Source: a virus. From it: 57,212 nucleotides of DNA. Location: positions 1 through 57,212 of the IMG/VR virus record IMGVR_UViG_3300017706_002546; one strand, 5' to 3'. The notes below the pieces were generated by a model. The model was not told the origin of the DNA, did not search any database, and saw only the letters and a list, made by a program, of their open reading frames with translations. The translations under genes were made by a program, and so were the position numbers. Below are positions 1 through 57,212 of the stretch, one piece after another; within the stretch, counting starts at the first letter, position 1, and each line of letters begins with the position of its first letter.

Positions 1-5
1 AAAGA

Positions 6-1955
6 TTAGATTACATCCATATCCAAGCAAGTAACTGTTCCGTAGAAGTCGGCGCGAACCATTTTCTTTCCGTAACGAGTCATTACACCTTTTCTTGGTG
101 TAAAGTCTTCTGGTGCGAAGATTGTTGGAGTAACAATTAATGGTACATATGGAGCGTAGACGTATCCAGACTCAAGGTATGAACCACCTTTGTATCCTAC
201 AAGGATCTTGTTGCGTGGGAAGTAAGGATCTTTGTAAACAGTAAATCTGTTAGAAAGAGATCCGATAGCCTCAGCACCAATCGAGAATGGAGTTCCTGCT
301 TGACCTTGACCGTCCAACTTAATAGATGGCTTGTAAAGAACAGAAGCTTCAAAGATTGTTGCAACCTCAGGAGAAACAACTAAGAAGTTCGCTGAACCAC
401 GAAGTGTTTTTCTGTGAATTTCATTAGCAACGTCAATGATAGTTTCAACCAAAGTTTCATACCATTCACGAACTGTTCCAGTAAATTGAGGTCCAGTTGA
501 GAGTGAACTAGCCAGTGATTGTTCGACACCATTTCTCTTGTTCAAGAACTTACCAGGAGCACGTGACCAGAAGAAGTTAGCACCTTTTGCTTCAACAAGA
601 AGATCGTTAAGAATCTCACGATCGATTTCCAAAGCAATTTGCTCAGAAAGGATTTGAGTCAATTCAACCTCAGCGTCCATCGAGTGGTAAGCATTAAGGT
701 CTTGAGCAAGTTCTGGAGACCAGCGAGCTCTCAACTTACGAGTTGTTGCTGTAACAGCGATACTCTCGATCTTAATGTCGATCTCAGGAATTACTGGAGT
801 TGGTGTACTAGCAAAGTTTGATTCGAATGAAGGAATCGTTAAAACACCACCAGCTCCACCAGCTTCTTCAGTAACTGAATCGCTAATTGGGAAAGAAGCA
901 GTCAAGGCCAAGGCGTCTGTAGTCGTTCCAGCAAGAGTTGTTGCTGCTGATTCGATCACAAACAAGACAGCAGCGTTGTCAGCTGAAATTGTTGCAAAAG
1001 GATCAGGAGTAAATGAAACAGAACTTAAGGCGCCAGCCATTGTACCTAACTGGTTAAGACGTCTAACATTAAGAACATTAACACCACCTTGAACTGTGGC
1101 ACCTTGAGCTGTCGCAGTTTGATTGACGTTAATGGCAGTTGGAGTTGACGAAATAAGTGAAACTTCTTTGACTTGAGTCGGATCAAGTCTTCTAGAATTG
1201 TCATCGATTAAGTGACTAGCTGAAACTAAAAGGAACTGGTATGATTTTCCTTGATTATCAATAAGATCACTAATTTGCGGATCAAATTGTAACAATTTTC
1301 CATCAGAACCAGATGTAGTTATTGCAGCTGCAGCAGTAAATGAAGCAGCAGCGGCGCCACCAAATGCACCATTAATTACCTCACCACCTCTAGCATCTGC
1401 TGGGTTGACAAGTTGCTTTGAATGAACTTTTGAATAAGAAGTTCCAGCAAGGTCATATTGACCACCAACTGCATTAGCACCAGTACGAATACTAGAACCA
1501 CCTGGGTTACCGTACAAAGAATCACCTTCATTGTAAGTTGATCCGGCAGTAGCAGTTAAGTTACCGTTAGTTTGTGTTGCATCACCACCAACGTCAGATC
1601 CATAAGTGTAGTCTAAGTAAAACAAAAGACCAGATGGAAGTGACATAGGTTGAATTGATACCAATTCGTTAGCAACCAAACCACCAAATACACGACGTAC
1701 AATTGGGAAAGCGATATTAGTAAAACCATCGATGTTACCTGCGCCACCTGAGCCGTTACCTAAGGTATTAGCTTCACGAAGAACTTGTGCTGCTTGGTTT
1801 TCTAAAAGACGAGACATAGACTCGCGATTATGATCGTGGAGACCTCGTAACAAACCTGTACGAGCCCACTTTTCTTGAATTCTGTTAGCTTCTTGACCGA
1901 CGTGACGATCGCGAATGCCTTCAGTTAATTGATTTAATGTAAATGATCTACTCAT
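6..1955 (-). CDS. 23: Major capsid protein (T4 gp23-like)
   Basis: This 649-residue protein forms the hexameric shell of the prohead. The N-terminal part carries the gp23 hallmarks: SMSRLLENQAAQVLREA at residues 46-62, then FTNIAFPIVRRVFGGLVANE and a SIQPMSLPSGLLFYLDY stretch (about 78-115). LRE61/A62 fits the (L/I)-x-E cleavage rule of T4-type prohead proteases, and T4 gp23 is cleaved at an equivalent position, so the mature protein probably starts near residue 62. The protein is longer than T4 gp23 (about 520 aa); the extra length seems to sit in an Ala/Gly/Thr-rich middle (about 120-370). The start is supported by AAAGGAG seven bases before the ATG. It is the last gene of the head cluster, after the scaffold gene, and has a possible private late promoter in the 34-bp gap upstream. 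Confidence 0.97.
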   Translation of the reverse strand: MSRSFTLNQLTEGIRDRHVGQEANRIQEKWARTGLLRGLHDHNRESMSRLLENQAAQVLREANTLGNGSGGAGNIDGFTNIAFPIVRRVFGGLVANELVSIQPMSLPSGLLFYLDYTYGSDVGGDATQTNGNLTATAGSTYNEGDSLYGNPGGSSIRTGANAVGGQYDLAGTSYSKVHSKQLVNPADARGGEVINGAFGGAAAASFTAAAAITTSGSDGKLLQFDPQISDLIDNQGKSYQFLLVSASHLIDDNSRRLDPTQVKEVSLISSTPTAINVNQTATAQGATVQGGVNVLNVRRLNQLGTMAGALSSVSFTPDPFATISADNAAVLFVIESAATTLAGTTTDALALTASFPISDSVTEEAGGAGGVLTIPSFESNFASTPTPVIPEIDIKIESIAVTATTRKLRARWSPELAQDLNAYHSMDAEVELTQILSEQIALEIDREILNDLLVEAKGANFFWSRAPGKFLNKRNGVEQSLASSLSTGPQFTGTVREWYETLVETIIDVANEIHRKTLRGSANFLVVSPEVATIFEASVLYKPSIKLDGQGQAGTPFSIGAEAIGSLSNRFTVYKDPYFPRNKILVGYKGGSYLESGYVYAPYVPLIVTPTIFAPEDFTPRKGVMTRYGKKMVRADFYGTVTCLDMDVI

Positions 1956-1982
1956 GTTAATTCTCCTTTTGAAAGTAGTTTC

Positions 1983-1990
1983 TATTTATT
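1983..1990 (-). promoter_or_regulatory. Candidate T4-type late promoter of the capsid gene
   Basis: On the minus strand the gap between the scaffold and capsid genes reads AATAAATA, one base from the T4 late promoter TATAAATA, 28 bases upstream of the capsid ATG. A gp55-like sigma factor is encoded at 50865-51617, which makes a late promoter here plausible. The box overlaps the scaffold stop codon region and the DNA is A+T rich, so chance is possible. Confidence 0.35.
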
Positions 1991-3468
1991 TAGATACCCG
2001 CCAACTTTTGCCATCTGCTTAACTCATTGTTAACTGATGTTGCTGTTGATTGGGATGAAGTTGTTGCCCTAGAAGAGCTCCCTAAGATACGTGACTCAGA
2101 AAGCGTTCCTTTGCTAGAACCACGACTTAAAGTCTCAGTCAACGAAGTATATAATGATTTTGCTTCTGTTAAAGTAGCTGCCTCATCTAATGCTTTAATA
2201 ACTGATTTCTTTTGCGACTCAGACAAAGCTTTATTTTGAAGTAATTTGTTTACATACAAAAGCTTTGCATTAAATAAATTGAGATCTTCCAACTGTTCAC
2301 GAAGAGAATTAACAGCTCCTCTGTATTTGTTCAGTTTCTCTGACTGAGATCGATTCATGCGTCTCAGTTGGCGAATAGCCTCGTTAAGTTTGTTTATTTG
2401 AGGCGGGTTAACAAATGCATCTTGCCCTTCTTTACCACCACCAAATGCGCCGCTAACGCCAGCGTTTTGTTTTCCTTTACCACCGTAAGCACCGTCGACA
2501 CCAGCTTTTCCGCCGCCTTTACCACCGAAGTGGTGATCAACTTTGCCTTCACGCATGAGCCTTTTAGCTCTATTAATTTCTTGTCTTAAAATTCTTGGAT
2601 TAACATTATAAGCTTCTGCTAATGCCTCAATTTCTTCAGCCTCTTCAGGAGCTTCAGGTGCTGCATCTGGTAATTCAAATTCTTCTTCGCCACCAGCAGC
2701 TAATTCTTCACCGCCTTCACTGCCACCAACGTCTAATCCTAGCCCCATTAAGTCAGCTAGAAATTCTTCAACAGCTGCTTCAATTGCGCCTCTGTCGATA
2801 TTTTCGTCTTCTTCACCAGGTGCCCCTAAATCTTCCATAGGTTCTGCTTCAAGATCAGGCATTTCTGCTTCTTCTTCTTGCTCAAAGAGAGCAGCTAATT
2901 CTTTCATAAGCGCTGCTTCATCATCTTCACCTTCACTATAATCCATTTCATCATATGAAGCTTCTTCCATATGATCATCCATTTCATCAACAGCTTCCCT
3001 TAAAGTTCTAAGGTCAACTTCATAATATTTTCTAGACATTGCTTCTCCCTTTTTACTAGATAAATTATTTGCACTTTCACTAAGCCTGTGCGATAAATTT
3101 AACAGTTGATCTCTATCCTCATCGTCCATTGATGCAACTGCTCCTTTTATAGCACTAAAAAGTGCCGTTTTTGACTTAGACTCATTTAGAGAATCTAAAT
3201 TTTCTTCACCGATTAGCTCAGCCAAAGAAGCTAAAGCACTTTCATCTAAGTAAACTTCTTCTTCTAAGCTATTATCTTTTTCTTCTTTTTCTTCTTTTTC
3301 TTTATCACTATCTTTATCTTCATCGCCTGTTTCTTCTAATAACGATTCTTCAATAAATTCTCTAATTTGAGGCGTGATTGACTCAAGAATTGCTTTTTTT
3401 GCATTTTCTTCTGCTACTTCTTTAAGTTTTTTAGCGTCAGTAATTGCTTCTTCAAATAAATTGCTCAT
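1990..3468 (-). CDS. 22: Prohead core scaffolding protein (gp22-like)
   Basis: This 492-residue, very acidic protein probably builds the prohead core on which the capsid assembles and is then degraded by the gp21-type protease. It has an acidic N-terminal part with many potential (L/I)-x-E protease sites (residues 30-46 and later), a second acidic block (160-285), a glycine-rich linker with two copies of an AGV(D/S)GA(Y/F)GG motif (315-345), and a helical, coiled-coil-like C-terminal part (358-440) containing DLNLFNAKLLYVNKLLQ, which I recognise from gp22-type scaffolds. T4 gp22 is about 270 aa, so this one is nearly twice as long. Codons 140-144 form a strong ribosome site and ATG, suggesting a fusion or a second start. 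Its position directly before the capsid gene matches T4. Confidence 0.85.
   Translation of the reverse strand: MSNLFEEAITDAKKLKEVAEENAKKAILESITPQIREFIEESLLEETGDEDKDSDKEKEEKEEKDNSLEEEVYLDESALASLAELIGEENLDSLNESKSKTALFSAIKGAVASMDDEDRDQLLNLSHRLSESANNLSSKKGEAMSRKYYEVDLRTLREAVDEMDDHMEEASYDEMDYSEGEDDEAALMKELAALFEQEEEAEMPDLEAEPMEDLGAPGEEDENIDRGAIEAAVEEFLADLMGLGLDVGGSEGGEELAAGGEEEFELPDAAPEAPEEAEEIEALAEAYNVNPRILRQEINRAKRLMREGKVDHHFGGKGGGKAGVDGAYGGKGKQNAGVSGAFGGGKEGQDAFVNPPQINKLNEAIRQLRRMNRSQSEKLNKYRGAVNSLREQLEDLNLFNAKLLYVNKLLQNKALSESQKKSVIKALDEAATLTEAKSLYTSLTETLSRGSSKGTLSESRILGSSSRATTSSQSTATSVNNELSRWQKLAGI
3037..3051 (-). promoter_or_regulatory. Internal Shine-Dalgarno and ATG inside the scaffold gene
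   Basis: In frame within the scaffold gene, the minus strand reads AAGGGAG, six bases, then ATG (codon 144, A at position 3039). This is as strong as the start sites of neighbouring genes. It could give a 349-residue short scaffold, or be the relic of a separate downstream gene fused to the one before it. The residues just before the Met (KKGEA) are simply the translation of the ribosome site. Confidence 0.5.
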
Positions 3469-3528
3469 GTTTTATTGTCCTCACTTACCTTTAATTATTA
3501 TGCGATAACAGTAATTATCACTTTATTT

Positions 3529-4152
3529 TTAAAAATTAATAATTTCCATGATATTCTTAATTTTGTTTACGTTGTTTTGAAATTTCAGAAATGCAATTTC
3601 ATCATTACTTAACATGTCTGCCAAAGAAAAAATAGGATTTAAATTACCTTCACCAGGTGGAGGAGCAGGAGCTCTAGATGTGCCTTTTTCTGTTCCGTGA
3701 ATTCTACCAGGCGCAGTAGTAATATAACGACTTGATGCCATTGATGACATTGCTGGACCTTTTGTGTTGTTAGACGACGAATAAGTAAGCCTAGGCGTCA
3801 TTCCTTTTACAACAGGTGTTGTTGCATCGTCCCTTGGGTCTAAGTTTTTCTCTACTAGAGGCCTTGACAAGCTTCTTTGTGTATTGCTGTTAGGGTCTGA
3901 CCTGCCGATATCAACTCTAGGCATTGATCTACCGTAGTCTATTTTTGGAGAGACGTCAATAAGACCGTCTTCTTCCTCGTAAGAGTCTTCTTCTTCATCA
4001 TCTAGTTTAGGGTCATCATAAATGCCAAACTTCGAACCAGATGATCTTTCACCCTGAAAAGGCATGGAGGTTATTCCATACCCGCCGCTATTATCATAGT
4101 TGCCTAGCGGAACAGCAAACTCTAGAATGCTGTATTTTTTATGATTTGCCAT
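3529..4152 (-). CDS. Hypothetical head-cluster protein
   Basis: I do not recognise this 207-residue protein. It is low-complexity, rich in Ser, Gly, Pro and Asp, with an acidic run near residues 50-65, and looks largely disordered apart from a helical C-terminus (about 175-207, ending KNIMEIINF). It overlaps the 3' end of the preceding gene by 14 bases and sits between the protease and scaffold genes, where T4-like phages keep small prohead-core or internal head proteins. A structural or packaged head role is therefore an inference from position only. Confidence 0.8.
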   Translation of the reverse strand: MANHKKYSILEFAVPLGNYDNSGGYGITSMPFQGERSSGSKFGIYDDPKLDDEEEDSYEEEDGLIDVSPKIDYGRSMPRVDIGRSDPNSNTQRSLSRPLVEKNLDPRDDATTPVVKGMTPRLTYSSSNNTKGPAMSSMASSRYITTAPGRIHGTEKGTSRAPAPPPGEGNLNPIFSLADMLSNDEIAFLKFQNNVNKIKNIMEIINF

Positions 4153-4636
4153 CTGACCCTTGAAATGATCTACCTGATATGTATGAGCTTAAAGTGTTTT
4201 GCTCAGATAAACGCTGCGATGTCTCAGAAGGGGAAACGAGACCTCCTAGTCCAGTACCCCATTGGTTTTTAAACTCTTTGTCAGGAATCTCACCAGAATA
4301 CTCTGGCTGATCTGCTGCATTAAAACTGCCGGGGCCAGGAGATGTTAAGTTAGGTGTGTAAGGAGTAGAAGGTAATCCACCGCCACCTGTTTCAACTTCT
4401 TCTAAGTTAGGTGCATCTACATAGTCACGATCAAAAGAGCTAAGACCGTTACCATTAAGTACGACGCCGTCTCTGCAAAGACTTTGGTGCGCCTTTTTTC
4501 TCTCAACATCAGATATCTCTTGTTTAAAAATAGGAGAGTCAGGAAAGGACGCTCTGAGGTTTACATCACTTCTCGAACCTTTTGATCTAGGTGTTGCAGG
4601 ATTAGGTATTACTATAATCTGTCTTTGATCTGGCAT
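4139..4636 (-). CDS. Hypothetical head-cluster protein
   Basis: This 165-residue protein has no family I can name. It is rich in Pro, Ser, Asn and Gly (for example GGGGLPSTPYTPNLTSPGPG near 83-102) and is probably mostly disordered. The start overlaps the previous stop as TAATG, and the AGGAGG that serves as its ribosome site is formed by the last Arg-Arg codons of the upstream gene, so the two are probably translationally coupled. Like its neighbour it lies between gp21 and gp22 and may be a head accessory or core protein. Confidence 0.8.
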   Translation of the reverse strand: MPDQRQIIVIPNPATPRSKGSRSDVNLRASFPDSPIFKQEISDVERKKAHQSLCRDGVVLNGNGLSSFDRDYVDAPNLEEVETGGGGLPSTPYTPNLTSPGPGSFNAADQPEYSGEIPDKEFKNQWGTGLGGLVSPSETSQRLSEQNTLSSYISGRSFQGSDGKS

Positions 4637-4854
4637 TATGGCCTCCTTTTATTTTTAATATACTTTTCTAAAACTTTGATGATTCTTTTGTTGTCTTCTT
4701 GCGCTGATATCGCTTCTTTGTACATGATAAAAGCTTCAAGAAGTTTTCTTTTTTCTTTGTTCTCTTCAAGATTTCTTTCTTGAATTAGCTTTTCTTTTTC
4801 TTCTGCGATAATCGCTTTTAATCTTCTTGATGTTAAACGCTTAATAGATGACAT
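4636..4854 (-). CDS. Small basic helical protein, possible prohead core component
   Basis: This 72-residue protein is highly charged (Lys, Arg, Glu) and predicted helical or coiled-coil throughout. Its size and place between the portal/protease and scaffold genes recall T4 gp67 and gp68, small prohead core proteins, but I see no specific sequence match. An I-A-E tripeptide near residue 16 fits the gp21 cleavage rule. I choose the ATG at 4854 (GGAGAG, then ACA, then ATG) over an in-frame upstream start at 4884, because the longer version would run through a transcription terminator stem. Confidence 0.75.
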   Translation of the reverse strand: MSSIKRLTSRRLKAIIAEEKEKLIQERNLEENKEKRKLLEAFIMYKEAISAQEDNKRIIKVLEKYIKNKRRP

Positions 4855-4864
4855 TGTTCTCTCC

Positions 4865-4898
4865 AAAAAAAATATCTGAACCACAACAGTTCAGATAT
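4865..4898 (-). terminator. Rho-independent terminator within the head cluster
   Basis: On the minus strand a perfect 10-bp stem (ATATCTGAAC paired with GTTCAGATAT, 7-base loop) is followed directly by a run of T. The opposite strand has no T run, so it should act only on leftward transcripts. It lies 30 bases after the stop of the 174-aa gene and before the scaffold and capsid genes, and its T run abuts the ribosome site of the next gene. Confidence 0.8.
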
Positions 4899-4927
4899 AA
4901 CTATTAAGAAAATTTATTTTTAACTAT

Positions 4928-5452
4928 CTATTTTCTTGACGAAGATGCAAAAGCTAGATTAGCCCAATTCGCAGAAGCGCCACCAAACAGATCACTTGGT
5001 TCACTTTGATCTACGATTTTTGCAGCTTGATCACCGCTAGCTTGCACGCTAGGACCGTTTGGCCTTGCGCCTTCTTTTTGTTCTCTCAAAGTTGTCATAG
5101 CAGTATCAGCTAGAATATCTGCCATAATATCATCTTTGGCTAAATGACTAACTTTTGATTTAATTTCGTCTTTTTCTGCGTGATAATCCCTCTTTTGATT
5201 ATCAATCCCCATTGTTATATTATCCAAGTATGACTTAGGTTTTTCAGTTTGTTTTCTTGACGAAACTCTAGATCTAGTAGAATTAATTTTTGTTTCAGAA
5301 ATTAATCGATCATTTGTTTCGTGCAATGTGCCTCTTAGCTCTCTTGACTCTTTAAGTGTTGCTTGTTTATTACCAACCAACCCCTCTGCTAAAATTTCAA
5401 TTAAGCACTCTTTTACAATCACTTTTAATGCTGATTTTGTCTTTTTATTCAT
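4928..5452 (-). CDS. Hypothetical head-cluster protein with possible capsid-targeting N-terminus
   Basis: I do not recognise this 174-residue protein. Its N-terminal 25 residues form an amphipathic helix that contains LIE and LAE (residues 17-22 area), both fitting the (L/I)-x-E consensus of T4-type prohead proteases; in T4, core and internal proteins carry such short cleaved targeting helices. The rest is polar and probably flexible. It starts two bases before the preceding protease stop ends (TAATATG arrangement) and is the last gene before a terminator. A packaged or core protein is a reasonable inference, not proven. Confidence 0.8.
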   Translation of the reverse strand: MNKKTKSALKVIVKECLIEILAEGLVGNKQATLKESRELRGTLHETNDRLISETKINSTRSRVSSRKQTEKPKSYLDNITMGIDNQKRDYHAEKDEIKSKVSHLAKDDIMADILADTAMTTLREQKEGARPNGPSVQASGDQAAKIVDQSEPSDLFGGASANWANLAFASSSRK

Positions 5453-5453
5453 A

Positions 5454-6056
5454 TTACCACCTCAGAATATCATTAAACATTCTATCAATTTTATCTGATT
5501 GGTTAAAAAATTTATCTAAATCTTTTCTTTGAATCTTATGTTCTTTTAGCATGAAAGCACCAGGTGTGGAAGGCTCAGAGACCATGTCAAAGCAAATTAA
5601 TTGAAAATCATCTTGGACAATCGAGTTGCCTCCTTTTGAAACAGTTGATCCTACACCTCTCGAACTGATACCGAGTGTAACTCCGCTTTCTATTAATGAT
5701 TGAATTATTTTCCCGCTAGGTGTATCAAGTATCTCAATCCTACCGTAAACATCGTCGTTTTGCATGTATGCCTCTCTAACAATATGAGAAACATTTTTCA
5801 ACTCAACAACAGAAGAGTCTGGATGGTCGCATTCGCCTAGCGCTCTATTTTCTTTAATGAGCTTTTGGTAGTTCATAACTTCTCTCTCAAGAATTGTTTT
5901 AGGGTATATTCTACCATTTTGGTTTAGTGTGTCTGCCCTTTGAATGATTCCTGATAGCATTATTTTTCCATCATATTGCTCTTTTGACTCTTTAATTAGT
6001 GAAGGCGAACATTTAATAGGTGTCCACTCTCTTAAAACTTGTATTTTTTCAGACAT
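5454..6056 (-). CDS. 21: Prohead core protease (T4 gp21-like)
   Basis: This 200-residue serine protease (peptidase S80 type, herpesvirus-assemblin fold) cleaves scaffold, capsid and core proteins during head maturation. Recognisable blocks are LSGIIQRADTLNQNGRIYP (34-52), GECDHPDSS (74-82) with the likely catalytic His78, and LGISSRGVGS (128-137) with the likely nucleophile Ser131 or Ser132. The length is close to T4 gp21. It starts by overlapping the stop of the upstream gene (ATAATG) and stands between the portal and scaffold genes as in T4. Confidence 0.95.
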   Translation of the reverse strand: MSEKIQVLREWTPIKCSPSLIKESKEQYDGKIMLSGIIQRADTLNQNGRIYPKTILEREVMNYQKLIKENRALGECDHPDSSVVELKNVSHIVREAYMQNDDVYGRIEILDTPSGKIIQSLIESGVTLGISSRGVGSTVSKGGNSIVQDDFQLICFDMVSEPSTPGAFMLKEHKIQRKDLDKFFNQSDKIDRMFNDILRW

Positions 6057-6895
6057 TATATCCCCTTGTTGATTTCTTGAATTAATTTTGTCAACGATAA
6101 AAATTTAACGACATTGTTATCGTTAATTTGGTCAACACTAACTTCATTAATTTTTTGACGTACAGTGTCAACTTTTTTTAATAAAAATTTATTATCAGAT
6201 TTATCTTCAAAATTGTCCAAGCTTTGTAATGCTTGCAATTTCTTTTTTGTAAAAAACTCTTTTAAAATTTCTTGATTTTTATCTGAATAAAAAACATAGT
6301 TTTCAATTATTCTTTTTTGATCAGAAGTTAATCCGTCGACGTACTTCTTGTTAAATTTTTCTGTCATAATTTTTAAAACAAGCCTATCACTGTGTGATAT
6401 GTCAATTTTTTTCTCAGGTTCAGTAATATTCTCTTTAAGCATAATTTGACCTATTTTTGTTTCAAACTCTACTAACTTTTTAATGTCAGGAGACTGCTTT
6501 TTCCACTCATTAATTGCCATTTGAATTGTGCCTAAGTCTCTGTAATTTTTAATATTAGAGTAATAGAAGTCTTTGCTTAAATTATAATTAATGTCTCTTA
6601 TCAACTTTGACTTTTCTTTGTCAACTACTAAAAAGTCTATATTGTTCCTTACAGCGTGCTTAGCCTCAGTTAAAATTGATGCGACCACATGAGTATTTGT
6701 TACTTTTGTTTGGGCAATTGCATTAAAAAGACGAAATTCTTTATAGATTTCATTTTTTTTGTTAAGGTGGCGCTCAATAAGTTTTGTTGCTTTTTTAGCT
6801 TCGCGCTTATTACCTTCAATGAGATTTTTACTAATGTAATTAAGTAGCAGCTCATAAATTATTCCGATATTTCTTTTTTTATTGTGCTTCGTCAT
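6056..6895 (-). CDS. Hypothetical helical protein between portal and protease
   Basis: This 279-residue protein is Lys/Asn/Ile rich and appears all-helical; no catalytic motif or membrane segment is visible. It overlaps the portal gene by 17 bases and its stop overlaps the protease start, so it belongs to the head operon. In T4 the corresponding position holds gp67 and gp68, which are much shorter and core-forming. A prohead core or portal-associated role is possible from location alone. Confidence 0.85.
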   Translation of the reverse strand: MTKHNKKRNIGIIYELLLNYISKNLIEGNKREAKKATKLIERHLNKKNEIYKEFRLFNAIAQTKVTNTHVVASILTEAKHAVRNNIDFLVVDKEKSKLIRDINYNLSKDFYYSNIKNYRDLGTIQMAINEWKKQSPDIKKLVEFETKIGQIMLKENITEPEKKIDISHSDRLVLKIMTEKFNKKYVDGLTSDQKRIIENYVFYSDKNQEILKEFFTKKKLQALQSLDNFEDKSDNKFLLKKVDTVRQKINEVSVDQINDNNVVKFLSLTKLIQEINKGI

Positions 6896-8903
6896 TTTCT
6901 TCTCCTGATGAATTATCTTTGCTCTCAGAAATTAATACAGATTTAACCATTCTACTCATATCATCACCATGTCTCGTCTGCAAACGTTCTAGAGTCGATT
7001 TCATTCGCTGATCAATACTTGCATTATAAACTATCTGTGAATCTAAATATTCGTCAACATTAAAATCTTCTTCTAAAGTTAAATCTTTTGATGACGGAAC
7101 AGAAGGCATGGTAGAATTTATTGATCTTAAAGATACGCTTTTGTTTAAATCATACTTATGCCTTTCTAATCCTGACACACTATCTTTTTTTCTTGTTTTA
7201 CCTAAATTGTTATTTACGCCTGTCGAATTGTAATTAACTTTTCCTACCCTGTCGTCTTCGTAATCTTCTGAATCTTCTTCTAAGACTTCTGAATTTAGTT
7301 CTATTAACTTTTGAACTGTGATTGGGTAATTTTCATCTTCTATTGACTGAGTCTCTGATAGTCCTGGTAAATCAATACCGCCTAAATTTTGATCAGCGCC
7401 AGGAGATGGCCCGCCTGGTGGACCACCTAAACCAGTTATCCCGCCTGAAAATACTGGAGGGCCACCGGACGGATTTTCAGGTCCTTCAAGAGGCGCAAGT
7501 TGCGTAGACTCAATTTCTAAATCAGATAATTTATCAGACTTGAGGCCTTTCTTGATTGATTTAAGGTCATCGTCAGATAGTCTTAAAATATTTTTTTGGA
7601 CCCAAGATCTATCAACAAGCCCAGCAGTTGATAAAGCCTTAGACGCGGCATCAAATCTTTCATTAACAAGTTGCAGTTTTTGTTGCTGTGCAATTGTTGA
7701 GGGATTTGATAACATTAATTTAAAATCTAATAAATCTTCATCGCTAAATCCATTACAGTAAAGATGAACAATCGCGATCTTATTCATTTCTGCGAGAACT
7801 GTCCTTTGTATTCTTGCGATTGTCCTACTAAATCTGATGTCTTCTTGTGATAATGTAGCTTTAGCTCCTAATCCCTCATCATAACCTAAGTAAGCTTTTG
7901 GAATTTTAAGTGCTGCAAACAATTTCTTTTGAATGTATTCCACATCACTTGTTTCGCCTTGAATTGTTTCTCCGCCTAAGGTTTCAATCTTTGTTCCAGT
8001 ATCACCGCCTCGAACAGGAACAAAATAGTCCTCATCAATTGAGAGTGGATTGTATCTTAAGTCAACTCTACCTGTTTGTTTATCAACAATTGATGATCTC
8101 TTTAGTGATGTTTGAGCTTGCTCCATATAGTTTGCAACATCTTCAGGCGGTACATTACCGACATCAATATAAAAAACTCTGCGCCCAGGAGCTCTAACAA
8201 CTCTATGAACTAACATTGCATCTTCTAATAAAATCATTTGCCTCCAGATCCTTCTCGCTGGTTCCAGAACAGATGAACCGTATGGTAAAAATGCATCATT
8301 TCCTAAAAGTCTCATGTGAGAAATTTGCCAATTTTCCAATACTTTGTTACCTTGAGTTACCCACCTGAAGCGAACAGCCATCGGATCTTTAGGGTCAAAG
8401 CCTTCTTCTCTTTCAATTTCAGAGATTGGTAAGGGATAGGCATTAATGACTCCATACTTAGGATGAACATCATTAAATAGAAAATGATCGCCGTATTTAA
8501 CTAAGTTTCTTACCCATGATGACATATTAAATTCAACATTAAGTGTATCATAAAACAGCTCTGTTAAAATCTCTTTTATTTTAGGATTCTCTGAATAAAT
8601 ATGAAGCGTTTTGCCAGACTCATCAGCTGCGACAGATTCTTCGGAATATATATCAAGTGCGCTGGCTATCTCTGGAGTATATTCCATCTCAGAAAAGTCA
8701 GAGTATCTTGCCATTCGATCATATGTACCGTAAGCAGACATTGCATTGCTATACACTTGTGACTGATTTTTTCTAAACGATTCAAAAGCTGATGCTGTGT
8801 ACTTGTCATCAGCTTGTAAAACGTTTCTCTTAATTACAGGCCCGCTTCTAAAAAGTCGTGTAAGCCTTTTAAATAAATTTCTGCTACTATTTTTTTCTGC
8901 CAT
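6879..8903 (-). CDS. 20: Portal vertex protein (T4 gp20-like)
   Basis: This 674-residue protein forms the dodecameric ring at one capsid vertex through which DNA is packaged and to which the tail attaches. The N-terminal two thirds match gp20-type portals: RMARYSDFSEMEYTPEIASA (63-82), ALDIYSEE, YGDHFLFND, then RRIWRQMILLEDAMLVHRVV and RAPGRRVFYIDVGNVPP in the middle, and KIPKAYLGYDEGLGAKATLS before the crown. The C-terminal 200 residues are acidic, Pro/Gly rich and poorly conserved in look, making it longer than T4 gp20 (524 aa). It lies directly after the terminase gene. Confidence 0.97.
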   Translation of the reverse strand: MAEKNSSRNLFKRLTRLFRSGPVIKRNVLQADDKYTASAFESFRKNQSQVYSNAMSAYGTYDRMARYSDFSEMEYTPEIASALDIYSEESVAADESGKTLHIYSENPKIKEILTELFYDTLNVEFNMSSWVRNLVKYGDHFLFNDVHPKYGVINAYPLPISEIEREEGFDPKDPMAVRFRWVTQGNKVLENWQISHMRLLGNDAFLPYGSSVLEPARRIWRQMILLEDAMLVHRVVRAPGRRVFYIDVGNVPPEDVANYMEQAQTSLKRSSIVDKQTGRVDLRYNPLSIDEDYFVPVRGGDTGTKIETLGGETIQGETSDVEYIQKKLFAALKIPKAYLGYDEGLGAKATLSQEDIRFSRTIARIQRTVLAEMNKIAIVHLYCNGFSDEDLLDFKLMLSNPSTIAQQQKLQLVNERFDAASKALSTAGLVDRSWVQKNILRLSDDDLKSIKKGLKSDKLSDLEIESTQLAPLEGPENPSGGPPVFSGGITGLGGPPGGPSPGADQNLGGIDLPGLSETQSIEDENYPITVQKLIELNSEVLEEDSEDYEDDRVGKVNYNSTGVNNNLGKTRKKDSVSGLERHKYDLNKSVSLRSINSTMPSVPSSKDLTLEEDFNVDEYLDSQIVYNASIDQRMKSTLERLQTRHGDDMSRMVKSVLISESKDNSSGEENDEAQ

Positions 8904-8915
8904 TATTCTTCCTTA

Positions 8916-10529
8916 CTAAAGGATCCACCTAAAGTCATTGTCTATTTTACTCTGATTTTTTGTATTTTTAATATCTGTGTTAAATAAATTTCTAGAGTCT
9001 CTGTTTTGTTTTGTGAGACTTGAATAGACACCTATCGGGTTAAAAACAGCACCAGGTGTGTCGTCGTATGTCTTTGAGCTGTGTGCCATTCCTTTTAACA
9101 TCTGATCGTTAAGGAGCTTTGATGTTTTACTATGATCTCCTGAAGCATCAAATAACCACGAACCGATTGCTAGGCTCATGACTAAGTCATCATTATATCC
9201 TCTTTTTGCTCCGGCTTTACCTGAAGATGAAACAGAAAAAACTTTAAGTTCTTCATAGAATCGTGAGGAATAAGAGAGTAATGTTTTATTTCGCAGTACC
9301 TCTTCAAGTTTTGCGAGAATTGTGCTTTTTGTTTTGCCGTTTGTATTAAAACCGACGTTATCAGCAGAGTTACTAGGTGTATAATTACCTATAAAAACAT
9401 CCTTTGACTTTTTTCTGTACATTCTGGGATAATCTAGATCTAAAAGCTTTAATATTGTTGCGTATCCGTAGCTGTTATTTTCAGGGCATATTAATGCCTT
9501 ATTGTACTTTTTACCATAGTGTGAGAGAAGTTCAGCAAATTTATCCGGTCTAATCTTTCCTTTATATTCTGCAACAACTTCAGACTCATCTACATCTATG
9601 ATGTGAAAAGTTGAATAGTCCTTAGCATCTCCTCTTGCTACGTCAGCAGAGATAATGTAACTATGAGAAGAAAGCGGGTGTTTCCAAATCCAGACGCACA
9701 TATCATTTCCTTCACGCATCAAAGGCTTTCTAACATTTTGTCTCACCCATTCGACTGTGTTGTCGTCAAGAAAAGACTCTCCTGACAGTGCAAAGTCACA
9801 CAAAAATTCTTGTGAGATTTGTCTTTTTGACATGTTTGACGTCATGTTGTCAAACCAAGCTTGATCATACTCAGGATTGTCAAACCACATAATCTTAATT
9901 GCGTTAAACTCGTTAAGTCCAGCTTCAGCGTCAGTATAAAGCTTATGATACTGTCCGCCTACACCGTTTGGAGTCGAAAGTATTATAGCCCTACCACCTG
10001 TTGACAAAGTCGGGTAAATACCTGTCCAGATAGTATCAAAATTTCTAACAAAAGCAGCTTCATCAACAATCAATAAAGAAAGAGCTTCTGAACGTCCAGC
10101 GTCTTCAGAAGTTGGAATTGCTTTGATTTGCGAGCCATGATCAAATACAATTTCTTGCTTATTATTTGAAACCATGTTAGGTAAAATAAGCCATTTTGGC
10201 AATGATCTAATCATTGACTTTACTTTGACAATAAAATTTTGTGCAACTTTAAGCTTTGTTGCAATAATCAATATACTTTGTTCTCTCTTAAATAGTGCTA
10301 ACCAAGTTGCGTAAGCAGCAGAAAGCGTTGACAAGCCTTGCTGTCGTGACTTAAGTACGATATTAAATCTGTTGCCTCGAAAGTCATTAATGCAATCTTT
10401 TTGAAAGTCATACATTTTAAACGGTATTAGACCACGTGTAGGATGCTGTATCTTGACATATGTTTCAAAAAAATAGTTTGGATCCTTTCCGCACTTGATT
10501 ATCTCTTGCACTTGAGCTCTTGAAGCCAT
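8916..10529 (-). CDS. 17: Terminase large subunit (T4 gp17-like)
   Basis: This 537-residue packaging motor cuts concatemeric DNA and pumps it through the portal. The ATPase half has a Walker A-like KSRQQGLST (60-68), Walker B LLIVDEA (152-158, Asp156-Glu157) and coupling motif ILSTPNG (184-190). The RNase H-like nuclease half has ISADVARGD (293-301, Asp296), ICPENN (347-352, Glu350) and GYNDDLVMS (444-452, Asp447/448), the expected acidic triad. Its ATG overlaps the stop of the upstream gene as TAATG. Length and gene order before the portal agree with T4-like phages. Confidence 0.97.
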   Translation of the reverse strand: MASRAQVQEIIKCGKDPNYFFETYVKIQHPTRGLIPFKMYDFQKDCINDFRGNRFNIVLKSRQQGLSTLSAAYATWLALFKREQSILIIATKLKVAQNFIVKVKSMIRSLPKWLILPNMVSNNKQEIVFDHGSQIKAIPTSEDAGRSEALSLLIVDEAAFVRNFDTIWTGIYPTLSTGGRAIILSTPNGVGGQYHKLYTDAEAGLNEFNAIKIMWFDNPEYDQAWFDNMTSNMSKRQISQEFLCDFALSGESFLDDNTVEWVRQNVRKPLMREGNDMCVWIWKHPLSSHSYIISADVARGDAKDYSTFHIIDVDESEVVAEYKGKIRPDKFAELLSHYGKKYNKALICPENNSYGYATILKLLDLDYPRMYRKKSKDVFIGNYTPSNSADNVGFNTNGKTKSTILAKLEEVLRNKTLLSYSSRFYEELKVFSVSSSGKAGAKRGYNDDLVMSLAIGSWLFDASGDHSKTSKLLNDQMLKGMAHSSKTYDDTPGAVFNPIGVYSSLTKQNRDSRNLFNTDIKNTKNQSKIDNDFRWIL

Positions 10530-11002
10530 TATGAAACCTCAAAATAAGCTCTTCTATAGATGTAAGCCTGACGTCTTTCTGAATATAAATTAAGATCTTG
10601 CACATCTGTCGATCTTTTATTTTTGTCTTCTTTTGTTTTTAAAGCTCTTCCAGCGTGCTCTTTCTTTTTAAAGTCTCCTTTAAGATCTTTCATGTATCTG
10701 TTAATATGCTGATTTAATTCATTTACGGTGTCGCTAATTACTTGATGTTGTTGTCCGTGCACTCCTAAATTGACAATGCAAAGTGACGTAACGCAAAGAG
10801 TTTCTCCTCCTAAACTAGCTTTTGTTACAACAGAGTTAACAGAACCTGGAGTTTTACAAGTCTTGTATCCTGCTGAGTAGCCTCCGTAGCTAGGGTTTCC
10901 GCCGTTTTCAACTGAATCGTATTCGGTTTGCATTGATGCTTTTCCAAAAGTATCATTAATTAAATTGCCTAGAATGTTTACTTCTTCAAAACTTAGTCCC
11001 AT
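10529..11002 (-). CDS. Hypothetical protein upstream of terminase
   Basis: This 157-residue protein is not one I can assign. It has a short N-terminal helix, a Gly/Ser/Cys-containing middle (about 30-85), a charged helical stretch (100-130) and an Arg/Tyr-rich end (YSERRQAYIYRRAYFEVS). The size and position just ahead of gp17 resemble the small terminase subunit gp16 (164 aa in T4), but the middle does not look like the helical small-terminase fold. It is translationally coupled to the terminase gene. A structural or packaging role is possible. Confidence 0.8.
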   Translation of the reverse strand: MGLSFEEVNILGNLINDTFGKASMQTEYDSVENGGNPSYGGYSAGYKTCKTPGSVNSVVTKASLGGETLCVTSLCIVNLGVHGQQHQVISDTVNELNQHINRYMKDLKGDFKKKEHAGRALKTKEDKNKRSTDVQDLNLYSERRQAYIYRRAYFEVS

Positions 11003-11253
11003 TTTATCTCCTCTGAGTTTAGCTTTTGCTTTAATAATATATAATCACGTAATTTAGTTTTTTCAGGACGCCACCCATTTTTCCAATCTACTCTTCTAGA
11101 TTCAGCAAATGTTAAGTAGCAGTCGTAACAACAATCATATTCTTTGCTTTTTTCAAAATCTTTCTGGGATAGCAATGGATAGCTACACAAGTCGCAATAA
11201 AATTTTTCATTTAGACTTCCATTAACTATCTTAATTTCACGGATAATAGACAT
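10993..11253 (-). CDS. Small zinc-finger-like protein
   Basis: This 86-residue protein has two CxxC pairs: CDLC near residue 21 and CYDC near 42, separated by 18 residues, which suggests one bound zinc. The following TFAESRRVDWKNGWRP-type segment is basic and could touch nucleic acid. The ATG at 11253 has AAAGGTG about nine bases upstream and is preferred over an in-frame start at 11298 inside the preceding gene. It overlaps the end of the Mre11-Rad50 gene by 17 bases. No function can be named. Confidence 0.75.
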   Translation of the reverse strand: MSIIREIKIVNGSLNEKFYCDLCSYPLLSQKDFEKSKEYDCCYDCYLTFAESRRVDWKNGWRPEKTKLRDYILLKQKLNSEEIKWD

Positions 11254-14200
11254 ATGAATCGACACCTTTTCTTTGTATATCAATCGTATTATCAACAATA
11301 TCTTTTATCTGGTCGATGTGAGATATTATCACAATATTTCTAAAGTATTTCTTTAACGATTGAAGTAGTTTACCACAAGATTCTAAGTTTGTTTCATCTA
11401 AAGCACCAAAACCTTCGTCAATCATAAGTATGTTTGTCTTAGGAAGAGTAGAGACATTAATTAGAGCGACTCTAATTGCCAAAGATGCCATCATCTTTTC
11501 CATGCCTGAACCTAACTCCACAATTCTTTTGCTATCCCCGTAATTAATGTATATATCCATCGCATTGCTTTCCAGATCTGCTTCTAGCTCAATTGTAAAA
11601 CCGACAATTCCTTTTAAGATTTTTGATATTTCTTTGTTGATATGAGGTAGCATTGAGTGGATTATTTGAACAGGTATTCCTCTACTTGAAGTTGCCTGTA
11701 TAAATAAATCATATATTTTCAAGTCTTTACTTAATATTTGATATTCTTTCTTTTGGCTAATCAAGATACCTAATTCAGCTTTAACTTTTGCTAAAGCTGT
11801 AATTAACTTTGTTTGTTCTTCGTTTAAGTGCTTAATTTCTCTCTTGATCTTGTCGACACGACTTTCAAGAATTTTGTACGTATCAGACTTGTCTTGATTT
11901 TCATAAAGTGCTAATAAAGACTCGTACTTTTCTTTTAAGTTAGGAAGTTTTTGCCTATTATTTTCTATATCTTTCTCACAAGAGTTAATTCTGACTTTAC
12001 TCTCAGAAATTTCATTAACCATCTGGGATCTTTTTATTACAACTGTGTTGTATTTCTCAATTTGCTCTTCGTAATCTACCTTGTTTAATTTTCTAAAAGC
12101 TACTTGTAGATCATCGATTTTTACTCTAAGCGAGTGTATTTTATCCTGCTGTTTTTCTAAATTTAGCTTGTTTTTGTGAGAGTTTTTTATAAACTTGCAT
12201 TTCGGAAATTTATCTCCACAAGGAACTTCGCTTAAGATACTAACTGACTTTTTAATTGTGTTAAGTTTGGAATTTTCTATTTTTAAATCAGACTTAAAAC
12301 CAATAATAATTCTTTCAATTTCTTTAACAGCATCTCTTTTTTCTTTAATGTCGTCCAAATTGAAACTATCAATAAAAGTCTCAATCTTTTGTAATTTTTG
12401 ATTTTTGTCAAATATCTCTTCATTTATTTTTTCAAGACTTAAAACGCTATTTTTAATTAGATTGCTAACACTTTTGTATTTTTCTCTTGACGTACTAAGA
12501 TCTGACTTAGTGACGTGGTCAATGTTTGTATTTTGGTGCAAATTTTTGACAGCTTCTTCATATAGTTTCCTTAAGCGAATCTCTTCTTTTTTATTACCAT
12601 CAATCTTTTCCTGGTTAGACTGTTCTTTATTCTTTGAATTTGATATTTCTTTATCCCAGTCGAGCTTTTTAAATGTTCCTATTTTTGACTTTAGCGTACT
12701 TGACTCTTTTTTTGCGTACTCATTAAGTTTGTCAAATACAGTCAAATCTAAAAAGTTAGATAAGATATTTTTTCTTGAAGTTGCTTTCTCTTTAATAAAC
12801 GTATTCATTTCGCCTTGTGAAGCTAAGCTTGTCATCATAAAAGATTCAACGTCGCCCAGTTTAGAGCGTATTATTTTTTCTGTTTCTCGTCTTTGTTCAT
12901 CTGTCAAATCTTCAATAACTTCTCCAGACTTATTAAGCTTGTAAAACTTAAGCGTTGTTGGAGCCCAAATTCCTTTCTTTGTTTGTTTTTTCACTGTCTG
13001 GCGAAATATTCTATACGGAACACCGTTTATAGTAATGTCAATTTCTGCCTTACAATTGTTGCGCCTTGTATTTACTATATGGAGGTTTTTAATACTACCC
13101 CTATCTGACGTATTAAAGAGCGAGTATGCAATTGTTCCAATTATTGATGATTTTCCTCTTGCATTTTGACCAAAAATTCCAGTAATCCCAGGTAAGTTTT
13201 CAAAATTTACCAAATTGTCTTCCCTGTAAGAAAAAGTATTTGAAAACTTGATTTTATTAATTGACCATTTTACATTTCTAACGTCATGATCTTTGTCTGT
13301 AATTTCTGACAGTGATCGATCAATCAATTCTTTGATTTGTGTTTTTTCTTCTTTTAACAATCCCTGGTTTTTGTAATAGTCATTAATTAATTCGTAATGT
13401 TTAGCTGGGTCTCTTAAATCAAGCTCGTTCTGAATTGACTCAGTTTTAAGAGTCTCAGATGAAAATTTAGATTCAATTTTAAACACAACTTCTGAAGCTA
13501 ATTTTTGCTTTTGGAGTATTTTCTGTATTTGTTTCGAATCTGCTTGACTTATATAGTTATCTGCTCTAATTCTAAATTTTGAGAGATTTGGGTATTCTTT
13601 GCATTTTGCAACTGTTTTTTTAACAGAGCCTTGCCAGTCGATTGTTACAAACGGATATGCATTTTTGACTGAATGAAAAGATACATCAAAATTATTTTTT
13701 GAACGAATGTCCCAAAACAAAAAACCTTTTTCACCATCTTCTCCAAAGTTTTGCTGAATTGTACTACCTGAGTATGCAATTGTTTTTTTCTCGTTTAAAA
13801 ACTGCATTTTATGAATATCACCTAACATTGCAAAATCATATGACTTAAATAAGTCAATATTATCTTCACCTTCTAGCTGCCAATCAACGTCAGTTAAACT
13901 ACCTCTAATAGCTCCGTGATAAAGACCAATGCTAATGTTTTTAGCATTTGGTTTTGCTTTAAACCAATTTTCTTCATCAAAGCAAGAAAGGACACACCAC
14001 TCAAAACCTGGCGCAAATTCGTAAGTACCTGACTTTTTATATAGAAAAATATTTGGGTTGTTTAAAGCGTTTATTATTGGTGTAATTGCATCTTGTCTGT
14101 CTTTATTTAGTATTAAACCGTCGTGGTTACCGAGAATGACGTGGGTTGGTGCTATTTTTGCTAACTCATTAAACCACCAACATAGACATTGAATTAACTC

Positions 14201-14365
14201 TGGCGATATTCCTTGGGTTTTAGAATGGACAATATCGCCACCTAAATAAATAATATCAGGCTGCAACCTTGTTGCTTTTTCAAACATATCTTTAAAAGCC
14301 AAAATATATTCTTCGTGGCGAGACAAACCTCTCCAATGAATATCGGCAATGTGCAATATTTTCAT
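11237..14365 (-). CDS. Single-chain Mre11-Rad50 (SbcD-SbcC, gp47-gp46) recombination nuclease
   Basis: This 1042-residue protein joins both subunits of the end-processing nuclease. Residues 1-300 are an Mre11/SbcD metallophosphoesterase with DIH (Asp8, His10), GGD (Asp44), GNHD (79-82), H150 and GDIH (182-185). Residues 365-1042 are a Rad50/SbcC ABC ATPase: Walker A FGQNARGKSS (398-407), long coiled coils (550-700 and 730-880) around a hook-like pair Cys716/Cys723, signature ELGSGMEKMM (950-959), Walker B ILMIDEG (979-985) and switch His1016. In T4 these are separate genes 47 and 46; here one open frame covers both with no internal stop. It should resect ends for recombination-dependent replication and possibly degrade host DNA. 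Confidence 0.93.
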   Translation of the reverse strand: MKILHIADIHWRGLSRHEEYILAFKDMFEKATRLQPDIIYLGGDIVHSKTQGISPELIQCLCWWFNELAKIAPTHVILGNHDGLILNKDRQDAITPIINALNNPNIFLYKKSGTYEFAPGFEWCVLSCFDEENWFKAKPNAKNISIGLYHGAIRGSLTDVDWQLEGEDNIDLFKSYDFAMLGDIHKMQFLNEKKTIAYSGSTIQQNFGEDGEKGFLFWDIRSKNNFDVSFHSVKNAYPFVTIDWQGSVKKTVAKCKEYPNLSKFRIRADNYISQADSKQIQKILQKQKLASEVVFKIESKFSSETLKTESIQNELDLRDPAKHYELINDYYKNQGLLKEEKTQIKELIDRSLSEITDKDHDVRNVKWSINKIKFSNTFSYREDNLVNFENLPGITGIFGQNARGKSSIIGTIAYSLFNTSDRGSIKNLHIVNTRRNNCKAEIDITINGVPYRIFRQTVKKQTKKGIWAPTTLKFYKLNKSGEVIEDLTDEQRRETEKIIRSKLGDVESFMMTSLASQGEMNTFIKEKATSRKNILSNFLDLTVFDKLNEYAKKESSTLKSKIGTFKKLDWDKEISNSKNKEQSNQEKIDGNKKEEIRLRKLYEEAVKNLHQNTNIDHVTKSDLSTSREKYKSVSNLIKNSVLSLEKINEEIFDKNQKLQKIETFIDSFNLDDIKEKRDAVKEIERIIIGFKSDLKIENSKLNTIKKSVSILSEVPCGDKFPKCKFIKNSHKNKLNLEKQQDKIHSLRVKIDDLQVAFRKLNKVDYEEQIEKYNTVVIKRSQMVNEISESKVRINSCEKDIENNRQKLPNLKEKYESLLALYENQDKSDTYKILESRVDKIKREIKHLNEEQTKLITALAKVKAELGILISQKKEYQILSKDLKIYDLFIQATSSRGIPVQIIHSMLPHINKEISKILKGIVGFTIELEADLESNAMDIYINYGDSKRIVELGSGMEKMMASLAIRVALINVSTLPKTNILMIDEGFGALDETNLESCGKLLQSLKKYFRNIVIISHIDQIKDIVDNTIDIQRKGVDSYVYYP

Positions 14366-14375
14366 ATGATTTCCT

Positions 14376-15686
14376 TTATTTTAAGCTCATTTCTACAACT
14401 GAGTCGTGTTTATCAGGAGTAAAAGCAAGTTTCCTACCAGGACATAATACCCAGCATCTTTTAGTTTTACAAAGTGGAGGCTTAGGAGCTTCACCATCTG
14501 TGAATATAATGTAACCATCGTAATCAGCTTTGATTTTTCTATGAAATAGTTCAACTGACTCAAAACTAGTCCCACCCGATCTTGTTCTATATGGCTTACT
14601 TATTTTCTTGTTTCTTTTCCAAATATATTTGGATTTATCATCAACAGTTGTGTCAAAATGAAATATTGTGAATGTTGTTCTTTTTGCTAAGTCATTGAGT
14701 GTACTGAAAAAGAGCATAAGTTCAGCATTAGAAACAGATCCACTTTGATCGATATACACAGCAATATTTGAAGTTCTGCCAATCTTTCTACCTGGATGGA
14801 TATACGGGTATTTCCTATTAATCTTTTTAAATGTTCTGCTTTTATTGGCTCTTTGTTTTGTTCCGCAAAAGTAGCGCAATACTGTTTTCCAGTTAACTGT
14901 TTTTATTATTGACGACTTAAGTTTTTCTCTTGTTGGGCTAGAACAATTGCCCCAACCTCTATTCTCTTCAGCACGCTTTACAGCTTCTTCTAGTATTTCA
15001 TTGATTTTTGCGTTAACATAGTCTTCATCACCTTCTGTCAAATCGTCATCAAAGTGATGATCGAATCCGATTCCACCTTTGCCTTGGCAGGTTCCTTCTC
15101 CACCTTCTTTACACTCTCCAGACATTTCGCTTGGCGACGGAGACATTAATTCATTAATAGCATCAACTATATCATCGTTCTGTCTCAGTTGTTCCATATA
15201 CCATTCGGAAGTTTTATCACGAGGTAAAGAGGCAATAAAGTCAGAAAGCTTTTTTCTTTTTTCTTTAAACTCTTCAGGTAGAGATGCTGTCGCTTCTGTC
15301 TCTTTAAAAGCCTCACCTGGGATAAGCCCACCATCAGGTAGCTCTTTTTTAGGAATTGTGCTGTTAATTGCTAAATCAGTTGCTATATTCCAAACCAAAT
15401 GAGGGGTTTGTTTTCTAGACGAAATATGTTTATAAATAATATGATAACACTCATGCTTGAGCAATCCAAAAATTTGTAAAGTTGTTAGTGTTGCCAAAAA
15501 GTCTGGATTGTAATAGAGGACAATACTGCTGCCATCAAACCCAACGCCTGCTGTGGGTATTGAATTTGTTTCTACTTTTCGAAGAGACCTAATTATATCA
15601 GCAAAAAACGGTTCAACAAAAAGAAACTTAAAGAGAACTTCATCAAATTTTTCTTTGCTATAGCTATAAACTTTAAATTCTGTCAT
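14376..15686 (-). CDS. VWA-domain protein with zincin-like N-terminus (DUF2201-type)
   Basis: This 436-residue protein has an N-terminal metallopeptidase-like motif HECYH (78-82) followed by NIATDLAIN (100-108), as in the DUF2201 family, and a C-terminal von Willebrand A domain with the MIDAS motif DQSGS (313-317) and a later GGTSFE segment. A charged, Gly/Cys-containing linker separates them. Such proteins are usually paired with a MoxR ATPase, as here, and are thought to act as metal-dependent adaptors or chaperones; whether the zincin site is an active protease is unknown. I prefer the ATG at 15686 (GGGTGA five bases upstream) to a GTG at 15695 that overlaps the MoxR stop. Confidence 0.85.
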   Translation of the reverse strand: MTEFKVYSYSKEKFDEVLFKFLFVEPFFADIIRSLRKVETNSIPTAGVGFDGSSIVLYYNPDFLATLTTLQIFGLLKHECYHIIYKHISSRKQTPHLVWNIATDLAINSTIPKKELPDGGLIPGEAFKETEATASLPEEFKEKRKKLSDFIASLPRDKTSEWYMEQLRQNDDIVDAINELMSPSPSEMSGECKEGGEGTCQGKGGIGFDHHFDDDLTEGDEDYVNAKINEILEEAVKRAEENRGWGNCSSPTREKLKSSIIKTVNWKTVLRYFCGTKQRANKSRTFKKINRKYPYIHPGRKIGRTSNIAVYIDQSGSVSNAELMLFFSTLNDLAKRTTFTIFHFDTTVDDKSKYIWKRNKKISKPYRTRSGGTSFESVELFHRKIKADYDGYIIFTDGEAPKPPLCKTKRCWVLCPGRKLAFTPDKHDSVVEMSLK

Positions 15687-15691
15687 TAATT

Positions 15692-16753
15692 TCACCCATT
15701 GATAGTTGCGTTAACTTTTAATTGAACTTTTTTACCGATTAACTTATGAAAGAACCTAATATTGTCAACATGCTTTGTGTCTAGTATTAGATACATAAAG
15801 TTGACTAGCATTTCATCTGAGCATTTCTCAGCAAGCTTACAAGCTCTTTGAACCTGGTGAAATTCTAAGTCTTTCTTTTTTGCTAATGTTGCAATTTGCT
15901 TGAACAAGCTATTTTTTTTATCGTTAGATAGATTATCGATTAGCTTAGTAATTAAGCTCTCCTTACTGTACTTATCTAAAACGTCAGTTGCTGAAAAGCT
16001 TGTGTTGTAGTCTTTAAGAAAACTGGCAAAAGCAGTTGCTGTTGCCTCGCCAATAAAGCCTTTTGCAACAGAGAGGAGCAAAGAGTTATAATTGTCGCCA
16101 AGCATATTCATTGGTTTCATATTTGCATATGACAAACTCTGAGAAAGCCTGTGCCACGAAGCAGGATTAGGATAGACAACCCCTGGCGCAAACTCACCTG
16201 TGTGTCGAAGATGAGCAGGAAAACGCTCAATATACTCTATCAGTACATCATCAATTTCTTCTGATTTATGAGCCCATGCTAACCAATCAGAAGTCGTCGG
16301 ATTTAGATCCGACACATAAAATCTTCTAAGTAGAGCCGGATCCATTTCAGTAACTTGATAATCTGATCCTTCATTGACTGCTACATAAACTCGTGTTTCA
16401 GGGTGGAGGTGATTTCCATTTAACTCTCTATCCAAAACTAGCTGAAAAGCACATTGCTGAACTTCAACTGTTGCTCTATTTAACTCATCTAAAAATAAAA
16501 CAACAGGTTCGTTGCATGCACGAACAATCCAATCAACTGGAGCGAATCTTGTCACACTATCTATCAACTCTGGTAAACCAACAATATCACCTTCTGTCAT
16601 ATATGCGAGGCGCTTATCAAGAACTGGGTAGTTAAGTTTTTTAGCAATTTGGTGAACAATATGAGACTTACCAATTCCAGTAGGCCCTTTTGCAAGGACT
16701 GCGATATGAGGTGGTAAAGAAGATACCACATTGATGAATGTTTTAATATCCAT
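15692..16753 (-). CDS. MoxR-family AAA+ ATPase
   Basis: This 353-residue AAA+ ATPase has Walker A GPTGIGKS (23-30), Walker B VLFLDE (85-90), a sensor-1 Asn127 in VYVAVNEGS and an arginine-finger-like LLRRF (141-145). MoxR ATPases remodel or activate partner proteins and are typically encoded next to VWA-domain proteins; the VWA/zincin gene follows at once with overlapping stop and start signals, so the two very probably work as a complex. A TATAAT box lies 30 bp upstream. Confidence 0.9.
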   Translation of the reverse strand: MDIKTFINVVSSLPPHIAVLAKGPTGIGKSHIVHQIAKKLNYPVLDKRLAYMTEGDIVGLPELIDSVTRFAPVDWIVRACNEPVVLFLDELNRATVEVQQCAFQLVLDRELNGNHLHPETRVYVAVNEGSDYQVTEMDPALLRRFYVSDLNPTTSDWLAWAHKSEEIDDVLIEYIERFPAHLRHTGEFAPGVVYPNPASWHRLSQSLSYANMKPMNMLGDNYNSLLLSVAKGFIGEATATAFASFLKDYNTSFSATDVLDKYSKESLITKLIDNLSNDKKNSLFKQIATLAKKKDLEFHQVQRACKLAEKCSDEMLVNFMYLILDTKHVDNIRFFHKLIGKKVQLKVNATING

Positions 16754-16782
16754 TAATTTTCCTTTGTTTAATGTTTAAGTTT

Positions 16783-16811
16783 ATTATAATATCATGCTTT
16801 AGTGTTTACAT
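16783..16811 (-). promoter_or_regulatory. Candidate promoter of the MoxR-VWA unit
   Basis: On the minus strand ATGTAA and TATAAT are separated by exactly 17 bp, with the -10 box 30 bases before the MoxR ATG. The -35 box is weak against TTGACA, but two other gaps in the window show the same arrangement (ATGCAA at 17338-17343 and TTGTAA at 55749-55754). Confidence 0.5.
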
Positions 16812-16812
16812 T

Positions 16813-17286
16813 TTAACTAATTTTTTTAATACTCTTTGTGTGGTACCAGTTTCTTCCAGAAGAAGAAACGATTAAAGACTGATGACCATTCATATCTGAT
16901 CCGCACTCTTCAACTTGTAAAACGATACCAAACTTTTCTTCTGGTCCGTGACTAAATGAGACTAAGTCACCGCACTCTACATTCCAACTAATCTTTGACT
17001 TTTTTACTGATGACAAATTTGCAGATCTCTTAATTTGCTTTTTTGTTACTTTCGTCTTCTTATTACTATGATGTTCAATCATTGCTGGCGTTATATCTTT
17101 TGGTTTAAAACCCTTGCTTATAAGAGATTTAACAACTTCGCTACTCATATCAATATTAGGGTTATTAAAATCTTCTGCTATCTCTTCAGTATTTTTTTCT
17201 TTAAGCTTTTCAACTTCTCTATCATGCTTGAATTTTCGAGCACTTTGCTTAGCTGCTTTAAGAGCTGTTTTTGATAGCTTTTTCAT
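16813..17286 (-). CDS. Hypothetical protein with C-terminal SH3/KOW-like barrel
   Basis: This 157-residue protein is not recognised by name. Residues 1-90 are highly charged and helical. The last 60 residues (WNVECGDLVSFSH, GIVLQVEE, SLIVSSSG, WYHTKSIKKIS) have the alternating beta pattern of a small SH3- or KOW-like barrel, often used for nucleic-acid or protein binding. I start it at the ATG at 17286, which has GAGG seven bases upstream, not at the ATG four codons earlier. It has its own candidate promoter and sits between the Fic and MoxR genes. Confidence 0.8.
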   Translation of the reverse strand: MKKLSKTALKAAKQSARKFKHDREVEKLKEKNTEEIAEDFNNPNIDMSSEVVKSLISKGFKPKDITPAMIEHHSNKKTKVTKKQIKRSANLSSVKKSKISWNVECGDLVSFSHGPEEKFGIVLQVEECGSDMNGHQSLIVSSSGRNWYHTKSIKKIS

Positions 17287-17314
17287 TATTAACCTCATGT
17301 TTGTTTATGTTTTT

Positions 17315-17343
17315 ATTATAACATGTAATAAACAATATTGCAT
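17315..17343 (-). promoter_or_regulatory. Candidate promoter with overlapping inverted repeat
   Basis: Minus-strand ATGCAA, 17 bp, TATAAT; the -10 box is 29 bases before the ATG at 17286. The -10 region lies inside a perfect 7-bp inverted repeat (TTTATTA and TAATAAA, 17312-17332, 7-base loop) that could be an operator, although it is pure A+T. The -35 box overlaps the end of the Fic gene. Confidence 0.45.
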
Positions 17344-18626
17344 TAAATGAACTTTTTAATTTTTTTAAAGTTTGTATCCATCAAACTAGTTAAATTTGTG
17401 ATATAATCTTCACCTATCATATCATTTGTTTCTTTAAAATTAAAATCAAAATCTGATAATAACATTACCCTGCCTGATCTTCCATTTCCATCACAAAAAG
17501 GGTGAATCAATTCATAAACAACGTGTTTACTCCATGGATCTAGATTTAAATTAAAGAAGTTTTTAAGGTTGTCATATATCTCATACGGTTCAGAGTAAGG
17601 TACACCATTAGGTGAATTGTGTGCGTAGTTTCTGATTTCACCTGGGTTGCCTTTGTCCAAGCATCCGGCCATAAAACTATGAATAAACTTAGCTTTGTGT
17701 GGGTTGTCAATTTTACCACACTTAAAGCATGCAACCATACAGTCTACCTGGGATCGTAAATGATTGTTTTTTGTCATGTATTCAGTAGGATATCCTGACA
17801 TCAACATCCTAGCTGATTCTTTGCAATCATCGTATCTGACTTTGTTTTTCTCTATGCCGTTAGTCCTGTATAGAAAATCAGACATGTCTGTTATTAAGTT
17901 TTCAACTGGATCATTATCATATATCTCTTGCGCTTTTTCTAAGCAGTGCTTAGAAAATAATTTGTAGTCTTTGTTCTTAAGGCTTTTGCTAAAATTAGTT
18001 TTATCCTCTTTTAAAAACGAAGAAGCTAGTGATTCACCGACTAGCCTGCCATATTGCACATCTGTTGGATAATGAACAGCATTTTCTATTCGAGATTGCC
18101 CAATAAGCGAAGCTAGTGTTTGCAAGTCTTGCTGTATTTCCGGAACATGATGTGATACAATATCGCACAAAAAGTAAGCAATTGCGGTGTGACCTGACGG
18201 GTAGCTTGACGATTTTTTATATTTTACATCTAATTCATGACGATTATCTATATGCTCAATTGGTCGCAATCTACCATTTTTAATTTTAAGTTTTAGAACA
18301 ATATTGTCAACATCCTTTAGTATATCTTCAATCTTTTTCCAGTCAATCTTTGTTATATTCTCTTGTTTGCAGTAATCTTTAAAAACACTTTCTACTGATT
18401 TGTCACTATCTCTGAGAAATGAAGTGGACAAACATGGCTGGTAATGACATCTTTCAACCTCAGACATGTCTTCATCAAATTCTTTGCTGCCTTCTCTGGG
18501 GTAATCCATGTGAGGAATTGTGTCAAATACGTTTTCGTCAAAGTATCTTAATCTTCTACTTAGGCGATCGTCATACTTACCTTTTTCACCCTTTGTTTCT
18601 TTAAATAGACATAAAATCGATTTCAT
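17343..18626 (-). CDS. PAP2 acid-phosphatase / Fic domain fusion protein
   Basis: This 427-residue protein combines two enzymes. The N-terminal half carries the complete PAP2 signature: K-x6-RP (Lys114 to Pro122), PSGH (143-146) and SR-x5-H-x3-D (Ser178, Arg179, His185, Asp189), the catalytic set of class A acid phosphatases and lipid phosphatases. It has no obvious membrane spans, so it is probably soluble. The C-terminal half has the exact Fic motif HPFCDGNGRSGR (375-386), preceded by GNPGEIRN (326-333) and a flap-like GVPYSEP (341-347). Fic domains transfer AMP, UMP, phosphate or phosphocholine to protein side chains. I find no [S/T]xxxE[G/N] inhibitory motif. The start overlaps the previous stop (TAATG). 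Its target is unknown. Confidence 0.9.
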   Translation of the reverse strand: MKSILCLFKETKGEKGKYDDRLSRRLRYFDENVFDTIPHMDYPREGSKEFDEDMSEVERCHYQPCLSTSFLRDSDKSVESVFKDYCKQENITKIDWKKIEDILKDVDNIVLKLKIKNGRLRPIEHIDNRHELDVKYKKSSSYPSGHTAIAYFLCDIVSHHVPEIQQDLQTLASLIGQSRIENAVHYPTDVQYGRLVGESLASSFLKEDKTNFSKSLKNKDYKLFSKHCLEKAQEIYDNDPVENLITDMSDFLYRTNGIEKNKVRYDDCKESARMLMSGYPTEYMTKNNHLRSQVDCMVACFKCGKIDNPHKAKFIHSFMAGCLDKGNPGEIRNYAHNSPNGVPYSEPYEIYDNLKNFFNLNLDPWSKHVVYELIHPFCDGNGRSGRVMLLSDFDFNFKETNDMIGEDYITNLTSLMDTNFKKIKKFI

Positions 18627-19249
18627 TAGCACTCATCATCATAAAAGTCATAATCTAATGAGTGATATACTTCGGATATGTCATCAGATATTTGTGCAAT
18701 CTTTGTGCGCTGCCAGTCATCTAATTCATAACCGTCTGGAATCATTTGTAAAAGTTTTTTTGCATATTTTGCGACTTTATACAGTGAAGGCTTAGCCATG
18801 TAATTGTTGTGCTTGTGATGATGCATTTTATCATCTTCAATTGCAGCTACCTCATAGCCTGCATCGAATGCTTGGTCAGGTGTAATGTTTGTGTTATTCA
18901 GATTGTTATAATCGCTGGTACTATGATTATTAGCAGGTCCGCAACTACTGCAACTTCCTTCGCTTACCACGCCTTCTTCCATATAACCACACTCACTGCA
19001 CTCACCCTCGTAAGTCATTCCACCACACTGCTCACAAGCTCCTGTTTGTCCGCCGCCAAAATCATCATAGCTATCACTTTGCTTCACCATCGTTAGATTA
19101 TGTGGAGATCTTGCATTAGGTCTAAAACCTGTGTCTCTGTATGAATCTGCTTGCGCAGAGCCTTTTGTGATAAGTGCTTCTTCACCTACCATCCTTGAAA
19201 TCTCTTGCATAATTAAATTGCGAAGCTCAGAATTTGTTAATTTGCTCAT
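18626..19249 (-). CDS. Zinc-ribbon protein with helical C-terminus
   Basis: This 207-residue protein has an N-terminal helix, a cysteine cluster of three CxxC pairs (CEQC, CSEC, CSSC, about residues 72-104) suggesting zinc ribbons, a His-rich patch (HHHKH, about 142) and a C-terminal helical segment (ELDDWQRTKIAQISDDISEV, about 175-194). The W-x-x-x-KI-x(5)-D pattern in that last segment resembles a helix found in virion proteins of other large marine T4-like phages; that link is from memory and uncertain. The gene is coupled by TAATG to the PAP2-Fic gene, so the two are made together. Confidence 0.8.
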   Translation of the reverse strand: MSKLTNSELRNLIMQEISRMVGEEALITKGSAQADSYRDTGFRPNARSPHNLTMVKQSDSYDDFGGGQTGACEQCGGMTYEGECSECGYMEEGVVSEGSCSSCGPANNHSTSDYNNLNNTNITPDQAFDAGYEVAAIEDDKMHHHKHNNYMAKPSLYKVAKYAKKLLQMIPDGYELDDWQRTKIAQISDDISEVYHSLDYDFYDDEC

Positions 19250-19258
19250 TATGTCTCC

Positions 19259-20227
19259 TCAAAATATCGACCCAGAGGCGATACTCTGTATTAAATATGT
19301 CATTCGATCAGTTTGTTCATACAGTTTAGCACTCTTAATGTAAAATTGTGCTTCTTCTTTTGACATGTCTCCGAAATCGCTTCCCTCATGCTTTGATAAT
19401 TTGATTTCGTTTCCATAAGAGTTTAAGTTTTTTGCTACCTCTAAAGACTTTTTCTGTGCATCCGGATCTAAGCATAAAATAACATCACTATTTTCAATGA
19501 CAATTTTTCGAAAGAGTGCATGCTTTTCATCAATCCAGCTGCCTAACATCGGAATTGCGTTGTCACCCGCTTTTATTGCATCAAATATACCTTCAACAAG
19601 AACAACAGGTTTTTGCCAGTCAACATTATATTCGTTAAAGATAATCTCAGATCTTTTATGATCACAATTTCGGTATTTAATTTTCTGTGCTTTATCGTAC
19701 GTTCGACTTAGGTAGTAATTTAACTTAAGATCTTCATCATGCGATGAAAAAATTACTCGATTTATAAAATCTTTTTCGTTGCTTATGCCTATTTTGTATT
19801 TTAGCAAGTCATTATATTCTAGACCTCTTTCTTTTAAGTACTTTTTTGCTATTTTTGCCTTAGTAGAGTTTGATTCTGCTAATAAGGCGAAATCATCAGG
19901 TAATCTTAAAACAATCTCTTCTTTAGATTCTTTTACACCGTTAAACTCAAATATCTCATAAATCTCAGCTATTGTCTTTTTTGATGCATTTGTGTTCTTT
20001 CTAACAAATTGCCCGATATTTCGACCTTTCGATTCGCAAACCCAACAATGATATATACCTTTACCTAAGTCAATAGAAAGTTTTTTCTTGCTGGAGCTGT
20101 TCTTTGCGTTTAATTTGCAAACGGGACAAACAACTGATATGTTTGTCCCGGCTTTCGCTAATTTGCTTTTTCCAAAGGCTGCTTCTAGTATGCTGATTTT
20201 TTTACTGTTTGTTGAAATATTACTCAT
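19259..20227 (-). CDS. DNA primase (DnaG-type zinc finger plus Toprim)
   Basis: This 322-residue primase has an N-terminal zinc-binding module CPVC (34-37) and CWVC (61-64) and a Toprim domain with VEGIFD (211-216, Glu212) and LDPDAQ (253-258), so it should synthesise RNA primers at the phage fork, the role of T4 gp61. It is about the same length as gp61. I place the start at the ATG at 20227; an in-frame TTG at 20302 inside the resolvase gene would add 25 unlikely residues. No clear Shine-Dalgarno precedes either, so the start is uncertain. A GC-rich 10-bp hairpin lies in the zinc-finger codons (20122-20150). Confidence 0.9.
   Translation of the reverse strand: MSNISTNSKKISILEAAFGKSKLAKAGTNISVVCPVCKLNAKNSSSKKKLSIDLGKGIYHCWVCESKGRNIGQFVRKNTNASKKTIAEIYEIFEFNGVKESKEEIVLRLPDDFALLAESNSTKAKIAKKYLKERGLEYNDLLKYKIGISNEKDFINRVIFSSHDEDLKLNYYLSRTYDKAQKIKYRNCDHKRSEIIFNEYNVDWQKPVVLVEGIFDAIKAGDNAIPMLGSWIDEKHALFRKIVIENSDVILCLDPDAQKKSLEVAKNLNSYGNEIKLSKHEGSDFGDMSKEEAQFYIKSAKLYEQTDRMTYLIQSIASGSIF
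20122..20150. repeat. Inverted repeat inside the primase gene
   Basis: CGGGACAAAC and GTTTGTCCCG form a perfect 10-bp stem with a 9-base loop, about 80 bases into the primase gene. It is GC-rich for this genome and could slow translation of the primase, but one such repeat could arise by chance in 57 kb. Confidence 0.5.
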
Positions 20228-20267
20228 ATTTGCAATATAACAAAAAGTGTTACTATTTACATATTTA

Positions 20268-20813
20268 TTAGAAACCACTAAACAAAATATGTGCTTTTCC
20301 AATCACATATGCATCTGCCATGTCGTAGCACTCATTGCAGAGTCTAACTTGCCCTTTGTTTCTTCCGGATTTTAGCACTTTTGTGGGAAAATTTTGATCT
20401 GGCTCTTGCTTAGCGACCCATTCAAAAACTTGCTCTTTTGTTGTCTTTGACGACTTTCGATCTACCTTGATTTCGTTTATTCTTCTCGCTGTATTAACAT
20501 TAATACTTTTTGGCTCAATACCAAAAATTTCTAAACAAATCCATTGAACAACCCCGTTAAACTGTGCTAATTTCAAAATAGTATTTGCTGAAGATAGACC
20601 CGGCCTGAATGCTTGAAGGTTTTCCTCGACAGCGATAGCTGTGATATCGTATCTATCTTTAATCTTAGATAACTGAGATTTCATTTCTTGAGCTTTTTCA
20701 AAGAATGTTTTATGTTTACTTAGCTTAAACGCTTCTATTTCTCTAAGTTTATCCTCGTTATCGAAAATACAGTATCCGGTGCAGCTTGTTGATATATCTA
20801 GTGCTAAAATCAT
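20268..20813 (-). CDS. RuvC-like Holliday junction resolvase
   Basis: This 181-residue protein has the RNase H fold pattern of RuvC: ILALDISTSCTGY (2-14) with Asp6, AVEEN (61-65) with Glu63/64, and CYDMADAYVIG (162-172) with Asp164 and Asp167. RuvC-type enzymes cut four-way junctions, which in phages clears branched DNA before packaging, the role of the unrelated endonuclease VII (gp49) in T4. CNEC/CYD cysteines near 159-162 are an extra feature of unknown meaning. It starts one base into the stop of the preceding tail gene and is followed by the primase. Confidence 0.88.
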   Translation of the reverse strand: MILALDISTSCTGYCIFDNEDKLREIEAFKLSKHKTFFEKAQEMKSQLSKIKDRYDITAIAVEENLQAFRPGLSSANTILKLAQFNGVVQWICLEIFGIEPKSINVNTARRINEIKVDRKSSKTTKEQVFEWVAKQEPDQNFPTKVLKSGRNKGQVRLCNECYDMADAYVIGKAHILFSGF

Positions 20814-23155
20814 TAAAAATCTTCCTTAAGTCTTATAATAAAGTCATCTTCTTCGGTCTTAAAAATTGGTTGAGCGAAGTTTGCTTTCATTATAATATTA
20901 AGGTTTTCGTCGTGAATGTTAACTGTGGTGACATATAAAGTGGATAAATCTTCATTGTTTGCACCTGAAGAAGGAGGTATCGAGACAAATGATGGGTTTG
21001 AGGATGAGTTAAACATATCTTTAAATGCAGGAACGTTCAAAATCATTGTGTGGATATTTTGCTCGCCTTTAAATTTGACTTCTGTCCTATCCTTATTTAA
21101 AAAGAATAAGTGAGGTGTTTTAACAATTGCTACGCCTTCGTCGTAAAGCACGTTACCTACATTATTCCATGCAGCATGTTTAGTTAGTGCGTCACACCTG
21201 TATAAAGATCCCATCTCATTATCTTTTAATTTTATCTTAATTTTCCCGTCAGAGCCAGTTAATCCATTGTCATGTATTTCAAAACTACCAGGCTTAATTC
21301 TATTACCGTAGTATAAGTTAGATATATCATAGATGACAATTTCATTGCTACTTCTATCTCTCGTTCTTTGTGCTATTGTCAGTACTGCCCCTGGATTAAC
21401 CCCTGGGTTTTCTGGGCTTGCACCAACAATCTGATCGTATATTGAACCAGAAGAAAAAACTAAACCCGGGTATAGAGAGGAAGAAGGTATTAGATTTTCT
21501 AAATTGATGATTGAATAGTCGTAAAAGTCAGACCCAGGATCTAAAAACTTAATATTGTTTTCAGCCTTTGTTAGTTTGTATATGTCATAATTCGGAGAAT
21601 AAAGACCGTTGTCATTTGGAAGAATAGTCATATTTCTCTTCTTAATAGAGCCAGAGTTGTATACGTATTGATCTGCAGTTATATTCTGAATTGTTGAATT
21701 TATTGTCTGCGGCACTAACCCTAACAATCTTGGGTGTCTGTCTGTTGCAAAATCTCTAGTAAAGTTTTCGAGATTAATCATTTTTCCGTTAACACCAAAT
21801 GAGAAAGCGACATTAAAAGGGTCATCTGTTGTGCTACCTGTAATTACTTGAAAGGGGGTTTGTAATACATCTCTTGTCGGAGTTGTTGGAAAAAAGAAAG
21901 GTGGTACATAAAACTGAAGATTATCAAAATTCTTTACGCCTCTATTTTTAACTGCATCTCTTTCAGTTTCAAACAAAGTATCTGTATCAAAAAGCACTTT
22001 ATTAAAAAGCTTAAGTTCGTGAATCTCTGCATTGAGAGGGTGAGTCAGCATTCTACTCGTAATTGTCGGGTCAGTTATTCCTTCACCATCAAGGACATGC
22101 TGGAATCCCTCTGTCTGCCCTTTTGTTTTATTTAAGAAACTGCCTATTGTATCATAAAAAGCATCAAAATAATTTCCGACAGTTATGCAGGGAGGAGATA
22201 ACGTTGTGCTATTTGCTGAGACACTAGCAGATGGAACATAAAAAACAGTTTCTGTATCATCTATGAAAATTGAACCTGAGTTATTGTTGACTCCGTTACC
22301 CCACTGCACACATACGTGGTGCCAGTTATTTTTGTGCAATACAGACGATGTAAATACCAAATCGTTCGGATAAGCTGACGCGGGTGAGCTTAAATTTATT
22401 TGCGAAGGTGGCTTGTCACAACTTTGAGACAGCTGCACAAGGATTTTAAATTCGTTTGCTGCGTTATTCTGGTCTTTCGATGAGCCACTAACTAGAGACA
22501 CACAAAGAGAAGAAGAGAGATGAAAAATTGTACCTGCTTTGTATTCACCAGCATTTGCATATCTTGGGTTGACCCAAAAGTTTAGACTAAACTGGGAATT
22601 TAAATCATAAGACTCAGTCAAGTTAGGATAAAGTAATGCAGAGCCGGAAGGTATTGTGTCTGAATTAAAAAAGTTTAGAGTATTATAATTTGTGTAAGAA
22701 AAATCACAGTTCTGGTATCTGTGCTTATGGTATGGCATTAAATTTTTTCTTACAACATTTTTAATATTTCTATTTTTATTAAATGTAACAGGTTGATCAA
22801 ATCTAAAAACGTCAATAGCTTTTGTGTTTTTAAAAACTTGGGCAGAACCATTTACTGACCGCATGTATAAATCAAGCTTGCTATTTAAGCTTGAAGTGTT
22901 TTTTAATATCATCTCAAGCAGGTGCTCTGGGCTAGTTAAAGCGCCCACAATAGCTTCTCCAATAGAAACAGCACCATCACCATTCAAGTCAAGATTGTCA
23001 ACTTTTAACTTCTTAAGTGTTTTTGATCTAAACGGAGATACAAAATTAGAGCCTGTTACACCACCGTCAATAGAAGACGAAATAAAATGTGTACTTGGCG
23101 ATAATCTTAAACCTGAATATTCAAAGTTATTTTTATCAATTAAAACAAAAGACAT
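20813..23155 (-). CDS. Virion structural protein with LamG-like and EF-hand-loop modules
   Basis: This 780-residue protein is probably part of the tail tip or adsorption apparatus. Residues 56-67 (DLNGDGAVSIGE) form a complete EF-hand or dockerin-type calcium loop. Residues about 165-400 have the beta pattern of a concanavalin/LamG-like lectin domain (SQFSLNFWVNPR, NNWHHVCVQWGNG, GSIFIDD). The last 40 residues match the end of the neighbouring 399-aa protein (YVTTV-x3-D ... RLKEDF against FVSTV-x3-D ... RVRLDF). The C-terminal third is otherwise beta-rich and unassigned. GAGGTG just before the ATG supports the start. No enzyme motif is visible. Confidence 0.85.
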   Translation of the reverse strand: MSFVLIDKNNFEYSGLRLSPSTHFISSSIDGGVTGSNFVSPFRSKTLKKLKVDNLDLNGDGAVSIGEAIVGALTSPEHLLEMILKNTSSLNSKLDLYMRSVNGSAQVFKNTKAIDVFRFDQPVTFNKNRNIKNVVRKNLMPYHKHRYQNCDFSYTNYNTLNFFNSDTIPSGSALLYPNLTESYDLNSQFSLNFWVNPRYANAGEYKAGTIFHLSSSLCVSLVSGSSKDQNNAANEFKILVQLSQSCDKPPSQINLSSPASAYPNDLVFTSSVLHKNNWHHVCVQWGNGVNNNSGSIFIDDTETVFYVPSASVSANSTTLSPPCITVGNYFDAFYDTIGSFLNKTKGQTEGFQHVLDGEGITDPTITSRMLTHPLNAEIHELKLFNKVLFDTDTLFETERDAVKNRGVKNFDNLQFYVPPFFFPTTPTRDVLQTPFQVITGSTTDDPFNVAFSFGVNGKMINLENFTRDFATDRHPRLLGLVPQTINSTIQNITADQYVYNSGSIKKRNMTILPNDNGLYSPNYDIYKLTKAENNIKFLDPGSDFYDYSIINLENLIPSSSLYPGLVFSSGSIYDQIVGASPENPGVNPGAVLTIAQRTRDRSSNEIVIYDISNLYYGNRIKPGSFEIHDNGLTGSDGKIKIKLKDNEMGSLYRCDALTKHAAWNNVGNVLYDEGVAIVKTPHLFFLNKDRTEVKFKGEQNIHTMILNVPAFKDMFNSSSNPSFVSIPPSSGANNEDLSTLYVTTVNIHDENLNIIMKANFAQPIFKTEEDDFIIRLKEDF

Positions 23156-23164
23156 GACACCTCA

Positions 23165-24364
23165 TTAGAAATCTAGCCTAACCCTAAATGTCAAATCTTT
23201 TTCGTCATTTTTCTCAACAGGTCGACTTAATTTTGCAACTGCTAGCAACTCTTCATTTGAGTCATACAATCCAACTGTCGATACAAAAGAGAACGATTTT
23301 TGGTCGCCATCGCTTCCTTCGTCGATTACAACAATTCTACCTGTTGATGAATCAGTGTATGTCGGATTTGCTGAACAATTAAACTCATCAGCACTTGCCC
23401 TACAAAATACCAGGGTTGAATTAATTTTTGTATTATTTTGGAATGTCAACGTTGTAAATGAACCAGATCCAAACCTTACTGTGCTGATATGCTCCAAAAC
23501 ATCGTCAATTGATCCCGACACTGTAAAGTCATTAAATGAAGCAGATACCGTTGTTTTTGCTACAGCGCCGACGCTTGATACAGATCCTGTCATAATCTGA
23601 TTTGCATTAAAAACTTTTTCCATGTCGAATACTGCAATACCTTGTTGGTAAAACATTAACCCGACATTTTGTGATGTGTTTGCGGCATTTACGATATTAC
23701 CTACATCGCCTCCAAGCGCAGATCTCTCTCTAGCAGTTGCTGATCCAACGTCTGTGTATATAGCAGATCCGGATCCCGGATGGACTCTTGTTACATCTAT
23801 ATTTCTCTTGTGTGCTGAAACATTTGGATCAGACGACGATTGAAACATCTTCATCGCAAACGTTTCTCTTTTTATTCCGTCTCTTACAAAAAGTCGCTTA
23901 AAAGACACAAACAGGGCATTATCAATATGATCTATGTTGTTGCTTCCAGGGTTTGAAAAGGGAGAAGTAAACTGCGCTGTTGAGTCTCCTAATAACAGGT
24001 TAGCAAACTGCTTATATATGTTAATTTTTTCTCTCATCATCAATGACTGGGATGTAAAAAGTTTTTTTCCACTTGTGGAATCGTTTCCTGTATATGATGA
24101 ACCGGTAACAATTCCTGAGTTTTCAAAAAACCCAAATGATAAATCAAAGAGTTCATTTGCTGTTTGCAAAGAATGATTTTGGTCAAAAACTGTGTGATAT
24201 AAAGATGAAGTAATCGAATTGTCACCTGAACCTGTGACAAAAACATCGTATGTCTTTCTAGTAGTTGATCCGGATATATCTGCTTCAACAAAATCGACTA
24301 ATTGATTTAGCGTGCTAGTTGTTGTTCTTATGTCTTGTGATGATAATGTTTTGAAAGTTGCCAT
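23165..24364 (-). CDS. Virion structural protein
   Basis: This 399-residue protein is rich in Ser, Thr, Gly and Asn with repeated TGS/SGS turns, typical of beta-structured tail proteins. Its C-terminal 40 residues (FVSTVGLYDSNEELLAVAKL then RVRLDF) form a module also found at the end of the next gene's product, and I recall the same ending in structural proteins of uncultured marine phages. The role, perhaps a tail fibre or baseplate appendage, is inferred from neighbours. It is nine bases upstream of the 780-aa gene and surely co-expressed. Confidence 0.85.
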   Translation of the reverse strand: MATFKTLSSQDIRTTTSTLNQLVDFVEADISGSTTRKTYDVFVTGSGDNSITSSLYHTVFDQNHSLQTANELFDLSFGFFENSGIVTGSSYTGNDSTSGKKLFTSQSLMMREKINIYKQFANLLLGDSTAQFTSPFSNPGSNNIDHIDNALFVSFKRLFVRDGIKRETFAMKMFQSSSDPNVSAHKRNIDVTRVHPGSGSAIYTDVGSATARERSALGGDVGNIVNAANTSQNVGLMFYQQGIAVFDMEKVFNANQIMTGSVSSVGAVAKTTVSASFNDFTVSGSIDDVLEHISTVRFGSGSFTTLTFQNNTKINSTLVFCRASADEFNCSANPTYTDSSTGRIVVIDEGSDGDQKSFSFVSTVGLYDSNEELLAVAKLSRPVEKNDEKDLTFRVRLDF

Positions 24365-24375
24365 TTTTTATCCTA

Positions 24376-25095
24376 TTATGTAATTGTCAAAGTAACAGAT
24401 TTGCTCAATCCAGAGTTTAAACCAGTAATCTTCATAGATGTTTTTATTGATGTACCGCCTGCTGTCTTGTAAACGTTAAAAGTTGTATCTGAGAAATTCT
24501 TAACGCTTAAAGTAAAGCCGGTTGTTGAAACCCCATCACCGTCAACGCTACCTGTTTCATCTACGACATAAACAACAGTATTGTCAGCATACGCAATGTC
24601 AGGGGAACCTTGTTCAGACAATTCAAAAAACAAGCTATTAAGCTCAACCCTAAATGATCTATCTTCGATTTGATTATCTAGTGTTTGCCCTGCAGTACCA
24701 TGAAGCTTGACTGTTACAGAGACTGTTCTAGATGACGTTCCTGTTGTACTCGAAGGCCTATTAAAAGCAAAACTAGAAGTACTTGTCTGACCTGACGCCT
24801 CGATTGTAAGTAACGGAAAATGTGTTATAAGTTCATTATCCACTGAAACTAGTTTGTGTTTAAGCGCCAAACTACCTGCAGTAAGTGCTTCTAAAATAGG
24901 AGTATTTTTTTCTATTTTTTCCTTACCTACTGTTCTACCATACTGCCTTATTAAGGAATAATCAACCTCATCATCACCTAAAGCAAATTGTTGAATTTGG
25001 AATGAACCATCATTTCTTGCTAAAGCCTTTCTTCCTGTATCAGTTAAAACTGCATCAACAATAATATTGTTTGTGCTATGATCTAAGAAACCCAT
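24376..25095 (-). CDS. Virion structural protein with MGxLD-type N-terminal domain
   Basis: This 239-residue protein starts MGFLDHSTNNIIVDAVLTD and continues with GRKALA and FALGDDEVDY. The first 45 residues resemble those of the 349-aa product at 35039-36088 (MGILDKKTRFIDLVVTQEG), so the two share an N-terminal attachment domain. The rest is beta-rich (TVSVTVKLHG, VVYVVDETGS, SVTLTIT) like an Ig-type or fibre domain. CTCCT in the sequence shown (AGGAG on the coding strand) seven bases before the ATG supports the start. A baseplate or fibre component is likely. Confidence 0.85.
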   Translation of the reverse strand: MGFLDHSTNNIIVDAVLTDTGRKALARNDGSFQIQQFALGDDEVDYSLIRQYGRTVGKEKIEKNTPILEALTAGSLALKHKLVSVDNELITHFPLLTIEASGQTSTSSFAFNRPSSTTGTSSRTVSVTVKLHGTAGQTLDNQIEDRSFRVELNSLFFELSEQGSPDIAYADNTVVYVVDETGSVDGDGVSTTGFTLSVKNFSDTTFNVYKTAGGTSIKTSMKITGLNSGLSKSVTLTIT

Positions 25096-25155
25096 AAAAA
25101 TTCTCCTAAATTTTATTAATAAATATATTCCTTAAAAAAATTATGTAAATATATT

Positions 25156-27288
25156 TTAAGAATTAACCCCAAACTGAAAACTTAAGTTGTTAGGGTTATA
25201 CTTCGCAGTCTCAGTTTCAAAAAAGTCTTGATCTGTTGCCGAGGGGCTTGCGTAGTTTTTGATTTTTAAAGTTATCAATGAATCTTTTTGATTATCGACG
25301 TTAATAATATGTATTTTGTATCTTGGTTTTTCGCTATCAATTGCGAGTAATTCTAAGTCTTTTAATGACGATTCATTCTCAAAGTTTTCAGAAGCTTCTT
25401 GTCCTTCTCTTGTCTTAAAAACTTTATAATACTCAGGGTCAAAAAAGATATTCATTCTGTCAAAGTTACTTGACTTTATTACATCTTTAAAAGTATCTTC
25501 GTTTAAATAGATGTTAGGAAAAGGTTTTGGAGCGTTTGGCCCGCTAATTATTTTTCTATGCACTCTATTTGTATATTTGTCTCTCTCAACTTGTACTTGT
25601 GTACTATAATTAGAGCTCATACCGTGAGCATCTACACAAGCTACTGCATAAATTGGTTTCTCACCTTCATTGTGTGTTTTATCAATAAAGCTTAGCTTGC
25701 TTTTTTTAACACGATAATAATTTTTTGAAATAATTTTTTCTGAAACTTGACCTCTAATGCTGGAATTGTCAAAATCAAATTCAGCAATTACTGTGAAGGG
25801 TTCGTCAACAGACATCCTTTTGAATACTTGAAACCTTTTAATGTCACGTTGCTTATTGTGAGGAAACTGCCACAGTATTTTTGGTAAAAGAGTCTTAAAG
25901 TCAAAAGTAAAACGTAACCCTTCAGGTGGTGGCGGTGGAATTTTTTCTGTGCAAATGATAGAAGATAGCTTACCTTCTGATGCCATTAAGACATCACCGA
26001 TTACTAGTTGACTCAACAAAGGATCACTCACACACTCAGAAGTCATAATTGTCTCAACTTTACAAAGTGTTCTTACTTTATAGAAATAGCTACCACCATA
26101 TCTTACTTGAAAATCTACGAAAAAATTAGTCTTGTGCCCTGCGATAAATTTTCTTCCAACAAACTCAACAGACTCGTCAGGCAATACTTCAAATTTTTCA
26201 ACAATATAGCCTACAAACTTAATCTTTGGGTAGTCTTTCATTAATTGATCAATGTTGTTTGTTGGGCTCATACCTACATATGCTGCCCTTTGATTAATTG
26301 CATCGACTGTCAATTCATAGTCTGCTGGATTAAATACAGGTGGGTTTAATTGAAAATCTGACCTTGGTAAAAGTTGACTTCTAATTTCTCGAGAAAAATT
26401 CTTAAGTGACCTTATTTCATCATTAAAAACATTGTCTGAATATATTGTGGAATTTGTTATAATATTTGACATTAGTAAGTTATTGAATTGGACTGAAAAT
26501 GTCTGCTTTCCAACTGGGTCAGAGGAAAATTTTGCGATATCTTCAGGTACATCAGAAGAAGCTAATGTAAAGCCTTCTGATGCTATATTTGAAAATGATT
26601 CAACAATAAGTCGTTTGTCTTCCCCTTCTAGCCCTCCTTTTTCTTGCAATGTATTGTAGAGTTTTTGAGCAGCTTCTTTTGACGAGTTTTCTTCAACAGG
26701 TATTTCGTTAAAAAATATTGATGCGTTTAGCATTGTATATATTTTACTCTCTTTTCCAGTATCAAGAATTTCTACTCCTGTGTATACATCATTAGAAAAA
26801 GCGCCTTCAGATACAATTCTGTCAAAATTTTCATTTACGATAGTTGTGTCATTGTCATTGCTTATGTAGGCAACTCCCGCTTTAGGTGACTTAAAAGAAA
26901 TTCTTGCAAAACGAGGAGCTTTTTTATTTTTAATTTGAAAAAATAACTCTTCTGTATCGCTACTATCCAAAGATATTATCTTCGACCCATCTGGTAATAC
27001 TTCTCTAAGCCTTTCATCTTTTGTGTAATAATTGTAGGTGAAAGTAGATTTTAGTTTTGTTACTTCAGGTATGTTAATCTTATCAACAGGCCTCGATGGA
27101 AAACTTTCATAAAGATTAAATCTTTGATTTCCAAAAACTTCGCTTAATACTTTTCTAGTAAGCCCAGTGCTATCAACATCAACAACAGGATCGTCGATAA
27201 TTTTTATTACAGCATCTTGAACTTCATCAGGCGTTTTAAGCTGCTCGACCCCTTGTGCTGTTTGGTTTTCAGTGTTAATTGCTGGCAT
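25156..27288 (-). CDS. Virion structural protein with FN3-like domain
   Basis: This 710-residue protein has no catalytic motif. A region around residues 455-570 looks like fibronectin type III: PPPPPEGLRF, ILWQFP, IKRFQVFKR, then IYAVACVDAHGMSSNYST, the A-to-G strand pattern of FN3. An earlier segment (about 380-420, GGSYFYKVRTLCKVET) may be another such domain. AAGGAG six bases before the ATG gives the start. It lies in the tail block and is expected to be an extended baseplate or fibre protein. Confidence 0.85.
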   Translation of the reverse strand: MPAINTENQTAQGVEQLKTPDEVQDAVIKIIDDPVVDVDSTGLTRKVLSEVFGNQRFNLYESFPSRPVDKINIPEVTKLKSTFTYNYYTKDERLREVLPDGSKIISLDSSDTEELFFQIKNKKAPRFARISFKSPKAGVAYISNDNDTTIVNENFDRIVSEGAFSNDVYTGVEILDTGKESKIYTMLNASIFFNEIPVEENSSKEAAQKLYNTLQEKGGLEGEDKRLIVESFSNIASEGFTLASSDVPEDIAKFSSDPVGKQTFSVQFNNLLMSNIITNSTIYSDNVFNDEIRSLKNFSREIRSQLLPRSDFQLNPPVFNPADYELTVDAINQRAAYVGMSPTNNIDQLMKDYPKIKFVGYIVEKFEVLPDESVEFVGRKFIAGHKTNFFVDFQVRYGGSYFYKVRTLCKVETIMTSECVSDPLLSQLVIGDVLMASEGKLSSIICTEKIPPPPPEGLRFTFDFKTLLPKILWQFPHNKQRDIKRFQVFKRMSVDEPFTVIAEFDFDNSSIRGQVSEKIISKNYYRVKKSKLSFIDKTHNEGEKPIYAVACVDAHGMSSNYSTQVQVERDKYTNRVHRKIISGPNAPKPFPNIYLNEDTFKDVIKSSNFDRMNIFFDPEYYKVFKTREGQEASENFENESSLKDLELLAIDSEKPRYKIHIINVDNQKDSLITLKIKNYASPSATDQDFFETETAKYNPNNLSFQFGVNS

Positions 27289-30200
27289 TATTGTCTCCTT
27301 CCTGATCTATTCCACCCTACTGTCTTATCATTCCTTTTTCTTGAGCCGGCTGTCGTAACACCCGATCTCAAGCCGTTACCTCTCGAATTTTCAATAACTT
27401 CTCTGACTGATTCTGTTGCTCGCTTTCCTTGGGATGGAGAAGTTTGTTGTGCAGGTGCAGAATTAAATTTTAGTGTTGCTCCTTCTACAAAATTTAACGG
27501 TAGAATAGAAACAACTGCGTAATAGTTGTAAACTTCAGGGAAGTTTTCTCCAGCTGATATTGCATATTTTCTAATCTTGGGTACAAATGTTGGAATAAAC
27601 GGTGTGTTTATTAAATTTTCTGCAAAAGGTGCCATTGATGGACGGGATATTTTGCTTGTCACACTAAAATTAGGTGAGTTTCCATCTTTAAATATTCGCA
27701 AATTTTGAGTAGTCGGTGCATCAGAAAATACAAAATCTTTTTCATTTATAAAAAGGCTGTATGTTTTATCAAAAGCAGATGGGTATAAAACTTTCTTTAG
27801 TCGATTATCAATGTTAAAAGGTATTGAATTTTTAAGAACTCTTGTCAACCTAAAGACTTCGCTTGCTAGCTGAGGATCGCTAATTGTTTCTGGATATCTT
27901 CTTTGTATTTCTGTAACAAGACCTTCAAACTCTCTAACAATGCCTTGACCTACACCATTTGAGGGCTTAACTCTGCTAAAATCAATATCTTGTTCTTCTA
28001 ATATAAAAGACTTAGGATTTAATATCATTCCTGTTGTTGAACGCATATATTCTTTTAATGCATAGTCAAAAACATGATTAACTAAAACGTCTTTTGAAAA
28101 TATTCCTCCCGGATGTCCAGTTGATAATTGTCTGCTTATCTCCCCCGAGTCTAGTGGTCCCAATCTTGTTATTTCCATTGAGTTTAAAATTTGATTAAAC
28201 GAAGCGTCTCCATTAAAACTTGTTAAATGATTAGAGCGCGACAAGCTTGTGCTCTGTAGAGAAACTTTATAGTCTAGTATTTCTGCGCTCGTATCAAAAA
28301 TAAAGACTTTTGGTAACAAATGAATTCTGTCATTCAAGTGATCTTTTTTGTATATGCTAATTGCAAAGTAAGGAGAGTTCAAGAAGTTTCCATCTTTTGT
28401 TTCGTCAAATGCTTTTGTGCGTAAACTAGCAAGCATTGAATTTGGCAAACCTACATTTACAATTGATTTATTACCTCTGTGTTCTGAAGGCAGAAAACCG
28501 TAACCAGGTGTACTTAAGACTTTGTACATTAGTTTATTTTTGACTAAATTATATTTCATATCAAGTGGAAACAGTGTGTTATTATGACGCCTAAAATCAT
28601 TTAAGTAAGACGAGTAAGTAGATAACACAGACTGATTTGTTGTCAAAGGTAGTATCTTGCTTATATTTAAATCTTCTCCGCTTAAGACAGTTTGTGTTAG
28701 TTTTCTTTTTGGTGATCTTTGGTTTTGTTGGTCAATGCCATTCGCAGCTTTTTTTGCTGCTTGCGCAGATAATTTAATTGCGTCTGCATGACCCGCCATC
28801 AAACCAAGGCAGTCTCTAATATATCTTTGTCTTTTTTGTATTGTCTGTAAAAGCTCTAGAGTCTGTGATTTTGATGTTTCATATGCGTCTTTAAAGCTGT
28901 CTGATTCTCCTGACGGTTGCGGAATATTGACATCATCTTCGATTTCTGTAATTGCGTCTAATATTCCTTTCTTGACACCAGAAAACTGATCTGTATCAAT
29001 TTTAAACTTTAACTTGTCATTTTTTCCAAATCTTCCGCCGTCGGTTGTTGATGCTTTAATTGTTATGCTCTTTGCTAATAGCAAATTAACCCAGTAATAC
29101 CAATAAGTAATTCTCTGGGGTGCGCTAAATTGTTGAATACCTCCATGAGAGAGAGGATAATCAGCCCATTCTATTTTAGAGTAATACTCTAGAAGCTCAG
29201 CCAAGCCTGTTAGTAAAGCAACCACAATAAAAATTACTGCCGCTGCTGCACCAACAGGACCTAAAGGTAAAAGACCTAATAAAGCGGTACCAATTTGCGT
29301 AAAAGATGTTGCTCCAGTTGCAAAAGCAGCTATAGCGCCAGCGACAGACCCTACAGACCCAACTGTTGTTAACAAAGCAGTCCCTGCGACCAAACCACCA
29401 GCGACTAGTGCAGCTTCACCAAACCTTTCTAATGATCCAAACCCCAACTTGTCGTCTCTAAAATTACCAAAATAGCTTGTATAGTTATTTATGTGGCAAT
29501 CAGAGGGATTAGACCATTTTTGTGCTAAATAACCATTAGCCGCTTCGTCATCTCTGTATACTTCTCCCACCAAGTCTAAAGAGTGCTTAATTAGCTTAGC
29601 GTAGCCTGGTACGCTGCTTTTGCTAAGCTTGTTATCTCCACTCGCTTGATCTTCTAACACTTCCCCTTGAACCCCTGAGAATCCGGCTGCAAATAAATTA
29701 TCTATTTCGTCTCTTTTCATCGTTATATTTCGATTGCTTGAAAACGCAACGTCAGAAGCTAACTCATTTATGTCTACATCACTCAAGCCTGCGTCTCTTA
29801 ATTGTCTACCGTCATATGGATCACCGAATACTGCCATCCAAGCTGTGTATGTTATACCAAAACCGTCGCCTGCAAATAGTTCACCGTCAAAATCAGAACC
29901 GGCATACATTTTTGAACCGGCATCAGGTTCGCCTATGAGGTTTTTAAGAAAGTTAAAAGTTGATGACTCACAATTTCTCTCAATTAGGTCTTTGCCTAAT
30001 TTTCTTAATTGTTTTGCCGGTAACTTGTTTTCTCTGCTGAGCTTCTCATCTTTTCTTGAATCTCTGAAGCTGTCGTGCCTAGACGAAGCAAAAAAAGCCC
30101 AGTATATTGCCTGGAGTGCATCTCTTTTTGTTGTTGTATTGTGTGAATTTAATAAGGAAGCTAAAACAGGTATATTTTTTGTTTCTTTCATTGTGTCTAA

Positions 30201-32147
30201 GTCTTTATTTGCAAATTTTTTAAGTACTTTTATCTGGTAGGCTAAAGGATCGTAAGCGTTGCTGTCAACTTCTCTATCTGGAAGTAATTCAAACATATCA
30301 CTCACAAACTTTCTCGTTACTGACTGGTAATTATTGCCAAAATCTTCTAACTCCCTAAAATCACTGTTACCTTGTGCAATTTGTTCTCTGAAGAAAAAAT
30401 CAGGACCAGCCATATAATCGTTACTAAATCCTTCAATTGCTTCATTGCTCGTGCTTTCTAAAGGTATAACTAATCTTGGGTTTGTTGAATCAATAGGCAA
30501 GATTGGACTTATTACTTTAGAAAGAAGACCGTGCCCTACTTTAAAATATGGAAAAGCAGGTATACCTGAGTTTGTGTATTTTGACTGATTGAAATTAGCT
30601 GTGTCAACTTCACCAGGTATCAAACAAGACTTAATATTAAATAAAAAAGAAACATATGACAGTAATGAATTTAAGATATGGTGCTTTTTCCCGTTTGCTA
30701 TTTCTTTATTTTTTTCCATACCGCTTGTCAGGTCAGACAGATTACTACCTGACTCGCTAGTTATCTTAAAATCATTTTTAAATGTAATATTGTCAAAAGC
30801 CATTGCACTTAAAACTTCTGCGATTTGTTTTGTTCTGTTTGGAGAGTTCCCGTCAGAATCTTTAATTTTGCCTTTGTAAAAATCAAAAAGATCACTGCTA
30901 TCATTAAACACAAAATTTCTATCAACACCTAACCTTGCATACTCATCTGATCCGTTTGTCATGCAAACCTGATTAAGTCTTTTTACTTTATTGATTTGTC
31001 GCCCTAGATCGCCACTTAAGCCAATTTTTACTTCTCCTGATTCTCTTAGATTTTTAAGATTTTTACCTTCTAGACTTTCCAAATATGTTATTGAGTCTGT
31101 GTGTTTAATCAATGACACTAAATGAGCTTGCAAATTTAAAAGCGAGTCATAATCGGAAGATCCTGGTTGTCTTTCATAAAAGTATATACTTTCTGCTGCA
31201 TTAGGACTATTTAAATCAGTCTCTCCGCTAAAAGCGTTTGCGATACTTGAATTATTAAAAGCTGTGCTACCATTAAAGGGTTTTTCTTTTAAGTAGTTGT
31301 CAATACCCCAGACTGCTTTAAATCTCTCGTCTAAGAAAGCAATTCCGCCTAAATACTTTATAACATCGAGAATAATAACCTCATAAATAAAGTATTCTAT
31401 CAACCCTTGTACATAGAAGTCTTCAATTGCACTATTTTTGACAACATTAACATACGCCAAGCTTTCATCTATGTTGTTTGCAACATAACCCTCTCTGATT
31501 ACTTTAACGATTTCATTGATTACATTTTTTACGCTAAGATTGTCACCCCTTGAAGAAGAAGCTGTTCCAAAATTTAACACGTCAATAGCATCATCCAAAT
31601 TTTCTTTTGTTGCCGCTTCTACATAAGATAAAAAACCAGTAGACGATTTTTCGCTGTAAACAGCTTCGATAACTTTAGAGGCTGAACTTGTAACATATTC
31701 ACGAATTTGTCTATGTAACTCTATTAACCTGCTTACATTTGTAACACTGACTTTTGTTTGCTGGCCAATACTAAGATTAATTTTTGCTGAATTCTCGTTT
31801 GTTCTTTCTGACACAATAGGGACAAACTCCGAAATTGCTATAATTTCAGTTCGAAGTGGATTAATTCCAAAGTTAGCTAAAGCTTCATATCTCGCATTTA
31901 AAATTGGGTCATCGTATACTACTAAGTCTTCGGCTGGTGTTCTAGATCTGCTGTTGGCAGCATTTTCTTCAATTAAAGATTGAACTAAGCTTCCTACACC
32001 TGATTTAACTGCCAAAACAGGTTCAGTTTCTATTGTTAATCCTGCTGCATTGTATACAGGTGAAGGATCAGGCGGGTCTATATTGTTAGATTTAGGTTTG
32101 AAATCAATCTGTTGATCTTTTAGTGTTTTGTCAATTCTTATAGGCAT
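27288..32147 (-). CDS. Very large virion protein with internal hydrophobic segment
   Basis: At 1619 residues this is the largest product in the window. Most of it is mixed, polar and unassigned. Residues about 912-986 form a continuous Ala/Gly/Leu/Val-rich hydrophobic stretch (for example LVAGGLVAGTALL and AAAAVIFIVVALLTGL), long enough for two or three membrane passes and unlike anything else in the tail block. Such segments occur in tape-measure and internal ejection proteins that enter the host membrane, but this gene lies among baseplate/fibre genes and is not a long coiled coil, so the assignment stays open. The C-terminus has a NYYAVVSILPL beta motif like the preceding gene's FN3-like proteins. 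Confidence 0.85.
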   Translation of the reverse strand: MPIRIDKTLKDQQIDFKPKSNNIDPPDPSPVYNAAGLTIETEPVLAVKSGVGSLVQSLIEENAANSRSRTPAEDLVVYDDPILNARYEALANFGINPLRTEIIAISEFVPIVSERTNENSAKINLSIGQQTKVSVTNVSRLIELHRQIREYVTSSASKVIEAVYSEKSSTGFLSYVEAATKENLDDAIDVLNFGTASSSRGDNLSVKNVINEIVKVIREGYVANNIDESLAYVNVVKNSAIEDFYVQGLIEYFIYEVIILDVIKYLGGIAFLDERFKAVWGIDNYLKEKPFNGSTAFNNSSIANAFSGETDLNSPNAAESIYFYERQPGSSDYDSLLNLQAHLVSLIKHTDSITYLESLEGKNLKNLRESGEVKIGLSGDLGRQINKVKRLNQVCMTNGSDEYARLGVDRNFVFNDSSDLFDFYKGKIKDSDGNSPNRTKQIAEVLSAMAFDNITFKNDFKITSESGSNLSDLTSGMEKNKEIANGKKHHILNSLLSYVSFLFNIKSCLIPGEVDTANFNQSKYTNSGIPAFPYFKVGHGLLSKVISPILPIDSTNPRLVIPLESTSNEAIEGFSNDYMAGPDFFFREQIAQGNSDFRELEDFGNNYQSVTRKFVSDMFELLPDREVDSNAYDPLAYQIKVLKKFANKDLDTMKETKNIPVLASLLNSHNTTTKRDALQAIYWAFFASSRHDSFRDSRKDEKLSRENKLPAKQLRKLGKDLIERNCESSTFNFLKNLIGEPDAGSKMYAGSDFDGELFAGDGFGITYTAWMAVFGDPYDGRQLRDAGLSDVDINELASDVAFSSNRNITMKRDEIDNLFAAGFSGVQGEVLEDQASGDNKLSKSSVPGYAKLIKHSLDLVGEVYRDDEAANGYLAQKWSNPSDCHINNYTSYFGNFRDDKLGFGSLERFGEAALVAGGLVAGTALLTTVGSVGSVAGAIAAFATGATSFTQIGTALLGLLPLGPVGAAAAVIFIVVALLTGLAELLEYYSKIEWADYPLSHGGIQQFSAPQRITYWYYWVNLLLAKSITIKASTTDGGRFGKNDKLKFKIDTDQFSGVKKGILDAITEIEDDVNIPQPSGESDSFKDAYETSKSQTLELLQTIQKRQRYIRDCLGLMAGHADAIKLSAQAAKKAANGIDQQNQRSPKRKLTQTVLSGEDLNISKILPLTTNQSVLSTYSSYLNDFRRHNNTLFPLDMKYNLVKNKLMYKVLSTPGYGFLPSEHRGNKSIVNVGLPNSMLASLRTKAFDETKDGNFLNSPYFAISIYKKDHLNDRIHLLPKVFIFDTSAEILDYKVSLQSTSLSRSNHLTSFNGDASFNQILNSMEITRLGPLDSGEISRQLSTGHPGGIFSKDVLVNHVFDYALKEYMRSTTGMILNPKSFILEEQDIDFSRVKPSNGVGQGIVREFEGLVTEIQRRYPETISDPQLASEVFRLTRVLKNSIPFNIDNRLKKVLYPSAFDKTYSLFINEKDFVFSDAPTTQNLRIFKDGNSPNFSVTSKISRPSMAPFAENLINTPFIPTFVPKIRKYAISAGENFPEVYNYYAVVSILPLNFVEGATLKFNSAPAQQTSPSQGKRATESVREVIENSRGNGLRSGVTTAGSRKRNDKTVGWNRSGRRQ

Positions 32148-32150
32148 ATC

Positions 32151-35036
32151 TTACTCAATAATATTTCTTCCAATCAAGGAGGGATTTAAAACTGTTCCAT
32201 CTTTTAAAACAGGTAATGCGTAATAAGAAACTACACCAACACTACCTACATGTTTAACTAAGTATCTTACCCTTGAATTATTCGCCACTATGTCTTTAGC
32301 ATGTGCGACACCATCAAGATACGCATTATCATTTTCGTAGACTAAAATTGCAAAAAAATCAACAAAGAGACAGTCTGAGTTGTTTACTTGAAAATCTAAA
32401 TTAAAAAATCTTTTTGATGAAATATTTACACTTTTGTGATTTTCTTTTTTTTGTAACTTGCTAAGTGATAAGTTCTTAATTTCTCGTATATCATTTAAAG
32501 TTATTGCTGTGTCAAATGATCTATCAGAATTTTGATTGCTAGAAACCTCAAAATTAAAAATGTCACCTGTTGAGCGATCTGCAAAAAAGTCTAGACTTTC
32601 TTCGCTAATTTTAGTAGACGGGCTTGTAATTTTACCCTGCTTAGAAAAACTAAAAGAGTTAAATTTTGTACCAGTACTACTTAAGACTTTGCGTCTTCTT
32701 AAATTAGACTTTCTTCTTGAGGATGCGTAGGAAAAATTAATTTTTGCATTGCCCTGACTTTGGCCGATTTGATCAATTTGGCCCTCAATAGACGCAATAA
32801 TGTCAGCTGTTAGAGCTACCCTTGGTTTTAAAACGTACGTTACATCTTGATCAATTGGTACATTATCGCTAAATTCACAAACACCGTCACTGTCAATTTG
32901 AAATGTACCTACCTTTATGTTTTCGCCTGTTTTTCTGTTAATGCGTTCGATCATAACTGAGTATGAGAAACTTTGGACATCTTTAATTTTGCTTATTTCA
33001 TCTCCAAAAAGGTCAAAAACTTCCCCAAATATTGACGCATAAATTTTGTCAACTTCAGTTTCAATTTTTCTTAGCACAAAAGCATTCTTAATTTTTCTTG
33101 TTTGAGACTCATCAGACACAACTGTATTGTTGCTTACAACTGACGTTGCTAAATTTGATATTGTTACAATCTCTGATCTTTCTTCAAACTTTAAAATAAA
33201 TTGCTTATTTGCTCTTTTTACTTCACCGTTTTTCATTATGCAGTCAACGTAGTACTTGTAAATATGGCCATCTTGCAAATTGTGATCGGTTAAATTAATA
33301 GGCAAGTCGCTATCTACTACGCTTCTATAACTTAAAGGGGCTCTTTGTTGCAGTTTTGCTACAGTTGTATAAATTTGTTTTTCTATTCCTCTTGTTCTAC
33401 CTGGAAATACTCTTTCTTTCTTAACAAGAATATGTGTTATGTTATTTGACATGTTTTGTACGTTAATTTCAACAAACCCGCTTCTATTTTGTATAGCAGT
33501 AATTGATAAATCTGGAAAGTTACCGTCGCTATGTCTTGAGCTTTTAGCAGCAGTTGATAGAACATTATCAAATTCTTCACCTGAAAAATTTATGGTTGAT
33601 CTAAAAAAAGCATTTTCATCAATCTTTACAAGCTTTATGTTAGGATTTTTAATTTTTGAAAAATTACCATTTTTAAAAATAGAAGTCTTTCTAGGGGCTA
33701 CTGTGATATTTCTAAACGTGTCTTTAAAAAAATTATTTTTAAAATCTGTTATGCTCTTAAACGTTTTAAGATGAACAGACAAATTAAGATGGCTATTCTT
33801 ACTTTTGTTTCCTACTGATACTGACATGTTGTTATTAATTTTTCTTGAAGAAGAGATGTCGTATTTTAAAGAGCTCTTTTGTAGTTGAATTAAAATTTTT
33901 TGAATATTGACATTTAAATTCTTTGATTCCAATTTAATCCCATTTTCATCTTCTGCTACATATATGAAGTTTAATCCTGGGCCATAATTTACTAGTTCAC
34001 TTTTTGAGATGGTCGTAACTGTTTCAAGCATTTTAAATTTTTGCTGTTCTACTACTATGTTCTTCTTATACAGATTAACTTCTTGTTCTTTTATTAAATT
34101 AAAAATTGCATCGAAGAAGTTTTCATATTCACTATAAAAATTGCTATAATTAAATTTTTGAATGTTAATGTAACTACTTCTTTTTTCAACAAAAGAAGAT
34201 TTATTGAACGATTTTTCAAATAAAACTATCGGGTCTATTGATTTTGATATTAGTGAATTATAAGCATTCTTAAAGCTGTTTTGATATATCTCTAGCTCAT
34301 TTTTTAAACCTGTCAAAGCAGTGTTTACGTCTGGGCTATCTGTGTTAAGCTGTACATCTATTACTTTTTTTACATCTTTTTTCAGTACACTTCTACCTCT
34401 CTGAGGCGTTCCAGGAAGAAAACCAGGCGTTCTGACAGCTGTACTTTGAATATTAAACTTTGCTAAAAATTTACTCTCTTTCTGGTTTTTATTTGTTATG
34501 TTTGTTTTTCTTTCTAACGGGTTTACTAATTTTTTTAAACTTAGCAAGCCTTGATTTGAAATTAGACTAGTATATATCATGGGCTTTAGCGTGGCACTTG
34601 ACAACGATTTGCTTGATTTTGATGGTGGGATATTTATAGCAAGTAGTTTTTTCTTTGTCTTTGATATTGTTGTTTTTTTAAAAGATAGTGATTTTAAATC
34701 TTTTTTGTTTTTATTATTAGACTTAATTGATTTTCGCAAAATACCTTTAAAGACATTGTTTTTACCACTTGCCCTAAGCCTCTGAGCAGTGTTCTTGGTC
34801 ATAGAAAGATTAATTTTACTACACTGTGATTTGTTTATATTGTCTACATCGATGAGACAGTAGACTCGAATTGTTAAAAGGTGATCAGTCTCGCCATTAT
34901 TATTTTTAAACTTCTTTACAGATAGTACTTCTGGCGTAATATCAAATTCGTCATTTGGTTTTGCAAAAATCGGTTTTTTGTCACCTTGATTACCTGTAAG
35001 ATTGTGATTTTTTTTATTAACTGTTCTTATTGCCAT
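32151..35036 (-). CDS. Large virion structural protein with FN3-like segment
   Basis: This 961-residue protein is Lys/Asn/Ser rich. Its N-terminal third is basic and low in hydrophobic residues. Residues about 530-640 (ITHILVKKERV, YRSVVDSDLP, HIYKYYVDCIMKNG) have an FN3-like pattern, and the end (VVSYYALPVLKDG) is beta-type. No enzymatic motif is seen. It lies between the 349-aa and 1619-aa structural genes, three bases from the latter, and has a TATAAATA box 26 bp upstream. It is probably a tail fibre or baseplate periphery protein. Confidence 0.85.
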   Translation of the reverse strand: MAIRTVNKKNHNLTGNQGDKKPIFAKPNDEFDITPEVLSVKKFKNNNGETDHLLTIRVYCLIDVDNINKSQCSKINLSMTKNTAQRLRASGKNNVFKGILRKSIKSNNKNKKDLKSLSFKKTTISKTKKKLLAINIPPSKSSKSLSSATLKPMIYTSLISNQGLLSLKKLVNPLERKTNITNKNQKESKFLAKFNIQSTAVRTPGFLPGTPQRGRSVLKKDVKKVIDVQLNTDSPDVNTALTGLKNELEIYQNSFKNAYNSLISKSIDPIVLFEKSFNKSSFVEKRSSYINIQKFNYSNFYSEYENFFDAIFNLIKEQEVNLYKKNIVVEQQKFKMLETVTTISKSELVNYGPGLNFIYVAEDENGIKLESKNLNVNIQKILIQLQKSSLKYDISSSRKINNNMSVSVGNKSKNSHLNLSVHLKTFKSITDFKNNFFKDTFRNITVAPRKTSIFKNGNFSKIKNPNIKLVKIDENAFFRSTINFSGEEFDNVLSTAAKSSRHSDGNFPDLSITAIQNRSGFVEINVQNMSNNITHILVKKERVFPGRTRGIEKQIYTTVAKLQQRAPLSYRSVVDSDLPINLTDHNLQDGHIYKYYVDCIMKNGEVKRANKQFILKFEERSEIVTISNLATSVVSNNTVVSDESQTRKIKNAFVLRKIETEVDKIYASIFGEVFDLFGDEISKIKDVQSFSYSVMIERINRKTGENIKVGTFQIDSDGVCEFSDNVPIDQDVTYVLKPRVALTADIIASIEGQIDQIGQSQGNAKINFSYASSRRKSNLRRRKVLSSTGTKFNSFSFSKQGKITSPSTKISEESLDFFADRSTGDIFNFEVSSNQNSDRSFDTAITLNDIREIKNLSLSKLQKKENHKSVNISSKRFFNLDFQVNNSDCLFVDFFAILVYENDNAYLDGVAHAKDIVANNSRVRYLVKHVGSVGVVSYYALPVLKDGTVLNPSLIGRNIIE

Positions 35037-35038
35037 TT

Positions 35039-36088
35039 TTAATCCATTACAATTGTAAAAATATTTATAAATGTTGGTGTTTCAAAGTCATCTGTAAAAA
35101 CTTTTCCAACATAAAAAACACGCTTATCATGTCTACCTAACTTGTCATCGCTATCATAAAATATTCCAGCGTCAATAATGTCTAGCTTGTTAATAGCTGC
35201 ATTTTTGCTATCCTCAAAAACTTGAATCACTATGTTGTTGTCTGCTGATGTCTTGTTAAAGTATATTTTACTACTTTGCAATTTAAAATCCACAGGAGTA
35301 GGGACTTCACCATCAACTAACAATTTTCTACTTTCGGCGCCAAGATTATTTTTTGACTTTGCTGACTTTAAGTCTTCATCGATAATTTGTTCTTCTATTG
35401 CGAAACTTGACGGGCCTAAGCGATTTTTAATCTGAGACCAAGTTTCTCTACTGGTGCTTCTTGGATCGCTATATATCCCGTATTCTGACCCGTCTGTGTT
35501 AACCGGAGGTAAAAATTGAAAATTTGGCAAATGAGTCATCTTGCTGTCTAAAAACAGCGGTTCTGCTTTATTGACGTGTATTCTTTCTCTAAAAGGACCG
35601 TTAATAAAAGGTATGTTGTTTGTGATTAAAAACTCAATACTGTTTTTACTAACCTCAAAATCTCTGTCTTCAGGTTTATCAAATGATCCGATAATTCTAT
35701 TGTTTTTAAAGTGCCTTAAAGAAGATGAAATAATAGCGCTTTCTGCGTTTGAATACTGTGAACCTGTTACAGCTGTTAATTTAAAAATGTCAGACTCGAC
35801 TTTGCCTAAGAATACATCATTTCCGACAATACTGCCTGATGGGGAGAAGTTATAAGGAACTAATTTTCCGCTATCATCTTTTTCTAAAACTATAGAATTT
35901 TCTGGGCGCTCCATCACTTCGAAGTATATTCGATTGTCGACGTCATCATGTTCTGCTTTTGAATAAAACGTACCAATATCAGAAAGCGTTGCAAACTCTG
36001 CTCTGAGTTTACCTGCTGCAATCTGCCTCTTTCCTTCTTGTGTAACGACTAAATCAATAAATCTTGTCTTTTTATCTAAAATACCCAT
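35039..36088 (-). CDS. Virion structural protein with MGxLD-type N-terminal domain
   Basis: This 349-residue protein begins MGILDKKTRFIDLVVTQEG then KRQIAAGKL, a pattern shared with the 239-aa protein at 24376-25095; the common part covers roughly the first 45 residues. The remainder is mixed alpha/beta without a named domain and ends in a beta strand (FINIFTIVMD). It lies two bases from the next gene. The shared N-terminus suggests both attach to the same partner in the tail or baseplate. Confidence 0.85.
   Translation of the reverse strand: MGILDKKTRFIDLVVTQEGKRQIAAGKLRAEFATLSDIGTFYSKAEHDDVDNRIYFEVMERPENSIVLEKDDSGKLVPYNFSPSGSIVGNDVFLGKVESDIFKLTAVTGSQYSNAESAIISSSLRHFKNNRIIGSFDKPEDRDFEVSKNSIEFLITNNIPFINGPFRERIHVNKAEPLFLDSKMTHLPNFQFLPPVNTDGSEYGIYSDPRSTSRETWSQIKNRLGPSSFAIEEQIIDEDLKSAKSKNNLGAESRKLLVDGEVPTPVDFKLQSSKIYFNKTSADNNIVIQVFEDSKNAAINKLDIIDAGIFYDSDDKLGRHDKRVFYVGKVFTDDFETPTFINIFTIVMD
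35062..35069 (-). promoter_or_regulatory. Candidate T4-type late promoter (TATAAATA)
   Basis: The minus strand reads a perfect T4 late promoter box TATAAATA 26 bases before the ATG of the 961-aa gene. It lies inside the last codons of the upstream gene, where it also encodes Phe-Ile-Asn-Ile, so it could be coincidental. The spacing matches the box before the capsid gene. Confidence 0.35.
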
Positions 36089-36105
36089 AATACTATATAT
36101 TCCTA

Positions 36106-37119
36106 TTAACTAATATTCTCATCCCATTCAACAAAAAAACTAGCTCTTTGAAAACCGTCCCTTTGTGACCCTGTGCCTTTAAATGTAATACAAATTAAGT
36201 CACCGCTGCTAATAGTCGGGCTTCCTGTCCCGCTACCTAAGTTAAAATTGTAAGTTGACCGATGATAGTAAGTACCTGACTCTTCTGCGTAAGTATGACC
36301 AGGTGATGCTGTTACATGAAAAATAGCAGGTCTCACAGCAGCATTTCCAGACAAACCTGTAATAAAGCTATTTGACCACTTGTGAATAGCAAAGACAGCG
36401 TTTTGAGTGAACGGATTACTTGTTGACGAATTGCCTACACCATCACCAATACCATAAACTTTTTTAAACTCTCCACCGTAAGGAAAGTATTTCCAAACAT
36501 AGTTTGCAGCAGTCTGCTCTGGGTCATACTGACCTAAACTGCCGTCATACCACCTTCCGTGGTAAATAGGGGTAGGATCCCCAGTAGGCGAAGGATTGAG
36601 CCAAAAAGGTTGTATATGATTAGTAGTTGTTATTGCACCATTTGAAGCTGCCGTTATTCTACCATTAGCGTCCACAGTAATATCTGCTTTTGTGTAAGAG
36701 CCAGCTGTGACTGCAGTTGCTGCCAATCCAATTGTTACATTATCTCCACTCACGCCAACAGTTGTTTCGTTAGCGGTATTAACAAAATTTAATGTATCAG
36801 AATTGGTAATTGTACTGGTGTTTCCAGATGGATCTCTAACTGTGAAGCTAGTCATTCCGCTACTGCCACCGCCGGTTGATGCAATTGTAACTTGACCATT
36901 TGAACCTGATGTTATCGTTACGTTGCTTCCGGCGACCAGATATGACTTACCTTCATGGGTCTGGTGTATCGATCCGCTTATTGTGGCTTTAAAAACTGAA
37001 TTGTCAGACAGCCCTACTTTGAGTGTATGAGGAAAAATTAAACGAATTATATTTCCGTCTAAATCTTTAGCGGCATAAAAATCTCTAACACTTACATCTT
37101 CAATTAGTTTATTAGACAT
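36106..37119 (-). CDS. Tail-fibre-like protein
   Basis: This 337-residue protein looks like a phage fibre: a short N-terminal attachment region, Gly/Ser/Thr-rich beta repeats (VTITSGSNGQVTIASTGGGS, about 65-85; NETTVGVSGDNVTIGLA), and the sequence AGSYTKADITVDANGRITAA (about 138-157), a repeat type common in tail fibres and other phage receptor-binding proteins. The C-terminal 170 residues are Trp/Tyr/Gly rich and probably form the receptor-binding head. No chaperone gene follows directly. Confidence 0.85.
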   Translation of the reverse strand: MSNKLIEDVSVRDFYAAKDLDGNIIRLIFPHTLKVGLSDNSVFKATISGSIHQTHEGKSYLVAGSNVTITSGSNGQVTIASTGGGSSGMTSFTVRDPSGNTSTITNSDTLNFVNTANETTVGVSGDNVTIGLAATAVTAGSYTKADITVDANGRITAASNGAITTTNHIQPFWLNPSPTGDPTPIYHGRWYDGSLGQYDPEQTAANYVWKYFPYGGEFKKVYGIGDGVGNSSTSNPFTQNAVFAIHKWSNSFITGLSGNAAVRPAIFHVTASPGHTYAEESGTYYHRSTYNFNLGSGTGSPTISSGDLICITFKGTGSQRDGFQRASFFVEWDENIS

Positions 37120-37120
37120 G

Positions 37121-40100
37121 TTACTCCACCACGATACCTTGCTGAGATTGATATGTTCGATTCTTTACAACATTATCATCAAAGAAAGGCAAGGAAGCTG
37201 TTGCAAAAAGGCTTATATTTGAACTTTGAAACTGATTTTCTGATGTTCCGTCAACTTCGCTTGGCCTAACTCTAAAAAATTCTCTTAATTCCAACCCTGT
37301 CTCACTTCTTTCGCTTTTTACAAAATCAATTTTTATTGCTGGTTCTTTTGTTTGATTAACAACTCTTTGAGTCCTTCTTGTTTTAAACTTTGAATCTCTA
37401 CCTTGTTGATAAAAGTCAGAGAATTGACCAAAGTTTGATGAATTAAAGTAATACTTCGGTGAACCTGTTGACCTCATATTATTAATTAATCCTGACCCAA
37501 GATAGTATATGAAATAAGCTTGACTGGTGCCATATGAACTACTAGTTAAGTACTCACCTGTCTTATCAACAGCATCTGAGAAAACTCTTCTGGCATTAGT
37601 ACAATTAGAAAAAGCTTCAATAGCTGCAAGCCCTATCTGCTCAAGCGTCGATCCGTTACCTACGATACTGACAATTTGCTTACCAACTCTATTTAGAGGA
37701 TTCATTGCAGTTAGTATATTTTCTTGATTTGAAGCTTTTGCTCTTTGCTCAAAAGTAAATATGTTTTTACCAAAAGTTGCATAATTTGAAGTGCCGGGTA
37801 AAAGAGATAAATTGAACTGATCTCTTACACTGCCTGTTAATTCACTTCTCGTTGCATTCTGGAACTGGTCAACAACCAAATCGTTGCCAATGACTTCATT
37901 AATGTTGACTGATGTTAAATTTTGATTCGAGCCTTCGTGTATTTCTTTGTCATCTTTTATTTGCGATCCGTACAGGGTTAGCTTTGATCCACCAAAGATT
38001 GTTGATGGGTAAATATTATTTATGTTATTTATTTGAGTAAGATCGGACCCAATGGAGGTTGCCCAACCTAAAATTAGCTTGTCTGTTGGTTTTATTAAAT
38101 AAGGAGAAGTTAATTGTGTATTTGATGATTTTGGTAAAATTACTTCAGAAACATAAGAGCCACCTGCTGCGTTGTTTGCATCAACAGGCGTTTTTACTTC
38201 AAAAGTATTTTCTTCCGGATCAAAACCAGTAAAGGCGTTAAACAAACCTCTAGAGTCTTTATCCAAGTCTCCTGTTGATCTTCCTGGTTTTTGCTTACTA
38301 GTAAAAACAGCTCCTGCATCAGAAGATGATGAAAGCTGACCTAGAATTACATATGTATTATCAGGTAAGATAGGTGTGGATTTGCACTTTGACTCTATTC
38401 TAAAACTACTAGTTATTTGCTGTGCAACGCCACTGTATACTTCGTCATATACATTGATATTGTCTCTATCTGAAAATTTTTCAACAATATCTTCAAAGCT
38501 AATACTACCATTTGTCTGATCTGTTCCTGAACCTGATATTATGTTAATTGTCTGAGCATATGTTATTAAGTCTCTTGACTCTTCAACATAAGTTTCTTTT
38601 ATTCCATCACCATCTAAATCATAACTCCCTGGAATTGTTTCGATATAGGAAAAATTTAAATCATTTCCTAGCCTGTCGAGTCTTTTTACATTAATTTTTG
38701 TTTCTCCGGTAAAATTGCTTTGTCTCAAAATAAAAAAATTAAGATCTCTATATCCGTATTGATCAATAGTGGCATTCATATAGTTTGGTACACCATCTTG
38801 AAAATTATTACCACCCCTAAAAGTCTTGCCATATTCAATATCTACGTGGAATTTGGCATTATAGTCAATTACTAATTTTTCTAACAAAAAATCTTTTGTG
38901 ATACCAAGATCTGATGCTAGTATGTACTGGCTTGATGTTGCATGATACCTTCCTGAAAAAGGAAACCCGAATGTGTCGCAAGGTCTAAGATAAGAAGAAA
39001 TAACATTGTCATCAAGTAAATTAAAAGTGCTATCACTTCTTGAACTACCTGAACCTGTTGCAATTTTTCCTAAGTTAGAAAAACCCAGTATTGACGATGT
39101 TATAACTGATATTTGCGTATCCATGTCAAAACCTAGCTCTAAATTACTTCTAAAACCTGGGCCTATTGACTCCCAGCGCCTTAAGTCTTTATTCCAATAG
39201 CACATTGTAGGCTGATCTACGTCTGCTGATTCACTGTAAATTGATAAATTTGGGCGTTGATTTACAACGCCCAAATTTATCTCTGAGTCTGTGCTTAAGT
39301 CTATTTCTATTTTTGTTTTTGATAGTAATCCGCTGCTAAAACCTGGGTATTCTAAGGGGTCTACACCTCTGTTATAGAAGTTAGAATTATTTAAACTGCG
39401 TGTCTCTTTAAAAGGCCTAAGTATTTCAATGTTGTCTAAGTTATATTTTACGTCGCTTTCTATAGGGCTTGCACTAGCTTTGATACTGCTGTTTAAATAA
39501 TTTGGAGTAGATATAGAAGAATTTGCTATTTTTTTATCAAAAACGCTTTCAGAAGTTAAAGTAGGGTAAGTTAAATTCTGATCTCTCGAAATAATTTTTA
39601 TATTTCCAATTGCCCAAACTTTTTTTCTTGATCCTGAGATGCTGTCTTGAATAATTCTAATATAAAAACTACTCCCACCGTGGTTTTTAAATTCTCTCAT
39701 CGATAAGTTAACGATACAGCTAGGTCTTGTTTTTGTTGCCCTTTGTTCCTGTGTTACTAAGTTTGTATTTGACCTTCTTAGGGCACTATTTGCATCTAGA
39801 AAAGGTTTTAACCACCCGTTTGTTGTATCTAAAAAATCAACATTTGAAACGTTGTAATCGTTGATATAGACATTAGTCCATCCCGAAGTCCCGTTCAGCG
39901 AAGTTTGAACTTTTAAAACATCAGTTGGTGATCCCTGTGATAAACCTAGGCCTTGAAATGAAAAATCGTGTGGGCCTTGGTATACTTCTATTTGAACAGT
40001 TGGGTTTAAAACTTTTTGCTGAGTTCTGATCCATCTTCCTGAAGGGTCACCTGGGCCTTGAAATACAAAAGCACCTACAGTTTTACCTGTTGCGACTGAC

Positions 40101-40432
40101 GTTGTGATATCTTTTCTGATTTTTTCTCTGCTTGCAACTAGCCATTTTGCTGAAGATGGAGAAACAGCAAATTGATTTAAGTTAGAGACAAATCTCGCGT
40201 CTTCATTGAATGTATCTTCAATTATCTTTTCAAAAATTTGTGCACTATCTCTAAAAGGGCTACTAACAATGTCGCCCAGCCTATCACTGGTACCCATCCT
40301 TTTTAAAGTTGGATAACTACCAAGGCTATCGTCTTTTTCTCTAATTAACACTCTTGCAGGGTTACTTATGTAGCCGGAGCCAGTCACAAAACCTTTAGTC
40401 GTGTTACTACCTGTTATAAAAATTTTTGGCAT
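37121..40432 (-). CDS. Large virion structural protein (baseplate or fibre)
   Basis: This 1103-residue protein has no named enzymatic domain. It is Ser/Asn/Gly rich and probably mostly beta. DLDGDGIKE (about residues 604-612) is a calcium-binding loop of the EF/thrombospondin type. The codons around 390 contain a perfect 17-bp hairpin (39243-39281). I start it at the ATG at 40432, which overlaps the previous stop as TAATG, instead of an upstream frame reaching 40504 inside the preceding gene. Its size is near that of T4 gp7 (1032 aa) but I cannot show homology. Confidence 0.85.
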   Translation of the reverse strand: MPKIFITGSNTTKGFVTGSGYISNPARVLIREKDDSLGSYPTLKRMGTSDRLGDIVSSPFRDSAQIFEKIIEDTFNEDARFVSNLNQFAVSPSSAKWLVASREKIRKDITTSVATGKTVGAFVFQGPGDPSGRWIRTQQKVLNPTVQIEVYQGPHDFSFQGLGLSQGSPTDVLKVQTSLNGTSGWTNVYINDYNVSNVDFLDTTNGWLKPFLDANSALRRSNTNLVTQEQRATKTRPSCIVNLSMREFKNHGGSSFYIRIIQDSISGSRKKVWAIGNIKIISRDQNLTYPTLTSESVFDKKIANSSISTPNYLNSSIKASASPIESDVKYNLDNIEILRPFKETRSLNNSNFYNRGVDPLEYPGFSSGLLSKTKIEIDLSTDSEINLGVVNQRPNLSIYSESADVDQPTMCYWNKDLRRWESIGPGFRSNLELGFDMDTQISVITSSILGFSNLGKIATGSGSSRSDSTFNLLDDNVISSYLRPCDTFGFPFSGRYHATSSQYILASDLGITKDFLLEKLVIDYNAKFHVDIEYGKTFRGGNNFQDGVPNYMNATIDQYGYRDLNFFILRQSNFTGETKINVKRLDRLGNDLNFSYIETIPGSYDLDGDGIKETYVEESRDLITYAQTINIISGSGTDQTNGSISFEDIVEKFSDRDNINVYDEVYSGVAQQITSSFRIESKCKSTPILPDNTYVILGQLSSSSDAGAVFTSKQKPGRSTGDLDKDSRGLFNAFTGFDPEENTFEVKTPVDANNAAGGSYVSEVILPKSSNTQLTSPYLIKPTDKLILGWATSIGSDLTQINNINNIYPSTIFGGSKLTLYGSQIKDDKEIHEGSNQNLTSVNINEVIGNDLVVDQFQNATRSELTGSVRDQFNLSLLPGTSNYATFGKNIFTFEQRAKASNQENILTAMNPLNRVGKQIVSIVGNGSTLEQIGLAAIEAFSNCTNARRVFSDAVDKTGEYLTSSSYGTSQAYFIYYLGSGLINNMRSTGSPKYYFNSSNFGQFSDFYQQGRDSKFKTRRTQRVVNQTKEPAIKIDFVKSERSETGLELREFFRVRPSEVDGTSENQFQSSNISLFATASLPFFDDNVVKNRTYQSQQGIVVE
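39243..39281. repeat. Perfect 17-bp inverted repeat (hairpin) inside a tail gene
   Basis: GATAAATTTGGGCGTTG and its exact reverse complement are separated by only five bases. The message would form a 17-bp stem with a 5-base loop. It lies fully within coding sequence (encoding EINLGVVNQRPNLS) and is not followed by a T run on either strand, so it is not an ordinary terminator. Confidence 0.95.
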
Positions 40433-41664
40433 TACTTCTTTAAACCTCCAAAAGCAATCGAATCTGTTCCTAAAATGTTGCTTTCTCCAAATATTAATCC
40501 GCATGTAGAAGATTTAAACCTCTCACCGATTATTGATTTATTTCTATCTGACCCTGATAAAAAATTATTTTTTTGGCTTAAGTCGCTAAACAAGCTATAA
40601 TTTTCTGTTTGTTGACTAAAGTAACTTTCATCAATATAGGGGTTTGCAATACTTAAATTTTGATTCATCATGTTCGGCAAAGCAAATTTATAACCGCTTG
40701 CTTGGGAAGTATTATAACTTGAACTAGGAAAGTTAAACGATCCAAATTCTAATTCTTGCAAATCTTCATAAAAAACAAATTGATTTTTATCTTTAACTTC
40801 TTTTACATCTAATATTTCTACTGCGCCTCTTTGATTTCTCTCAACTGATGCGCCCATATATTCACCTTTTATGCCGGTTGGTAAATAATCATAAATCGAA
40901 TCTATTATTGATGTCCTTACATGGAATACGTCTATTGCGCCATTAAACCCGGGATCAGATGGGTTAACGAATTGCTCAAAAGTTTTTACAAGATCAGTAA
41001 CAATCGGGTATCCTTCTACTTGAGTTTTACCTAATAAATCTTTGGGGACGAGCTTGCCAAAATCTTGGAATGGAATTACTGTGAAATTGTCGTCAAATAT
41101 CTTAAATTCCAAACCGTAGCCAAAGTATTCTGAACCATAGTTATGATTAAAAACATTGTCATAGGAGAAAAAGCTGTCAGGGCTAATTCTGATTATCGGC
41201 ATTAGCGTCTTAGAGAATTGCTCAAAATTTTGCATATTCTTACCTTGTCTTTGACCGTCATATTTTTCAATATTTTGTTGACTACTAACGTTGTTTTCTT
41301 CTTCGCCAACTATTGTCACGCGACCTATCCTTGAACCTCCAACTGTTAAGTCAGTTAACTCTCCAGGTACAAAAGTTGATGCAACACGCTCGACTTCTTC
41401 GCCTAGTCTTCTCCAAGGGCCGGTATTCCAAGCAGATAACAAATTACTACCTCTGTTTTTAGGATAAAGCCCTCCTCTGGCTGGCGGTAAAAGTGAGTTA
41501 TTTGTTGTCCCTTTTTTTCGAGTACTCTCAACTTGTTCGGGCGTAAGATACTCGAAAACTGTGACAGGCACAAAAATAGACTTATTTGATTGTGATTCAT
41601 CAAACTGAATTTTTTTATTTGCAAAATTTGTTTTTGCAGGTTTGCCTTGAAATGGTATTGACAT
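40432..41664 (-). CDS. Virion structural protein
   Basis: This 410-residue protein is unassigned. It has a Pro/Gly-rich early part (FVPVTVFEYLTPEQVESTRK, about 31-50) and aromatic stretches such as FFSYDNVFNHNYGSEYFGYG (about 161-180); both look structural. Its stop overlaps the start of the 1103-aa gene and its start is eight bases after the 1151-aa gene, so the three are co-translated. No catalytic residues or membrane segments are apparent. Baseplate wedge or fibre-connector roles are possible. Confidence 0.85.
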   Translation of the reverse strand: MSIPFQGKPAKTNFANKKIQFDESQSNKSIFVPVTVFEYLTPEQVESTRKKGTTNNSLLPPARGGLYPKNRGSNLLSAWNTGPWRRLGEEVERVASTFVPGELTDLTVGGSRIGRVTIVGEEENNVSSQQNIEKYDGQRQGKNMQNFEQFSKTLMPIIRISPDSFFSYDNVFNHNYGSEYFGYGLEFKIFDDNFTVIPFQDFGKLVPKDLLGKTQVEGYPIVTDLVKTFEQFVNPSDPGFNGAIDVFHVRTSIIDSIYDYLPTGIKGEYMGASVERNQRGAVEILDVKEVKDKNQFVFYEDLQELEFGSFNFPSSSYNTSQASGYKFALPNMMNQNLSIANPYIDESYFSQQTENYSLFSDLSQKNNFLSGSDRNKSIIGERFKSSTCGLIFGESNILGTDSIAFGGLKK

Positions 41665-41672
41665 CTTATCTC

Positions 41673-44600
41673 CTAGTGCTTTTTAACGTTTCCGACAAAT
41701 TGAGATAAAAATATATTACCTCTGGCAGGGTCACGCTCTAAAGACTTCATGTAGATTTCATCGTAAAGATATTTAAATCGGTGTCTTTCTAAAACATGCG
41801 ACTCATAAATAAAGTTAATTCCTAAAAAGTTTGTTTGTTTAGGGATCATAGAATAAATTGAATCTGTAAAAGAACTATCAATCCACTTAAATAATTCTCT
41901 ATACTTTTTTAAATTTATCTTTTCAAGTAAGTTATTGAAGTAAACTTCTCTCATTGCACGTAAATCGAAGTATGACTCACCAAATAGTAAATTAGGATTA
42001 CCTAAAGCATCATCTAAGAAACTTAAATCTGAAAAAGCAGCTAATATATTTTCATTTAATCCCTTCATCGATGACATGTCTATTGACAGTCTATTATCAT
42101 CTACTGTTTCTTCACTGTATAAAACTTCATGAACAGGAGCAATTGTTGAAAAATATCCATTTTCAATGTTTTCAGAATCTTGAAAACTCCTAATTCTTAC
42201 TTTTTGCTTTGCATAATTTACGTCAAACTTGTCAGAAAGAATATCAAAATTAACATTTTTATTCGTAAAGATCGATGCTGACGATGTAGCAAAATTTGAT
42301 CCTTCAAAATGCAAATTGTTTTGAGAAAAATCAAAAATTCTAATGCTCCCTAAGCCGTCTGTTGCTTTTGTATTTTGTTTTGTGTCTGTCTGGAGTATTA
42401 ATCTCTCAAAAGAACCTGATGCAACTCTATTAAAGTTGTAATTTACAAGCGGATTATCTACTCCAAAACTACTAAGATTTCTTGTCCTATTTTTCCACTC
42501 ATTAACAGACGTATTTTTTGAGAAAAATCTCATATTTGTAATCATTCCAGAGAACTTTGTCGTGCTCCGCGCGGTGGTGTTGGCATTTAAAAACTTGCTT
42601 GTACTTTGAAATGACTGACTCCCTATCGTTATAAAACTACCTGACGTATTATACACCGAGATATTTTTTAAAACGCTGTCGCCGTAATTAGAAAAGAAAG
42701 AAGCAGTTGAGTGGCTCTCTATAATATCACCGTTTAGTTGTTTTGATGCCCTTAGAAAGTATGACCCAGAATTCCCTGTTGTAAAATCGTGACAATCTTT
42801 CTTTCCAAATGATATATACCAATGGTCTTTGTCAAAAACATTGACACCATCAAGAGTGATTTGTCTAGCTGTTGTATTTGTTGGGCTGTCAGATATGTAA
42901 AGTGAAAGACTTTCACTTGACCCAACAAGATTTAAAATACAAGACTCTGTAGAGCTTGGAGCAGATGTTCCTGTGACATGAAACCTAGCCAAGCTCTCAG
43001 TCACATTTAAGTAACCAGACGGCCACGAGTAGAGACCCTCATAAGTAAATGATCCAGAAGTAAATAGTCCGTCACTAGAATTATTGCTAATACCGTGAGG
43101 TGGGTAAATACTACTACTTACAAAAGATCCTCTAATTGCGGGCACACCTGTTTCAATTCTTGAACCGCTTAAAAATCCTGACTTTAAGTAGCCAGCTCCT
43201 TGTGTTGTCGGATACCCTCTACTGTCATAAGCTAACACATTAACTTTATTTGCATCTGAGAAATTTAAGAATGAAAAGACATCTTTTCTATTTTCTACTG
43301 AACCTTCAAGTGATTTAATTTTTGAGCCGCCATATTCTCTAAAATGAAGTATATTGTCAGGTTCAATACCTGATTGTCTAAATATGCTTTTAAGTGAGTC
43401 GACTGTTCCTCTTTTTAGATTGTTCTTGGGAGCCTCAGAAAGTACTCTTCTCCAAATTAAATTTTGGATTTCATACAGAGACTTAGCACTTTGTTGTGGG
43501 CTGTTATTAACGTTTACACCATCAAGAAGTTGTGCAAAATTTGCATATGCAAAGAAATCAGGGAGTATTGTGTTTGTTTTGTTTGCTTTTTCCTTTAAGA
43601 AAACATCGGGTGTTGTATCGTAATCATTATATTGTGTATAGTTATAGCTTGTAATTGCGTCTACAAACATTTTTAACTCATCATAAAATTTAGCATAAGT
43701 TAAAAGAAGTTTAATAAGTGTTTGGCTACTTGGCAAGTCTGTTTTTTGCTTACCTACATTGCTGTCACTCATTGTTGAGAAAGCTTCGCCTAGTGCATCA
43801 ATTTCTTGTTGAAACTCTCTAAAATTAGTCCCATCTTGAAAATAGTGGTGTGGGACTAATTTTGTGACAATATTAGGATTGAAATCGTCATAAATTGACG
43901 CTGTATGAAGCAAGCTCGTATTTAAAGTTTGAACAGTGCTAAAAGTTGGAAAAAGAACTGGATTTCTTTTTTTATCTTCTGCCAGAACTGGCACATCTGA
44001 CCCTGTCACTCTATTATGATTAATAAAATTTTCAACTCTTGAGTGTAAAGAATTACCTGACGCATCCAAGACTATATCATTTCCTGTGTGGCTACCTGGC
44101 GGTTCATTAAACCGATAATAAAGCTTCAGTGTAGGATTATTTTCGCTAGGGTAATAGCTTTTTAGTTTATATTTTTTAATACTTTCAATTAAATTAACAG
44201 AGTGAAAAAACCTTAAATCGTCCATTGAACCTGAGAATGTTTGTTTTTGTGTAAAGATAGTATTGTTTACTCTTGCAGTCTCGCCTGTTCCGATCGTTAA
44301 ATTTGCAGCATTGTAATCTAATCTGTTAAATACGACTTGATTGCTAGAAGAAATAACTTGATTATTATTTACTAATAATTTTGCTCTTTTGTCACCTAGC
44401 TTATCATACATAGCAGTTACGTGCGAAAAGACACCTTTGTCAATAGAACTAGTAACGTGAAGATAGTTGGATCCTGACGTAATTCCAAAGTGTAGATCAC
44501 ACTTGCTAATATCACTTGATTGTGACAGTGCTATTGTGAGATTATTAGCTATACTTGAAAACTTCTGAATAACAATTTGATTATCGTTAGCTTGAGTGGG

Positions 44601-45128
44601 TATTTTAATAAAAAACTCAAAAGAAAAAGGGGCTGTTATTGGGTCTAAGACAGCTAAACCATCCAATCTATCTGACAGTGCTGTTAGATTTGCTCCGCTT
44701 CTGTCAATGACATCTATAAAATTTCCGTTTGATTTATCTTCTCCAACCATTGTTCCGGAAAAGTTTAAATAACCAACATTTTTTGGAAAAGAATCTAATA
44801 CATATTTTTCAAAACCTGTCAATGAATCTTCGTATACTTCTATATCTTTTTGTGATTTTTCATAAGGATAAAAGTTGACAATCCTATCAAAAGCCTCATT
44901 AACTTTGGATACAGCTGAGTGAAAAAACGTATGATTCTCAAACTTAGACCAGTCTACTCTTAGTTGCTGAGATGAAACTAAGTAAGGTTTGTCTCCGTAT
45001 CGAAAAGAAGAAGTACTCTCAATGTTAGTATTTGCAAATTGCAAATAATTAATACTGCCTTCTTGCGAATCATTCAGATAGGCGACTGATCTTTTGTTTT
45101 GTCTTCTATATTTTGGCCTAAAAATCAT
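41673..45128 (-). CDS. Large virion protein with two LamG-like domains
   Basis: This 1151-residue protein has two concanavalin/LamG-like regions: about 160-345 (APFSFEFFIKIPTQ, FSHVTAMYDK, SGSMDDLRFF) and about 700-900 (SFTYEGLYSWPSG, DHWYISFGKKD, GMITNMRFFSKN). Both end with the characteristic D/N-x-R-F strand. A central helical region (about 425-590) and a helical C-terminus (about 1040-1151, LKKYRELFKWIDSSFTDSIY) frame them. LamG folds usually bind carbohydrate, so surface attachment is likely. It follows the DNRLRE-like gene after gp6, where T4 has gp7, but I see no gp7 similarity. Confidence 0.87.
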   Translation of the reverse strand: MIFRPKYRRQNKRSVAYLNDSQEGSINYLQFANTNIESTSSFRYGDKPYLVSSQQLRVDWSKFENHTFFHSAVSKVNEAFDRIVNFYPYEKSQKDIEVYEDSLTGFEKYVLDSFPKNVGYLNFSGTMVGEDKSNGNFIDVIDRSGANLTALSDRLDGLAVLDPITAPFSFEFFIKIPTQANDNQIVIQKFSSIANNLTIALSQSSDISKCDLHFGITSGSNYLHVTSSIDKGVFSHVTAMYDKLGDKRAKLLVNNNQVISSSNQVVFNRLDYNAANLTIGTGETARVNNTIFTQKQTFSGSMDDLRFFHSVNLIESIKKYKLKSYYPSENNPTLKLYYRFNEPPGSHTGNDIVLDASGNSLHSRVENFINHNRVTGSDVPVLAEDKKRNPVLFPTFSTVQTLNTSLLHTASIYDDFNPNIVTKLVPHHYFQDGTNFREFQQEIDALGEAFSTMSDSNVGKQKTDLPSSQTLIKLLLTYAKFYDELKMFVDAITSYNYTQYNDYDTTPDVFLKEKANKTNTILPDFFAYANFAQLLDGVNVNNSPQQSAKSLYEIQNLIWRRVLSEAPKNNLKRGTVDSLKSIFRQSGIEPDNILHFREYGGSKIKSLEGSVENRKDVFSFLNFSDANKVNVLAYDSRGYPTTQGAGYLKSGFLSGSRIETGVPAIRGSFVSSSIYPPHGISNNSSDGLFTSGSFTYEGLYSWPSGYLNVTESLARFHVTGTSAPSSTESCILNLVGSSESLSLYISDSPTNTTARQITLDGVNVFDKDHWYISFGKKDCHDFTTGNSGSYFLRASKQLNGDIIESHSTASFFSNYGDSVLKNISVYNTSGSFITIGSQSFQSTSKFLNANTTARSTTKFSGMITNMRFFSKNTSVNEWKNRTRNLSSFGVDNPLVNYNFNRVASGSFERLILQTDTKQNTKATDGLGSIRIFDFSQNNLHFEGSNFATSSASIFTNKNVNFDILSDKFDVNYAKQKVRIRSFQDSENIENGYFSTIAPVHEVLYSEETVDDNRLSIDMSSMKGLNENILAAFSDLSFLDDALGNPNLLFGESYFDLRAMREVYFNNLLEKINLKKYRELFKWIDSSFTDSIYSMIPKQTNFLGINFIYESHVLERHRFKYLYDEIYMKSLERDPARGNIFLSQFVGNVKKH

Positions 45129-45137
45129 TACTACCTC

Positions 45138-46658
45138 TTAGATTATTCTAAATTTTGATGCTGCGTCTTTAATAACTGTGTCTGCGTTGTTTCTTCTTAT
45201 TAAAAAATCAAAAGAGTAAGTTCTTCCAGGTGGAAGTGAGTCTGTATAAAAAGTAAAAAACATTCCGTTATTATCAGTTGAAAGTCTAGACGAGTTGTTT
45301 TCTTTATCAAAGTCCATTAAAATTGAACCATCAACTACATCTCTTATTCTAAAGTGCATATTCTGAAATACTTGACTCTTTTTTTCTAGAGGCGTTTTAA
45401 CTGTCACTACATCTCTGTCTCTATCTTCAGCAAAAACTCTTATTTTTACTTTTTGTCCTCTTCTATACTCTTCATTTACATTTAAAACTGTGACAAGTAA
45501 GTTATTTTGATTTTTTGTATTTGAGATACGTCTATTTTCTCTATTTACTTTTAATGAAGAAGACAGATACGTAACTGTTTCTTGCGAATTTGTCCAAACT
45601 TCATTAAAAGTGATAGAACCTGTTATGTTTGCTTGTTCATAGAGGTTGGTATTAAAACTGTCAATCGCAAATGATGCAGAATAAATTCCTGTCATTCTAT
45701 GCCTTCCATTTAAAGCCTGTGATACATTAAAAGTTTTTTTATAACTCCCTGACTCTATCTTTAAAACCATGCAGTTTTCACCTGTTAAAGAAGTTGCAGA
45801 TGAACCTGACAGTATGTTTGCTAAGTCGTCTTGATGGTAATTTTGCAAATACAAAGATGAAGAAACATTGAAAATGATATCTTGATGACTATCGAATAAA
45901 GAATCATCATATCTAACTATCATTTGAGGTCTTTGTGACGCTCGATATGCATTTTTTGAAGAAAATCTCTTTACAAAATAAGATTTTTCGTTTGACTCAA
46001 AAGACCCAGAGAAAGCAATTAAAAAACCATGATCAGGTATTAAATTTGCAGCTGTACCTGAAACGATTGTTGTGACGTCCATAAAAAGATCTTCGTATCC
46101 TGATTCGAAAAATTGCTCTGCACATAGTGACTCGTTGCCTACTGACGAGTCTAGCGTTCCGCTAACTATAATATCGATATTATTAGCTCCAAGACTACCT
46201 GATGCCATTGCGCCAGGACTTTTCCATAGAACAGGAGCGCCATTCTGAATTGATGCTGTAACATAGTTTGTTGCATCTAAGTCAGAAAAACTAACAATAT
46301 CCAAACCTCTACCTTCATCAAAACTCTGTGACAAAGGAAAAAGAATTGCTTTAAAATTATTAGGAGTAGTTTGACCTCCGTATACATCACTTAGTTTAAC
46401 ATATACTTTGAAAGAATCGGCATCTAGATCAATTAACTTGTCTGTGTCCATCTGTCTTATTTCTTGTATTGGAAACTTGATGAGCAGTCTAGAAAATTCT
46501 TTTGGTGTGCTTTCTCCTGATATTATATTCTCATTATACAGCTTGAACAAATCCAAGGTCCCAGAAGAGCCTACATTTGAATCCGTCGCTCTAAACGAGT
46601 TGTTTATTATCTTATTTGTTATATAAGTGTCTTTTGATGCTGTGAGGATTCTTTGCAT
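45138..46658 (-). CDS. Virion structural protein with DNRLRE-like N-terminal region
   Basis: This 506-residue protein opens with TASKDTYITNKIINNSF and then a LLIKFPIQEI strand (about 64-73), resembling the DNRLRE beta domain found on secreted and surface proteins (compare its DTYI ... RFDLS pattern). The rest is beta-rich with many SGS turns. ATG overlaps the gp6 stop, so it is the first gene after the baseplate wedge protein in the operon. The DNRLRE assignment is tentative; a structural role is well supported by context. Confidence 0.82.
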   Translation of the reverse strand: MQRILTASKDTYITNKIINNSFRATDSNVGSSGTLDLFKLYNENIISGESTPKEFSRLLIKFPIQEIRQMDTDKLIDLDADSFKVYVKLSDVYGGQTTPNNFKAILFPLSQSFDEGRGLDIVSFSDLDATNYVTASIQNGAPVLWKSPGAMASGSLGANNIDIIVSGTLDSSVGNESLCAEQFFESGYEDLFMDVTTIVSGTAANLIPDHGFLIAFSGSFESNEKSYFVKRFSSKNAYRASQRPQMIVRYDDSLFDSHQDIIFNVSSSLYLQNYHQDDLANILSGSSATSLTGENCMVLKIESGSYKKTFNVSQALNGRHRMTGIYSASFAIDSFNTNLYEQANITGSITFNEVWTNSQETVTYLSSSLKVNRENRRISNTKNQNNLLVTVLNVNEEYRRGQKVKIRVFAEDRDRDVVTVKTPLEKKSQVFQNMHFRIRDVVDGSILMDFDKENNSSRLSTDNNGMFFTFYTDSLPPGRTYSFDFLIRRNNADTVIKDAASKFRII

Positions 46659-48502
46659 TATACTATTCTCCCGACAATGTCTTCGTTTGGATATTTTAGT
46701 TCAAATATTCCTCCAGGTGGAGGAAAAACTAAACCTCTGTCCATATTTTGTTTAACGTTAAAAGAATAGCCGCTGTAAGAATTACCACTTTGAACTCCTG
46801 TCTTGTTGCTAATTGTAAATTTAATTATGTTAACAACTCCGGGCACATTTAGTATTAGATTTTCTAGTTCGCCTAATATTATTGGCTTATTAATTTGCTG
46901 ATTTCTAATGTTAAAATATTCAGAAATTTTTGAATTTATTGTTGCAATTACAGACTCAGACCTAAAACCTTTTTGAATTGTCACAGAATATTCTGTTCCA
47001 ATATTAATTATTATTGCATCTAAAATGTCAATTGAGTCAGAAACTATTCTAAATTTATTTAAGTATTTTGACAGATTTTGCTTAAGTGTATCGGGTGAAA
47101 CCATCAATTTACCACTCTGACTCCTAGATATTACATGTAACTGGCTGCCTCGTGGATTTCTAGGATTGTCTGTGACAGCTGCTCTATATACTTTACCAAA
47201 ATTTACAGGCATTGAGTGAACTCTTGCTAACAAATCTTCTCTTGTAACAATTCTATTTTGAGCGCTTCTATTAAAGAGGGCAACATTTCTCATCTCTTCT
47301 ACTGTTGACTCGTCTTCTCCTCCTTTTGCTGAACTAGGATTAAAAACTCTTAAAGAAGATCTAACACTGACCTCTTCAGATACGGGTGTACTTGTCATAA
47401 ATGAAAGAATTGCTGTCTTAATTGAATTAATTTGCCCTGAACCTACATTGTGTGACAAACCACCACCGTACCTATAATTTACTGTCAATGTTGTATTGAC
47501 AGGTGATATACCTAAAGTCTGACTTGATAGAAAGCTATTTGGGTCGACAGATATTGTTGTAAAAGATTTTTTATCTCCAAACAATCTAATTGCATGCTCA
47601 CTTGGGTCGGGTATTACATCTTCGTCAAAGGCATTTTCGTCACCTGAACCAAATCTTAGAGTTGTCTTTCCGGTCTGAGTACTCCTAGCAGTCACAAATC
47701 TTTTTGGAGCATGAAAAAGCTCAAGCCTAGATGGTACATCTGCTAAATCGTATTTCGTATTCTCGTAAATTTTAAACACTGTGTCTTGAGATAAAGTGTC
47801 AACTTCATAATATTCGTCTCCGTTTGAGTCAAAGACAGAAATAATTTCGTTCACGTTCTCTTTTGAGAGAGTAATTGTTCTAAAAGGTACTAGCTTGTCT
47901 GGTATTGAGATATTTTCAGTTTCAATTCTACTACTAGAACAAACACCTTTTCTTTTTAAAATAAAGTTAATAGGTATATTCCCGCTAGATCGGCCAATTA
48001 AGACTTCTGCTAGTAACTCATTGTTGTCATCAAGTTTTTTAAAGTCAACATCTTCTAATAATGTAAACTCTATCCCACCAGGTGTTGAGAATACAGAATT
48101 TTTCCTGACGGTAGGTGTTGCAATTGTTTTTGGCTGATATATTCCGTTAATTTGCTCAGCGGGTACTACAACTGATAAATCAACAGTTGCGTAAGCAGGA
48201 GCTGCAGGAGGGACTTCAAACCCCGCTTCTCTAATTAGTCTTTCTAAGTTAGTTTTTTCAATAGCTTTCTCTAAAGAGTTTTCATTAAACTGATGATCTA
48301 AATAATACATTAGGACATCACCTACATATGCATTCATATCAAGTAAAAGACCTCCCAGACTTGAATCTGTAAAGTCAATTATTTCATTACTAAAATGTCT
48401 TAAAGCATAATTTTGTATTTCCTGTCGAAGGCTTTTAAAGTCTTTGTTTGTATAGCTAACTTCCTTAATCTTATTAACTTCTTTGCTTATATTCCTTGCC
48501 AT
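46658..48502 (-). CDS. 6: Baseplate wedge protein (T4 gp6 / baseplate J-like)
   Basis: This 614-residue protein matches gp6-type wedge subunits: YTNKDFKSLRQEIQNY (17-32), DSSLGGLLLDMNAYVGDVLM (46-65), YYLDHQFNENSLEKA (66-80) and LIREAGFEVPPA (89-100) are the classic start of this family, and a later REDLLARVHSMP with a GKVYRAAV segment (about 415-440) is the baseplate-J core. gp6 forms the ring that joins the baseplate wedges and triggers sheath contraction. T4 gp6 is 660 aa. It lies two bases after gp25, as expected. Confidence 0.95.
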   Translation of the reverse strand: MARNISKEVNKIKEVSYTNKDFKSLRQEIQNYALRHFSNEIIDFTDSSLGGLLLDMNAYVGDVLMYYLDHQFNENSLEKAIEKTNLERLIREAGFEVPPAAPAYATVDLSVVVPAEQINGIYQPKTIATPTVRKNSVFSTPGGIEFTLLEDVDFKKLDDNNELLAEVLIGRSSGNIPINFILKRKGVCSSSRIETENISIPDKLVPFRTITLSKENVNEIISVFDSNGDEYYEVDTLSQDTVFKIYENTKYDLADVPSRLELFHAPKRFVTARSTQTGKTTLRFGSGDENAFDEDVIPDPSEHAIRLFGDKKSFTTISVDPNSFLSSQTLGISPVNTTLTVNYRYGGGLSHNVGSGQINSIKTAILSFMTSTPVSEEVSVRSSLRVFNPSSAKGGEDESTVEEMRNVALFNRSAQNRIVTREDLLARVHSMPVNFGKVYRAAVTDNPRNPRGSQLHVISRSQSGKLMVSPDTLKQNLSKYLNKFRIVSDSIDILDAIIINIGTEYSVTIQKGFRSESVIATINSKISEYFNIRNQQINKPIILGELENLILNVPGVVNIIKFTISNKTGVQSGNSYSGYSFNVKQNMDRGLVFPPPGGIFELKYPNEDIVGRIV

Positions 48503-48504
48503 AT

Positions 48505-48993
48505 TTAACCACCTACGTTCAAATTAATTTCGAGCCCGAGTAAAGGACTATTAAATTTAGGAATTGTGTATTGAATTCTGATGCTGACTTTTGCAACACC
48601 AAATCTATTTAAATCTTTTTTTTCATTAACATCTACGATATTGCTGTCAATACTTTGTATTGCTATCGTAGGAATATACTCTTGTGTGGCTTGGATAATT
48701 GACTCAGATATTATTTCTTCAAACTGTGGTGAATTGCTGTACTCATAAACTAATGCAGTTAAATTGGCACCAAAATTAAATCGACCTAACCTTTCACCTT
48801 TGTTTGTCATCATTAAATTTCTAAAATTATCAGATAACTGCCTGATTGGGTTTTTATGAGTTTTAAACTCATTGTTTTCTAAAGCCAAGGGTGTCTTTAT
48901 GCCTATTGGCCTTAAATGAGTCTTTTTTGTCGTAAAACGTCTATCTGACGTTCTAACACCACTACTTTTAAAATTAAACTGAGAGCTTGACAT
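48505..48993 (-). CDS. 25: Baseplate wedge protein (T4 gp25-like)
   Basis: This 162-residue protein is a gp25/GPW-type wedge component that helps start sheath polymerisation and binds gp6. The conserved block NPIRQLSDNFRNLMMTNKGE followed by RLGRFNFG (about 48-75) contains the EPR-like core position of the family, and the end has the usual beta strands (VAKVSIRIQYTIP). Its length is slightly above T4 gp25 (132 aa) because of a basic N-terminal extension. AAGGAAG before the ATG supports the start. Confidence 0.93.
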   Translation of the reverse strand: MSSSQFNFKSSGVRTSDRRFTTKKTHLRPIGIKTPLALENNEFKTHKNPIRQLSDNFRNLMMTNKGERLGRFNFGANLTALVYEYSNSPQFEEIISESIIQATQEYIPTIAIQSIDSNIVDVNEKKDLNRFGVAKVSIRIQYTIPKFNSPLLGLEINLNVGG

Positions 48994-49020
48994 ATTGCTT
49001 CCTTTTTATTACTATATATA

Positions 49021-50520
49021 TCATTCTCCAAAAATTTTAGATGATGCTAATAATTCTACGTTAATTTTTGCTTCGATTAATCCTTCAACGACGCTTGTTG
49101 CGGCGGCAGGATCCCCAGCTATAGACCCGGGCAAGTTTTCTATAATTAAAATTAACCCATCAATAGTATCTTTAAGTTTTGAATGGATTACGTAAGGCTC
49201 GCTTTCGTCAAAACTAGGAGTGACTGACTTTAGATATACTTTGCCTGAGCCTTTAATGTTGATGTTTCCTTCTTCGTCTAAATCAATAAAAGATTGACCA
49301 CTTAAATTACTAACCCTAGTAGATTTTTTACCGATAACTCTTGTGTTCTCATAAGAAAAAAGAGCAGCAGATGCACCTTTCTTTGTCTCTAGATCAAATG
49401 AATTCTCAAAAATCTTATCAATATTGCAATTTGATGACATGTACAACCTGTTTGACACATTCATTATCTCATTTTCATCGTCAGTTATTTCTTTATTGCT
49501 AGCTAAAAAATCGCCGGAAGTAATATCAGCAGTCTTATTAATTTCATAATGTTCATACTTAGGGTTATCACACTTGTTTCTGATTAAATTTAAGCGGTCA
49601 GTCTTTATTTCATCTCCACCAAGCTTATTAGATGCATCCTCAATTAAGTCTGTATACTTTCTATGTACAAATATATCAATCGCAGGAGAAGAAGGTTGGC
49701 GAAAGCTCACTACATCTTTTTCGTCAGTTTTATCAGTCATTCCAGTAGGTTTTGACCTCTCATCGTCACTAATTTCAAACTTTTCTGTTGTTATATGTAT
49801 GCCTGCGTTATTTGACCCTTGAATTAACAAATCGTCGCATTTTTTTAAAACTCTTGGTACAGGCTCTCCTGTGTGCTCTTCTAAAAATGCTTTTGAGTTT
49901 AAAAATATATCTGCATAATTTAAATTTCTAGGTAAATTACTACTTGGTATTTTGTCAAAAGTATGCAAGGCAACTGCATCTTCTACTGATATTGTTATTG
50001 CATTGCCTTGATTTTTAATGCTAGTATACGTATCAACAATATCAACGCTTCTTTCGTGACTTGTATAATTTAAATCTTCTGTTTGAATTACACCCGCCTT
50101 TCTACACATCCAGTGGTAGTACTTTACGCCCTTTAAGTCTTCTTCTATTAACCAAACATACTCCCCTGGTTTAAGAGGTAACGAAAAGTGTGATGGAAAA
50201 AAAGGATAGGCAACGATAGCCTTATCACCATCTGACCCTCTATTGTCATCTACTAATTGGACAATTATTGAGTTCATAGGCATATTATCTAAAAGAGGAT
50301 AGTTTTTAATTATACTTCTGTCTAAACTTAAACCTGAACCTTGTTCACCTTGATTTAGATAGGTATATGGATCAGATATGACTTCTCTAACAATGCCTGA
50401 CAAGAAATTATAATTTACATTTCTTTGAAATTCTGCATCAATTGTTGATGAGACTCTGTTGCCAATTGCTACACTTGCTCTATTTTTTGCAAATCTTGGC
50501 CTATCTCCTTTTTGTGACAT
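49021..50520 (-). CDS. Probable baseplate hub/spike protein with OB-fold (gp5-like)
   Basis: This 499-residue protein probably lies at the centre of the baseplate. Residues about 45-150 (FLSGIVREVISDP, NSIIVQLVDD, LPLKPGEYVWLIEED, YYHWMCRK) have the pattern of the OB-fold seen at the N-terminus of gp5 and VgrG spikes. The end (SFIDLDEEGNINIKGSGKVY, about 410-429) looks like beta-helix or fibre repeats as in spike tips. I see no lysozyme domain. It stands directly before gp25, as spike or hub genes often do. The gp5 assignment is an inference from pattern and context. Confidence 0.7.
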   Translation of the reverse strand: MSQKGDRPRFAKNRASVAIGNRVSSTIDAEFQRNVNYNFLSGIVREVISDPYTYLNQGEQGSGLSLDRSIIKNYPLLDNMPMNSIIVQLVDDNRGSDGDKAIVAYPFFPSHFSLPLKPGEYVWLIEEDLKGVKYYHWMCRKAGVIQTEDLNYTSHERSVDIVDTYTSIKNQGNAITISVEDAVALHTFDKIPSSNLPRNLNYADIFLNSKAFLEEHTGEPVPRVLKKCDDLLIQGSNNAGIHITTEKFEISDDERSKPTGMTDKTDEKDVVSFRQPSSPAIDIFVHRKYTDLIEDASNKLGGDEIKTDRLNLIRNKCDNPKYEHYEINKTADITSGDFLASNKEITDDENEIMNVSNRLYMSSNCNIDKIFENSFDLETKKGASAALFSYENTRVIGKKSTRVSNLSGQSFIDLDEEGNINIKGSGKVYLKSVTPSFDESEPYVIHSKLKDTIDGLILIIENLPGSIAGDPAAATSVVEGLIEAKINVELLASSKIFGE

Positions 50521-50521
50521 C

Positions 50522-50860
50522 CTACCCTTCTATTGAATCAAATATTGAACTAGGGTTTACAATTTCTTCCCTAGCTTGCTCTTTAGCAATTAACTCGGCC
50601 AGCCTAAGTATTTGGTCGTTGCACTTTGACATTCTTTCTAAGTATTTTGTTATTAAGACTCCGTGAGTTGAGTGGTTGCCTGGATGTCCTGGAATTGTCA
50701 ATAAAAGGTCGTTTACTAATATTGATGCACTTTCTCTGTCTTCTAATGCGTTTTGATATGCCTCTCTCCATAAAAGCTTTTTCTTGTCTTCTGTGTTCCC
50801 TAAGGTATCGAGTAGATCAGCAAAATCTTTAATTTTTTCTTCACTTGAATTTTTAGACAC
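50522..50860 (-). CDS. Small helical hypothetical protein
   Basis: This 112-residue protein is acidic and helical, with a short GHPGNHSTHG turn near residue 55-65. No family is recognised. It is four bases after the sigma factor gene and one base before the hub gene. Its place at the head of the baseplate block makes a structural, chaperone or regulatory role equally possible. Confidence 0.8.
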   Translation of the reverse strand: MSKNSSEEKIKDFADLLDTLGNTEDKKKLLWREAYQNALEDRESASILVNDLLLTIPGHPGNHSTHGVLITKYLERMSKCNDQILRLAELIAKEQAREEIVNPSSIFDSIEG

Positions 50861-50864
50861 TACT

Positions 50865-51617
50865 TTAATCTCCCATATTAAATAAGTTTTGAAATGATTC
50901 GTTATTTTTCTTGCTATCTCTATAATATTTTCTAATATTTGACATTGAGACTGATAGTTGCTTTGGATTTAATCCTGAGATTTCCCTTAAGTAAACAAAT
51001 ATTGCACGTTTATTTAAAAACTCTAGTTCATCAACTTTATTAAAAAGTGTAATTATTGCACTGATACACTTTTTTTCATTTTCGTTTCTTGCTTTGCACT
51101 GAATTACTTTTAACATTTCGCTTAAAGATTCTTTATCTTCTTTAAATGACATTAGTGCAGGAGGAGAAGGAACGTAGCCAAATCCTTCTATGCTTCTTTT
51201 ATCTTTAGAACTCATACCTGCAACATTATCAATACTTATATGACGATTACTTATCTTGCGTCTCTTATTACTCTGTATTATTAAGAAGTTTTTAGCACAA
51301 ACGTTAAAGTAAGAAAATGCTTTAGCACCCTTGTCCTTGTCAAATTTTTCTAAAGTCTCGTATAAAAAAGAAACAGCGTCAGATTTTAGAACATGAAAGT
51401 ATTGCGGATCGGATGCGAAATTATGTATATAAATTAAATTTTCTACTAGCTTCACAAAAGATTTTCGAATCTGACTTTCATATATCTTTTCCCTTTTCTT
51501 TTGGCATTCTGTTTCTTGATACTTTACTATTGCATCATGTGTTTCTTGCCCAAAGTATAGTTTTCTATCACTGGTCTTCTTTTTTCTCTTTACTGTTTTC
51601 TTCTTCAATTGATTCAC
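50865..51617 (-). CDS. Late sigma factor (T4 gp55-like)
   Basis: This 250-residue protein resembles the short phage sigma factors that direct host RNA polymerase to late promoters. Residues about 50-125 contain a sigma region 2 pattern: SDAVSFLYETLEKFDKDKG (79-97) and AFSYFNVCAKNFLI (100-113). The N-terminus is strongly basic (KKKTVKRKKKTSDRK) and the C-terminal part is helical (FVYLREISGLNPKQLSVSMS, likely a region-4-like helix). It overlaps the preceding membrane-protein gene by 50 bases. T4 gp55 is 185 aa; the extra length is mostly at both ends. TATAAATA-type boxes in the window fit its presumed activity. Confidence 0.85.
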   Translation of the reverse strand: MNQLKKKTVKRKKKTSDRKLYFGQETHDAIVKYQETECQKKREKIYESQIRKSFVKLVENLIYIHNFASDPQYFHVLKSDAVSFLYETLEKFDKDKGAKAFSYFNVCAKNFLIIQSNKRRKISNRHISIDNVAGMSSKDKRSIEGFGYVPSPPALMSFKEDKESLSEMLKVIQCKARNENEKKCISAIITLFNKVDELEFLNKRAIFVYLREISGLNPKQLSVSMSNIRKYYRDSKKNNESFQNLFNMGD

Positions 51618-51906
51618 TTTTGACCCCGGCTTGATATGTTAACTTATTTGCTATTTTTAGTATGGCAGCATGACATTCTTTTATTTCAGAAATTACCTGT
51701 CTTATTTCAACAGAATCAAAAAAAACCGGTGTTTGTATTATTTCATTCATCTTTTTATATTTTTTATCAAGTATATCAAGTGACTCTTCTAAACTATCTT
51801 CAACTTTGAAAATAATTACAGAAAATTGATATAACTTGAAGCCCAAATATAGATTTGCTAAGAAAGAAATGCAGCACAATACTATAACTATATATAAAAC
51901 TGTCAT
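51568..51906 (-). CDS. One-span membrane protein
   Basis: This 112-residue protein has one N-terminal hydrophobic span (residues 3-30, VLYIVIVLCCISFLANLYLG) without a cleavage site, then a helical cytoplasmic-type tail with a central EIRQVISEIKECHAAILKIA helix and a charged end. It may anchor or recruit something to the inner membrane; no family is recognised. Its 3' end overlaps the sigma gene by 50 bases in a different frame. Confidence 0.8.
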   Translation of the reverse strand: MTVLYIVIVLCCISFLANLYLGFKLYQFSVIIFKVEDSLEESLDILDKKYKKMNEIIQTPVFFDSVEIRQVISEIKECHAAILKIANKLTYQAGVKSESIEEENSKEKKEDQ

Positions 51907-51909
51907 AAT

Positions 51910-53085
51910 TTAAAATATCTCTTGTAAAACTTTATCGTATTTTTGATTAATTGCAGCTGCGTTAAAATTAAGTACAATATCTTTTTTCATTTTTTTTGCC
52001 TTGTCTTTAGCATCTTTGTAGTTATTATATACTTTATTTACTTGATCGATAAAACTGCTTTTTATAGGTTCAGCCCACCTTGTATTTTCTACAAAAATCC
52101 TACCGTCTATTTTTGAATGTGGTAATTGTACTAAGTCGTAATCTACAGGGTAAAAGTAGTCTTTCTTTAAAAACTCTAAATGACCTGACCAGTTTGTTGT
52201 AATAACAGGTAAACCAGAAGCTGCTGATTCAATTAGAGGTAGACCGTATCCTTCGCCTCTAGTAGCAATTGCGAATGCTTTAATTTTAGGATGCTGATAC
52301 ATAGCAGCTATTTCTTCGCTATTAAGATGGCCATGAACAAGATGGATCTTAGGAAATTCTCCTTTTCTAATTTGCGGTATAATACTTTTTAAATACTCAG
52401 TTGTCATATTCTTATCAGATGTTGTACTTTTCCCAAAGTTTGTTTTTATGACAACGCCTGAGCCTTTTTTGTCTTTTAATGCTTCACAAGACCAAGCCAG
52501 AGTATTAATTAGATTTTTTCTATCTGTGTTCATATCTTGACTAGTTAACTGAGCAATAATTAATAGATTCCAGTCTGTGTCAATTGACTTAAATCTTTTA
52601 TCATTTAAAGCCTTCCCAATCGCAGATCGATTTGTTATTTTACCGTTAAATGATTCTGGAACGACGTCAATTGGCGTCGTGATTATTCCTGACCTTTTTA
52701 AGACATTCCTTGTAAACTTAGAAGGTACGATAACTCTATCCATTTTATTGCAATTATCTAACCACGCAGGATTACACTTGTCTGTTTCAACTGCTGCTGT
52801 GACCCCTATGTTCTTTTTTGCCAATGTGTTATCCCATTCATCTGGTAATTGAACCTGGAATGATATATCATAGCTGCCCGCCTCAAGAGGTTTTGAACAG
52901 TTCATAATTTTACCTATGAGGCCATTCTCTCTTTTTTGATCAATTATCCAGGACGTACTTCCCCACTGGAGGCACTCCGCTGTTAGTTCTACGTCTTTTC
53001 TGTTATGCAACCAGCTAAATATCTGTCTAGAATGAACGCCGTATCCACTGTTTGTTAAAAGAGGTGCTCTTAATAATACTTTCAT
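51910..53085 (-). CDS. Glycosyltransferase (GT4-like)
   Basis: This 391-residue enzyme has a GT-B fold of glycosyltransferase group 1: an N-terminal APLLTNSGYGVHSRQIF (7-23) acceptor-side motif, and a C-terminal donor-site block TRGEGYGLPLIESAASGLPV (about 268-287) with the E-x7-E pattern and a following NWSGHLEF. I start at the ATG at 53085 (AAGGAAC five bases upstream), ten codons inside the longer frame. It overlaps nothing but is nine bases after a second glycosyltransferase, so they probably act in sequence. Substrate unknown: DNA bases, virion proteins or host glycans. Confidence 0.87.
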   Translation of the reverse strand: MKVLLRAPLLTNSGYGVHSRQIFSWLHNRKDVELTAECLQWGSTSWIIDQKRENGLIGKIMNCSKPLEAGSYDISFQVQLPDEWDNTLAKKNIGVTAAVETDKCNPAWLDNCNKMDRVIVPSKFTRNVLKRSGIITTPIDVVPESFNGKITNRSAIGKALNDKRFKSIDTDWNLLIIAQLTSQDMNTDRKNLINTLAWSCEALKDKKGSGVVIKTNFGKSTTSDKNMTTEYLKSIIPQIRKGEFPKIHLVHGHLNSEEIAAMYQHPKIKAFAIATRGEGYGLPLIESAASGLPVITTNWSGHLEFLKKDYFYPVDYDLVQLPHSKIDGRIFVENTRWAEPIKSSFIDQVNKVYNNYKDAKDKAKKMKKDIVLNFNAAAINQKYDKVLQEIF

Positions 53086-53093
53086 AATGTTCC

Positions 53094-54353
53094 TTAAAGT
53101 GTCTTTATTGTCCAAGTTGATTTATTCTTGTTATTTTTAAAATCTTCAATTGTGTCTATCATTGTTTCATGCCACCGCTTGATGGTGTTTTCATACTTAA
53201 ATTCAAAATTAGCATAAGACTTAACTTTTTGACTAAGTAAAGATTTTTCTTTTTTGTCTAAACTAAAGATTTTGTAAATTCCTTCAGAAAAATTTTCAGC
53301 TGATACGTAGTCTTCATAAATGTACGGTACATTTTGGCTTCCAACCATTGTTTTTAGATCGATATTAAGCGCTACTCCATTGTGCGAACCGTCTCTATGA
53401 TCGACAACTTGTCTTGTCAAGCCACCTGTTTTTGGAGCTATAATAGGTGTACCTGTCATCATTGACTCAAGCGTTGACAACCCAAAACCTTCTGCATATG
53501 AAGTATTTATACAAAAGTCTGATATGTTATACAACACGTTCATTTTATCAAACTCTATTCTTTCCCTAGAAAAGAAAACGTTATCTTGAATATTTAGCAA
53601 TTCAGCTACTCTAAAAAGATTCGGGCCTTCATTGTCGGTTGGTTCTGTGTGCATAATAAGTGTTGCATTGCGGTGGCCGTGTTCATTTTCAATTCTGTCT
53701 AAAAACATCTTCCAAGAAGCCAAAAGATCAGAAGGTCTTTTTCTTTTTGCGTTTCTGTTGACCCAAATACCTACAAAATGATCTTTTCGATCTTCGCCTA
53801 ACAAACTCTTTTTAAATTTTATTTTTTCATTATGGTCTATTGGGTAAAATAGATTGTCAGGTAACGAGTGAGGAATAAAGTTTGTCTTTTCTGGGTATGT
53901 ATCCTTTAACATTGTGTATGTCATATGGCTATGACAATTTATCAGGTCAGTAGATTGATAATACACGTCATTGAATTTTGGATACGGGTAGTTATCCCAT
54001 ACATGCCACCAAACGATAGGGCAGATCTGGTGGATTTCATCTTCAATTTCAAAAAGCCAAGTAAAAAATCTTGGATCTGTGAATATAAAAAGTAAATCAG
54101 GTTTTTCAGTTGCCAAGGTAACTCTAATTAGCTCTTTTGTTCCAAACCCATCGATCGGCTTAATTATAAAATCATCATTTACAACAACTGTTCTGTAGTC
54201 TTGATGTTTTAAAGCTGCGCCAAATTGTCGAAAAGACCAGCAACCTTTCTTTATTAGCCCTTCAATTAAGTGCCTTGTTTGTGTCCCAACCCCGCTTGTT
54301 GATAATGCGTGATCAGAGAGAACTAGGACTTTAAATTTTCCGTCTTCTGTCAT
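53094..54353 (-). CDS. Glycosyltransferase (GT4-like)
   Basis: This 419-residue GT-B enzyme starts with KVLVLSDHALSTSGVGTQTR (8-27), the nucleotide-fold Gly loop of group 1 glycosyltransferases, and has a donor-binding block YAEGFGLSTLESMMTGTPII (about 291-310) with the two conserved glutamates. Middle residues include a basic IWVNRNAKRKRP patch (about 197-208) typical of the phosphate-binding site. It is the first of two consecutive glycosyltransferases and differs clearly from the second, so the pair is not a recent duplication. Confidence 0.87.
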   Translation of the reverse strand: MTEDGKFKVLVLSDHALSTSGVGTQTRHLIEGLIKKGCWSFRQFGAALKHQDYRTVVVNDDFIIKPIDGFGTKELIRVTLATEKPDLLFIFTDPRFFTWLFEIEDEIHQICPIVWWHVWDNYPYPKFNDVYYQSTDLINCHSHMTYTMLKDTYPEKTNFIPHSLPDNLFYPIDHNEKIKFKKSLLGEDRKDHFVGIWVNRNAKRKRPSDLLASWKMFLDRIENEHGHRNATLIMHTEPTDNEGPNLFRVAELLNIQDNVFFSRERIEFDKMNVLYNISDFCINTSYAEGFGLSTLESMMTGTPIIAPKTGGLTRQVVDHRDGSHNGVALNIDLKTMVGSQNVPYIYEDYVSAENFSEGIYKIFSLDKKEKSLLSQKVKSYANFEFKYENTIKRWHETMIDTIEDFKNNKNKSTWTIKTL

Positions 54354-54409
54354 TATTCACCTTATAATGTTTAATATTTTAGACATAATGCCTTAATGTT
54401 GTTTATAAT

Positions 54410-54430
54410 TTTATACATTAAAAGTATAAA
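54410..54430. repeat. A+T-rich inverted repeat in an 85-bp gap
   Basis: TTTATAC and GTATAAA form a 7-bp stem with a 7-base loop in the gap between the nuclease and the first glycosyltransferase. It is not followed by a long T run in the leftward direction. It may be a weak terminator, an operator or chance. Nothing else in the gap is convincing. Confidence 0.3.
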
Positions 54431-54438
54431 GTAAAAAA

Positions 54439-55287
54439 TTATGTACAGTGTTCTGTCTTATGAAAAGCACAATATTTACAGCTATTTCGATTTTTAAGAT
54501 AGAAACCTTTTCTAACTCCTGATATCATGCTTGTCATTAGTTTTTTACCTCTTTGCATTGTTTTATCGCCAACAGAAACATTTACTAAACTACAAATTTT
54601 TCCAGGCTTAGAACCTCTTTTTAAGAGAACAAACCCACATCTAATGTCTTTTAGAGGTATATTGTGCTTCATTGACCAAAAGTATTTATAAAGAATTAAC
54701 TGGGCTGTCATTCCTAAGTCTTGCTTTTTGTCTCTGTTCCACCCTCTTGGCCCTGCTGTTTTCCAATCTATTATCCAGTAAACATGACCTTTTCCTCTTT
54801 TTTTAGGGACTTTAAGTACTGCGTCAATAAAGCCTTTAAACATCAGAGGCTTTTCAATTTCAGGTATGTTTTCATATAATGATTCTTCTGCATTAAAACA
54901 TTCCCACCCAGGGAATTCTTTATCTAAAAAAACAAGCAAGTCTCCCCATGTATTTTTAGCCCAAGACTCCCAAATATTTACAGGTTGGTGTTTGTACCAC
55001 CCAGGTTGCTTGCTATACCACTCTGGGTTTTCAAAATCTGCCTTTTTCCAAGCATATTTCATTTCTGTTAATATTTTTTCTTCATCGACTATTTTAGTTT
55101 CAATTAAGCTTTCACACCCTTCGTGGACTGCTGTACCAAAATGAAGATAAGGTGAGTCTTGAAATTTGTCAATTTTATCAACGTATAATAACTTATGCCT
55201 AAAAGCACACTCTTTCCAGTTTTTTATTTCAGAAAAAGAAATGTGAGGCTTGTTTGTTGGAAACTCTATGTCTTTAAGATTTGTCAT
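54439..55287 (-). CDS. PD-(D/E)XK nuclease with probable Fe-S cluster (Cas4/RecB-like)
   Basis: This 282-residue protein has the RecB/Cas4 nuclease motifs in order: GTAVHEG (51-57), GFIDAV (152-157, Asp155), IIDWKT (172-177, Asp174 and Lys176) and Q196-x3-Y200. Cys27 near the N-terminus and Cys270, Cys273 and Cys281 at the C-terminus are placed as in Cas4 and AddB, where four cysteines hold a 4Fe-4S cluster. Such enzymes degrade DNA from ends. It starts within the last codons of the preceding cytidylyltransferase gene. Possible roles are recombination, host DNA breakdown or counter-defence. Confidence 0.9.
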   Translation of the reverse strand: MTNLKDIEFPTNKPHISFSEIKNWKECAFRHKLLYVDKIDKFQDSPYLHFGTAVHEGCESLIETKIVDEEKILTEMKYAWKKADFENPEWYSKQPGWYKHQPVNIWESWAKNTWGDLLVFLDKEFPGWECFNAEESLYENIPEIEKPLMFKGFIDAVLKVPKKRGKGHVYWIIDWKTAGPRGWNRDKKQDLGMTAQLILYKYFWSMKHNIPLKDIRCGFVLLKRGSKPGKICSLVNVSVGDKTMQRGKKLMTSMISGVRKGFYLKNRNSCKYCAFHKTEHCT

Positions 55288-55700
55288 TTTTTATCCATTA
55301 GCTTTTCTACCAGCCAAGAAGAAGACTGGGGTTTTTCTTTGCCACCAATTGACCAAAGCATTTGTATGTTCATTGAGTCGCATATTTTCATTTCAGGTGT
55401 ATTGTCTTTTTTCCTGTCTCCGCCGTTTGCAAAAGCGTCAGGTTTGATTGTTTGGAGTGCGTCACAAGCAGTATTGTCTCTGTCTTCAAATGAAACAACT
55501 CTTGAAACAGACTCAAATTGTTGTATTAATTCTGCTCTTTCTTCCCAAGTCATAAAAACATAGCCTTTTTTTCGCATAAGCCATTCATCAGAGTTAAGAG
55601 CAACAACTACTTCACCCCATTCTGCTGCCTCAGTAAACATTCTTGTGTGACCAATGTGAGGAGGGTCAAAACCGCCCGACACCATTATAACTTTTTTCAT
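55284..55700 (-). CDS. Cytidylyltransferase-like nucleotidyltransferase
   Basis: This 138-residue enzyme has the HxGH nucleotidyltransferase motif in GGFDPPHIGH (9-18) and a late SSSWLVEK (125-132 area), corresponding to the ISSS-type end motif of the glycerol-3-phosphate cytidylyltransferase / RfaE-C family. These enzymes join CTP or ATP to a phosphorylated sugar or polyol. In this operon it may supply an activated donor for the two glycosyltransferases downstream. Its short length is normal for the family. AAAAGGAG precedes the ATG and a good promoter lies 26 bp upstream. Confidence 0.87.
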   Translation of the reverse strand: MKKVIMVSGGFDPPHIGHTRMFTEAAEWGEVVVALNSDEWLMRKKGYVFMTWEERAELIQQFESVSRVVSFEDRDNTACDALQTIKPDAFANGGDRKKDNTPEMKICDSMNIQMLWSIGGKEKPQSSSWLVEKLMDKK

Positions 55701-55725
55701 TTAAGCAATCTCCTTTTAATATAAT

Positions 55726-55754
55726 ATTATAACAAATAATTTTGACAATTACAA
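55726..55754 (-). promoter_or_regulatory. Sigma70-like promoter of the cytidylyltransferase operon
   Basis: The minus strand reads TTGTAA, exactly 17 bp, then a perfect TATAAT, 26 bases before the ATG at 55700. It lies just after a terminator, so it restarts transcription for the nuclease and glycosyltransferase operon. Confidence 0.65.
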
Positions 55755-55783
55755 ATAATAAAAATGCTGCCTAAAGGCAGCAT
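55753..55783 (-). terminator. Rho-independent terminator of the SAH hydrolase gene
   Basis: ATGCTGCC and GGCAGCAT form a perfect 8-bp, GC-containing stem with a TTTA loop, followed on the minus strand by TTTT and further T-rich sequence. It is 33 bases after the SAH hydrolase stop codon. The T tract overlaps the -35 region of the next promoter. Confidence 0.9.
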
Positions 55784-55816
55784 AGTTATTTAGTCAGAAT
55801 TTAATAATACTAGTTG

Positions 55817-57169
55817 TTAGTATCGGTATGATTTATCTTTAAACGGGCCTTCTTTTTCCACGCCAATATACTTAGCTTGTTTGTCGTTTAAGTTTGTTAA
55901 GGATGCACCTAAGTGATTAAGATGTAATCTTGCAACTTCTTCGTCAAGCTTTTTAGGTAGAACATAAACTTTATCTTCGTATTTTTCAGAATCATTCCAC
56001 AGTTCAATTTGTGCTAAAACTTGGTTAGTAAAAGAACAAGACATTACAAAGCTTGGGTGCCCTGTTGCGCATCCTAAATTTACTAATCGACCTTGTGCCA
56101 ATAAAATAATATTTTTCTCTCTATGACCAAACTGTCTTGTGTCTTTAACTCTGTACATATCAACTAAAGGTTTAATGTTTGTTCTTTCACAATTTTCATT
56201 TAACCAAGCTACGTTAATCTCATTGTCAAAGTGGCCAATATTACATACAATTGCGTTATCTTTCATCCAACCAAAATGTTTTTGTGTAATCACATCGCAG
56301 TTTCCAGTTGCTGTTACAATAATGTCACCTTCGCAAACTGCGTCATCAATGTTCATGACTTGAAATCCATCCATGCAAGCTTGGAGAGCGCAAATAGGAT
56401 CAATTTCTGTCACAATAACACGACAGCCTGCTGACGCTAGTGAAGCGGCTGAACCTTTACCTACATCGCCATACCCAGCAACAACTGCTACTTTACCTGC
56501 CATCATAATGTCAGTCGCTCTTCGAATAGCGTCTACACAAGATTCTTTACAGCCATATTTGTTGTCAAACTTAGTTTTAGTAACTGAATCATTAACATTG
56601 ATTGCAGGTACTGGCAGCAAACCTTTTGCTTCGTATTCTTTAAGTCTTAAGACACCTGTTGTTGTTTCTTCTGATATTCCCACAATTCCGATATTAGAGA
56701 CGTTTTCATATTCAAAATAATCCTCATAGTTTTCTATTAAATGTTTTGTTAAATCCCCACCGTCATCTAAGACCATGTTAGGCCAAAAGCCATTTTTGTC
56801 ATTAATGACCGACTCTAGAGCTTGGTCATAATCTGCATCTGTCATGCCTTCCCAAGCAAAAACTGGAATTCCTTTGCTGGCAATGTAAGCAGCGGCATGA
56901 TCTTGTGTTGAATAGATGTTGCATGTCATCCATCTAACTTCCGCTCCTAAAGCTATTAAAGTGTCAATTAGCACTGCAGTTTGTATTGTCATGTGAAGAC
57001 AGCCAGCTATTCTTGCGCCTTTCAAAGGAAACTCTGCTTGTACTCCTGTGTTGTATTTTTGTATGACTGATTTTAAGCCGGGCATTTCATATTTTGCTAG
57101 CTCAACTTCTTTTCTTCCCCATTCTGATAAATTAATGTCAGCTACTTTGTAATCTGTAAAATTTTTCAT
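55817..57169 (-). CDS. ahcY: S-adenosyl-L-homocysteine hydrolase (adenosylhomocysteinase)
   Basis: This complete 450-residue enzyme splits S-adenosylhomocysteine, the inhibitory by-product of methyltransferases, into adenosine and homocysteine using bound NAD. All hallmarks are present: [16 protein letters not shown] (57-72), [10 protein letters not shown] (132-141), EETTTGV (167-173), [13 protein letters not shown] (191-203), the NAD loop GYGDVGKG (232-239), and the C-terminal [10 protein letters not shown] (441-450) with the conserved Lys and Tyr that reach into the neighbouring subunit. AGGAG seven bases before the ATG sets the start. It is its own transcription unit with a terminator and looks functional. 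It is an auxiliary metabolic gene in this phage. Confidence 0.97.
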
Positions 57170-57192
57170 TAATCGACTCCTGTTATATGATT

Positions 57193-57198
57193 CTTATA
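57193..57198 (-). promoter_or_regulatory. Possible -10 box of the SAH hydrolase gene
   Basis: TATAAG lies 24 bases before the ATG, a spacing like that of the three better promoters. The -35 region would fall beyond the window edge, so it cannot be judged. Confidence 0.25.
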
Positions 57199-57212
57199 TT
57201 TTTTTAAATGTG

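Follow-up and report, generated by a model that had tools for sequence, protein, structure and literature searches.

A virus of the T4 type, represented by a 57 kb IMG/VR virus record (IMGVR_UViG_3300017706_002546; "the window" below is this whole stretch of 57,212 nucleotides), encodes a single 427-aa chain that joins a complete PAP2 phosphatase domain to a complete Fic domain. The same full-length fusion was found in 19 other viral contigs. PAP2 and Fic together in a phage were not found in the literature searched, and the architecture is apparently undescribed, each of the two domain families being already known. On the grounds of sequence and of analogy, it is tentatively proposed that the protein is packaged in the virion and injected, and that it would act in the host as a self-restrained AMPylase and an independent phosphohydrolase in a role like that of T4 Alt, which serves here as the comparison for a packaged and injected enzyme (PMC2988021). 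The gene, its parts and its upstream neighbour are the following:

17343..18626, minus strand: PAP2-Fic fusion gene, 427 aa, with homologues in 19 other viral contigs
18591..18626, minus strand: candidate capsid targeting sequence, codons 1-12, MKSILCLFKETK, with hydrophobic residues at 4, 7 and 8 and Glu at 10, predicted disordered
18021..18293, minus strand: PAP2 domain, residues 112-202, class A acid-phosphatase type (Pfam match, family profile, Foldseek)
18261..18287, minus strand: PAP2 motif 1, K114-x6-R121P122
18189..18200, minus strand: PAP2 motif 2, PSGH, residues 143-146
18060..18095, minus strand: PAP2 motif 3, S178-R179-x5-H185-x3-D189
17367..17909, minus strand: Fic domain and its N-terminal inhibitory helix, about residues 240-420 (Pfam, AF2, Foldseek, profile)
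17847..17864, minus strand: class II inhibitory motif, T255-N-G-I-E259-K260
17469..17504, minus strand: Fic catalytic motif, H375PFCDGNGRSGR386
18626..19249, minus strand: upstream neighbour of 207 aa, of unknown family, with the N-terminus MSKLTNSELRNLIMQE, which resembles an LRxLIxE tag

The reading frame runs from an ATG at 18626 to a stop codon at 17343-17345, the ATG overlapping the stop codon of the 207-aa gene upstream. The record carries Gp23, the Gp20 portal and a Peptidase_S77 prohead protease, and the terminases of T4-like phages that infect cyanobacteria and Flavobacterium share 31-43% identity with its own. Other genes of the window were also noted. An AAA (MoxR-like) ATPase and a DUF2201 VWA/metallopeptidase-like protein form a pair at 14376-16753, near gene 46/47, that is conserved clade-wide; PHROG assigns the second gene of this pair to HNH endonucleases, at odds with Pfam. 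Positions 11237-14365 hold a single 1042-aa ORF, apparently a gene 47-like nuclease joined to a gene 46-like ATPase (51-64% identity in relatives), and an apparent S-adenosylhomocysteine hydrolase gene was read from the sequence at 55817-57169.

With the neighbouring MoxR-like ATPase as query 19 loci were recovered, 16 of which contain a full-length PAP2-Fic protein (34-53% identical), and a profile scan added three fusion contigs (L117, L119, and L123) together with a set of Fic-only relatives. In most of the loci inspected the fusion gene has an unchanged position, and in L092, L108, L119, and L123 it follows one shared protein of 199-217 aa, whose family is unknown. In loci L105, L106, and L109 the MoxR/vWA genes are present and the fusion is missing, and the PAP2-Fic gene is therefore accessory. 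Directly downstream of it, L108 alone among the relatives inspected encodes a 920-aa protein (L108:6714-9476, N-terminus MLINEELLKAIIKSKIEKKYLKE) without a Pfam match. Chance or an assembly chimera, considered as the origin of the fusion, was ruled out by its full-length recurrence.

Whether the fusion recurs, a question raised by the earlier note, is thus answered for viral contigs, and annotated phages and plasmids gave none: no full-length relative was detected by tblastn in 50,697 phage records or 72,556 plasmids, where the PAP2 half retrieved only PhoN/PhoC-type and other PAP2 enzymes and the Fic half matched at E 0.03 or worse. A profile scan of genome contigs gave no bacterial PAP2-Fic fusion among the matches listed, nor did BFVD give a match spanning both halves among the top matches listed. 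Mel-JY01 and immuto, the cultured phages with the most similar terminases among the matches listed, and T4 itself gave no match in a search run without a positive control, and scans with single proteins, run over viral and genome contigs, returned no relative because the peptides chosen are not conserved.

The presence of both domains in one chain of a T4-like phage, claimed in the earlier note from motifs alone, was confirmed by Pfam, by invariant motifs and by structure prediction. Both Pfam domains match in 16/16 family members (best E 2e-16 for PAP2 and 1e-10 for Fic); the window protein alone scores 43.1 bits for PAP2 (cut-off 27.2, E 4e-11) and 23.4 bits for Fic, just below the cut-off of 24 (E 1e-4). 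The motifs quoted at that time are exact (K114-x6-R121-P122, P143-S-G-H146, S178-R179-x5-H185-x3-D189 and H375-P-F-C-D379-G-N-G-R383-S-G-R386). The AF2 model made with the family alignment has a pLDDT of 87.6 and a pTM of 0.80, and in Foldseek it retrieved class A acid phosphatases and FICD. Both halves are under purifying selection, with dN/dS of about 0.07-0.35 for pairs that are not saturated. In a tree of Fic domains the fusions, all from uncultured viruses, form one clade (97/100) that adjoins Fic-only proteins of related phages and is separate from the sampled bacterial Fic domains.

The PAP2 half is a soluble PhoN-like class A fold and a predicted phosphatase, as judged from sequence and model. 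In the 16-row alignment K114, R121, and P122 of motif 1, the whole of PSGH, and R179, H185, and D189 of motif 3 are invariant. The fusion-family profile matched class A acid phosphatases of the PDB at E 1e-14, and the Foldseek matches to these enzymes had target TM-scores of about 0.6-0.69. The catalytic motifs and the soluble fold are thus those of the class A non-specific acid phosphatases (PhoN, PhoC, E. blattae AP; PF01569), whereas the latter are periplasmic, single-domain proteins and the phage protein has a C-terminal Fic domain and lacks a signal peptide (the N-terminus of the window protein is hydrophilic, with a KD19 maximum of -0.59 over the first 40 residues). No transmembrane segment was detected in the window protein (maximum KD19 0.72) or in the family (1.21). 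By its sequence, which has neither a transmembrane helix nor a signal peptide, PAP2-Fic is assigned to the cytoplasm, in contrast to the periplasmic PhoN.

Known Fic enzymes include toxins, secreted effectors and regulators of chaperones. The Fic half matches CdFIC (2e-10) and FICD (1e-7) in profile comparisons, and the AF2 model matched FICD in Foldseek at E 5e-5. Its HxFx[DE]GNGRxxR motif is invariant in the 16-row fusion alignment and in 20 Fic halves; H375, P376, F377, D379-R383, G385, and R386 are invariant in the former, and so are G329, R332, and H336 of a Fic fold in which the flap is present. The earlier note had seen no inhibitory motif and had concluded that the enzyme is active when made; this did not hold, as T255-N-G-I-E259 is present and E259, invariant in 16 fusions and four aligned Fic-only relatives, aligns with Glu234 of FICD. 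In the profile alignment the family's [ST]NxIE falls on VAIEG of FICD and SNKIEG of CdFIC, and the aligned rows have S/T at -4 from the glutamate. In FICD and EfFIC this glutamate represses AMPylation, in that it keeps ATP from binding productively, and deAMPylation depends on it (PMC6826200, PMC6408439). Since E259 is present and invariant, the Fic half is predicted to be a class II enzyme, repressed or bifunctional, that would need a trigger. HPFxDGNGRxGR, the flap and the N-terminal inhibitory glutamate are common to it and the class II Fic AMPylases (FICD/HYPE, CdFIC; PF02661). It differs from them in the residue after the glutamate, K/R/F/L/S in most PAP2-Fic members and G/N, as in the class II enzymes, in some members only, and in the N-terminal partner, PAP2 in place of TPR.

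Fic relatives of related phages are standalone or fused to other partners:

L128:5941-6930: Fic with a NUDIX hydrolase
L131:4816-8316: Fic with a PolyA_pol/CCA-type nucleotidyltransferase
L129:4078-7110: Fic with LRV/HEAT repeats, a 1010-aa ORF flanked by homologues of the prohead protease and of the scaffold

To judge from their register, the first 10-12 residues most likely serve as a capsid targeting sequence. In the T4 sequence residues 4 and 7 serve targeting and residues 8 and 10 serve processing (PMC9026906). The window protein starts with MKSILCLFKET (I4, L7, F8, and E10); T4 IPII and IPIII start with MKTYQEFIAEA. The family motif is MxS[IL]xxLFxE[TS], with columns 3-4, 7-8, and 10-11 conserved and a variable linker after them, and residues 1-20 are predicted by AF2 to be disordered (pLDDT 45-55). 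T4 Alt (MELITELFDEDT) resembles the L092 member (MRSIQELFDETK), which agrees with Alt residues 2-10 at 6/9 positions, the top match among 2,776 ORFs. L107 and L108, seemingly truncated, show the [IL]xxLF motif when a GTG is taken as start codon, preceded by a purine-rich sequence resembling a ribosome site (VPIPISKLFSEN and VPIPINNLFDDE). The strict register was found in 11/17 family N-termini and in 23 of the 2,776 ORFs overall, the family counted in, figures in which only the rarity elsewhere is independent evidence, the motif having been read off the family first, which makes the expression partly circular. The motif is also short; F8-K9-E10 of the window protein is F-x-E where the strict cleavage rule is L/I-x-E, and E10 is absent in L091, L099, L100, and L101.

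Head genes of the window, some of them with the tag, are the following:

5454..6056, minus strand: prohead core protein serine protease, gp21-like (Pfam Peptidase_S77, E 1e-27; PHROG head maturation protease)
4636..5452, minus strand: two small genes, 4636-4884 and 4928-5452, with tagged N-termini, separating the protease from the scaffold candidate
1990..3468, minus strand: candidate scaffold gene in the gp22 position, between the protease and Gp23 (PF07068), with the tag-matching N-terminus MSNLFEEA and no family match in Pfam or PHROG

The gp21-like protease is presumably the enzyme that removes capsid targeting sequences, and the two small genes lie in a position comparable to that of the T4 head-core genes. 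The tag expression matches 4/43 ORFs of the window, namely PAP2-Fic, these two small genes and the scaffold candidate, a marginal excess (1.4 in shuffled sequences, with 24/500 shuffles as high). The Fic-only relatives L126 and L127 carry MRITRKNLRKIILE-type tags, as MKITRRQLRKLIxE. In a relative of 202 kb (G005; pieces L282-L292) an LRxLIxE-type tag stands at the start of 40/261 predicted proteins (about 15%), mostly as MKITRRQLRKLIxE, and 2.6% of internal segments match the expression. As far as their N-termini tell, these proteins may make up a very large repertoire that is targeted to the capsid and injected.

From these features the following course can be proposed, tentatively. The N-terminal tag would bring PAP2-Fic into the prohead core, where the gp21-like protease may trim it, and the enzyme would be ejected with the DNA, like T4 Alt. 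In the host the Fic half, a putative class II protein-AMPylase restrained by its own E259, would put AMP (or another NMP) on a hydroxyl of a host protein; the PAP2 half, a phosphohydrolase of the class A acid-phosphatase kind with a presumed metal-free phosphohistidine mechanism, would independently take phosphate off a small phosphorylated molecule. Packaging is favoured because the register fits the T4 targeting and processing positions and because Fic relatives are tagged or lie in the head cluster. Counted against it are the location of the gene among replication genes, the missing E10 in four members and the lack of a T4-type late promoter excess (a search for late promoter words of the T4 and cyanophage types saw no enrichment). 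Alt and PAP2-Fic are likewise enzymes of a host-protein-modifying type with a near-identical N-terminal register; they differ in that their catalytic domains and chemistry are unrelated, the PAP2-Fic gene lies elsewhere in the genome and its packaging is a deduction. Polyvalent proteins of phages and plasmids likewise combine several unrelated enzyme domains per chain and are thought to be co-delivered with DNA (PMC5512222), whereas in PAP2-Fic Pfam found only PAP2 and Fic and no header, MPTase or protease domain; the main text of the paper on polyvalent proteins names neither of the two (Iyer et al., 2017; PMC5512222).

The main rival, plausible though somewhat doubtful, is an intracellular takeover enzyme: the pair would be made after infection from an early or middle gene and work in the cytoplasm like T4 ModA/ModB, with the N-terminal motif as a docking peptide unconnected with packaging. 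The gene indeed lies outside the head cluster, between a primase/RuvC-like pair and the MoxR/vWA and 46/47 genes, and the fusion is missing from three loci that keep its neighbours; accessory takeover genes are often patchy among relatives. The N-terminal register with its resemblance to the Alt targeting sequence, and the Fic relatives that are tagged or in the head cluster, speak for packaging instead.

It is unlikely that the two halves work as a single reaction unit, in which PAP2 would hydrolyse the pyrophosphate released by Fic (or supply or destroy the donor) and so drive AMPylation, or would reverse the modification. Such a unit would agree with the fixed order of the halves in one chain and one clade, and with the fusion of another Fic relative to NUDIX, likewise a phosphohydrolase. 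Yet Fic relatives occur alone or with non-hydrolase partners, so that Fic catalysis does not depend on PAP2, and Fic enzymes deAMPylate through their own glutamate (PMC6408439, PMC6826200). The earlier note suggested that PAP2 could remove the Fic tag; no evidence for this was found, and the same two observations weigh against it.

A counter-defence function, in which PAP2 and/or Fic would inactivate a host nucleotide signal or defence protein, is very improbable, though T4 injects internal proteins, IPI for one, that counter host defences (PMC3012670) and the fusion is patchy in its presence. That the fusion is non-functional, through misassembly or as a degenerate Fic carried along, was given next to no weight: the sub-threshold Fic score of the window protein alone is set against the recurrence of the architecture in 19 further contigs, the invariance of the catalytic residues, the low dN/dS and the confidence of the model.

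Returning to the packaged and injected enzyme, a broader proposition, to be taken a shade more cautiously still, is that this clade packs and injects PAP2-Fic while sister lineages use Fic alone or with NUDIX, CCA-polymerase or LRV partners, that AMPylation would replace the ADP-ribosylation of Alt, and that dozens of other LRxLIxE-tagged proteins may be injected. If this is true, AMPylation would be added to the phage chemistries of the earliest host takeover. A conserved phage Fic enzyme that carries its own brake, is joined to a phosphatase and is probably virion-delivered would be a convenient system for finding a new host target, and the N-terminal tag may offer a sequence rule to predict injected proteins in uncultured T4-like phages.
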